A DNA stretch of 38,700 nt from IMG/VR virus record IMGVR_UViG_3300034198_012379, positions 1 to 38,700 of that record; one strand, given 5' to 3'. The notes beneath the pieces are model-generated. The model did not search any database. It had not been told where the DNA came from and worked only from the letters and a program-made list of their open reading frames with translations. The stretch's first letter is position 1. Each line of letters begins with the position of its first letter. Below are positions 1 through 38,700 of the stretch, piece after piece. Origin of the DNA: a virus. The translations under genes and the position numbers were made by a program.

Positions 1-60
1 ATTGTCGCACAATGTCGCACCCCGTCTACAAATTTGTGCGACTTTCTATAATTTAAATAG
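1..60. promoter_or_regulatory. Operator cluster A with AT-rich promoter-like segment
   Basis: Two direct heptamers GTCGCAC lie at 4-10 and 14-20, ten bases apart. One inverted copy GTGCGAC lies at 36-42. An AT-rich segment containing TATAAT (about 47-52) follows. The layout closely resembles the segment at 37592-37650. The orientation of any promoter is not settled: TATAAT reads rightward, but the nearest rightward gene starts at 660, and a leftward gene may lie outside the window. Confidence 0.5.
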
Positions 61-95
61 AAATCAGCACCCACCACCCCGTAGAGGAGTGTTCT

Positions 96-485
96 TTAGA
101 GTAGCGATTCCAGTTCCCTCAGTAGGGCGATGATCCTGGCCCGGGGAATAGAGGGCTGCCCGATCTCGACCGGAAGAGCGAGGCTCCCCTTGTCCTTCGC
201 CTTCTCCATGGCGGTCACCATCATAGAGAGGAGCGACATGACCGTCGTCCCGGTCGAATCGGCAATCGGTTTCAGTCGCTGGACCTGCTTGACCTTTTCG
301 TTCGGCATCATTGCACACGCCAGCGGATCATAGCCCCTCTCGTAGCAGTCGATCATGGCTGCGATCCCGGCCTTCGCCAAGGTCGATGGCGGCAAGCCGG
401 TGACCTTGCCGAGGTTGTCCAGCTTGGCTGGCATGTCGCCGTCCCGCTGGGCCCATCGAATAGTAAGGGTGTCTTTATTCACCAT
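96..485 (-). CDS. Probable ribbon-helix-helix DNA-binding regulator
   Basis: This 129-residue protein has an N-terminal strand (LTIRW, residues 6-10) followed by two helices with the spacing seen in Arc/CopG-type ribbon-helix-helix domains. The segment GLPPSTLAKAGI (about residues 30-41) fits the turn and second helix. The C-terminal half is helical and unassigned. It is encoded opposite to the replication genes and is flanked on both sides by GTCGCAC heptamer clusters (4-42 and 524-631), so it is the best local candidate for the protein that binds them. Family members usually repress their own promoter and bind short tandem half-sites. The fold is inferred by eye, and a non-RHH regulator remains possible. 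No Shine-Dalgarno sequence precedes the ATG. Confidence 0.5.
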   Translation of the reverse strand: MVNKDTLTIRWAQRDGDMPAKLDNLGKVTGLPPSTLAKAGIAAMIDCYERGYDPLACAMMPNEKVKQVQRLKPIADSTGTTVMSLLSMMVTAMEKAKDKGSLALPVEIGQPSIPRARIIALLRELESLL

Positions 486-523
486 AGTTAAACGTTAGGA
501 AGGGCGGGTCGGTTCAAAGAAAA

Positions 524-631
524 TCGCACGAACGGGGTGGAATTGTCGCACTGAACGGGGTGTCCCACACCTTTCGCACAAAGTCGCACAATCTATTTGC
601 CATAGATCTCAGAGGTATTACTATGTGCGAC
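524..631. promoter_or_regulatory. Operator cluster B between divergent regulator and early genes
   Basis: Five heptamer-type sites occur here: TCGCAC at 524-529, GTCGCAC at 545-551, TCGCAC at 574-579, GTCGCAC at 583-589, and inverted GTGCGAC at 625-631. The first two are embedded in a longer direct repeat, CGCAC followed by GAACGGGGTG, with a period of about 22 bases. The cluster fills the gap between the leftward regulator and the rightward excisionase-like gene, where a divergent control region would be expected. Confidence 0.6.
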
Positions 632-659
632 ATAAGAGACACCAAGTCCCACACCCACT

Positions 660-923
660 ATGACCACCATCGAAGAAATCAAGGCGCAAGTCGCCGAACT
701 CGTGACCCCGAAAGAGGCGGCAGCCATACTGAATCTGCCGCTTCCCTCCATCTACTTCTACCTCACCAACGGCACCCTCAAGGGTAGGCAGTTGGGTGGT
801 CGTTGGAGGATCTCGACCTCCAACCTGAACGAGTTCCTGAATGGACCACAGCCCGAGCCTACCAGGGAGGAGATCGATGCCCAGATCGAGGCACTCGTCC
901 GCTCCCGGGCACTGATTTCCTGA
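660..923 (+). CDS. Excisionase/MerR-like helix-turn-helix protein
   Basis: This 87-residue protein carries the HTH_17 pattern: LVTPKEAAAILNLPLPSIYF (about residues 14-33), then a wing GTLKGRQLGGRWRIS (about 38-52). This is the DNA-binding fold of phage excisionases and related small regulators. It is the first gene of the rightward set and sits directly behind operator cluster B. It could be the recombination directionality factor for the integrase at 7047-8237, or a transcription switch. The sequence does not decide between them. The leader CACCCACTATG has no Shine-Dalgarno sequence. Confidence 0.75.
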   Translation: MTTIEEIKAQVAELVTPKEAAAILNLPLPSIYFYLTNGTLKGRQLGGRWRISTSNLNEFLNGPQPEPTREEIDAQIEALVRSRALIS

Positions 924-975
924 ACCCTTTCTCCCCCATCCCTCACCTACTAGCAACACTAGCCTAACCACAATA

Positions 976-1785
976 ATGGACACCATCATCAATCAGGGAA
1001 TGGACATGACCCACCTCACCAAGGAGATGGCAGCGGACCTCGCACTCGCTCAAGGCGAGATCGAGGATGCCGCCAAGACCTCGGACAACCCGTTCTTCTC
1101 CAGCACCTACGCCGACCTCGCCCAGGTCTTGCAGACTGCCCGCCCGATCTATTCGAAGCGGGGCATTTCCCTCCTCCAGGGCAGCAGCTTCAATGGCGAC
1201 CTCGTGACCGTGACCTCGGCGCTCTGCCATAAATCCGGTGGCTACGTGACCACGGTCATGTCCTGCAAACCGGGCAGTGTGGACAAGAAGGGCGACTTCA
1301 GGTTTCGCCCAGATGCACAGGGAGTCGGAGGCGCAACGACCTACCTGCGCCGGTATGCTGCGGCTGCCCTCTACTGCATGGGGCAAGTCGATGACGACGG
1401 CAACGGGACCGGGGAGAACTACCGGCGGGACCGGGACGACGACCGGCGGGACCGGCGTGACGACCGTGACGACCGGCGGGAATACCGGGAACCCGTCCGA
1501 GAAGCACTGGCGCTGCCAGAGCCCACTCGGTTCTACCCCTCCGAGAACCTCATCAAATCGGTCGAGCAGGCAGGTGCCTCGATCCGGCATTGGAATGAGA
1601 TCAACGCCCGATATGAGAAGCGGTTCCCCGACCTCAACTCCCCCGAGGCACGGGACGCATGGGATTGGATGGTTGCCCATGCGAAGCGGGCCGGACTCAC
1701 CCCTGACCCTGACGGTCCCGGGTTCATCCAGTCGGGCATCAAGCACCTCATGGAACCGTCAGACCTGCCTGACTTCCTCCGTTGA
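976..1785 (+). CDS. erf: ERF-family single-strand annealing protein
   Basis: This 269-residue protein matches the ERF recombinase family, which anneals complementary single strands in phage recombination and genome circularisation. Visible hallmarks are the N-terminal segment NPFFSSTYADLAQV (about residues 38-51), an ALCHKSGGYV strand, and GGATTYLRRYAAAAL followed by DDDGNG near residues 115-142. After the domain comes an Arg/Asp-rich low-complexity linker (about residues 148-172), then a C-terminal helical segment. The nuclease and SSB-like genes nearby complete a recombination set. The start is at the first ATG; a second Met occurs 8 codons later. There is no Shine-Dalgarno sequence. Confidence 0.85.
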   Translation: MDTIINQGMDMTHLTKEMAADLALAQGEIEDAAKTSDNPFFSSTYADLAQVLQTARPIYSKRGISLLQGSSFNGDLVTVTSALCHKSGGYVTTVMSCKPGSVDKKGDFRFRPDAQGVGGATTYLRRYAAAALYCMGQVDDDGNGTGENYRRDRDDDRRDRRDDRDDRREYREPVREALALPEPTRFYPSENLIKSVEQAGASIRHWNEINARYEKRFPDLNSPEARDAWDWMVAHAKRAGLTPDPDGPGFIQSGIKHLMEPSDLPDFLR

Positions 1786-1816
1786 AGCTCCTGACCATCG
1801 ACACCGGCATCCTGTC

Positions 1817-2020
1817 ATGACCTTCACGTATAACGCCGAGGACCACACCATCGAGGAGGTGGACTTCGAGGAGGGCAACACCACTGCCGCCATGCTCCTC
1901 GACTCCATCACCCCTGACAAAGCACTCAGGATTGTCGATGCCCTCAATAACGGGGGTGCTGTCCTTCCTGCAACCACCAACCGATTCAACCTGATCTTTC
2001 TCGACGATGACCTCAACTGA
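1817..2020 (+). CDS. Small acidic protein, unknown
   Basis: This 67-residue acidic protein begins MTFTYNAEDHTIEEVDF and ends FNLIFLDDDLN. The ATG at 1817 is chosen because it lies 31 bases after the ERF stop and because the longer open frame upstream overlaps ERF with low-complexity sequence. Its end overlaps the start of the nuclease gene by 14 bases, which suggests translational coupling. I do not recognise a family. Its place between an annealing protein and a nuclease hints at an accessory role in recombination. Confidence 0.6.
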   Translation: MTFTYNAEDHTIEEVDFEEGNTTAAMLLDSITPDKALRIVDALNNGGAVLPATTNRFNLIFLDDDLN

Positions 2021-3083
2021 ACAACCATCCTATCGTGCCTCCTCCCTTGCTCGGATCGAGGCTTGCCCAGCCAGCATCGAACTCTCCAAGATCGCCCCGC
2101 CCGACACCGGTAGCGCCATTGCCGAGCGAGGTGACCGGATCCACGCAGCTATCGCTGCGCATATGACCGGCGCGGAGATCCCCGCCCTGGAGGAAGGTGA
2201 GGACGAGGTCGTCCAGATCATCCTGGCCAGGATCAATCGGATGTATGAGGCGAAGCCGGACGAAGTTCTTGTCGAGCAGAAGATGGAACTCCAGGGACCA
2301 GGGTTCCTACTCACCGGCACAGTCGATCTGGTCATGATCTTCGGGGACCATGCCGTGGTGATGGATCACAAGACTGGGTTCACCCCTGTCGCCCCTGCCG
2401 GGGAGAACATCCAACTCCTTGCTTACACCCTGATGTTGGCGAGCAAACGCCGCGACATCAAGACGTTCGACGTCGTCATCAATCAGCCGATGATCAAGCG
2501 CGGAGGCACCGGGTCGAGGATCGAGATCAAAGACCTCCGTGACGTGTGGCACCGTCTCGAACGGCTTGCCCTGAGCGTGACTCCTGATGCCACTCCTACC
2601 CCCTCGGAGTCTGCCTGCCAGTATTGCCCAGCCCTGAGCCTCTGCCCTGCTCACAAGGCTAACCTCGCGACGGTGTCCAAGCTGGACGTCGTGCATAGCT
2701 GGGGCAGCCTGACGGTTGCCGACAAGGTAGCCTTGTGGAAGCAGCTTAGGCTGGCAAAGGCAGTCATCGGCAAATACGAGTCCCTGTTCCGCGAAGAGTT
2801 GGAGGCGAACCCTGACGCATTCCCCGGCGAGATCCGGCTGACGGCGGGCAAGACCATGACCAAGATCACCAAGCCTGCCGGACTGTTCATCGCACTGCAA
2901 GCTGTAGGTCTAACCGGCAACCAGTTCTCGGAGTGCGTGGAAGTCAAGAAGACCGAGCTTGAGAAGGTAGTGAAAGCCCTGACTGGTCGCAAGGGTAGGG
3001 AGTGGGATGGATGGTGGAAGTTCACCCTCGCCCCCTTCGTCGAGACATCCACCACCAAGGGCAGCCTCGAAACGGTCAAGTGA
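2007..3083 (+). CDS. PD-(D/E)XK exonuclease with probable 4Fe-4S cluster (RecB/AddB/Cas4-like)
   Basis: This 358-residue protein belongs to the RecB-like nuclease superfamily. Candidate active-site residues are D107, D120 and K122 (GTVDLVM then MDHKTG), with Q136/Y140 in the following GENIQLLAY motif. A cysteine at position 20 (IEACPAS) and three at 204, 207 and 213 (CQYCPALSLC) reproduce the split cysteine layout that binds an iron-sulfur cluster in AddB and Cas4. N-terminal RGDRIHAAIA fits motif I. The gene lies directly downstream of ERF, so it probably resects DNA ends for ERF annealing, as exonuclease and Beta do in lambda. It overlaps the preceding small gene by 14 bases. Confidence 0.8.
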   Translation: MTSTEQPSYRASSLARIEACPASIELSKIAPPDTGSAIAERGDRIHAAIAAHMTGAEIPALEEGEDEVVQIILARINRMYEAKPDEVLVEQKMELQGPGFLLTGTVDLVMIFGDHAVVMDHKTGFTPVAPAGENIQLLAYTLMLASKRRDIKTFDVVINQPMIKRGGTGSRIEIKDLRDVWHRLERLALSVTPDATPTPSESACQYCPALSLCPAHKANLATVSKLDVVHSWGSLTVADKVALWKQLRLAKAVIGKYESLFREELEANPDAFPGEIRLTAGKTMTKITKPAGLFIALQAVGLTGNQFSECVEVKKTELEKVVKALTGRKGREWDGWWKFTLAPFVETSTTKGSLETVK

Positions 3084-3084
3084 T

Positions 3085-4092
3085 ATGCTCTACATCAACA
3101 TCCCCATCGACGCTCTGACGTCGTCAGAATACCGGAGGAGCAAGCCAGTCAAGCGTGCCACTTGGCTTAACCTGCTTGGACATTGCTGCCAGCAGGAGAA
3201 CAGTGGCAGAATCGTAGGTGCCGCACTCTGGGAGGACCGTGAGTGGCAGCAGGTTGCTGCCGTCACCCTCGAAGAGGTCAGGATGGAATCCTCTCTCTGG
3301 TCCTGGCAAGGGGATGACTTGATCGTCTGGGCTTACCCTATCGAGCAGGAGACAGTGCTCAAGAAGAAGAGGGAGGGAGGGGCGAAGGGTGCCGCCAAGA
3401 GGTGGCCACAGCCTGACGCTACCACTCCCATCCCTCCTTCTGAGCCTGAACCACTCCCACCAGCAGTGCCAGTAGGAGTCCCACCAGCAGTGCCAGTAGG
3501 TAAAGAAACGGAACGGAACGAAACGGAACGGAACGACGTGAAAGAGCGTGCGCCCGTGGACGGCGATGCGATCCGCCGGATGGTCCGGCGATATGGCGCA
3601 GCGTGCGGCAAGGCACCGTCCGGCGAGGCGGAGAAGGCTGCGCTCCGTCTGATTCAGTCCGGGGAGGTGACCCTCGAAGAACTCATCGCCAAGGTGGATG
3701 AGATCTGCGCTGCCTGCCATGCAGTCCCTCTCACCTCGAAGGGGTTCCTGCCACGACCCTATGATCTGTTTGCCGAGAACGGCTGGCTAGTCTCCCCGGA
3801 TGTCTACCGGGCGACCGGTGTGCGTGAGGTCAGGACGTCAGGACCATCCGGGGTGGCTCCGAAGCGTCAGGACTGGCAGATCCGCAACGACATCGATGCA
3901 CTGAAGGTGGCGATCAGCAAGATCCGAAACACCGATACCAACTGGAGGCACTTCCTGCACAAACCAGATCCCGACTCCGAGTTCACCGAGCCACGAAAGG
4001 AACTGCGGAAAGCTGCTGCCGAGGAGATCAAGGCACTGACCAAGAAGGTGGACGCTTTGAATGAAGAGATGAAACATACACTACCCAACTGA
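3085..4092 (+). CDS. Replisome-organizer-like phage replication protein
   Basis: The ATG at 3085 lies one base after the nuclease stop and gives 335 residues. The N-terminal 90 residues (MLYINIPIDALTSSEYR onward) look like the winged-helix domain that opens many phage replication proteins. A Lys/Arg/Gly patch (KKKREGGAKGAAKRW, about residues 93-107) and a Pro/Val-rich linker with two copies of PPAVPVG follow. A charged ETERNETERN stretch leads into a helical C-terminal half ending in a coiled-coil-like tail. Such proteins load host helicase at a phage origin. This assignment rests on architecture and context rather than a recognised motif. Confidence 0.5.
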   Translation: MLYINIPIDALTSSEYRRSKPVKRATWLNLLGHCCQQENSGRIVGAALWEDREWQQVAAVTLEEVRMESSLWSWQGDDLIVWAYPIEQETVLKKKREGGAKGAAKRWPQPDATTPIPPSEPEPLPPAVPVGVPPAVPVGKETERNETERNDVKERAPVDGDAIRRMVRRYGAACGKAPSGEAEKAALRLIQSGEVTLEELIAKVDEICAACHAVPLTSKGFLPRPYDLFAENGWLVSPDVYRATGVREVRTSGPSGVAPKRQDWQIRNDIDALKVAISKIRNTDTNWRHFLHKPDPDSEFTEPRKELRKAAAEEIKALTKKVDALNEEMKHTLPN

Positions 4093-4093
4093 C

Positions 4094-4381
4094 ATGACTG
4101 TATCACAACGAGCAAGTGAAATGCGCCCTGCGGACAGCGTGGGATACCTAGCCAGGGAGATCGACAGCCTGCGTCAGTCCATCGGTCTGCCGGTGGACGA
4201 CCAGATCGATCTCCTCGACCTCAACGTGCTGAGCGACAAGACAGGGCTGTCCCTGCTCGTGATCCGCAACGCGATCATCAAGGGCGGGGGCAAGACCATC
4301 GAACTGGGAACGAAGAGGTATGTCCGCAAGACGGTGTGGCTTGAGGTTCTGCAAGGCTTGGAAGGGGGGCTCGAAGCATGA
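4094..4381 (+). CDS. Small protein, unknown
   Basis: This 95-residue protein starts at an ATG one base after the preceding stop. The segment LDLNVLSDKTGLSLLVIRNA (about residues 43-62) could form a helix-turn-helix, but the match is loose. The end overlaps the next gene's ATG by 4 bases (ATGA), so it belongs to the same translational unit. No function is assigned. Confidence 0.6.
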   Translation: MTVSQRASEMRPADSVGYLAREIDSLRQSIGLPVDDQIDLLDLNVLSDKTGLSLLVIRNAIIKGGGKTIELGTKRYVRKTVWLEVLQGLEGGLEA

Positions 4382-4527
4382 AGAACTACCAGAAGAATCA
4401 CCCCGGATGGGTCAGCATCAAGGGGTGGCAATTCGAGTGCGCCTGCCAACTCTGCCTGAGAGATCGGGAGAAGTTCCAGCAACGCAAGAAGAGAGAACAG
4501 CGGAAGAGGGAGGCACAATTCGCATGA
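4378..4527 (+). CDS. Very small Cys-containing basic protein
   Basis: This open frame of 49 residues begins MKNYQKNHPGWVSIKGW. It has a CACQLC cluster at residues 21-26, then a Lys/Arg/Gln-rich helix. Its start overlaps the previous stop by 4 bases and its stop overlaps the next start (ATGA at 4524-4527). This tight packing on both sides is the main support. The cysteine cluster might bind zinc. Function unknown. Confidence 0.55.
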   Translation: MKNYQKNHPGWVSIKGWQFECACQLCLRDREKFQQRKKREQRKREAQFA

Positions 4528-4889
4528 GCAGACACCGAGACGACGATCCGCCGGACTTCGGCTGCGACGATGCCGAGTGCCAGTGCGGTGGCTTCTTCAC
4601 CGAGGTGCCCACTCGGTGTGAGCACGGTCAGGAATACCGGCATTGCTTCCTCTGCCACATCCAAGGCAAGCCACGGTCCACCCTGATCACGTTCGAGTGT
4701 GAGGACTGCGGCTCGATCACGACCATGGATCTGGCCCAGGAGGAACCACCTGACTGGGAGGACAACCTACCCTGGAACACCGAGGAGGCTGACCGGCACC
4801 AAGCCTGCCAGCACGGGGAGGGTGGTGAGTGTGATGCCTGCCACGTCCTCTCCGACTTTGCCTACGACGCATGGAGGGAGCGGAGATGA
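4524..4889 (+). CDS. Cys/His-rich probable zinc-binding protein
   Basis: The ATG at 4524 overlaps the preceding stop and gives 121 residues. The protein is full of paired cysteines and histidines: C-D-D-A-E-C-Q-C near residues 15-22, CEHGQEYRHCFLCH (about 34-47), CEDCG (about 62-66) and CQHGEGGECDACH near 95-107. Such pairs suggest two or three zinc knuckles. No known family is recognised. Similar Cys-rich small proteins are common in early phage operons. The stop overlaps the next gene's start (ATGA). Confidence 0.65.
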   Translation: MSRHRDDDPPDFGCDDAECQCGGFFTEVPTRCEHGQEYRHCFLCHIQGKPRSTLITFECEDCGSITTMDLAQEEPPDWEDNLPWNTEEADRHQACQHGEGGECDACHVLSDFAYDAWRERR

Positions 4890-5110
4890 CCACCCTCGAC
4901 ACTCCGACCGGTCGCATTGACCTCTCCCTCACCGGCTGCCCGTGCAGCCCCGACATCGCGGGCCCCTGCGGCTGCCCGTTCGATCACGCCCGTCACTGGG
5001 TGCGGTCGAACGGTGGCCGATGGATGGAGTCCCCCCGTGGATCCAACACCCTGGCCGACATTGTAGCCGGTCGCACTTTTATGGAAATACTGTGCGACAC
5101 AGTGCGATAA
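4886..5110 (+). CDS. Small Cys-containing protein, unknown
   Basis: This frame gives 74 residues from the ATG at 4886, which overlaps the previous stop and is preceded by GGAG at a short distance. An alternative ATG at 4871 would lengthen the overlap. The segment TGCPCSPDIAGPCGCPFDHA (about residues 16-35) carries four cysteines. The 3' end (5070-5110) overlaps operator cluster C, so the last codons are also regulatory DNA. Function unknown. Confidence 0.6.
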   Translation: MTTLDTPTGRIDLSLTGCPCSPDIAGPCGCPFDHARHWVRSNGGRWMESPRGSNTLADIVAGRTFMEILCDTVR

Positions 5111-5119
5111 TTGTGCGAT
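5070..5119. promoter_or_regulatory. Operator cluster C
   Basis: Four heptamer-type sites: GTCGCAC at 5070-5076, then GTGCGAC at 5092-5098, GTGCGAT at 5102-5108 and GTGCGAT at 5113-5119. The last three are spaced 10-11 bases apart, so they lie on one face of the helix. A TATAAA sequence follows immediately at 5121-5126, as does CAGCACC, which is also found after cluster A. This probably controls a promoter for the two genes at 5158-6023. Confidence 0.6.
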
Positions 5120-5157
5120 TATAAAACTCAGCACCGGTAGCAACTACCACACACACC

Positions 5158-5424
5158 ATGATCCCGAGCCAACCGAAGACACTGTCCCTCGTTCGCCAGT
5201 TCCTCTCCCTCCTCTTCGGACCTCCACCCTCTGGTGGTTCTCCTGTCGCGACCGGCGGCAGGAAACCCCGCAGAGTCCGGTTCCGCCCATCCTACCCGGA
5301 CCCGAACGAACCCAGTGTCCACTGGCACGCCTATGCCCTGCGTCGTGCCGGGTGGATGAAACGACGGGAGACCATCCAGGGCAAGAAGATCACCTACCTC
5401 GTCGCCATCCAAGCGACAGCCTGA
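5158..5424 (+). CDS. Small basic protein, unknown
   Basis: This 88-residue protein follows operator cluster C with a C/A-rich leader (CTACCACACACACCATG) and no Shine-Dalgarno sequence. It is rich in Pro, Arg and Gly at the N-terminus. The ending, WHAYALRRAGWMKRRETI plus a short hydrophobic strand, could be a small nucleic-acid-binding fold. No family is recognised. It is probably co-transcribed with the SSB-like gene. Confidence 0.55.
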   Translation: MIPSQPKTLSLVRQFLSLLFGPPPSGGSPVATGGRKPRRVRFRPSYPDPNEPSVHWHAYALRRAGWMKRRETIQGKKITYLVAIQATA

Positions 5425-5465
5425 CTTTGCGACAACCCAACCTAACACACACACCAAGAAATACC

Positions 5466-6023
5466 ATGGCATCACGACGCCCTATCAAAATCAGAATCGA
5501 CCTCAAGAAGGTCAATCAATCCCTCTGCTACCGCTCCGACAGGACGGGTGCAGTCTACCTCGACCTCGTCGCCTGGGAGGTCGATGAGTCTCGCTACGGT
5601 GAGACCCATCGCGTGTCCCAGGACGAACCTAAAGACTACGACGGGGAGCGTCTCCCCATCTGCGGGAACCTGACCGACCCTGACAAAGCTGAGCCCCAGG
5701 ACGACCGTCGTGGTGGAGACCGGCGCGATGACCGGCGCGATGACCGGCGCGGAGATCGCCGGGAAGACCGTCAGCCCGAGCGGGATCGCCATGGCCGGGA
5801 TCGGTCTGGCTACCGTGGACAGGGTGGTCATGATGGGGATGGTCGTGACGATCACCGTCGGCGCGATGACCGGCGCGATGACCATGGTCGCTACGACATT
5901 CCTCGTGAGGCAGCCCGGCCTGCCTGCCGTCAGGAACCGGAACCCCGGGAAACCGCTCGGTCAGGGAACTACGGCAAGGAGCGTCCGATCCAATCGCTTG
6001 AGCGGGACGACATCCCGTTCTGA
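5466..6023 (+). CDS. SSB-like single-stranded DNA-binding protein with R/D-rich tail
   Basis: The ATG at 5466 gives 185 residues. The N-terminal 70 residues (KIRIDLKKVNQSLCY, then VYLDLVAWEVDESRYGETH) resemble small OB-like phage proteins that replace SSB. A long Arg/Asp/Gly linker built from DRRDD units (about residues 80-140) follows. The protein ends in DDIPF, the acidic hydrophobic tip by which bacterial SSB recruits partner proteins. The tip is strong evidence for an SSB role. The OB-fold itself is inferred. DNA repeats GACCGGCGCGAT underlie the linker. It is the last gene of the rightward set. Confidence 0.7.
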   Translation: MASRRPIKIRIDLKKVNQSLCYRSDRTGAVYLDLVAWEVDESRYGETHRVSQDEPKDYDGERLPICGNLTDPDKAEPQDDRRGGDRRDDRRDDRRGDRREDRQPERDRHGRDRSGYRGQGGHDGDGRDDHRRRDDRRDDHGRYDIPREAARPACRQEPEPRETARSGNYGKERPIQSLERDDIPF

Positions 6024-6040
6024 TCAATTGCCATAGGCAC

Positions 6041-6077
6041 AAAAGACAAGGGGAGGACGAGAGTTCTCCCCTTTGTC
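6041..6077 (-). terminator. Rho-independent terminator for the leftward block
   Basis: The arms GACAAGGGGAG (6045-6055) and CTCCCCTTTGTC (6066-6077) pair with one bulge. AAAA at 6041-6044 becomes a T-tract after the hairpin on the minus strand, so it best stops leftward transcription leaving the FN3-like gene. It may also slow rightward transcription from the SSB-like gene. Confidence 0.65.
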
Positions 6078-6109
6078 GTGTCAGGATGCAGCCTGAACGG
6101 AAAGCATTC

Positions 6110-6523
6110 TCAGTCGGGATAAGCAGTAAATATCTCCACCCAATCCGTAAGGTAGTCTGGATCTAGAGTGCTATCACCGAAAGCGTTGTAAGCAGTCACG
6201 GTGATGTAATATCTCAATTCCCACGATAGCGCCCCGACACCGTTAGTCCCTATTGTGTATTCACCGAAAGGCCCGCCCTGGTCAGCCTGTCCGAGCGTGA
6301 TCGTGGCATTCGGCACGGTTGGGTTGGAGGCAGCGAATGAAGGGCGCACCCAGATCTTGAACCCGAGAGCATCGCTCGGAGATTTCGGCTGCCAAGAGAC
6401 ATCAATGAACGGGTTGTATGAACTCAACTCGTAGTTCATGAATGCACCAAGGTTGATCGCAGTAAACACCGGCGGGCCGGAAGCTGCAACGACTGCGTGG
6501 TTGATGTTGTATGGGACTAACAT
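6110..6523 (-). CDS. Fibronectin type III-like virion surface protein
   Basis: This 137-residue protein shows an immunoglobulin-like pattern of beta strands: FIDVSWQPKSPSDALGFKIW (about residues 38-57), then YTIGTNGV and ELRYYITVTAYNAFGDS near the end, which is typical of the late strands of FN3 domains. In phages such domains decorate capsids or tail fibres and bind carbohydrate. Its start overlaps the preceding stop by one base (TAATG). It is the last gene of the leftward late block, after the integrase, an unusual place that suggests a late-acquired surface module. Confidence 0.55.
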   Translation of the reverse strand: MLVPYNINHAVVAASGPPVFTAINLGAFMNYELSSYNPFIDVSWQPKSPSDALGFKIWVRPSFAASNPTVPNATITLGQADQGGPFGEYTIGTNGVGALSWELRYYITVTAYNAFGDSTLDPDYLTDWVEIFTAYPD

Positions 6524-7014
6524 TAAGCCCAGTCGATGTAGAATCCAATCAGAGTTGCCGGTGCCGCCATGCCCCCAGTCTCAGAGGCTGGGGTTCGTTT
6601 TAGTTCGAGGGTAATCCAGTCCTCATCCGCAGGAGAATTGCCCGGGGTTACAGAACCGGTAGTGATTGATGTCAGGACAGTACCAGCAAGGGATGCCGCA
6701 AGATTCGTATAGGCACCAACCCCTACCGTGTGCCCTTTGTCTGCTCTCGCCGAGAGATAGATCTGCCCTGAAGACGGGGCATAAAACAATGCCTTGATCA
6801 CAAAAGTTGAGCCAGTCCCTCTTGGCTTTACGAGCCGATATAGAAATGCAGTTGGTCCAGTGTTAGTGAATCCGATGCCGGACAAAAACCCCGAAGTCGC
6901 CACGCTCGCAGCGGCAGATGACGGAGGGAATCCTGCCAAGGCAGGCATAAAGATAGGGCTAACTGGACTGACCGGACTGCCAGTTGCCTCAATGGGTTTA
7001 AATTTGACCGACAT
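6523..7014 (-). CDS. Probable virion surface/decoration protein, unknown
   Basis: The ATG at 7014 gives 163 residues; a GTG at 7044 would add 10. The protein is rich in Gly, Ser, Thr and Ala and predicted mostly beta, with segments such as FVIKALFYAPSSGQIYLSAR and a terminal LIGFYIDWA strand that looks like a jelly-roll edge. No family is recognised. It is coupled to the FN3-like gene by a TAATG junction, so the two products may act together on the particle or the cell surface. Confidence 0.5.
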   Translation of the reverse strand: MSVKFKPIEATGSPVSPVSPIFMPALAGFPPSSAAASVATSGFLSGIGFTNTGPTAFLYRLVKPRGTGSTFVIKALFYAPSSGQIYLSARADKGHTVGVGAYTNLAASLAGTVLTSITTGSVTPGNSPADEDWITLELKRTPASETGGMAAPATLIGFYIDWA

Positions 7015-7046
7015 GGAGCCACTTATTCTCTGAATGAGAATCACAT

Positions 7047-8237
7047 CTAACCGGCGAAGTCAACTAGGGAGGTGATCGATTCGTAGGTCAGCCCCCAATA
7101 CTCGGCAGACTGCTCCTTGCTCCTGGTGTTCCGGTAGTGCTTCTGGAAGGTCTTGATGGTGGTGTGCCCCATCTCCTTCATCACCTCATCGGTCGAGACT
7201 GTGGGGGCAAGGTAGGATCCGAACGAGTGCCGGGTAAGGTCTCTGTTTGCCAGGGACCACTCTGCGATCAGGGTGCCGTCAGGACGGCGGATCAGGTGCG
7301 TCCTGCGCTTCCGGTAGTTCACCGGGCAGATCCTACCCTTGTCCTCCTTGTAGGCTGTCAGCCAGGACAGCAGGGTCGTGTTGAGCGTGACGTATCGCAT
7401 CACGGCACCCGTCTTCCCTGCGTTCTTCTTGTCGCGGATTGCCAGGATTCCCTGCGCCCATCTGACGTCCTCCCAGGTGATGCCGTTGTCAGACTCGAAC
7501 TCTCCCGTGGGACGCAGACCGGCGAAGCAGAGGACGGCGAAGTAGAGACCCATCGGTCGGTCCTCACGCAGACACCTGACCAGCAACTCACGAAGCTGCT
7601 CGGGCTGTAGGATTGCCACCTCCCTCGCCTCCAGGGACTTCACTCGGATGGCAGTGATAGGGTTCTTGGTGACCTTGCCGTTGGCGATAGCGTGAACGTA
7701 GAGGGACCGCAGCATCTTGACTGCGGTGTTGTGGGTCTTGGGTGCCCACTTGTTCCGCTTGTCGGCTGCGGAAATCTCGTCACGCCAGAAGTCGATGTCC
7801 ATGGTGCCGACCCGGTGGTCCCAGAGTCCCGGGGTGAACTTGCGTTCCAACCAAGTCCATGCTGTTGACACCGACTTCTTCGGGTGATCAACAAGGTAAG
7901 CCGCAAGCAGGACGCGGAGGGTAGGGGATCTCCGCTCGGCTGCGGCACGGTCGAGCATCTCGTTGCAGAACTCCTCCAGTCCCTCATACCCTAGCATCTG
8001 TGCCTCCTGATCCACTCTGATGGCAGTCTCGATCAGTGCGGTGGGTGCGGTCGAGACGTTCCTGCCCGTGTCCTTCATGGACCTCCTGATCTGGTCCGCC
8101 CTTGCCTTGGCTGCCCCTTCTGTTGGGAAGTTCTCGCGGGACCGGGATCCCGTAGGGCTGAGCGATGCGGGGATCGATAACTGCCACGACCCTGACTGCG
8201 GATCGAGGTAGGGGATCAGAGCGGGGGTTCTGGGCAT
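7047..8237 (-). CDS. int: Tyrosine recombinase (phage integrase)
   Basis: This 396-residue protein has an N-terminal arm-binding region, a core-binding SAM-like region (about residues 100-195) and a catalytic domain. Visible catalytic positions are R242 (FAGLRPTGEFE), a Lys near 270, R336 (LTRHSFGSYL), H358 (EMGHTT) and the nucleophile Y368 (KHYRNT). The first His of the usual HxxR box is replaced by D333. It would integrate the phage at attP (9281-9322) into tRNA-Lys and, with a directionality factor, excise it. The gene is transcribed with the late block and is separated from attP by the lysin. Confidence 0.9.
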   Translation of the reverse strand: MPRTPALIPYLDPQSGSWQLSIPASLSPTGSRSRENFPTEGAAKARADQIRRSMKDTGRNVSTAPTALIETAIRVDQEAQMLGYEGLEEFCNEMLDRAAAERRSPTLRVLLAAYLVDHPKKSVSTAWTWLERKFTPGLWDHRVGTMDIDFWRDEISAADKRNKWAPKTHNTAVKMLRSLYVHAIANGKVTKNPITAIRVKSLEAREVAILQPEQLRELLVRCLREDRPMGLYFAVLCFAGLRPTGEFESDNGITWEDVRWAQGILAIRDKKNAGKTGAVMRYVTLNTTLLSWLTAYKEDKGRICPVNYRKRRTHLIRRPDGTLIAEWSLANRDLTRHSFGSYLAPTVSTDEVMKEMGHTTIKTFQKHYRNTRSKEQSAEYWGLTYESITSLVDFAG

Positions 8238-8241
8238 GGCT

Positions 8242-8301
8242 TTACTTGACGTGGGAGATCAGGGTGGCGATCTTCTCGAACAGTAGGGTAAGCCTCTTCA
8301 C
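8242..8301 (-). CDS. Possible 19-residue peptide
   Basis: A GTG at 8301 overlaps the lysin stop (GTGA) and is preceded by GGAGGTGAA, one of the few good Shine-Dalgarno sequences here. The frame reads VKRLTLLFEKIATLISHVK and stops 4 bases before the integrase ATG. The peptide could form a short basic amphipathic helix. It may be a real peptide or only a coupling leader that carries ribosomes to the integrase start. Confidence 0.3.
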   Translation of the reverse strand: MKRLTLLFEKIATLISHVK

Positions 8302-9155
8302 TGCTTCACCTCCAACCTCGCGAGGTAGTTGATGATTCCGCTCAAATAGACCCGGGCCAGATCGTCGTGACGAGCACCCCATCGATCCCACTCCTCCGGG
8401 TTGTCAGCGAAGAACGGCTCAAGCAGCACGGCAGGGCAGTGGGTCTCGGTGAGGAACTTGTCGCCCCGCCCCTTGACTGGCGTCTTGAGACCGCGACATG
8501 GACCGACCCGCCCCTGCTCCATCGCTTCGATCATGGCCGCACCCAGATCGCTCTTCAGCGTGTGAGCGATGACCTCGAACCCCTTCGCCTTACCTACGGT
8601 CTGGCCTTCCTCCTTGTAGGCATTGAAGTGCAACTCGACTGCCATGGTGCAGCCTGCCGCCTTCAGTTGCCGAGCGATGTCCTTCATGGCAGACCCGTAA
8701 CCCTCACCGGCATACCGGTTGAAGACGGTGGCCTTGATTCCCTGCGCCCGCAGGAGGGTCCAGAGCGACTGCGCCACCCGGGAGTTGTAGTTCCACTCGG
8801 ACACCTTGCCGTCCGCTGACACGGCCCCCTTGTCACCGGCACGAGAGTGCCCCACGCAGATGCCGACGTGGGCATCGACGGGGATCGTAGCCGGACCTCT
8901 TAAGTCCGGTGGCGTGGTGATTAGCCCAGGATCCCGAGTCGTGACGCTTCGACCGTGAGAGATCCCCGACCCACCACCACCACCAGCAGCAGCTTCGACG
9001 GTGAAGACTTTCATGTTCCCCGTGCGCTGCCACTCAGCCTCCCTCTTCTGGGCTGCCTCCAGTTCGTCCGTGAGTGATCGGATAAGGACAGGGGATCTGT
9101 GGTCTACTGCCCCGTGGAGTGCGGCGACGATATCAAGGGTGGTTCGATGGTTCAT
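8298..9155 (-). CDS. N-acetylmuramoyl-L-alanine amidase endolysin (Amidase_3)
   Basis: This 285-residue protein has a zinc-dependent amidase domain from about residue 95 to the end. Likely zinc ligands are H103 (CVGHSRAG), E120 (VSEWNYN) and H176 (ELHFNA). The catalytic glutamate is E246 (LLEPFF). It cleaves the lactam-peptide bond of peptidoglycan at lysis. The first 60 residues form a helix, then a poly-Gly linker (AAAGGGGGSG), without a signal peptide, so it would need a holin. It lies just downstream of attP, and its start is preceded by GTGGGGG but no classic Shine-Dalgarno sequence. Confidence 0.85.
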   Translation of the reverse strand: MNHRTTLDIVAALHGAVDHRSPVLIRSLTDELEAAQKREAEWQRTGNMKVFTVEAAAGGGGGSGISHGRSVTTRDPGLITTPPDLRGPATIPVDAHVGICVGHSRAGDKGAVSADGKVSEWNYNSRVAQSLWTLLRAQGIKATVFNRYAGEGYGSAMKDIARQLKAAGCTMAVELHFNAYKEEGQTVGKAKGFEVIAHTLKSDLGAAMIEAMEQGRVGPCRGLKTPVKGRGDKFLTETHCPAVLLEPFFADNPEEWDRWGARHDDLARVYLSGIINYLARLEVKQ

Positions 9156-9175
9156 CCCCCACTTTATAGTAGTTC

Positions 9176-9216
9176 GGTCATTCTAGCAAGCCGCATACAG
9201 TCATTGTTTGGTCATT
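9176..9216. promoter_or_regulatory. Left integrase arm-type sites (three repeats)
   Basis: Three direct heptamers, GGTCATT at 9176-9182, AGTCATT at 9199-9205 and GGTCATT at 9210-9216, lie on one side of the tRNA-like core. Matching copies lie on the other side at 9409-9438. The layout fits arm-type binding sites of a tyrosine integrase. Confidence 0.6.
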
Positions 9217-9246
9217 GGGGAGACCGGCACCATCACCGGTCTCCCC
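9217..9246 (-). terminator. Strong hairpin between attP and lysin
   Basis: Perfect 11-bp inverted repeat: GGGGAGACCGG (9217-9227) and CCGGTCTCCCC (9236-9246) with an 8-base loop. There is no T-tract on either side, so it is a terminator-like or RNA-processing hairpin. In an integrated prophage it would sit about 35 bases behind the restored host tRNA-Lys gene and in front of the lysin. Confidence 0.45.
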
Positions 9247-9280
9247 TCAAACCGCATTCTCCATCGGGCTATTTGTGTTA

Positions 9281-9322
9281 TGGACAGACTGGGACTCGAA
9301 CCCAGGACCAATTGGTTAAAAG
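9281..9322 (-). other. attP: attP core: 3' half of a tRNA-Lys(UUU) gene
   Basis: On the minus strand the segment reads as tRNA from the anticodon loop to the discriminator: loop CTTTTAA (9322-9316, anticodon TTT), stem half CCAAT, variable TGGTC, T-arm CTGGG-TTCGAGT-CCCAG (9293-9289, 9300-9294 and 9305-9301 counted from the plus strand) and acceptor strand TCTGTCC with A73 at 9281. No CCA is encoded. No matching acceptor 5' strand or D-arm exists upstream, and the other anticodon stem half pairs poorly, so it is not a working tRNA. A tRNA 3' half beside an integrase is the classic attachment core. Confidence 0.8.
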
Positions 9323-9408
9323 ACAAGAGGGACTGAACCGGGATTTCGGAATACCCCGTAGGATTTCCCCTGCTTCCCAGCAAAACTGGGCAGAAAGTAT
9401 GGTTTTTG

Positions 9409-9438
9409 GGTCATTCGTAGAGTCATTGTAGGGTCATT
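9409..9438. promoter_or_regulatory. Right integrase arm-type sites (three repeats)
   Basis: Three direct heptamers, GGTCATT at 9409-9415, AGTCATT at 9421-9427 and GGTCATT at 9432-9438, are spaced 12 and 11 bases apart. They repeat the G-A-G order of the left cluster in the same orientation. The 9323-9408 stretch between core and arms holds the 15-mer also found at 33852 and no gene. Confidence 0.6.
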
Positions 9439-9451
9439 CTGCTGCCTGCAA

Positions 9452-9491
9452 ACCACTCCCCGGTTGGCTGGATTCCAGGCCCGGGGGTGGT
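9452..9491 (-). terminator. Hairpin downstream of the giant gene
   Basis: ACCAC-T-CCCCGG (9452-9463) pairs with CCGGGGGTGGT (9481-9491) with one bulged T and a 17-base loop. It lies 32 bases after the giant gene's stop. The T-run is weak (GGTTTGC), so it may be a partial terminator or protect the mRNA 3' end. Confidence 0.4.
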
Positions 9492-9522
9492 GCAGGGTTG
9501 CAGATCCCTAGTGCGCTGTCAA

Positions 9523-12500
9523 TCAGTTGGAGAGACCCTCGATCTGGTCCTCGACCGACCGGGAGAGGATGCCGACAGCCCGCCACCGGCGAAGCTGTTC
9601 CTCTCTCGCGCCCGAGGGCAGCCGGTTCAACTCGGTTGCCATCGCCTGGGCCTTTGCTCCTGACGCAGTGCCCATGCCCTGGAAGGATTTCTCCAGCTTG
9701 GTGAGGGTGGGCTTGGTGCCGGTGACCTCGACGTCCTCGGCGATCTCGGACAGGAGTCGAGCCTCGTCCGAGGTGATGCGCCCTGCCTTGAGTAGATCCT
9801 CTACCTTGGCCTGGGCCTTGGCTGGATCTTTGCGGACGTCCTCCGTCAGCTTGTCCCACCGTTTGTCGGCTGCCTTGCCCTTGGTGACAGAGGCAGGTTC
9901 GAACAGCGCAGCCTCGATGTCGTCGCCCAGCCCGAAGGACCGGACGGTTCGGGCCATGATGTCGTAGATCAAGGTGCCGTTGCCGGACAGCCTGCCCGCA
10001 GCCTGGGCGGTGTGGTGCGCTGCCAGGGTCAGGTCGTGCAGGTTGATACCGTCCTCGGTCATGTTCCAGAGATCGCCCAGAGGACGTGCAACAGATTCAA
10101 TGGATTGTAGGATCGGCAACTCCGCACCCCTCCCTGCGTTACCCATGGCAGCCTGGGCAATCGAGTTGATGCCCTGACCGAACAAGAAGATCCCATTGAG
10201 GGGGCCGAGGAGGGTGGCGGCGAGGTAGTCCCCCCACTCGAAGTCCTCCTCGTCGTCGTCGTTGAACGGGGCGCGGATCAGGTCCGAGGCAAGCTGGAAG
10301 ATCGTGGGCAAGATGAGGTGCCCGATGATCAACCGCTTCGCGAAGTCTTTACGGGCACCGGCACGACCGGCACGCATGTCACCGAACGCTTCCCAGGTCG
10401 ATTGGAGATACTGCCGGGGAGAGGTGAGATACATCGTAAAGACCCGGGCGATGCTGCCATCCTGCTCGAAGGTCGAGAGGTCTTTGATGTTCCCAGCCTG
10501 CTGGTTGCGGTCGGTTGCCATCTCGAAAGCCTCGACAGCGAAGTCCTCGATCTCCTGCTCGGTAGCCTCCGGGTTGCGTTTGAGCGCAACGTCCCTGCCA
10601 TGCATGTAGGCAGCATACCCACCGACGATGACCGGGATGATGTCACCCGCCCGACCCGTCACCATGCCGAACTCGACTACTGCCATCAGAGTTGACTTCG
10701 GCTTCTGCTTGCCCCCGACCATGCGGTCGATGTTGCCCGAGATGGTCGCCATGATGTCCCGGTCGTAGCCACTCTCGAACCTCCGTTGGGTGTAGGCTAG
10801 GGATGCCATCTTGTCCCAGTTGCCCTTGGGATCAGTCCAGAACTTGGCTTGATACTTCAGGAAGGACTTGACCGGCACGTCGAACAGGTAACCAGGGAAC
10901 GCAGTCAACTGCTTGAAGAACACCCCCCAGTTGTAGGCGAGCGAGGCGATGACGTGCGCCCTGCGGATCTTGTCGAGGTAGCTGATCTGCTTGGCACCAC
11001 GGTTCCCACCATCCGCGAAGTATTGCAGCCTCGCCTGGATGGCATCGTTCAACTGCTGGGACGCATTCTGCGTGATCGCCTTCTGCACGTCCTTATGGCT
11101 TAGCACTGATCGCAACTCCTGCATCGGCTCAGCCCACACCGTGAAATGCTTGGCCTGGGCAACGTGCTGAGTGTAGAGCGAGAGTGCCCCGACCGATGTG
11201 TCCGGCTCAGCCTTGTGCTTGATCCGGCCTGACAGGAACCCTGGAGACAGCGAGCCTCCTGCGGGGATGTTGCTGTCGATCAGGTTGTCGATCTTGACCC
11301 GGTCGGAGACGAACCGGAGCGGAGAGTAGTGCCGGACCTTCGGCAGGCTGGCACCGTAGACCCTGCGGTAGACCTGATTGATCTCGTCGTAGCCGGTCTC
11401 GTATCGCTCGGACAGGAAGTCGCGGATTGCTAGGGACTCAGACGTGAGGAACTCCTCGATCTGATCCATGGTCTCCTGGGAATACCCATGGTATTCCATG
11501 GTCTGCCCGACACCATCCTGCATCCACATCATCGAGAGGTTGATCGCTTGATCCTGGGACAGCCGCATCTCCTCAATCGTGACCATCGACTCGTTGACGA
11601 ATTCGACACCGGTCAGGGTGGTCTTCTTCTCCTGGGTCGCGATTCGCTTCTCCAGCCTCTTGATCTCATCCTTGTCCGTCGCGGAAGCAAGGGTGGTCCG
11701 AAGCCCGTTGATGATGGTGTTGTGAGCGTCGAGTGCATTGAGGATTCTGGATTCCTCATCTGCCGACAGACCTAAGCCGACCGCGGTCAGCTTGCCGTTC
11801 GCGAGCCCACGAGCTTGCATGATCGGGATGTTCTTAGTATACCGGGCACCCTTCTCGAAGGTCCGCTTGATGACTCCGGTGTCGTCGTGCTCCTGGGTTT
11901 GCTCAACGTGCCTGACGCTGACCTTGTGCCGCCACTTAGCCTTGGCGATCTCGGAGCTTCCTGACCGGTCGATTCCATAGATGTCCGCCAGGAATTCTGA
12001 CAACCGGTTGAGTTCGTTCCCAACTTCGTTCGCCTCCCGGTGGGTGGCTCGGTGGACGAGTCTCGTGCCCCACTCGTTGAGCGCACTGCCGAGGGTGCCG
12101 GTGGCCTTGTCAGCCCGGGATGCCGCATTGAGCAACCACTCCCAGGAGATTAGGTTAGCGTGGAACTGGGCGAACTTCGCATCCTCACTGCTCTGCTTCG
12201 CTGCCTCGCGTTTCGCATCGGAGTCGTTGAGCAGCCCCTTCCCGCCCGTGATGGTGTTGACCATCGTGGTGCGGATCGCATCGACCCTGGCCTTGCGGTC
12301 AGCTTCGAGGATCTTGCGAGTGAGTCTCCCTTCGCCGATCATGGTGGTGATCTCGTCCACGATCTCTACCAGATCCTCAACGGACTTGGATTCCGGGGCA
12401 CCATAGCGGACCACCCGCAGCAACTCCTCGCTCTTCTGCTGGGTCACGGCATCGTCCTGACTGAGCGCGATCTCCGCGTCGAGTCCTCGGATCTTCTCCC

Positions 12501-15500
12501 CGGCTTTCTCTGCGTCCAGTTCTAACTCGACTGCGATCAGCTTCAATTCATCAGTGACGACGTGCCCTACGGTTGAGATGTCTCTGTTCTTGTGGTCCTT
12601 CCTGGCAAGCCCCTTGTCCATCAGGTCGTCGATCTGGTTGAGCAGGCTGCGCTTCGCCTGTTTGTCAACCAGTGCATAGGCACGCTCGATCCGGTCTTGC
12701 AGCTTGGTGAGTCGCTCGAACGGGGTGCCGGACTTGATGAGGGCACCGAACCCTCCCAGGCTAGCCCTGCTCTCACGAGGCAACGTCGCGATGATTTTCT
12801 CCAAGGTGTTGGAGTGATCGATCAGGCGCATCCGTGCCGCCAGAGTCTGCCGTGGGGTGTAGTTGAGATCGACCCGCAGGACAGAGGTTCGTTCGAGCTT
12901 CGCCAGATCCTTCTCTGACTTCGTCAGGGATGCGACCAGCTTCTTGTTGAGCGAAGCCAGCCGAGGGGCAGCGGACGATCCCTCCGCTTGATCCCGAAGG
13001 TCAGCGACCTTGGCCTTGACCTTTGCGATCCTCGCCTCATGGGCATCGACCTCGTTGACGATCTCGGTCTCCTGGGCAGGAGTCAGGTTCGGCATGCTCA
13101 GCCGGACTGCCGCTGCCGCCGGTCCCCCGGCTTTGAGTTTCTGGGCATCTGCCAGCTTGATGGACCTCACCATCGGACGCATCCCGCCGGACTTGATCAG
13201 GCTGCCACGGGCACCGTTGCTGGTGGCCACGGCATTGCGATCCTGGGCGACCTCACGGGAGATCTCTGCCAGGGCAGTGCGTGCAGCCCTGACACTCTCC
13301 AGGGATGCCTTGGTCTCGACCAGGGGACCACGTCCCACTGATAGGGTGGGACCGATCTCCCTGCCCTCCTCCTGCACCCACAAGGGCAGGAGACCCACCT
13401 TCTGCGGGGCATACTCGGTGGTGCCTCCGTCTGCGGTCTGGTTCTTCTCACCGTGAGGACCGAAGTTAACCCACGAGTTCTGCCCCCGGGTCTCTGCCGT
13501 CATGGCAGGGAGGGCAGCCGGGGAATACATGGCTGCGTGAGACTGCCACGCATTCTCCTCACCGGCGGCACGGAATCCGAACCCTTCCTTGATGTGCCCG
13601 AAGTAGTCATGCACCACCCGGAAGACATCGTTCGCGACCATCTTGTGCCCGTTGATCACCTCGCCGGTCTCGACCAGCATCGGGTTCTTAGACACGTCAA
13701 AGGCTGCACTCTCAGGACCACCGAACCCATCGGAGGTTGGGAAGAACCAGAGGTGCCCATTCTCGACCACGTCAAGGATGGCATTGCGAGGGTTGCCGTA
13801 TGGGTCCGGCGCACCGGCAGGGATCGGCTCGATCTTCAGACCGGTGGCCTTCACGAATTCATACTGCGCCAGGGTCTCCTCGATCATGGCCGAGTAGGAT
13901 GCAGCCACGGCAGGATCTTCAGGTCTGCTCTCCATCTCATCAAATGCCGCAGCGATCCGAATGGCGCGGGACTTCTTGACGTTGACGTAGCGGGAGGGTG
14001 GTGTGTAGGTCAACCCCCTGCTGGCAGTGTAGTCGATGGCAGCCTGACGGGCAGGCATGTGAGGACCGAACTCCACTCTGGTCTCCTCGGTGGCACCAAC
14101 TCGCACCACGTTGGCGAAGATCGGCATGCCCTCCAGGGCGCGACTGCCGACCGACAGGGTGACACCGACCCCAGTCTTGATCTGGACGTCCTCACGGGCT
14201 GCGTCTTGGACTGCAATCGCATCACCGTAGGCGACCACTGGGACGGTGCTTGCATCGTATTTGTCCGCAGGACCAGGGTCTTCTGACCGGACCATGTAGA
14301 CAACGTCAGGGGTGCCGAGGGCATCGACGTCCCAGTCGCCAGCTTCCGCCAGATCGAAGAGCACCCGGCAGACCGGGCGGAACCCGTGCGGTGCGTAGAG
14401 GTTGGGCAGGAATCCACCGATATCGAATGCATCGAGACGGTTGGCATACTGCGATGCCTCGGCCAGGATTGGCCGGATGTCTGCCTTGGATCCTGGGAGT
14501 TTGTAGACGCTGACAAGGTCACCATCGCCGGTGACCGCAACCCCGGCAGTGTTGTCCGGGGAGGTGAATAGAGAGGTGGCAGGATCTAAGTAGAACGAGA
14601 GATCCTTTACGGTGACAGCCTTGCCCTGCTTGTGCTCATCGCGAACACGCTGGAGGGCATCTCGGAATGCTAGACCTCTGGCGTTTCGTTGTTCCCTTGT
14701 TTCTCCTCGTCCTGCAAAAGAGACTGTAGATAGAGACCCATCCCGAGTTGCTCCTTGCGACGTTGCAGATCTGCCTGACGTGCCTCCTCGTCCTTCTGGG
14801 CTCGTAGGGCGATCAGTCTCTCCGCGAAGATCTTGATCTTGTCGTCCGACAGCGTTCCCGCTATCTCGTGAGGCTCGATCTCTTGCCTCTCGGGCTTGGG
14901 TTCCAAGCCCCCGTCTGTCTGCGAGTTTGAGGAGTTCTTCATCGTATGAGGATTTGAGTTTTTCGGAGTTCTTCTTGTCGGTCAGCTTAGCCCAGAGATC
15001 CTTCTCTGGATACCACAAAATTGCCTGAATGTCAGCGTTGGAAACCTCGACACCTTTCGCGAGCATCCGCTCCCGAACTTCGTTCACGATTGCAGAGATG
15101 ACCCTCCGGTCTGCGTCCGCAGGGGCATCCTTGATCGCAGGCAACATGGTCTTGGCAGCGGCAGCCCACTCGGGCTTGAGACCACCCTTCTCCTTGCTCC
15201 GCAGGAGATCCATGGGCATCATCTCGGTCCTGCCTTCCTTGTTGTAGGCAGCATCGAGAAGTGGGAATACCTCCTTCTTGGTCAGCTTTTTCTTGGCATT
15301 CTTGCCACCCTCGGCAAGCCTCGCCTTCTGTGCCTTGGCCAGGACTTTGTCCTGTAGCTTGGTGATCCTGGCAGCCAGTTCGAGGATCGGCAGGGTGCCG
15401 TTCCGAAGGGCAGCGATCTCATCCTTGGTGATCCTGGCAGCCACGAACCGTGCCCGCTCCAGTTGGTCGGGGGTGATCTCTCCTGCCAGGAATGCATCCT

Positions 15501-18500
15501 TCTCCTCCTGCGTGGGGGGACGAGACTCACGGAACAGCTTGTAGACCTTCTCCCAGGTCTGAACAAGAACCTTGGCATCCTTCTGGAGTTGGAGAACATC
15601 GAGGCCGGTCATGTCCTCCTCGGCGACCTCGGGCGACTTCAGCTTCCCTGCCTTGGTCCGAACCTCATTGACTACCTTCTTGCGGAGCCCCTTGGGTAGC
15701 GGCATCCCTGCCTCGTTCAACGAGTTGATGAGACGGGCAGCCTGCCGTCCGGTGATCTTGTCAGAGATCACGTCGCCGGTCCAGCGTCCCCAGGTCCGAC
15801 GCATCCAGAGGTCAATGGTGACGGGGTTGAATTTCCCCATGAGGTTCTGCAAGAACCCTTGCCCGATCTTCGGGCCGAAGATTGCGGCACCACTGACGAT
15901 GTCATCAGGCTTGCCTGCGATGGTTACCAGTTTGCCGGTCAGGTCGGTGATCAGATCCTCCAACTCCCTGACCTTGTAGTCCTCCTTGTCGATGATGTTG
16001 TAGAGACCGTCGAACCCTACCAAGCCCAGCATCTGGTCAGCCAGTTTCAGGTTGGCTGAGATCGATGGTGCCTTGGTGCCATACTTGCGTGCCGGGTCGA
16101 ACTTGCCGGTGCTCTTGAAGATAGCAAACTGCTCCTCGGCGCACACCGTGTTCATCGACACCGCCAGATTCTGGGAGGTGATCGCCATGGCCAGGAAGAA
16201 CATCATCTTCGCGTTCCTAGCCTTGCCCTCGAACACCTCGCCTGCCATCTCATCACTCTGCATCTCGGGGTGAACCACTGCTGCGATAGCCATGGCATCC
16301 CTAACCGAACTTGTATACCAGTTGGCGGCATTCTTACCTGACGCAGCCAACTCGGTCTCGACCTCCAGCAGTGCGTTGACCGTGATCTCCTCCAGTTGCT
16401 CCGGGGTGATCGTGGCTGCGGTGATGATCTCGCCCCAGTATTCGATTGCCTGCTCCTTGAGGTGGACGGCAGCGTTCTGGTGGGAACGCTTCACTCTCTC
16501 GGTCGGGCCGTGCAACAGGTTGATCGAGGACATCGGCATAACCTGATCACTTTTCTTATCACCAACGGACAGGGTAGGACCGACTGAGGTTGGTGCCTTC
16601 GACCGGCGGAGGTTCTCCGCATAGGCAGTGATGACAGCGTCCGGGGTATCAGGATTCTTGCGAAGGTATGCATCCGCCTTCTCCGGGGTGAGGGGCAGCA
16701 ACTTGGCAAGTTGCCCAGCTTCGTCGTTGGTCAGCCCAGCATAGGGGTTGAACGTCGCGCCGGTCTGCAAACCGGAGGACTGCGCCAGGGCAGACTCGAA
16801 CCGTGGAGCGACGGCACCACCGGCAATCGCCTTCTGAAGTCCGATTGCCCGGTGCATGATCTCCTTGCTCCAGGCTGCGAGCATGGTGAGGAATTCACGC
16901 ACGCTCTTGGGCATGGTCTTGGTCTCGACGGACTTGCCGACGAGGTAGTCGAGGGCAGCGTCAGAGAACCACTCGACCATCCCCTCGGGGGTGGCGAGGT
17001 GAGAGGACTCTGCACCGGCGAACTTCTCGAGCGATGCTCTCCATGCGCGGAGATCCTCCATGGTGACGTTGCCGTCAGCCAGCCCACGCTTCACCCACTC
17101 TTGGGATTTTTCCCTGACAAGGTGGTCAGGCCGGGAACCCTTACGGAGTGCGATGACTGCCTTCTTGATGCCGTCCCGGACTTCGGTCCAGTTGCTGCCG
17201 AAGACTTGGAACTCTGCCAGGAGGGACTCGGTGGTCCGCTCCGTGCCCTCGCGCATGGGTGCCGTAGCGGCGTCCAGGGCGGCGACCATGCCGTCGCTCG
17301 ACGCTGCCATGGTAACGTCGATCAGTTCCTGCTCGGTGCCGTAGATCGTGACCTCGCTGCGTGCGATCCCGCGCCGGTCGTCCAGCCGGTCGTAGTAGTT
17401 CACGAGGTCGGTCAGAGCCAGGGTTTCGAGGTCCGGCTCGACTGCCACGTCCTTGGTCTGCGCCTGGAATGCCGCAAACACCTTGCCGACTCCCGCCTTG
17501 CCATCGACACCCAGTGCCGTGCGGATCTCGGTGCGCTTCGCGGGAGGGATGACGCTCCACTGCTTGCGGAATGCCTCCTCGTCGCTGTCCCGCAGGGTGA
17601 TGACGTCAGCGTCCTCCATGATGCCGGTCAGGACGTGCTTCGGTGGTGCGGTCTCATCGACCTCAGCGTCCTTGTCAGAGGTGACCTCGGACAGATCCGG
17701 CTTGAGACCTTCGACCCTGGCAGCATCGGAGATGTGAGCATCATTCTCGGTCGCTGCCTCCAGCAGGGCGCGGGCATTGCCCTGCCATTCGCTCAGCATC
17801 TTGCGCCCTTCCTCGGCTACCACCTCATCCGAGGCGGAGGCAAGCATTCGATTCATGTGACGGACAGCAGGGTGGGAACCATCAAGGATCTGGGATGCAG
17901 TCTCGATGGTGATGGTGTTCATCGCCCGCTGAGCCTTCATCATGATGACCTTGTCAGAGCGTTCCATGCCGTGCATTGCTGCGCCGGTCAGGAATGCGAC
18001 TCCCGCAGTCCGCATCATCTTCTCAGGGTCGAGGAGGACACGGTCAGGATCAACGCCGCCTACCTTCTCGGAGAGGTCGACGAGGAACTGGGAGGACAAT
18101 TCCTGCGCCGTTTCCCCGAACCCACTGAAGATCGCCCGACCGAGACCGGTCTCGACGTATTTGCCTACCGTTGACGCAACCATCTTGCCGACCGGCGTTG
18201 CCTGGAAAATCTTGCCGCCGACACCGCCTAGCCCGAGACCTTCGAGCGATCCGATGGCAGCCTGGACGTAGGTCTGAATTCTGCGCCCGTCAGCGTCGAG
18301 TCCCGCCTCGGTGGCTGCGTTGTAGCCACTGGCAGCCTGCGAGGTGACACCGAGACCAATCGTGCCTACGCCCCCGGTGGCGGCACCGGCGGTGATGAAC
18401 CCTAGCGCAGATCCGAATCCTGCCGGAAGGTCACCGAATAGGAACGTCTCCGCCAGGGCGGGGTTCTTGCGCAGGGTCTCCTCGACCTTGGACTTCGTCC

Positions 18501-19083
18501 CGGCTCCGAGGCGACGACCGATTTCCCGCACGATGTATCCGGTGGCTGCCTCGTTGTATCGATAGGTCTCAGCGAACGATTCTGCGTCCGTGAACATGGT
18601 CGTGAATGCAGTCAGGTAGTCACCATTCTGCATTGCCGCCCCACTCTTCGTGGCTTGGTATCTCGCCAGGACGTTAGCCTTGGCACCTTGGAACGTGGAA
18701 TAGTCCTTGCCATTCTCCTCGTGAGGAACCGCAGCCATCGTTCCCGCACCCTCGATTCCCGAGGCGAACAAGTCGGAGATCGAGGTAACCAGTGAGGATG
18801 TTGCACTCTCGTAGCCAGGGACATCGTTGTCGATGGCATTCATTCTCCATTGGTTAAAGAACTCCTTGAATCGCTTCTCGGTCGCGACGGGATCCGCTCC
18901 GTGCTGGATCATGTATTTCGCAGCCTGCCCAGTATAGTTGGTAAGCAGTGCCATGCGAGTTGCAGCATCACCCTCTTGGTAAGCTTTAGCCGCACGAATG
19001 TCGTCCCATGACACAGGGGCATCTACCCGGGACGGACTCTTGTTGAGGTTGACTCTTGGGTCAGTGTAAGGATCTGGGTTCAT
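9523..19083 (-). CDS. Giant polyvalent internal virion protein (3186 residues)
   Basis: The ATG at 19083 overlaps the preceding stop (ATGA); a GTG at 19116 would add 11 residues. Residues 1-400 hold a Gly/Ala-rich hydrophobic stretch (about 219-258) of the kind seen in ejected or channel proteins. Around 1063-1100 is a conserved-looking FGPKIGQGFLQNLMGKFNP block. Around 1518-1580 is a GNAT-acetyltransferase-like segment ending LYAPHGFRPVCRVLFD. Around 1824-1876 is an enzyme-like block with HDYFGHIKEGFGF and TRGQNSWVNFGPHG. Long coiled coils follow, then a C-terminal region with hydrophobic helices (about 2700-2980, for example FTMYLTSPRQYLQSTW). It follows internal virion genes as T7 gp16 does. 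Phage polyvalent proteins bundle such domains for injection with the DNA. LSVG-type motifs recur near 836, 1641 and 1911. Individual enzyme roles are inferred. Confidence 0.75.
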   Translation of the reverse strand: MNPDPYTDPRVNLNKSPSRVDAPVSWDDIRAAKAYQEGDAATRMALLTNYTGQAAKYMIQHGADPVATEKRFKEFFNQWRMNAIDNDVPGYESATSSLVTSISDLFASGIEGAGTMAAVPHEENGKDYSTFQGAKANVLARYQATKSGAAMQNGDYLTAFTTMFTDAESFAETYRYNEAATGYIVREIGRRLGAGTKSKVEETLRKNPALAETFLFGDLPAGFGSALGFITAGAATGGVGTIGLGVTSQAASGYNAATEAGLDADGRRIQTYVQAAIGSLEGLGLGGVGGKIFQATPVGKMVASTVGKYVETGLGRAIFSGFGETAQELSSQFLVDLSEKVGGVDPDRVLLDPEKMMRTAGVAFLTGAAMHGMERSDKVIMMKAQRAMNTITIETASQILDGSHPAVRHMNRMLASASDEVVAEEGRKMLSEWQGNARALLEAATENDAHISDAARVEGLKPDLSEVTSDKDAEVDETAPPKHVLTGIMEDADVITLRDSDEEAFRKQWSVIPPAKRTEIRTALGVDGKAGVGKVFAAFQAQTKDVAVEPDLETLALTDLVNYYDRLDDRRGIARSEVTIYGTEQELIDVTMAASSDGMVAALDAATAPMREGTERTTESLLAEFQVFGSNWTEVRDGIKKAVIALRKGSRPDHLVREKSQEWVKRGLADGNVTMEDLRAWRASLEKFAGAESSHLATPEGMVEWFSDAALDYLVGKSVETKTMPKSVREFLTMLAAWSKEIMHRAIGLQKAIAGGAVAPRFESALAQSSGLQTGATFNPYAGLTNDEAGQLAKLLPLTPEKADAYLRKNPDTPDAVITAYAENLRRSKAPTSVGPTLSVGDKKSDQVMPMSSINLLHGPTERVKRSHQNAAVHLKEQAIEYWGEIITAATITPEQLEEITVNALLEVETELAASGKNAANWYTSSVRDAMAIAAVVHPEMQSDEMAGEVFEGKARNAKMMFFLAMAITSQNLAVSMNTVCAEEQFAIFKSTGKFDPARKYGTKAPSISANLKLADQMLGLVGFDGLYNIIDKEDYKVRELEDLITDLTGKLVTIAGKPDDIVSGAAIFGPKIGQGFLQNLMGKFNPVTIDLWMRRTWGRWTGDVISDKITGRQAARLINSLNEAGMPLPKGLRKKVVNEVRTKAGKLKSPEVAEEDMTGLDVLQLQKDAKVLVQTWEKVYKLFRESRPPTQEEKDAFLAGEITPDQLERARFVAARITKDEIAALRNGTLPILELAARITKLQDKVLAKAQKARLAEGGKNAKKKLTKKEVFPLLDAAYNKEGRTEMMPMDLLRSKEKGGLKPEWAAAAKTMLPAIKDAPADADRRVISAIVNEVRERMLAKGVEVSNADIQAILWYPEKDLWAKLTDKKNSEKLKSSYDEELLKLADRRGLGTQAREARDRASRDSGNAVGRQDQDLRGETDRPTSPEGRGGTSGRSATSQGATRDGSLSTVSFAGRGETREQRNARGLAFRDALQRVRDEHKQGKAVTVKDLSFYLDPATSLFTSPDNTAGVAVTGDGDLVSVYKLPGSKADIRPILAEASQYANRLDAFDIGGFLPNLYAPHGFRPVCRVLFDLAEAGDWDVDALGTPDVVYMVRSEDPGPADKYDASTVPVVAYGDAIAVQDAAREDVQIKTGVGVTLSVGSRALEGMPIFANVVRVGATEETRVEFGPHMPARQAAIDYTASRGLTYTPPSRYVNVKKSRAIRIAAAFDEMESRPEDPAVAASYSAMIEETLAQYEFVKATGLKIEPIPAGAPDPYGNPRNAILDVVENGHLWFFPTSDGFGGPESAAFDVSKNPMLVETGEVINGHKMVANDVFRVVHDYFGHIKEGFGFRAAGEENAWQSHAAMYSPAALPAMTAETRGQNSWVNFGPHGEKNQTADGGTTEYAPQKVGLLPLWVQEEGREIGPTLSVGRGPLVETKASLESVRAARTALAEISREVAQDRNAVATSNGARGSLIKSGGMRPMVRSIKLADAQKLKAGGPAAAAVRLSMPNLTPAQETEIVNEVDAHEARIAKVKAKVADLRDQAEGSSAAPRLASLNKKLVASLTKSEKDLAKLERTSVLRVDLNYTPRQTLAARMRLIDHSNTLEKIIATLPRESRASLGGFGALIKSGTPFERLTKLQDRIERAYALVDKQAKRSLLNQIDDLMDKGLARKDHKNRDISTVGHVVTDELKLIAVELELDAEKAGEKIRGLDAEIALSQDDAVTQQKSEELLRVVRYGAPESKSVEDLVEIVDEITTMIGEGRLTRKILEADRKARVDAIRTTMVNTITGGKGLLNDSDAKREAAKQSSEDAKFAQFHANLISWEWLLNAASRADKATGTLGSALNEWGTRLVHRATHREANEVGNELNRLSEFLADIYGIDRSGSSEIAKAKWRHKVSVRHVEQTQEHDDTGVIKRTFEKGARYTKNIPIMQARGLANGKLTAVGLGLSADEESRILNALDAHNTIINGLRTTLASATDKDEIKRLEKRIATQEKKTTLTGVEFVNESMVTIEEMRLSQDQAINLSMMWMQDGVGQTMEYHGYSQETMDQIEEFLTSESLAIRDFLSERYETGYDEINQVYRRVYGASLPKVRHYSPLRFVSDRVKIDNLIDSNIPAGGSLSPGFLSGRIKHKAEPDTSVGALSLYTQHVAQAKHFTVWAEPMQELRSVLSHKDVQKAITQNASQQLNDAIQARLQYFADGGNRGAKQISYLDKIRRAHVIASLAYNWGVFFKQLTAFPGYLFDVPVKSFLKYQAKFWTDPKGNWDKMASLAYTQRRFESGYDRDIMATISGNIDRMVGGKQKPKSTLMAVVEFGMVTGRAGDIIPVIVGGYAAYMHGRDVALKRNPEATEQEIEDFAVEAFEMATDRNQQAGNIKDLSTFEQDGSIARVFTMYLTSPRQYLQSTWEAFGDMRAGRAGARKDFAKRLIIGHLILPTIFQLASDLIRAPFNDDDEEDFEWGDYLAATLLGPLNGIFLFGQGINSIAQAAMGNAGRGAELPILQSIESVARPLGDLWNMTEDGINLHDLTLAAHHTAQAAGRLSGNGTLIYDIMARTVRSFGLGDDIEAALFEPASVTKGKAADKRWDKLTEDVRKDPAKAQAKVEDLLKAGRITSDEARLLSEIAEDVEVTGTKPTLTKLEKSFQGMGTASGAKAQAMATELNRLPSGAREEQLRRWRAVGILSRSVEDQIEGLSN
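14670..14942 (-). CDS. Possible overprinted gene inside the giant gene (90 residues)
   Basis: A second frame on the same strand runs from an ATG at 14942 to TAG at 14670. It encodes a helical, charged protein containing DDKIKIFAERLIALRAQKDE and then RRKEQLGMGLYLQSLLQ. By my count 63 of its 89 codons after the start (71%) end in G or C, against 30 of 89 (34%) for the giant's frame over the same bases. The giant's product there is an R/G/S/T/Q-rich linker. Other out-of-frame readings in this gene give low-complexity S/R/P sequence, unlike this one. No Shine-Dalgarno sequence precedes the ATG, as for most genes here. It could be a true nested gene, a frameshift tail or a trace of fusion. Confidence 0.5.
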   Translation of the reverse strand: MKNSSNSQTDGGLEPKPERQEIEPHEIAGTLSDDKIKIFAERLIALRAQKDEEARQADLQRRKEQLGMGLYLQSLLQDEEKQGNNETPEV

Positions 19084-20624
19084 TTGTCTTGGGTAGAATA
19101 TGCCTTGAATTTCCACCAGGGTGGTGTCGCTATTGGAGCCAGGGTGTCGAACCCACGGGTCTGTCCATCAGGGGTGGAGAACTTCATTGCGTTCGGATCG
19201 AACACACCAGGGGCACCGATCAGGTTGTAGGCGTCCCTCGAATCCCTCATAGTGACACCTAGTGCCTCAAGGAATTCCTGGCCTTGCTTGAGGGTTGCGT
19301 CAGGATGGGCGATGCGCCAGTCGGAATATTCCTGGGAGGTCAGGAGTTCGAATTTCTTAGCCTCGAAGGCATCCGCTCTTGGCAGGTAAGACTTGACCAT
19401 CGAGCTAATCAGTTCATGACCGTGACGCAAGACAGGGTCGGTCCCTTCGCTCATGGACCCGCTGAGAACCTGCTTCATGTAACCCCGGAACTTCGGAGGG
19501 ATCTCGGCTGCGATCCGGGTCTCCATGGCATACCTCTCGTGCAGAGGTGTCCCTGCCGTCATGGTCTTAGTGATCTCGTCACGCAGAGCGTAGATCTGAT
19601 CAAAGTCCGGTTTGCTGCCGTCCATCCACTGATCCCTGAAGGTTTTCCGGTGCTCGTTCGAGAGACCCTTGACGCTGTCCAGCAGTTGGTTGAACGTCGT
19701 CTCGTCCATGTCAGGATACTGGTCGAGAGAGAAAGCGATGTTCTCGACACCATCCCTGGTGACCCTGCCCTTCTGCTCCTCGATATACCTGCCGAACTTG
19801 TAACGGTCATTCTCGGTCATCCAGGGCATCTTCACTGCCTTGAGAATCTCCTCTGCTCTCCAGGGGTCGGTCTCTGCCGTCCGGCTGAGCACGGTCCTGC
19901 CGATCTTGGCATCGGCATCACGCATGCGAATGCCCTCAAGTTCTGGCGTTGATAGACCGGCTTTTACCATGGCAGCGGAGACCTCGGCAAACTTTTCCAT
20001 GTCGCCATTCTCGACCGCATAGTCCTGGGCCGCCCTGCTCTTGAGCTTGGCGATAGCGATTTCCTGACGCATCGCCATTGAGCCCAGCCGGGTGGACGTC
20101 TCTGCGTCCCAGGCTTGGAGGTTGCGCTCCAGCTTGCGGGTGACCGACCGGCTGCGCTTGAGGTTAGGATCGAGGAGGGATGCCCTGACTGCGTCAGATT
20201 TCGCCTTGCGCCCCTCCTCCCAGGAAGATGGGTCTTCCGGCAGGGCAGCAGCATAGAGTTCCCACGCTTCGGACATGCGTTGATCTGCCTCGATGAGTTC
20301 GGCAGTCTCCCTGGCGTGGAGCACTTTCTTGCCGATGGCAGACAGCCCCTCACCGATAGCACCCACTGCGTTAGCCGCAGCACGTCCCACAGAGAGGGAT
20401 GCCTCTGCCTGGGCACGTTCGGCTAGGGATAGGGCTGCCCCGTCCTGAATGACCCCGCCTTGGCGCACCTCGCCCGCAGGGGCGGCAGTGCTGAGACGGA
20501 TGCGTCCGGCCTTGACCGGCTGGACCTGACGTTGCGCGTCCCCTACCCCAGGCATGATCTGAGACAGACCTCCTCCTGGATTGGGAGCATTCGGGATTCG
20601 AATGAGTTGCCGTTCTTTTGCCAT
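19080..20624 (-). CDS. Internal virion protein, helical (T7 gp15-like position)
   Basis: This 514-residue, mostly helical protein lies between the 310-residue internal protein and the giant gene, the place of T7 gp15. The first 80 residues are Gly/Pro/Ala-rich and include SLSVGRAAANAVGAIGEGLS (about residues 73-92), which repeats the LSVG motif of the giant protein. The rest is charged helices (for example ERNLQAWDAETSTRLGSMAM). Its product is probably part of the inner core that is ejected into the cell. GAGGG precedes the ATG at a plausible spacing. The stop overlaps the giant's ATG. Confidence 0.6.
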   Translation of the reverse strand: MAKERQLIRIPNAPNPGGGLSQIMPGVGDAQRQVQPVKAGRIRLSTAAPAGEVRQGGVIQDGAALSLAERAQAEASLSVGRAAANAVGAIGEGLSAIGKKVLHARETAELIEADQRMSEAWELYAAALPEDPSSWEEGRKAKSDAVRASLLDPNLKRSRSVTRKLERNLQAWDAETSTRLGSMAMRQEIAIAKLKSRAAQDYAVENGDMEKFAEVSAAMVKAGLSTPELEGIRMRDADAKIGRTVLSRTAETDPWRAEEILKAVKMPWMTENDRYKFGRYIEEQKGRVTRDGVENIAFSLDQYPDMDETTFNQLLDSVKGLSNEHRKTFRDQWMDGSKPDFDQIYALRDEITKTMTAGTPLHERYAMETRIAAEIPPKFRGYMKQVLSGSMSEGTDPVLRHGHELISSMVKSYLPRADAFEAKKFELLTSQEYSDWRIAHPDATLKQGQEFLEALGVTMRDSRDAYNLIGAPGVFDPNAMKFSTPDGQTRGFDTLAPIATPPWWKFKAYSTQDK

Positions 20625-20629
20625 AACAA

Positions 20630-21562
20630 TTACCCTCTGAGTGTCGCACCTCTGTAGGCAGCATCGCCAATCGCTGACACAACACCGAGACGACCCTGCG
20701 TGCGGGTTGCTGCGGCACCAGTCACACCGGCGGCATAGCGTGCCCTGCCCTCCTTGGCAGTCAGGTCACCTTGACGGCGGAGGTCTCTAGCCTCAGACCT
20801 GAGGTTGTAACCATCCATCTTGCCCTTCTGTAAGGCGATGACTGCTTCCTGATTGGTGTTCCATTCGTCGATGTTGGCATCGAACTTTCCTAGCTCAGCG
20901 GTAAACCGCAGGTTCCGCTCTTGCTCTGCCCCATCCCAGGCTGCGACGTGCCCCTCGTATCGTGTCATCTCACCAGCAAACCGGATGCGGCGGGACTCCC
21001 GTGCGCTAGATGTGAGGATGTCGAGACGCTCGGTCTCCAGATTGGCAGCAGACTCCATCAGCAGATCCAACTCGCTGCCGGTCTCCACGAACCCAGCCTG
21101 TGCGGTCTTGACTCTCTGCCCCCCGAGGAACTGCTGACCGGATCTCCACTGCCTGTAGGCAGCCTCGCTCCCGGCCTTGTCATTGATCCCAGCCTCAACG
21201 TCTAACTCTGCCGCCTTGGTGTAGGCGAACTGCAAGGCACGAGCGGAATTCTGGCGGACTACATCGGCAGCCCTGACGGTCTCACGATAGTCGATGCCCG
21301 CCAACTCGGCGTTGATCTTTGCCTGCTCCCGTAGACGGGTAGCCTGGAACCTCCCAGCCCACTCGGCATGCGCAGCATTGGCATCTGCCACCGAGGCACG
21401 CTCGTAAAAGATCCCCTTGTTGTCCTCGGCTGCCTGACGCTCGATCAGTGCGGCTGCGATGGTCGATGCCGCAGAATTCTTTGCAGCTTTATTCTGACCG
21501 AGTCCGCCAATGACGGAGGAAGCGATTGAGGTTCCTGCTAGTGCAATGAGTGGAAAGGGCAT
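20630..21562 (-). CDS. Internal virion protein (T7 gp14-like)
   Basis: This 310-residue protein starts with a short hydrophobic segment (MPFPLIALAGTSIASSVIGG), then long Ala/Arg/Glu-rich helices and a Gly/Ala-rich end. Small membrane-active N-termini followed by helices are typical of gp14-type ejection proteins. It is encoded between tail tubular protein B and the next internal protein, the same order as in T7. No enzymatic motif is visible. Confidence 0.6.
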   Translation of the reverse strand: MPFPLIALAGTSIASSVIGGLGQNKAAKNSAASTIAAALIERQAAEDNKGIFYERASVADANAAHAEWAGRFQATRLREQAKINAELAGIDYRETVRAADVVRQNSARALQFAYTKAAELDVEAGINDKAGSEAAYRQWRSGQQFLGGQRVKTAQAGFVETGSELDLLMESAANLETERLDILTSSARESRRIRFAGEMTRYEGHVAAWDGAEQERNLRFTAELGKFDANIDEWNTNQEAVIALQKGKMDGYNLRSEARDLRRQGDLTAKEGRARYAAGVTGAAATRTQGRLGVVSAIGDAAYRGATLRG

Positions 21563-21618
21563 AGCTCAGCGCCATCCCTAGCACTGAGTCGATTTACCAC
21601 AACTTGGATTTCCAAGTA

Positions 21619-23883
21619 TTACAAGGCTTCCGTCTGATCCCAATTCACAGTCATGCAGAGCATGGTTCCGGGGAGACCATTGTTCTGCCGGAACTTCAGA
21701 CGCGGCTGCCTATCATGACCACCGGCGACGGTGAGTTTCAGAGGTCCAGTCTGCAACGGTGGCGGGATATTCGGGTCGTTGCTCCCAATGTGGGACTGGC
21801 ATTCATACCACTGCTCTCTGGTCGCGTCCGAGTATTGCAGCCCGAAGGTGTTGTAGACCTCGATGATCACTTGGTTGATCCTGGCGATGAAGTGCCGGGA
21901 CGATCCTCTCTCCGACTGCGCGACCAGTGGCAGGGTCTCCATCGTTGAGGTGAATGGCAGACCGACTGCGATCTTGGTGCCCGCCCTGGCCAGGGTGATC
22001 GATCCCCCTGACACCACCCTCGTGGGGTGAGAACCACCGTCCACGTTGACGGAGACCGTCTTTCCGTTGAGGTGCGAGAGACCGGTGACGGTAGTGCTGG
22101 AGGACTGCACGATCAGGAGACCAGAATCCCAGTAGAGGCACTCCGCCGGGATGTTGTCCAGCGCACGGTCAGGGGTGGTCGGGTGCAGCCTCTCGATGCG
22201 CGTGGTGCCATCGCGAAGGACAGCCAGCCAGATCTCATCATTGACTTGGCCTGGGATCACTGCCACGCTCAGAATCGTCCCCTCGGTGGTGTGCCGGTGC
22301 CAACCCATCACGCTCTGGGTTCGGTCGTAGTTGAGACCGATCAGGTTCCCACCGACGACGCACCATAGGACAGGGTCAGGTTCCTTTGAGACTGCCATCT
22401 GGGTGATTCCTTCCCTGGTGATGTGCTCTGCCACGAGAGTCAGGTCACCGGCGGAGAATGGATCCCGCGCAAGGTCGTCGTTGCTGGTGTCGAGACCAAT
22501 GTAGTCCCTGACTCGGCGACCTCGACGCTCCACAAAGAGCAAGCTGTCATTGAGTTCTACCACGCCCACGGCATTCGATCCGTAGGAACTGGAGCGACGT
22601 GCAATGGCATTGACGGGATCACCCTCGTATTGCACCACCCATTCATCACCGGCGGTTCCGATGATCAAGGCTCCGTTGCGGGAGGCTAACCACTGGATCT
22701 GGTCTGCGGTCGGTGAGTATAGCTGGCGTCTGATGCCAAGGTCAGGGGCTCCAGCAAAGCGACCGAACATCCCGAAGTCATCGACGGCACTGCCCCAGTA
22801 GGTAAGCGGTTCCGCCACCGTCCCGGCGAAATAGAGACGACCGTCGTGCAGGATGACTTGCCGAGGATATCCACTCCGGTCGCTCCAAGAACCCTCTGCC
22901 CACGCCTCGGTTGCTGAGGTAGAGTGGAAGGCGTCCTCGACGGTGGCATTGACCACGGTTGACGACGTGAACGCGGTGACGACCGCAGTGCCGTAGATCA
23001 TTGGATTGCGAGAGTCAATCGACACCACCGGACTGCCCGTGGCCGAGGTGAAGGATGTGACGTTCGCCCGAAGCAGTCGAGGCTCCTTGCTTGATTCGTT
23101 GACCTCGACGTTGTAGTCGCTCGTTCCGATCCATGACCCTAGCGTGACCCACGTCGCGCCATTGTCAGAGGACGATTCAAGTGCCAATCCGGCAGCCCAC
23201 ACGCCGGTCGTTCGGAAGGTGTAGTCTCCCTGGACCAGAATCGAGGACGAGGTGCCTGTCGAGGTGATCACCTTGTTCACCGCGTTCACTGCTCGGACGT
23301 GGCCGATCCTCCACCGGCTGCCGACGTGAGTAGGGTCGAAGGTGGCTGCCGATGCGGTCAGGGTGATGTTCCCGGTGGTTGCGCTTGGCCGGATAGTCGT
23401 GGCAGTCGTATTAACATCCTTGAATGGGTAGGACGAGATCGACATCTCAGTCAGCGTCCAGTTTGTGTCGGTCACCCTGAAGAGTCTCTGTTGCGGGTAG
23501 CGTGGGTGGGTCAGGTAAACCGCATCCAGAATCTGCTCGGCGCGGATGTCGGCGAGGTCATCCGCTGGATACGGTGACTCTAATTCGAGCGGGATTCCCC
23601 CACTGAGCACAGGCGTCCCGTTAGAGTAGAACCTGATCTTGAGGTCACCGAATGCGATGATGAATGCGGTTCCGGCGGAGTAGCGGAAGTCGATCAATCG
23701 CAAGCTGGCGTTGTTCCAGACTGCGATATGCTCCATGCCAGGACGACGAGTGATTCCCCCGTAGGGTAGCGTCAGCGTGTTGGTCAGTTCATCGACGCTG
23801 GAGAGATACCGAGGCATGTCGGTGCGCCCCCATAGGCGACGAGAGATCTCGCCACCGTTGAATGAGTAGACGGGTGAGTTCAT
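21619..23883 (-). CDS. Tail tubular protein B / nozzle (T7 gp12-like)
   Basis: This 754-residue protein begins SFNGGEISRRLWGRTDMPRY and continues NTLTLPYGGITRRPGMEHIA, the signature opening of podovirus nozzle proteins, which close the tip of the tail tube. The remainder is beta-rich, as in propeller-type gp12 proteins, with VILHDGRLYFAG and WLASRNGALIIGT strands. The start overlaps the gp11-like stop (ATGA). Confidence in the family is high. Confidence 0.85.
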   Translation of the reverse strand: MNSPVYSFNGGEISRRLWGRTDMPRYLSSVDELTNTLTLPYGGITRRPGMEHIAVWNNASLRLIDFRYSAGTAFIIAFGDLKIRFYSNGTPVLSGGIPLELESPYPADDLADIRAEQILDAVYLTHPRYPQQRLFRVTDTNWTLTEMSISSYPFKDVNTTATTIRPSATTGNITLTASAATFDPTHVGSRWRIGHVRAVNAVNKVITSTGTSSSILVQGDYTFRTTGVWAAGLALESSSDNGATWVTLGSWIGTSDYNVEVNESSKEPRLLRANVTSFTSATGSPVVSIDSRNPMIYGTAVVTAFTSSTVVNATVEDAFHSTSATEAWAEGSWSDRSGYPRQVILHDGRLYFAGTVAEPLTYWGSAVDDFGMFGRFAGAPDLGIRRQLYSPTADQIQWLASRNGALIIGTAGDEWVVQYEGDPVNAIARRSSSYGSNAVGVVELNDSLLFVERRGRRVRDYIGLDTSNDDLARDPFSAGDLTLVAEHITREGITQMAVSKEPDPVLWCVVGGNLIGLNYDRTQSVMGWHRHTTEGTILSVAVIPGQVNDEIWLAVLRDGTTRIERLHPTTPDRALDNIPAECLYWDSGLLIVQSSSTTVTGLSHLNGKTVSVNVDGGSHPTRVVSGGSITLARAGTKIAVGLPFTSTMETLPLVAQSERGSSRHFIARINQVIIEVYNTFGLQYSDATREQWYECQSHIGSNDPNIPPPLQTGPLKLTVAGGHDRQPRLKFRQNNGLPGTMLCMTVNWDQTEAL

Positions 23884-24464
23884 TGGTAACGTGAGCGGAC
23901 GAGGTCTGACTGAGCCACAAGGTCCACCCGGTAGGGTCGGGACTCATTGACTCCCTGCTGGATCGCATTCGGCAGGAGGTATGATAGGGCATGCCCCTCA
24001 AGTTGAGCGGCCTTGCCAGAGTCTCCGGTGATGCCCGGGCAGATCCTGGCTGCGAGCATAGTGGCGAACAGTTCGGTGAAGTCGCCTGGGTAGGTGGAGG
24101 TGTCCTCCTCCAACTTCACATAGCGGACCCGGCACGAATCTGCATCACATAGGATCTTGCCACCCTCGATCTCGAACGGTGGATCGACCGAGTCCTCGGT
24201 GCTGTAGCTGTTGACCTCAAGGATGTGGATGCACCCGAATGGGATCTGGTAGGCTTTCGACCACCCCCAGGCTGGAGCGTCAAGGCCGGGAGCGAGTGCC
24301 CTGGCAATAGCAAAGGACCAGGGTGCCTTCCGCAGCACCTCTGCCAGGACTGCGTCGTAGTGGGTCCGCAGATGCTCAGCGTTCACGGTGTTCTCACCGG
24401 TGCTGACGATAGGTGATGCCCCCAGCTTGGACAAGGCAAGGTTACAGATTGCGGTCTTGGTCAT
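23880..24464 (-). CDS. Tail tubular protein A / adaptor (T7 gp11-like)
   Basis: This 194-residue protein has the gp11 pattern: CNLALSKLGASPI (residues 7-19), HYDAVLAEVLRKAPWSFAIA (about 35-54), and a C-terminal helix ending DLVRSRYQ. It forms the ring between portal and nozzle. It is directly coupled to the nozzle gene and separated from the capsid gene by a terminator. Confidence 0.85.
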   Translation of the reverse strand: MTKTAICNLALSKLGASPIVSTGENTVNAEHLRTHYDAVLAEVLRKAPWSFAIARALAPGLDAPAWGWSKAYQIPFGCIHILEVNSYSTEDSVDPPFEIEGGKILCDADSCRVRYVKLEEDTSTYPGDFTELFATMLAARICPGITGDSGKAAQLEGHALSYLLPNAIQQGVNESRPYRVDLVAQSDLVRSRYQ

Positions 24465-24483
24465 GGCGTTAGATGGAGAGAGC

Positions 24484-24522
24484 TAAAAAGAAGGGGGCAA
24501 GCGTCTCCCAACACTTGCCCCC
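24484..24522 (-). terminator. Intrinsic terminator behind the major capsid gene
   Basis: GGGGGCAAG (24493-24501) and CTTGCCCCC (24514-24522) form a perfect 9-bp stem with a 12-base loop. On the minus strand a TTCTTTTTAG tract follows. It lies 24 bases after the capsid stop, placed to raise capsid mRNA over the downstream tail genes. Confidence 0.8.
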
Positions 24523-24545
24523 CGACATCACCCAACAAGAAAGGG

Positions 24546-25469
24546 TTACTCGTTGACCTTGACCATCACGACCTTCTTGTCATAGCGCCGGACGCCACCC
24601 ATACGGGCAACGGCACGGATCTGACGGGCGTGGGAGTTCTCGGGCAGAGGATCGATGTGCGTCCGTTGGTCTCCGAAGAAGAAGTGGACAGCGGAGGGCA
24701 CCCACGCCAAGAGGTTGCGAACGCTACCGGAAGTGGTCAACTGCTCGGAGCGGATGAACTTGATGCCAAGAAACTCATCAACCTGCCCGCTGACGAGAGG
24801 CTGGACGTTGTTGTAGTCGGCACTGGTCACCTCGGTCTCAGTAAGCAGCGAGTCCAGATCGGTCTGGCTAACTGCCATAATGATCTTGGTATCGCGATTC
24901 TGGGCAATCCCAGATCCAACGACTTCGTTGATCCCGAAGATGGACTTGACCCGGCGCAGCTTGTCCAAGGTCAATCCCGAGTTGGCGGCGGTTCCACTGC
25001 GGACATAGTCGCGAGCGACGGTCTGGGCAGCAGGAAACGTCGCGGCAGGGCCGGTCCCGTCGTCGCCGGTAATCGCAGGGCCTTCAAGGGCAGCGAAGAT
25101 CCGCTTGTCCACAAGCCGTTCCATGTTGGCCTGGATCAAGGCTAGAACTGAACTGTCAGGGCGGCCAAGGGCGGCAAGCTGAACGTCGTCCCACTCATCG
25201 ATAACCTTGGTGGATGCGTAGGGCTTGACGCTCAACCAACGACTGCTGGAAGTGAGATCACTGCGGACAGTGGTCCCGGCTCGGACGGTGATTTCCTCAA
25301 CCGCATCGTCTTGGTCGAAATCGTCGAACCGCTTTCGCCCGCCGTTATGGCTGGATTCAAGGGTGACGTAGGCTTTCATGCGAGACAGCATCTGCTGTGC
25401 TTGCATGCCCCAGTTCTCATTGAACAGGTCAATGAAGTGGCTTGGTAGGTTGGTAACAGCTTGACTCAT
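24546..25469 (-). CDS. Major capsid protein (HK97 fold, Phage_capsid_2-like)
   Basis: This 307-residue protein sits after scaffold and a small head gene. Segments such as RSDLTSSSRWLSVKPYASTK, VIDEWDDVQLAALGRPDSSV and IFAALEG fit the podovirus capsid family that uses a separate scaffold. It is followed by a strong terminator, in line with high expression. The ATG has no Shine-Dalgarno sequence. Confidence 0.8.
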   Translation of the reverse strand: MSQAVTNLPSHFIDLFNENWGMQAQQMLSRMKAYVTLESSHNGGRKRFDDFDQDDAVEEITVRAGTTVRSDLTSSSRWLSVKPYASTKVIDEWDDVQLAALGRPDSSVLALIQANMERLVDKRIFAALEGPAITGDDGTGPAATFPAAQTVARDYVRSGTAANSGLTLDKLRRVKSIFGINEVVGSGIAQNRDTKIIMAVSQTDLDSLLTETEVTSADYNNVQPLVSGQVDEFLGIKFIRSEQLTTSGSVRNLLAWVPSAVHFFFGDQRTHIDPLPENSHARQIRAVARMGGVRRYDKKVVMVKVNE

Positions 25470-25507
25470 GTTAGTGCGTTAGTTTGTGTTCGGGTTTCGT
25501 GAGTAGA

Positions 25508-25873
25508 TTAGACGGCTTGCGTCTGATTGACGACGTGCCACTCAGTGCCGTTGTGGGCGATTTCGACCATACGGACCTTGCCCGTGGCGATGATACCAGC
25601 ACCGGCACCCGCGACGTCCAACAAGGCAGGCGACTTGACCGCAGCGTTGAGAGTCAAGGTGCGGTTGGCTGCGCTGGCAGTGAGCCAGAACCGGATGCGT
25701 TGCCCAGGCTTCGGGTTGGTCGGAGCTTGCAAAGCAAGGTTGCCGGTGAGTGCGATAGCCACATCGGCAATGACCGGAACCGTGGACGCATCAAGCGTGT
25801 AGGTAGCGGCATAGACGCCAGTGACGACAGTATGAGGTCCGTGCTGTTGGACGGTGGTTGGGATATTGGCCAT
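25508..25873 (-). CDS. Probable head decoration/fibre protein
   Basis: This 121-residue beta-rich protein carries ATYTLDASTVPVIADVAIAL and GQRIRFWLTASAANRTLTLN, and ends in GTEWHVVNQTQAV. Small beta proteins with a W-x-V-V ending next to the capsid gene often decorate capsids or form head fibres. The position between scaffold and major capsid supports a head role. The function is inferred. Confidence 0.55.
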   Translation of the reverse strand: MANIPTTVQQHGPHTVVTGVYAATYTLDASTVPVIADVAIALTGNLALQAPTNPKPGQRIRFWLTASAANRTLTLNAAVKSPALLDVAGAGAGIIATGKVRMVEIAHNGTEWHVVNQTQAV

Positions 25874-25963
25874 GGTCTCAGTAGTTGGTTTTCAAGGTGC
25901 TGGTTCTGTTAGAGTCGATGAATCCATTTATCGCCATTTCGGCGATGCAAGATTTTTCTCGAA

Positions 25964-26842
25964 TTATTGTTGATGCGCCTTCGCGAACAATTCATCGACC
26001 ATCTTGATCGCAGCCGGATCGTTAGCGTGATAGCGGGAATGCCAGGGGTTCGACGGGTTGCGGATGATATCCAGCCCGTGCGCCCGAGGGTTCTCTGCCA
26101 TGATCGCCAATGCCTCGGCAGGAAGACCGATTGCCGTCCGCATCTTAGGATCTGCGGTAGTCCAGTCGTGGAGTTTCTGGAACACCTCGATCAGGTTGGC
26201 ATCATTGTGGGCATCGAGATCGATCCCGAACTTGGTTGCGACTGCGGTTGCCTGCGCCACAAACTTCGGAGTCTCAGCACCCCACTTCTTGGTGAGGATG
26301 GCGACCTGGGCTTCGGTGTGCGCCTTGTGGGCAGCGTCAGCAGCAGCCTCCGCCTTGGCGGCACGGGCAGCCTCCAGGGCGATCAGTTGCCCTGCCATTG
26401 CTCCAGGGACGTTGTGCTTGTGCATCACCTCGGCGATAGCCTGACCGAACTCTGAGTCCCATTCACCGGCGAACCCTTCCGGGGCAGTGTGGAGACCGTA
26501 GCCCGCAGCCTCTGCCGGTGCGCCGATGGCAGTCCGGTAGGATGCGAGTTCTTCCGGGGCGGCCTTGCTCCAGTCGGCATGGATCTTGACTCCGGTGTCA
26601 CCGAGGGACTTGACCCGGTGCAACTCAGTGAACACGTCGCCGAGGGTGCCATACTTCGCGATGGTCGCAGAGGTAGGTTTGAGGTTGTCGGGCAGGCTAT
26701 CTGCCCAGTTCTCCTTGAACTTGCCATCGGGCCCGACATAACCGGCGAACGGTCCATCGGGAACGGTGTTGATGACAGGAGGGGTAACCGCCGGTGGCGT
26801 GACCGGCGGAACGACTGGTGGTGGTGTGGTTGGATCAGACAT
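25964..26842 (-). CDS. Scaffolding protein
   Basis: This 292-residue protein has a Pro/Val/Thr-rich start (TTPPPVVPPVTPPAV), a middle with LPDNLKPTSATIAKYGTLGD, and a long Ala/Lys/Glu helix (residues about 155-190). This composition, and its position between portal and capsid, match podovirus scaffolds such as T7 gp9. The start overlaps the preceding small gene by 8 bases. Between it and the next gene is 90 bases with a weak 6-bp hairpin at 25930-25946 and no clear promoter. Confidence 0.75.
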   Translation of the reverse strand: MSDPTTPPPVVPPVTPPAVTPPVINTVPDGPFAGYVGPDGKFKENWADSLPDNLKPTSATIAKYGTLGDVFTELHRVKSLGDTGVKIHADWSKAAPEELASYRTAIGAPAEAAGYGLHTAPEGFAGEWDSEFGQAIAEVMHKHNVPGAMAGQLIALEAARAAKAEAAADAAHKAHTEAQVAILTKKWGAETPKFVAQATAVATKFGIDLDAHNDANLIEVFQKLHDWTTADPKMRTAIGLPAEALAIMAENPRAHGLDIIRNPSNPWHSRYHANDPAAIKMVDELFAKAHQQ

Positions 26843-27080
26843 AGATTCTTGCTGTTTCGGATTCGATTTTCAGGATCTTCACGATTGCCTGCATGCCTTC
26901 GATGTAGGCTGCACGGTAGGGATCAAACTTGGCTGCATCAAACGGACCCTGCCCGATGCATGCCTCCCCCTCGAGGAAGTCGATGATGCCCTTGTAGTGC
27001 CGGGATCCACGGAAAGCGGACAGCACTCTCGCCAGGGAGATGCGCTCTTCCTCGGTCATCTCTTTCGGTGTCGATGTCAT
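26835..27080 (-). CDS. Small head-region protein (Bbp19-like position)
   Basis: This 81-residue protein lies between portal and scaffold. The pattern RVLSAFRGSRHYKGIIDFLE, then FDPYRAAYIEGMQAIVKIL, resembles the small protein found at this place in BPP-1-type phages. Its start overlaps the portal stop (ATGA) and its end overlaps the scaffold start by 8 bases. Function unknown. Confidence 0.55.
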   Translation of the reverse strand: MTSTPKEMTEEERISLARVLSAFRGSRHYKGIIDFLEGEACIGQGPFDAAKFDPYRAAYIEGMQAIVKILKIESETARIYV

Positions 27081-28684
27081 GCCGGTGGTAGTCCTTGGTC
27101 AGCCTGGGCTTGCATCATGGCAGCCTGGGTCATTGCCCTCTGGGTCTTGATTCGTTGCACGTCAGCCTTGCTGCGGACCCGGTCGAACTTGGCACCCGAT
27201 CCCTTGAAGTAGTCTACCGCAATTTGTGGGATGTCGAACCGGTCAAGAACCTCTGGGTCAGCCTCTGCCAACGGCATGACAGCACCAAGGGATTGTAGAG
27301 CCGCATGATCCTGGGTCGCCTGGATTGCCAGTGCCATCCGGTTCGAGAAGGTGACGTTAGGCACGGCCAGGAACTCACCGTCCGGTCCTTGGCGCTTCAA
27401 CTCATCCGGGACTTGGTCAGGGAACTTCCCAGCTTCGAAGAGAACCCGGAACATCCAGGCACCGAGGGGGGCGAGGATCTCGACAGAGAACAGATCGAAG
27501 GTTGGCGAGGCACGGTCCAGCTTTTCACCGAGCCTTGCCTGGACCTCGGTTGCGGTCATGTTGGTCTGATCGAGGGCAGCGAACATCTCGAACAGGTCCA
27601 CCATGAATGCCTTGCGAACCTGCTTTCGCTTCTCCTCGGCACGCTCTGCACCGTAGTCTCCCCGGGCCTGGGTCAACCACTCCTTGGGCTGCTGCTCACC
27701 CTCTGGCATAACGGTGCGACCACCGGGCCGGAAGTCTACCTTACCCACCAGATTGGTCGGCACGAGCACCCGAGGGTTGAGCATGATGTCAACCAGGGCA
27801 TCCTGGCTGCGCTCCAGCTTGTTCAGTTGCTTGAGGACTGGCAGAGAGACATTGCCTGGACCCCATCCGTAGGGTTCCATGGGGTTGTTGGAGGATGCCG
27901 TCAGGAACCGGGTGACGAGGTAGCAGTTCTCCTCCCCTCCCCCCTCGGACACGATGTGCCCGGTTGCATGGTGGAACCATGTCGAGAGGTAGGGCATATG
28001 CTTCCAGAGAAGACTGGTAGGGTCGTAGTCAGGGTTGGGCCGGACACCGTGGATGTAGAAGTCGGTGTCGAACTGCCTGACAGGATCCTGGGCTGCATCC
28101 TGCACGTCCTTGGGGAGGTTCTCAGCACCGAAGATCCCGACAGCCTGCCGGTGTGAGTAGCACCGGCGGATGAACACGGTGTCCACGATGTCGTCCTCAC
28201 CCTCGGCGCATACGAAGGCAGGCTCAGAGCGGAACTGGAATCTCTCGTCCTGGGGCAGCCAGAACTTGGATAGGCATGCGGTCGCGAATGCGCTCCGGTC
28301 GAGGTAGATCTCAAAGATCGCAGTATAGAAGTTTGACTTTGTCAGGTAGTCCCGAGCGACCTCGGTGCATTTACCCAGCCAGTTGTCCACCTCTTCATTC
28401 GCCTCGACTCCAGCAGGGGCAGTGAACGCGAACCACTTGGTCTCCCTCGGTGTCAGCCATGCGAGGCAGCCCTGTGCCATCGTCAGGTTGGACTCCACAC
28501 CGGTCGCGTCGAAGAGGTCAGCGTGGATCGTGGTGTCCGGCAGGGTGTTGCCCATCGGACTGGACGTCAGATCGTGATACCGGCGAGGCTGGATGTATTT
28601 TGCGATCTCCTGCCACCGGCTGCGCCACGGGATTGCCTTTGTCTCCAGGCTGTCGAACGTGCGCTTGAGTTCTGTGGCGATCAT
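27077..28684 (-). CDS. Portal protein (head-tail connector)
   Basis: This 535-residue protein belongs to the podovirus connector family (T7 gp8 / Bbp21 type). Recognisable parts are PWRSRWQEIAKYIQPRR (about residues 19-35), GVESNLTMAQGCLAWLTPRE (about 62-81), EPYGWGPGNVSLPVLKQLNK (about 270-290) and TATEVQARLGEKL in the C-terminal third. It forms the dodecameric channel for DNA packaging. It is coupled by ATGA overlaps to both neighbours. Confidence 0.85.
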   Translation of the reverse strand: MIATELKRTFDSLETKAIPWRSRWQEIAKYIQPRRYHDLTSSPMGNTLPDTTIHADLFDATGVESNLTMAQGCLAWLTPRETKWFAFTAPAGVEANEEVDNWLGKCTEVARDYLTKSNFYTAIFEIYLDRSAFATACLSKFWLPQDERFQFRSEPAFVCAEGEDDIVDTVFIRRCYSHRQAVGIFGAENLPKDVQDAAQDPVRQFDTDFYIHGVRPNPDYDPTSLLWKHMPYLSTWFHHATGHIVSEGGGEENCYLVTRFLTASSNNPMEPYGWGPGNVSLPVLKQLNKLERSQDALVDIMLNPRVLVPTNLVGKVDFRPGGRTVMPEGEQQPKEWLTQARGDYGAERAEEKRKQVRKAFMVDLFEMFAALDQTNMTATEVQARLGEKLDRASPTFDLFSVEILAPLGAWMFRVLFEAGKFPDQVPDELKRQGPDGEFLAVPNVTFSNRMALAIQATQDHAALQSLGAVMPLAEADPEVLDRFDIPQIAVDYFKGSGAKFDRVRSKADVQRIKTQRAMTQAAMMQAQADQGLPPA

Positions 28685-29115
28685 GATCCTAGCCTCCCTC
28701 CCATTCCGAGCTTGTAGCCTCCGCTGTCACCAGCTTGACCAATCGCAGCCAGGATGCCTTGACGGCGACGACGCTTTGCGTCCTCTCCAGTGGTGGTGAG
28801 ACCCATGACCTGGGCTGCCGGTGGCACCACGGGAGCGACTGGACCCGGAGGGGGTGTGGTCGGCACAGTGACAGGAGCCACTACCGGAGCCTCGGGCGGC
28901 TTCTTGAGTGCATCCGGCAGTGTCGCCTTGACGGCACCGGGACGAGGAGGGGCGATAACCTTGCGCTCTTTCTCCTTCGTGGGACTCTTGCTCGTCCCCC
29001 TCCTGGGTGCGCTCGATCCGCCCCCCTTATAGGCAGCGATGTCGAGGACATGAAAGGGTGCATCACCGAAGAACGGTGCGTTGTGTGAGGCGTGGATGGA
29101 TGGTGTGAGTATCAT
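28681..29115 (-). CDS. Pro/Ala-rich small protein, unknown
   Basis: The ATG at 29115, 2 bases after the upstream gene's stop codon, gives 144 residues; a longer frame from 29193 would overlap the upstream gene. Residues 35-110 are a low-complexity Pro/Val/Thr/Ala and Lys/Arg stretch. The C-terminus (KRRRRQGILAAIGQ, then a Gly-rich tail) resembles the short Gly-rich protein found between terminase and portal in some podoviruses. Function unknown. Confidence 0.55.
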   Translation of the reverse strand: MILTPSIHASHNAPFFGDAPFHVLDIAAYKGGGSSAPRRGTSKSPTKEKERKVIAPPRPGAVKATLPDALKKPPEAPVVAPVTVPTTPPPGPVAPVVPPAAQVMGLTTTGEDAKRRRRQGILAAIGQAGDSGGYKLGMGGRLGS

Positions 29116-29116
29116 G

Positions 29117-29476
29117 TTAAGCCATTCGCCGGACGAACTTGTCCGTCTCGTAGATGCGGAGGCAGTTATTTCGCTCGAACTGGACGAATGCAAGCGGATT
29201 CTCTAGCAGAAACCTCATGCCATAACGCCAGTCCCCAGCCGCAATGTGGACGTGCCAGCAATCTGCCTGCCCCGGCTCAGCCACATAGATTGGATCGGTG
29301 GCGATGTCGTAGTCCCAGGTCGAGCAGACTGGGCGCATGGCACCGAAGAATGCGGGTGTGCTGATGATGGTGCCGGTTATGAACAGAACCCCGATCTCCT
29401 CCTCGAATGTCCTGGCACACTTCTCTTGGTGCCAGATTATCGATGCCCTTTCATAGGGTCTATTGTTTAGATTCAT
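29117..29476 (-). CDS. Hypothetical protein between terminase and portal genes
   Basis: This 119-residue protein contains ADCWHVHIAAGDWRYGMRFL (about residues 70-89) and many aromatic residues. Its start overlaps the terminase stop (ATGA). I do not recognise a family with certainty. Genes in this position in podoviruses often encode small proteins of unknown role carrying a W-H-h-h-x-A-G-D motif. Confidence 0.55.
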   Translation of the reverse strand: MNLNNRPYERASIIWHQEKCARTFEEEIGVLFITGTIISTPAFFGAMRPVCSTWDYDIATDPIYVAEPGQADCWHVHIAAGDWRYGMRFLLENPLAFVQFERNNCLRIYETDKFVRRMA

Positions 29477-31020
29477 GCTAAGATCGACCCTCCCTCGGCG
29501 TGGACGTTGCGGTGCCGGACTGCCATGTCATGCGGTGAGACAAGTCCCTGACTGTATGCTTCGACGAAGGTGCGCCATGCGTCGGCACAGTGTGAGGTGT
29601 GGTCGTGGATCGGCATCGACCGCAGTGTGACACCATCGGCGACCACCGGCTTGCGATATCCTGCCAGGAGGTCGAACCCCTGCTGCGCATCCTCATGGAC
29701 AAGGACGATGTCGAGGAGGTTCCGCCCCTGGTTGATCCCGATGTAGATGTCAGGGGTGACCGGCACCACGGTAGCCGGGGTGATTCCTGCCTCCCTGGCA
29801 TCACCCACGAAGGTCCGGCCCGACTTGGAACGGTGGTTGGCATCGTGAGGGAAGAGGTGCTTCGTGATGGGGTAGCGCAGCTTCCACTCCTCCACCTTCC
29901 TGGCGAAGTGCTCCACGGGTTCCCCGGATGCCTGATAGTAGTTCAGCAGGCGAATGTCGGTCTTGGTGACCTGAATGCACCACATAGACATTGCATCGGC
30001 CTGACCCAGATCCCATGCCACGACGCAGGGATAGCGACCCTGCACCGGGAACTGGCAGAGCCTACCATCGGATTGCAGCCGGGTGAGCCGATCACCGTAG
30101 ATAGACCCCTCGACCGGGGCGCGGAAGACGTCGGCAAGCTCTGCCGGGAACTCTCGGAAGGTGTCCTCCTTGAGGGTGCGGAACTCGTTCGCCCAGAATG
30201 CCTTTTGCTCTGGTGTCAGCCGGATTCCTCTGTTCTCCCACTCAGCGAAGATCTGAGCCTCGTCCTTCCTAATGGTGATTGTGCGAGGATCGAGTGCGTT
30301 CTTGGGGTTGCGCTGGAAGGGGAAGAACAGCATCTTGAACTGCCGCTCGTTGTGGTATTGTCCTTGCCTTGCCATCGCTTCCTTGATCAGGTCGTAGTGG
30401 GGCCCGGACTTCCCACCCTTGTGGGTGCTTTCGAAGAATGCCATGTTCCCCTTCCCCACCGCAGGCAGTGCGCCGGTCAGGATATCCTTCGCGTCCTGCG
30501 GGCGAGCCATAGCGAGAGGTCCGAACTCCGAGACGTGGAGATACTGCAAAGCACCTCCACGGAATGTGGTCGAGCAAGAGAAGACTGACTTGTTCCCGAA
30601 CTTCAGTTCGTCCGTGGTTGGATCGCAGGGGAACCGGTCCTTGATCCAGGCATTGACTGCCATGCCTTGTTCTACTTCGAGACCTGGGATGTTTCGCCCG
30701 ATGGTGTCGTAAGAAAATGCCATGCCCGCCAACTTCTTCCGAGCGTCCGGCAGTTTGAAGTCGATCAGGCCGACGTTCTGGCGCGGGTTAAAGATCGCCC
30801 GATCCAACCCCTTGAGGTCGATGGCAGTGGAGAACCCCAGGCGTCTCGCCTTGACGATCAGGGTCCACCACGAATGCTCCTCGAAGAACCAATCCTGGCC
30901 CGAGTTTGGCCGGAACGGGATGACCTGGGCATCCTCGTTGACGATGGTGTAGAGGTTCCTGATGCGCCAGTCAGGGTCTGATAGGCGATGGATAAGTGCC
31001 TTGGTGACCCTATCACTCAC
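29473..31020 (-). CDS. terL: Terminase large subunit
   Basis: The GTG at 31020 is chosen: it sits at the end of the preceding gene (8-base overlap) and has GGAGAG upstream, giving 515 residues. An ATG at 31167 would overlap the membrane-protein gene by 155 bases. The ATPase part has a degenerate Walker A, KARRLGFST (residues 57-65), and a Walker B-like YLHVSEFG near 160. The nuclease part has VAWDLGQADA, FPHDANHRS and HDHTSHCADAW with the expected acidic residues. It packages DNA at the portal. TerL close to the portal gene matches podovirus order. Confidence 0.85.
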   Translation of the reverse strand: MSDRVTKALIHRLSDPDWRIRNLYTIVNEDAQVIPFRPNSGQDWFFEEHSWWTLIVKARRLGFSTAIDLKGLDRAIFNPRQNVGLIDFKLPDARKKLAGMAFSYDTIGRNIPGLEVEQGMAVNAWIKDRFPCDPTTDELKFGNKSVFSCSTTFRGGALQYLHVSEFGPLAMARPQDAKDILTGALPAVGKGNMAFFESTHKGGKSGPHYDLIKEAMARQGQYHNERQFKMLFFPFQRNPKNALDPRTITIRKDEAQIFAEWENRGIRLTPEQKAFWANEFRTLKEDTFREFPAELADVFRAPVEGSIYGDRLTRLQSDGRLCQFPVQGRYPCVVAWDLGQADAMSMWCIQVTKTDIRLLNYYQASGEPVEHFARKVEEWKLRYPITKHLFPHDANHRSKSGRTFVGDAREAGITPATVVPVTPDIYIGINQGRNLLDIVLVHEDAQQGFDLLAGYRKPVVADGVTLRSMPIHDHTSHCADAWRTFVEAYSQGLVSPHDMAVRHRNVHAEGGSILA

Positions 31021-31396
31021 CCATCTCTCCCGTGATTGCGAACGTCTGCCACCGGCTGCGCTCGGCCAGAGTCGCAACAAGGACAGCACTCTTGCGGTGC
31101 TCAAGTTGCTCAGCCTCAAGAGAGGCGATGCGACCCACCAAGGGATCGACTGCCATTTTGCCGACACCGCCGCAGATCGCCAGGACGAGGATGGCGGCAG
31201 CGATAGGGATGTTCCAATCGGTTCCCTTGTTGAGCTTGGTGGTTAGTAGTGTCTTGATCTCGACCAAGTCCGAACGCACCCCCTTGACCTCGGTGTCAAG
31301 ACGGGTCAAGTCTTGATCCATTCGCCCTGTTCTCGTGAACAGTTCGTGGAATGAAGTCTTGACGCTACCGGTGATGACTTCGTCCTCGTCGCTCAT
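31013..31396 (-). CDS. Single-span membrane protein, holin or spanin candidate
   Basis: This 127-residue protein has one clear membrane segment, IPIAAAILVLAICGGVG (about residues 63-79), between two charged coiled-coil-like helices. It lies between tail fibre and TerL, where T7 encodes its holin and Rz-like spanin. A holin is needed because the amidase lacks a signal sequence. The long soluble flanks are unlike a minimal holin, so a spanin-like or other lysis protein is also possible. Confidence 0.5.
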   Translation of the reverse strand: MSDEDEVITGSVKTSFHELFTRTGRMDQDLTRLDTEVKGVRSDLVEIKTLLTTKLNKGTDWNIPIAAAILVLAICGGVGKMAVDPLVGRIASLEAEQLEHRKSAVLVATLAERSRWQTFAITGEMGE

Positions 31397-31404
31397 CTTC
31401 TTGG

Positions 31405-31665
31405 TCAGACCGGATTCAACTGGTCCTCCCCCTCCTCATCGGGAACTCCGATCAGAGCACGGAAGGCAGTCAAGGAACGCAGGGCGATCTCCCGGCGAAG
31501 GATGGGTCTCGCCGCTTGATTGGTGGCGATGTGCTTCTCAACGGCATCGACGAAGGCGTCCTTCTGGTCAGGGCTCAGGGCATTGAACCCTGCATGGAGG
31601 ATCTGTGCGATCTCGACGAGTTTGAGACCACGGAATGCGGTCAGGATAATGGTGAAGACTTGCAT
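31405..31665 (-). CDS. Small helical protein, unknown
   Basis: This 86-residue protein has a hydrophobic start (MQVFTIILTAFRGLKLVEIA) followed by charged helices (DAVEKHIATNQAARPILRRE). The N-terminus could be membrane-associated. It stands next to the single-span membrane protein with 8 bases between, so it may belong to a lysis cassette. No family is recognised. Confidence 0.5.
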   Translation of the reverse strand: MQVFTIILTAFRGLKLVEIAQILHAGFNALSPDQKDAFVDAVEKHIATNQAARPILRREIALRSLTAFRALIGVPDEEGEDQLNPV

Positions 31666-31668
31666 GGC

Positions 31669-31911
31669 TTATGTTTCTTGGTTTGGTTGTTGCTCCTCAG
31701 ACACCGGCGGGACCAAGGATTGCCCCTCGGACAAACCCTGCCAGACAGCGCGATTCGAAGATGGTCCGACTAACTCGAACCCTGGGCCTACGTAGAAGTC
31801 ATCCTCGACGACGAGGTAGATCTGCCCACGGTCTGCTGGGTTAGACTCAGGTTCCCCGGTCCCTACGTTGACGACCACTTGCGCGGCCCGGTCGATGATG
31901 ACGGTTTTCAT
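31669..31911 (-). CDS. Small acidic protein, unknown
   Basis: This 80-residue protein begins MKTVIIDRAAQVVVNVGTGE and has a disordered Pro/Gln/Glu-rich end. It lies 3 bases after the tail fibre gene. It could be a small fibre chaperone or accessory protein, but nothing in the sequence shows this. Confidence 0.5.
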   Translation of the reverse strand: MKTVIIDRAAQVVVNVGTGEPESNPADRGQIYLVVEDDFYVGPGFELVGPSSNRAVWQGLSEGQSLVPPVSEEQQPNQET

Positions 31912-31914
31912 GGC

Positions 31915-33678
31915 TTAGAAGAATTCGGTAATGATGATCACTCCGGGGGCTCCATTGCCACCCGCACGAGCAGTGCTTCCACCGGCACTGAATGGGGCGG
32001 AACCACCGACCCCGTAATTGTTGCCTACGATGCCGTCCGCATTATCGGCTGGCGAACGACCACCCTCGAAGAAGGGGGCGCACCCGGGGAAGGACGGCAG
32101 GCCAATAGCACCGTTAATGATCGTGGACCGTGGCGTAGCGGCGCGACCGTTGAGAAGGATGTCGCCCAGGTTGCCAACTCCTGCGAGGGCTCCACCATTG
32201 ATGGTGTTGAAAGTGGTCACGTTCCCTGCGGCTCCAAGGGCTCCTCCGGTGGCCCGCACCACAGCAGTCGTGCCGCTCACCCCCTCGAAGAAGGTAGTAG
32301 CTCCACCCGCAGTCCCAGCAATCGCGCCAGCCGCACCACCAGAGCCACCGGCTCCGATGGTATACTTGTAGGTATGGGCAGGGTTGATGGGGATAAGTTT
32401 CTCAGCATAACCCCCTCCGCCGCCAGAACCACCGACCGCCGAACTGCCTGCACCGCTTGGGGCAGGAATCCCACCGGCACCACCTCCAGCCCCCCATACC
32501 CGCACAAGCAAAGCACGGACTCCAGCGGTAGGAGTGAACGTGGCATCGATGCCGGACGTGAGGACGAATTCTGATTTGCGAAGCCACGGCAGCCCTACCA
32601 GCTTGTCGCCGGTCAGGGTTGCGGCAGCCACCTTGGGATTGGTAATGGCAAGGTCGGCGACCTTGCCATTATTGACAGCAAGGTCGTTAATCTTGCCGGT
32701 GGTGATGGCGAGGTCGGGGATCGAGTTGCTCGTGATATCGATGACCACCCAGGAACCGGCAGAGAGTGCGCTGCCGATGTAGACCGAGGCAAGCCGGGGG
32801 GATGCGATCAAGTCAACCTGCACTGCAAGCTGACCGATGAAGTCGGGCGTGGCTGCCGTCCTGGCTGCGGCATTGGCAAAGACCCGGGCAGGGCGATCCC
32901 CGGCGATAAGCTTGGAAGCCGCCAGGGTAGCCTCTGCGACCTTGGCACCAGTCACGCAGAGCTCGGCCAGCTTGCCGTTCGTGATGGCAAGCTCAGGGAT
33001 CGAGTTGGTCGTGATGTTGATCACGGACCAAGACCCGGCAGTGCCCGCCGTAGCGACGTAGAGGGAGGCAAGCCGGGGAGATGCGATCAGGTCGAGTTGG
33101 ACCCCGAGTTGACCAACGAAGTCCGGGACGGAGGCTGCCCTGCCTGCGGCATCGGCAAACGTCTTGAGCGGACGATCCACCACCGCACCGTCGAGATTGA
33201 GGAGTTCGATCAGGGCGTCGATGGTGAGCATCGACGTTGTCCCGTTTCCGCTCGTGCCAACAACGGCAGGGACCGTGCCGAGAGCTAGAGGCGTCTGGGC
33301 TGCGGTTCCCGGCGCATAGCGGACGGCGATGTCGAGCAGGGCAGAGAGTTGCTGGGCGATGTAGGTCAGCCGGTCGAGAGACTTCTCGATCTCCTCAGGA
33401 GGCATAGGCCCGCCCTGCGTCAGGTCGAGAGGCTGAGTGTTCGGAACCAACCGATAACACAACAGCGATCCCGACGATGGACCGGCTGCCATCATGGTGA
33501 TGCTGCCGGTCGACCCGTTGCCACCGGTGACGGTGTAGTGGGTGTTTCGCGTCTGCAACGCGCCGCCTACCGTGACCACTAGGTCGCTCGGGTCGTAGAA
33601 CGCGAACGGAATGTTCACCGATTGCAACGGAGCATTCAGGGTGACCGAGACCTGGGTGGTAGTGCTGGAGACCGACAT
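31915..33678 (-). CDS. Tail fibre with duplicated module and Gly-rich tip
   Basis: This 587-residue protein begins with a T7 gp17-like attachment region (VNIPFAFYDPSDLVVTVGG, about residues 21-39) and a helix (EEIEKSLDRLTYIAQQLSAL). Two copies of a 69-residue module follow at residues 168-236 and 261-329, sharing GQL-VQ-DLIASPRLAS-Y and AGSW-VI-IT-NSIP-LAIT. The C-terminal 200 residues are very Gly-rich (VWGAGGGAGG, GSGGGGGYAEKL), a pattern seen in adhesin tips where Gly-rich loops bind receptors. It is the first gene of the leftward late block. Confidence 0.8.
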   Translation of the reverse strand: MSVSSTTTQVSVTLNAPLQSVNIPFAFYDPSDLVVTVGGALQTRNTHYTVTGGNGSTGSITMMAAGPSSGSLLCYRLVPNTQPLDLTQGGPMPPEEIEKSLDRLTYIAQQLSALLDIAVRYAPGTAAQTPLALGTVPAVVGTSGNGTTSMLTIDALIELLNLDGAVVDRPLKTFADAAGRAASVPDFVGQLGVQLDLIASPRLASLYVATAGTAGSWSVINITTNSIPELAITNGKLAELCVTGAKVAEATLAASKLIAGDRPARVFANAAARTAATPDFIGQLAVQVDLIASPRLASVYIGSALSAGSWVVIDITSNSIPDLAITTGKINDLAVNNGKVADLAITNPKVAAATLTGDKLVGLPWLRKSEFVLTSGIDATFTPTAGVRALLVRVWGAGGGAGGIPAPSGAGSSAVGGSGGGGGYAEKLIPINPAHTYKYTIGAGGSGGAAGAIAGTAGGATTFFEGVSGTTAVVRATGGALGAAGNVTTFNTINGGALAGVGNLGDILLNGRAATPRSTIINGAIGLPSFPGCAPFFEGGRSPADNADGIVGNNYGVGGSAPFSAGGSTARAGGNGAPGVIIITEFF

Positions 33679-34090
33679 CGTGTGATAACAGTTCTACCGG
33701 TTGCCGAGATATCAACTTCGGCTGCGATTTTTTTTCGCGTGTGCGGTTCGCGCAGCGAACTTCTTTTCGTTCCGTTACGTTACGTTTCTTTACGCATAAG
33801 CTATCCCATAGGCAGTCCCTATGGGAGTGCCTATAGGAGTCCTATCGATTTACCCCGTAGGATTTGAAATCGATGCTCGGAGGTGTTCGAGTGCATACAT
33901 CGAGATCCCGTGTAGCCGAACGCATTCACCGAACCTTCTTGAATGGTGCCATATGGGTGTTCCGTCATGTGCCATATGGGTGTAGGATGGCTATGCCTAT
34001 GGGAGTCCTATTAGGAGTCCTATACTCTCGGAGCCTACTCACGGCACCCGCTTGCGGCTCGCCACCGGTGTGCTAGGTGTGCAATCAATT
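33679..34090. repeat. Repeat-dense gene-free region; origin or control region candidate
   Basis: No gene is supported here. It holds a hairpin GTTCGC-gca-GCGAAC (33746-33760), an inverted repeat CCCATAGG (33805-33812) / CCTATGGG (33818-33825), palindrome CCTATAGG (33830-33837), inverted repeat ATCGATTT / AAATCGAT (33845-33852 / 33868-33875), and a second cluster CCTATGGG (33996-34003), CCTATTAGG (34007-34015), CCTATA (34019-34024). A perfect 15-base direct repeat GTGCCATATGGGTGT occurs at 33946-33960 and 33969-33983. The 15-mer at 33852-33866 is shared with the attP region. Short open frames here are low-complexity. Confidence 0.55.
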
Positions 34091-34324
34091 ATGAAACAGG
34101 CACCAGAAATCGAGATGTCACCCAATGCACGCACCCTGCTGGATGCTATGTTGGCTCACTCTAAATCGTCACCCAGGAACGGGGTGACGATCCGAGCCAA
34201 CACCATCGATCTGCGCCAGATCTCTGGCGTCCCCCATAAGTTGATCCCAGATCTCCTGGGGGAACTCCGGGGGCGGAATCTGATCGCCCGCAAAGCCTAC
34301 GGATACTGGCGGATCCTCGCCTAA
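34091..34324 (+). CDS. Small winged-helix-like DNA-binding protein
   Basis: The ATG at 34091 gives 77 residues; a TTG at 34052 would add 13 unconvincing ones. The pattern MSPNARTLLDAMLAHSKSSP, then TIDLRQISGVPHKLIPDLLG and a final strand ARKAYGYWRIL, fits a winged helix. It reads rightward, out of the repeat-rich region, and its end overlaps the small terminase end by 4 bases. It may regulate the repeat region or replication. Confidence 0.55.
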   Translation: MKQAPEIEMSPNARTLLDAMLAHSKSSPRNGVTIRANTIDLRQISGVPHKLIPDLLGELRGRNLIARKAYGYWRILA

Positions 34325-34845
34325 TCCCCTCCCCCGTCAGCATCCGGGGGCCTATCCTTGGGCACGAACTTCGTTGTGTCCGGTAGTGCCAGGATAGCGG
34401 CAGCCGACTCCAGATCCTTGCCGTCCGCCTTCTTCTCGGGTTGATCCCACCCTTCGCACTTCATGATCCAGGCCCCGGCGGCAATCTTGTCCTTGTCCTT
34501 CGCCTCCGGGTTGAATGCGATCCCCTCGAACATCTGCATAAGTTCATCCCTTCCGCGAAGCGCGTCAGACCTCCTCGGTGGCACGACAAAGACCTCAGAC
34601 TCTGGCGTCTCTTGGAAGACCTCGATGACAGTGGCACCACCGGCTGCCTGAAGTGCTTCACGGTAGTCTCTGGCCCCCTGACTTGCCCATGTCCTGGCTG
34701 CCTTGGCGTAGGTGTCGGTCTTGATGTCAGCCCTGCTCATGCCCTTGGCACTGACATAGGCATCAATCCGAGTCATGCCGCTGAGACATAGGTCCACGAA
34801 CCGGACGACCCATGCCTTGGGCTGCTTTCCCTTGAGAGGTGTCAT
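34321..34845 (-). CDS. terS: Probable terminase small subunit
   Basis: The ATG at 34845 gives 174 residues; the longer frame to 34944 runs through inverted repeats and is rejected. The N-terminus (QPKAWVVRFVDLCLSGMTRI then DAYVSAKGMS) has the helix-turn-helix layout of TerS proteins. The C-terminal half, DKIAAGAWIMKCEGWDQPEK, resembles their oligomerisation end. TerS recognises phage DNA for packaging. Its start lies inside a perfect palindrome, so transcription is probably repressed there. Confidence 0.6.
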   Translation of the reverse strand: MTPLKGKQPKAWVVRFVDLCLSGMTRIDAYVSAKGMSRADIKTDTYAKAARTWASQGARDYREALQAAGGATVIEVFQETPESEVFVVPPRRSDALRGRDELMQMFEGIAFNPEAKDKDKIAAGAWIMKCEGWDQPEKKADGKDLESAAAILALPDTTKFVPKDRPPDADGGGD

Positions 34846-34930
34846 GCCATGACACTTGGCATCAAATGGCACTACTGCCAAGCACGTTTTGACATGATGG
34901 CAGGATAGTGCCATCGTGTCGCCATGACAC
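34839..34930. promoter_or_regulatory. Divergent control region with four dyads
   Basis: Between the leftward small terminase and the rightward membrane gene lie GTGTCATG-c-CATGACAC (34839-34855), CTTGGCA / TGCCAAG (34855-34861 / 34876-34882), GATGGCA / TGCCATC (34896-34902 / 34909-34915) and GTGTC / GACAC (34916-34920 / 34926-34930). The outer two share GTGTC/GACAC ends and the inner two share a TGGCA core. Both start codons lie within or beside the dyads. Confidence 0.6.
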
Positions 34931-35520
34931 CCTCCCAAGGGCACACTCAGACCATCCTCAAGGTCATGCTCCTGACAGTAGCACTCGCGACATTCACGAT
35001 CTCCGCCGGGTCACTGACGGCACTGGCAGAAGCCAAGGCTATGTCATTCCCCTGGTTGGTCCCTGTCATGGTTGACCTAGCGATCATGTCGGTCTCGGTG
35101 GCTGCCTTCTCTGCGGCATGCCGTGGATGTCCGAACCGTGGCCTGCTCTGGCTGACCTGGGGATTCACCGCTCTGTCCGTGACGCTCAACGTCTGCCATG
35201 TCGCAACGTCAGACCCTGACTATGTCGCCTGCGGTCTGCATGCTCTGCCACCCATCGTGACCACGGCAGTCTTCGAGGTCATGCTCAATGACATGCATCA
35301 GGCCAGGAGTGTGGCACTGGTCGAGGCACCCGCAGTGACACCGCAGCCACCGGCACCGACAGAGGAGATCGTGACACCGAGGATGTCAGCAGTCAGAAGA
35401 GCGGCACGCAGTGTGCCGAGTCAGAAACGCACCAAGGCAGAGATGGCACGAGAGGAAGGTATCGGAGTGCGTCAGTGGTATCGACGTCAGAAGATGGCTT
35501 CGGGATCGGTGTCCCAGTAG
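34924..35520 (+). CDS. DUF2637-like four-helix membrane protein
   Basis: This 198-residue protein has four hydrophobic segments at about residues 10-35, 44-68, 77-98 and 105-125. The layout TISAGSLTALAEA, PWLVPVMVDLAIMSV, WLTWGFTALSVTLNVCHVA and ALPPIVTTAVFEV matches DUF2637, a membrane family best known from actinobacterial plasmids and phages. The cytosolic tail ends KAEMAREEGIGVRQWYRRQK, which looks like a helix-turn-helix recognition segment. The gene is nearly leaderless, its ATG following a GTGTC/GACAC dyad. Its end overlaps the HNH gene by 34 bases on opposite strands. Confidence 0.6.
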   Translation: MTPSQGHTQTILKVMLLTVALATFTISAGSLTALAEAKAMSFPWLVPVMVDLAIMSVSVAAFSAACRGCPNRGLLWLTWGFTALSVTLNVCHVATSDPDYVACGLHALPPIVTTAVFEVMLNDMHQARSVALVEAPAVTPQPPAPTEEIVTPRMSAVRRAARSVPSQKRTKAEMAREEGIGVRQWYRRQKMASGSVSQ

Positions 35521-35906
35521 GACTCAGTGTGACGTGCCCTGGCTTCGTCCCAGGCATCCTCCCATGGCTGCATGACTCGCCCACGCTCTGTCACTGCCTT
35601 GGCGAGGTTCTCTGCCGCTGTCACCACCCTGACATTGTCCGGCACATAGCCACGGGTGGCATCGATCCGGTCGAGGTGAAGGTCATCGACTGACCTCCCT
35701 CTGCCTGTGACATAGCCGGTGGACTCTGACAGGGCAGAGAAGAACTCCCATGGCAGAGCGAACTGGATGCCCCTTCTGCGGGCCCTGTCCTTGATCTGGT
35801 TGTAGGCAGTCAGAATCGGGTTCGCTGCCCTCTGGGCTGCCCTCCTGCATCCAGGGCACCGTGTCCTGCCTTTCTGGGCGGCAGCACCACACTGACATAG
35901 CCTCAT
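35487..35906 (-). CDS. HNH-type endonuclease with N-terminal zinc ribbon
   Basis: This 139-residue protein starts with a cysteine cluster (CQCGAAAQKGRTRCPGC, residues 4-20), a likely zinc ribbon. A later block LHLDRIDATRGYVPDNVRVV and TAAENLAKA (about residues 76-105) is the HNH/homing-endonuclease-like core. HNH proteins next to terminase genes often assist DNA packaging, and this one lies 640 bases from TerS. It could equally be a free-standing homing nuclease. It is coupled to the next small gene (ATGA). Confidence 0.65.
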   Translation of the reverse strand: MRLCQCGAAAQKGRTRCPGCRRAAQRAANPILTAYNQIKDRARRRGIQFALPWEFFSALSESTGYVTGRGRSVDDLHLDRIDATRGYVPDNVRVVTAAENLAKAVTERGRVMQPWEDAWDEARARHTESYWDTDPEAIF

Positions 35907-36109
35907 GCCGGGATGGACAGAATCCTACGGTGGAGTGAATGAAGTGTGACGCGTGCCATATCGATAGCCAAGTCGATGTTCGCCTCGTGAGGCGTCTTGT
36001 CCTGCTGCTCCAGTAGCACCATCAAGTCAGCGGCATGGATTAGGTGAGGCAGTGCCTCGCGAAGGTGGTGGGCTGCCCTAGCCACTGCGTCTGTTGCGGG
36101 ATCATTCAT
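35903..36109 (-). CDS. Small helical protein, unknown
   Basis: This 68-residue protein is His/Leu/Ala-rich and helical (ARAAHHLREALPHLIHAADL). It overlaps both neighbours by ATGA junctions, which supports it as a gene. No family is recognised. Confidence 0.5.
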   Translation of the reverse strand: MNDPATDAVARAAHHLREALPHLIHAADLMVLLEQQDKTPHEANIDLAIDMARVTLHSLHRRILSIPA

Positions 36110-36339
36110 CGTTCGAAGTCGATCTCTCCACAGCAGTCACAGGTAAGGAATTCACCCAGGAGGTGGCACTGCGGTTCGTTGTAGCGCCGGTAATTCATGA
36201 CACCATCGCAGTCGCGATCTGGGCATCCATTGTTCTCCCCATCAAGGGAGTCAAGGACATCCTGAATGTGATCGATCTCGGACCCGGTGAACGGAGTAAG
36301 ATCTGGTGTTTCGGTGGACTGAATGAAGTGGGACAGCAT
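36106..36339 (-). CDS. Small Cys-rich protein, probable zinc ribbon
   Basis: The ATG at 36339 lies 5 bases after the upstream stop and gives 77 residues. The protein carries CPDRDCDG and FLTCDCCGEIDF cysteine pairs with an intervening QCHLL, a possible zinc ribbon. A longer frame to 36420 would overlap the upstream gene. Function unknown. Confidence 0.5.
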   Translation of the reverse strand: MLSHFIQSTETPDLTPFTGSEIDHIQDVLDSLDGENNGCPDRDCDGVMNYRRYNEPQCHLLGEFLTCDCCGEIDFER

Positions 36340-36344
36340 TGTAG

Positions 36345-36641
36345 TTATGAGTTGATCGTGATAGGGGATCCGATGGGGATCAAACAGAGGGTGTGACCGA
36401 TGACTGCATCCTCCAGCCAACCATCGCCGAAACGCGGCTCGACCGTGACGATATAGGGAACCCCGAGAGGGTTGGTCAGGTTGAGGGTGATGTCCTCAAG
36501 GGCAGGAACGTAGGCTTCGAACTGCCCGGTAGGACCACTGCCCCGGAGGAGGAATGCGCCGGTGTTGTCGTCATCAGGAGAGACGTGCAGTTCGAACGGA
36601 TCGGTGCCGTCCTGAGTGTAGTGGATTTCGTTGAGGGTCAT
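36345..36641 (-). CDS. Small beta-rich protein, unknown
   Basis: This 98-residue acidic protein is predicted as mostly beta, with FELHVSPDDDNTGAFLLRGS and PYIVTVEPRFGDGWLEDAVI. Its leader CCTATCACTACCATG is nearly the same as that of the gene at 38419-38598. The general composition resembles the protein at 38097-38414, but I see no clear shared motif. Function unknown. Confidence 0.5.
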   Translation of the reverse strand: MTLNEIHYTQDGTDPFELHVSPDDDNTGAFLLRGSGPTGQFEAYVPALEDITLNLTNPLGVPYIVTVEPRFGDGWLEDAVIGHTLCLIPIGSPITINS

Positions 36642-36674
36642 GGTAGTGATAGGGTGGGGGATTAGGATGGGAGA

Positions 36675-37217
36675 TCAGGCAACGTGGAGTTTGATCGCAT
36701 CGTTGATGGCAGCGATCAGGGCTGCCCGTGCATCGAGATCCTCGGGCAGGGTGATGACCAGGGACAAATCCGTCCCGGCATCGACGAACCTCGAATTGTA
36801 GCCCGCAGCCACGGTGCCATCGGGAACCTTGGTGCCCTCGGGGTAGCCCATGGCAGTGCGGATCTTGTTGACCCACTCGACCTGCCGGACCTTGGCCAGC
36901 TTTGCGTGGGCTGCGACCCGGGCATCATGCTCGGCGTTCGCCTTGGCGATGTCGGCACGCTGTCTGAGCAAAGCCTTGACCCACTTGTCGATGGTCTTCT
37001 TGGTCGCCTCGCTCAGATCGAGGTCACCGAGAGCAGTGCTTCCGTATGCATAGGAATAGCCTGCTTCCTTGAGGAACACAGAGCGGAACATCTTGGTCCT
37101 ATATTTTCTACCCCAGGCTGGGTTCGGGGAGGTGACCTCTGCGCTGTATCTCTCGGTGCGGAGGTTCAGCTTCGGGTGGGTGGCGTTGATCTGGTCGATG
37201 TATTCTTGGATGGTCAT
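36675..37217 (-). CDS. Hypothetical protein, 180 residues
   Basis: The protein has a mixed N-terminal part (RTERYSAEVTSPNPAWGRKY), a central charged helix (VKALLRQRADIAKANAEHDA) and a C-terminal helix ending AAINDAIKLHVA. No known motif is recognised. It is part of the small leftward gene run of 35.9-38.7 kb, probably an early accessory cluster. Confidence 0.55.
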   Translation of the reverse strand: MTIQEYIDQINATHPKLNLRTERYSAEVTSPNPAWGRKYRTKMFRSVFLKEAGYSYAYGSTALGDLDLSEATKKTIDKWVKALLRQRADIAKANAEHDARVAAHAKLAKVRQVEWVNKIRTAMGYPEGTKVPDGTVAAGYNSRFVDAGTDLSLVITLPEDLDARAALIAAINDAIKLHVA

Positions 37218-37247
37218 GGGATGTGGTAGTTGGTTGGTTCGGGAGAG

Positions 37248-37553
37248 TTACAGGGTCCGGCCCTCAAGGTCGAAGGTGACCCCGTTGTCGTAGTTGCGGA
37301 AGATCCGGGTGACCCGGCGGAAGGAGCAGCAGGAGAGTTCCCGGCGGAGCCTCTGCTCCGACTTGGCGAAGACGTTCTCCTCATCGATGAGGAGAACGTA
37401 GGCACCCCGTGATAAGGGGTTCAGCTTGTGCCCCTTACGAAGTTGCTTGGCAGCGTCGATCAGGGTGTCGATCTCCTCGGGGCGGAGCGTGCAGGGACGC
37501 TCCAGGGTGACGGTGAGGGAGTTGGGCTTGCCTGCGGTCGGTGTGATGGTCAT
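37248..37553 (-). CDS. Hypothetical protein, 101 residues
   Basis: The ATG at 37553 is preferred; an upstream ATG at 37619 would run the frame through operator cluster D. The protein contains LERPCTLRPEEIDTLIDAAK and a central LLIDEENVFAKSEQRLRREL. No family is recognised. Cluster D lies 39 bases upstream of the start, so this gene is the likely target of that control site. Confidence 0.5.
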   Translation of the reverse strand: MTITPTAGKPNSLTVTLERPCTLRPEEIDTLIDAAKQLRKGHKLNPLSRGAYVLLIDEENVFAKSEQRLRRELSCCSFRRVTRIFRNYDNGVTFDLEGRTL

Positions 37554-37591
37554 GGTCGCTGGAGCGGGTGGGTCTCGGTTGTAGGACAATG

Positions 37592-37650
37592 ATCGCACAT
37601 TGTCGCACATCGTCCACAAATATTTAGAAGTTTCTGTAATTTATATAAAG
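37592..37650. promoter_or_regulatory. Operator cluster D with AT-rich promoter-like segment
   Basis: ATCGCAC at 37592-37598 and GTCGCAC at 37602-37608 are spaced by ten bases, then CGTCCACAAAT (37611-37621) and TTTCTGTAATTTATATA follow. The order and sequence match cluster A at the left edge. It is the only sizeable gap between leftward genes in this area and probably drives the gene at 37248-37553. Confidence 0.55.
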
Positions 37651-37684
37651 GGGCAGGGGATCGGACCCTGCCCTTGTGGTGGTG

Positions 37685-38068
37685 TCAGGCATGCTGCTGG
37701 CGGAGCTTCCGGTAATGTTCGGCGTAGACGTCCCGGTCTGCCCACCGGCTCTGGTAATCCCTGATCACGGCACTGATAATCCCCTCTGTCTCGGGCCTTG
37801 CCCTCAGTGTCCCGTAGTCGCAGATGATCTCCTCTGCGGTGTTGCCCAGGACGATGTAGAGGGTGCCCATGCGGGCACCGGCTGCGTCGTAGAGGTAGAC
37901 CCAGGACTCATCGACCGAGGTGATGACATCGACTGCCTCCGCGATGGTCTTTGTGACGATCTCCTCGCCTCCGTCATCCACCTCGTGGCATCGGACGCCG
38001 ACAGCATTGAATGCCAGGAGGAGTGATCGGACACAGGATGCCCACGGTGATGTGTTCTTCTTGCTCAT
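37685..38068 (-). CDS. Hypothetical protein, 127 residues
   Basis: The protein holds a compact alpha-beta segment, SWVYLYDAAGARMGTLYIVL and EEIICDYG, and a C-terminal helix with RDYQSRWADRDVYAEHYRKL. No known motif is recognised. It is the last gene before operator cluster D in the leftward direction. Confidence 0.55.
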   Translation of the reverse strand: MSKKNTSPWASCVRSLLLAFNAVGVRCHEVDDGGEEIVTKTIAEAVDVITSVDESWVYLYDAAGARMGTLYIVLGNTAEEIICDYGTLRARPETEGIISAVIRDYQSRWADRDVYAEHYRKLRQQHA

Positions 38069-38096
38069 GATGTAGCTTAGTATTTTGGTTTGGATC

Positions 38097-38414
38097 TCAG
38101 ATCTTGGGAGTGCGGAGATGGATGACCTCGGTGGCCCGACTGACCTTGAGGTGGAGCGTGTTCGTCCACACCCCCCAGAAGATCGACCGGTATGCCTCGA
38201 TGATGAACGGGCTATCGTGGGTCACGCTGAGATTGCGGACGACGCACTGATTGCCCCTGGTGGGGGTGTGGCGGATCTCGACCGGCAGGGTGTCCGGCGC
38301 GGAGATGGTGACGATGTAGTCGTCGCCTTCCTCGGCAGACCTGACGGTGACCTCGAACTCCTCACCAGGGACGGTGTGTGAGTAGCGGATGCTGGTGTCG
38401 GTGATGGTGTTCAT
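38097..38414 (-). CDS. Small beta-rich protein, unknown
   Basis: The ATG at 38414 gives 105 residues; a longer frame to 38447 would overlap the upstream gene. The protein is beta-rich (EEFEVTVRSAEEGDDYIVTI, PVEIRHTPTRGNQCVVRNLS). Function unknown. Confidence 0.5.
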   Translation of the reverse strand: MNTITDTSIRYSHTVPGEEFEVTVRSAEEGDDYIVTISAPDTLPVEIRHTPTRGNQCVVRNLSVTHDSPFIIEAYRSIFWGVWTNTLHLKVSRATEVIHLRTPKI

Positions 38415-38418
38415 GGAT

Positions 38419-38598
38419 TCAGTTGGAGGACTGTTGTTGATGGGCAAGTTCGAGGATCAGGCCGCGCCCCGTGAAGAAGCCCAGGCGACCGAGGCTGCCG
38501 TCCGGCTCGATGCAGAAGACCTCGCTGGTCAGGAGGTTGACGGTGAAGTCGAACCCGAATAGGCTGACCCGGACATCGTGGGGAGAATCGCTTTTCAT
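38419..38598 (-). CDS. Small protein, unknown (59 residues)
   Basis: The protein begins MKSDSPHDVRVSLFGFDFTV and contains EPDGSLGRLGFFTGRGLILE. It is supported by tight packing (4 bases to the next ATG) and a leader CCTACCACTACCATG shared with the gene at 36345-36641. Function unknown. Confidence 0.45.
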   Translation of the reverse strand: MKSDSPHDVRVSLFGFDFTVNLLTSEVFCIEPDGSLGRLGFFTGRGLILELAHQQQSSN

Positions 38599-38634
38599 GG
38601 TAGTGGTAGGGTGAGAGGGTGGGGGACTCAGGTC

Positions 38635-38700
38635 TCAGGAGACGTAGGCGATGAACTCGAACCGGGGTTTGAACTGGGTGCCGAGGTTCTCCCATGCGAA
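38635..38700 (-). CDS. Partial gene at the right edge
   Basis: An open frame enters from the right edge and stops at TGA (38635-38637). Its visible end is FAWENLGTQF then KPRFEFIAYVS, 21 residues. The start lies outside the window. It is spaced 36 bases from the next ATG, consistent with the same leftward small-gene run. Confidence 0.4.
   Translation of the reverse strand, partial: FAWENLGTQFKPRFEFIAYVS

Follow-up and report, generated by a model that had tools for sequence, protein, structure and literature searches.

Genome context and the giant gene

The DNA analysed here, referred to as the window, is a 38.7 kb IMG/VR virus record whose genes are ordered as in a short-tailed phage. A terminase-like gene is followed by genes for a head-tail adaptor (phrog_332), the major head protein (phrog_3437), a tail protein (phrog_376) and an internal virion protein (phrog_418), then by a 514-aa gene, a giant gene, and finally an endolysin and an integrase. 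The integrase (7047-8237, minus strand) adjoins the endolysin, so the phage is probably temperate. Comparison with named phages reveals no DNA similarity to the window.

The giant gene spans 9523-19116 on the minus strand and has 3,197 codons when read from a GTG at 19116, which overlaps the 3' end of the 514-aa gene (19080-20624). An ATG at 19083 is an alternative start candidate, and neither start is preceded by a Shine-Dalgarno site. Surrounded by tail, internal virion, capsid and portal-type genes, the giant occupies the same place in the gene order as the T7 gp16-type ejection proteins, preceded by a gp12-like tail gene and one for an internal virion protein. Unlike those proteins, it is 3,197 residues long and carries extra modules; it has no sequence match to gp16 families, and its PHROGs matches are only to families of unknown function. 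From its gene position, the giant would be delivered into the host together with the DNA. Its modules are reshuffled among relatives: in locus L018 (10-7020), the window giant's domain 1734-1912 stands before domain A, and in the window it stands behind A. An open frame of 487 codons also runs antisense to the giant (16711-18174, plus strand) and is probably a by-product of codon bias.

A second coding frame inside the giant gene

Domain A of the giant (about residues 854-1407; 14896-16557, minus strand) ends in NADIQAILWYPEKDLWAKL...SYDEELLKLADRRGLG, and behind it lies a second reading frame, called B. This nested frame encodes 90 residues from an ATG at 14670-14942 on the minus strand, in the +1 frame relative to the giant, with the core motif EPHEIAGTLSDDKIKIFAERLIAL and the core consensus EPHE[IL]A..MT..Q...FA..L..LM. 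A first-pass annotation, made from the window alone, had pointed out this ORF and described the giant's own frame across it as a linker rich in R, G, S, T and Q; both are present in the translation. The B frame stays open for 13 codons above the ATG and is closed by a TGA at 14982-14984 (minus strand), which that annotation had placed near 14988, with no further ATG between the TGA and 14942.

Codon usage switches frame at this site. Across the 91 codons of 14670-14942, third-position G/C is 33% in the giant frame and 71% in the +1 frame, practically as first estimated (34% and 71%). The contrast persists when measured against the whole giant gene, whose mean is 74.5% and in which the B site is the lowest of all 91-codon windows. 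A scan of 78 giants for frame switches, based on each giant's own codon usage, finds 19 segments in the +1 frame and 2 in the +2 frame. Thirteen of the 15 +1 segments that do not lie at the 5' end fall at the B site, with a rough binomial P of ~5e-17 that ignores relatedness. The window gives the top score among segments not at the 5' end (42.1), and switches at the B site only. When the giant's codons are shuffled synonymously, an ATG ORF of B's length arises by chance at p ~0.09, so openness alone is not convincing; since this test is weak for single loci, the argument is carried by conservation, codon bias and start signals.

Other switches occur elsewhere in the giants. Locus L031 has another +1 segment outside the B site, 1035-1164 nt past the LWYPEK anchor, and the giants of L136 (MW202640) and L137 (MW202722) have a second frame-switch region further downstream, at 4826-5185 and 4865-5347, respectively. 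The +1 ORFs of this second region share GxGIVMxGPK, and L137 has a further small ORF there with a strong Shine-Dalgarno site; the region is perhaps another nested gene.

Distribution of the nested frame

As a single sequence, window B finds no relative in IMG/VR, and its relatives were reached only through domain A, which retrieves 32 loci directly and 80 with an alignment. The nearest relative, L004, has flanks 62-82% identical to those of the window, the same nested ORF and the same dip in codon bias, and its B protein aligns end to end with window B. Across 72 distinct A tails, a +1 frame of at least 40 codons with an ATG starts in or just behind A's tail in 65, compared with 2 for the +2 frame at the same place. 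A search with B alone yields 19 loci, and every one of their contigs had already been identified as a carrier of A.

Searches of B against Pfam, PHROGs and named phages (tblastn) give nothing convincing. Profile comparison links the window's B subfamily to those of L077, L085, L101 and L116 with probabilities of 90-96%, and gives no reliable link to those of L111, L109, L029, L103 and Limnohabitans phage DC33 (L003, PQ492659). These five subfamilies agree with window B in position, size and start signals; for L029, L103, L003 and others, homology to window B is not demonstrable. The DC33 record assigns that phage to the Inoviridae, yet its genome is 39 kb and its giant has 3,125 residues, so the classification looks wrong.

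A further set of loci (L129-L132 and L043) carries an A of the LWYYEKRLYG subtype, in prophage-like loci of Polynucleobacter and others. Behind A, L129-L131 have an open +1 frame, yet the scanned stretch contains no ATG ORF of at least 40 codons; B may start otherwise there or have been lost.

Selection on the two frames

Substitution patterns separate the two frames. In 17 pairs of nested loci, with most of A's tail left out, the B frame gives a pooled pN/pS of 0.47, against 1.03 for the giant frame over the same DNA and 0.31 for flanking A, figures drawn from pairs that share loci and are not all independent, and from counts that are biased in overlapping frames. B is thus constrained, and the giant's linker evolves close to neutrally; two pairs (L058/L079 and L019/L020) do not favour B. 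This is the opposite of the pattern named beforehand as fatal to B, in which relatives would conserve the linker and lose the alternate frame.

Comparison with L004 divides B into three zones on the minus strand. In zone 1 (B codons 1-24, 14871-14942), B lies over A's conserved tail and both frames are constrained, A more strongly, with identities of 0.62 for A and 0.50 for B. Zone 2 (codons 25-64, 14751-14870) holds the B core, where the giant frame is a low-complexity linker; identity is 0.42 for B and 0.28 for the giant. In zone 3 (codons 65-90, QLGMGLYLQSLLQDEEKQGNNETPEV; 14673-14750), both frames are 81% identical. This last zone is a C-terminal extension of B confined to the window and L004, and it overlaps the start of the giant's next domain.

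At the level of sequence, these comparisons show B to be a small, conserved gene that starts within A's tail or directly behind it and whose frame is under selection. They likewise show the giant frame across B to be only a neutral spacer between A and the next module.

Start signals and translation of B

Counting duplex energies of -5 kcal/mol or lower and taking the best of the possible ATGs, a strong Shine-Dalgarno site precedes B's ATG in 31 loci, all outside the window's subfamily, where it is written into A's own codons. The named complete podoviruses MW202640 and MW202722 are among them, with dG values of -12.1 and -11.0, as is DC33 with -8.3, where the nested ATG is at L003:11268 and opens a product reading MNAQDEHDYR...; the three records annotate nothing but the giant at the B site, and B is missing. 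Window B has no Shine-Dalgarno site (dG +2.2), and the same holds for its subfamily. Most structural genes of the window phage also lack one, among them the head protein gene whose start is at 25469; initiation without Shine-Dalgarno sites may therefore be common in this phage or its host. The window's B start is the least structured of those compared, at -1.2 kcal/mol against a mean of -9.7, and none of 40 comparison windows is as weakly folded.

L017, L026, L023 and the window all keep B's ATG even though its position differs by one or more codons, and stops in the B frame sit a few codons upstream of it. An ATG that is kept despite moving favours independent initiation over a frameshift product. 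The first-pass annotation's proposal of a functional overlapping gene is therefore strongly supported: the frame is conserved in dozens of relatives and is under selection, 65 of 72 loci have an ATG for it, and beyond the window's subfamily there are ribosome-binding sites as well. B is almost certainly a gene, and it is very probably translated from its own ATG. Ribosomes would begin independently at this ATG on the giant's mRNA, guided by a Shine-Dalgarno site in many families and, in the window's subfamily, entering without one at an unusually unstructured start. Both the giant and B would then be made from one mRNA in the late phase.

Nested and partly free arrangements

The 72 loci fall into two architectures. 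In 46, the nested loci, the giant reads through B in its own frame; in 26, the A_ends loci, A is closed by a stop codon no more than ~350 bases past the LWYPEK motif, in most cases within B. Where A_ends loci belong to the window's subfamily, this stop coincides with or precedes B's EPH motif, which leaves B's core coding in one frame only. B is the last gene of the late operon in A_ends loci. In nested loci, the giant frame across B is a linker that leads into varied modules: the next domain is common to the window, L012, L019 and L025, and other domains follow in L008, L014 and L020.

The first-pass annotation had also suggested that the giant arose by fusion of two genes that once flanked B, and had proposed looking for relatives with all three as separate genes. 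Part of this idea holds, in that A ends inside B in some relatives, B is partly alone there, and the linker evolves as if neutral. The three-gene arrangement itself does not appear: no A_ends relative was found in which a gene of its own behind B corresponds to the C-terminal half of the window giant. In a tree of A (74 rows), there are five changes between the nested and A_ends states, at least two of them forced; the deep branches are nested, and the root is unplaced. A fusion history is thus possible but not shown. The reverse order, with the nested state first and a stop gained later, is at least as possible on the same tree.

Domain A and its predicted pairing with B

Domain A matches no solved structure in Foldseek searches and no Pfam family above the cut-off. 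Against viral models, Foldseek matches of A are only to phage proteins named large polyvalent protein, ART-PolyVal or RelA/SpoT, and tblastn with the domain behind B matches records named 'large polyvalent protein' and 'RelA/SpoT'. The TSQN...V..N, FGPKIGQG and VTIDLW pattern of A suggested an HhH-GPD DNA glycosylase, with B as a Ugi-like inhibitor. This identification of A was dropped: PF00730 gives no match at E<=1, hhalign against three HhH-GPD proteins of Polynucleobacter gives a probability of 0.7%, and neither a PDB profile search nor Foldseek yields a supporting match.

AlphaFold2 was run once on an artificial frameshift-joined A+B chain with alignment A3 (46 rows). The joined chain reaches a pLDDT of 85.7, with most of the B core at 80-92, compared with 87.2 for A alone. 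The only strand residues that differ between the two models are T212-I213 of A, in KLVTIAGKPDD (15919-15924, minus strand; a strand only in the A+B model), and E21-I22 of B, just before EPHE (14877-14882, minus strand), predicted to form a beta bridge to domain A. About 14 residues behind the predicted docking strand lies FGPKIG (15862-15879, minus strand), invariant in alignment A2, and this loop loses confidence in the joined model. In this model the conserved part of B would pair with A beside the loop that is best conserved in A; because it comes from one artificial joined chain, read through strand assignments and pLDDT rather than coordinates or PAE, and from two-residue bridges, the docking is a lead rather than proof.

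What B is likely to be

Taken as a whole, the best explanation is that B is a real nested gene encoding an independently translated small partner of A, with a probability of about 0.6. B might be dedicated to A, with the strand before EPHE docking on A's VTI strand beside the invariant FGPKIG loop and a helix following. It might then hold or occupy A, as an assembly chaperone or an inhibitor, until the giant has been packaged and delivered. The partnership with A, taken as a separate claim, is tentative and falls a little short of an even bet. Doubtful, though attractive, is the further step of viewing A as a delivered effector whose antidote or chaperone gene is written in the other frame across its tail; B would then travel inside A's DNA, inseparable from it, and the spacer after A would be the shadow of B's coding.

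An unlikely but still substantial alternative accepts the nested gene and makes its protein unrelated to A: it would be small and late, with a role in the virion, in assembly or in regulation, and held in place by the overlap. Linkage through overlapping or abutting A's tail would suffice for the co-occurrence, B's sequence varies greatly between families in which A's end is conserved, and B closes the late operon of A_ends loci. However, B stays with A even though many different modules follow A, it still begins in or near A's tail where A_ends loci offer free space, and the search with B gave no copy away from A.

The first-pass annotation had raised a +1 programmed frameshift as well, by which A and B would form one chain ending at 14670. 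The 13 open codons above the ATG and the confident predicted fold of the joined chain would suit such a product, yet the moving but retained ATG, the upstream stops in the B frame and the strong Shine-Dalgarno sites of many relatives make it improbable; no conserved slippery sequence was noticed, although none was searched for systematically. Less probable again is a fusion scar with no present function, in which two genes flanked a small gene, the linker formed out of frame and B is now decaying. The partly free B of A_ends relatives and the neutral, low-complexity linker would fit a scar, but in nested loci B is open and under purifying selection, the giant's C-terminal half has no free-standing counterpart behind B, and the deep branches of the A tree are nested, so that the order of events may be the reverse. 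A compensating pair of indels, real or from sequencing, would produce exactly such a local switch in codon bias, but it is scarcely credible given that L004, an independent metagenome contig, shares the arrangement, refuting sequencing error, that the +1 frame has its own ATG and stop in 65 of 72 A loci, and that B is a separate ORF in A_ends loci.

Comparison with known systems and significance

Small genes lying in the +1 frame inside larger phage genes are already known from the Rz/Rz1 spanins (PMC6139136). Those pairs occur in embedded, overlapped and separated versions across phages, annotation usually misses the embedded partner, and the two products form a complex (PMC6139136). B is similar in being embedded or overlapping in an alternative frame, nested or partly free according to lineage, and unannotated. 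It differs in lying inside an ejection-type giant rather than a lysis gene; window B also contains no cysteine and hence no lipoprotein signal, so it is not an outer-membrane lipoprotein with a lipobox cysteine. Like the large polyvalent proteins (Iyer et al. 2017, PMC5512222), the giant itself has many domains, neighbours the virion genes and shows reshuffling of its modules. A word search of that paper finds no mention of overlapping genes, and no paper among the literature searched describes the B family or genes nested within polyvalent giants.

The giant proteins that phages deliver are commonly interpreted as a single string of modules. In this case one of those modules is accompanied by a concealed second gene across dozens of genomes from very different phages. 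Gene callers miss this conserved family of late genes, as shown by its absence from the annotation of the three named phages checked that carry it, and linkers in giants can be the coding shadows of other genes. Because some lineages have the gene nested and others have it partly free, the family offers an unusually clean natural experiment on overlapping genes. B also provides a ready-made candidate partner of A and may reveal A's role.
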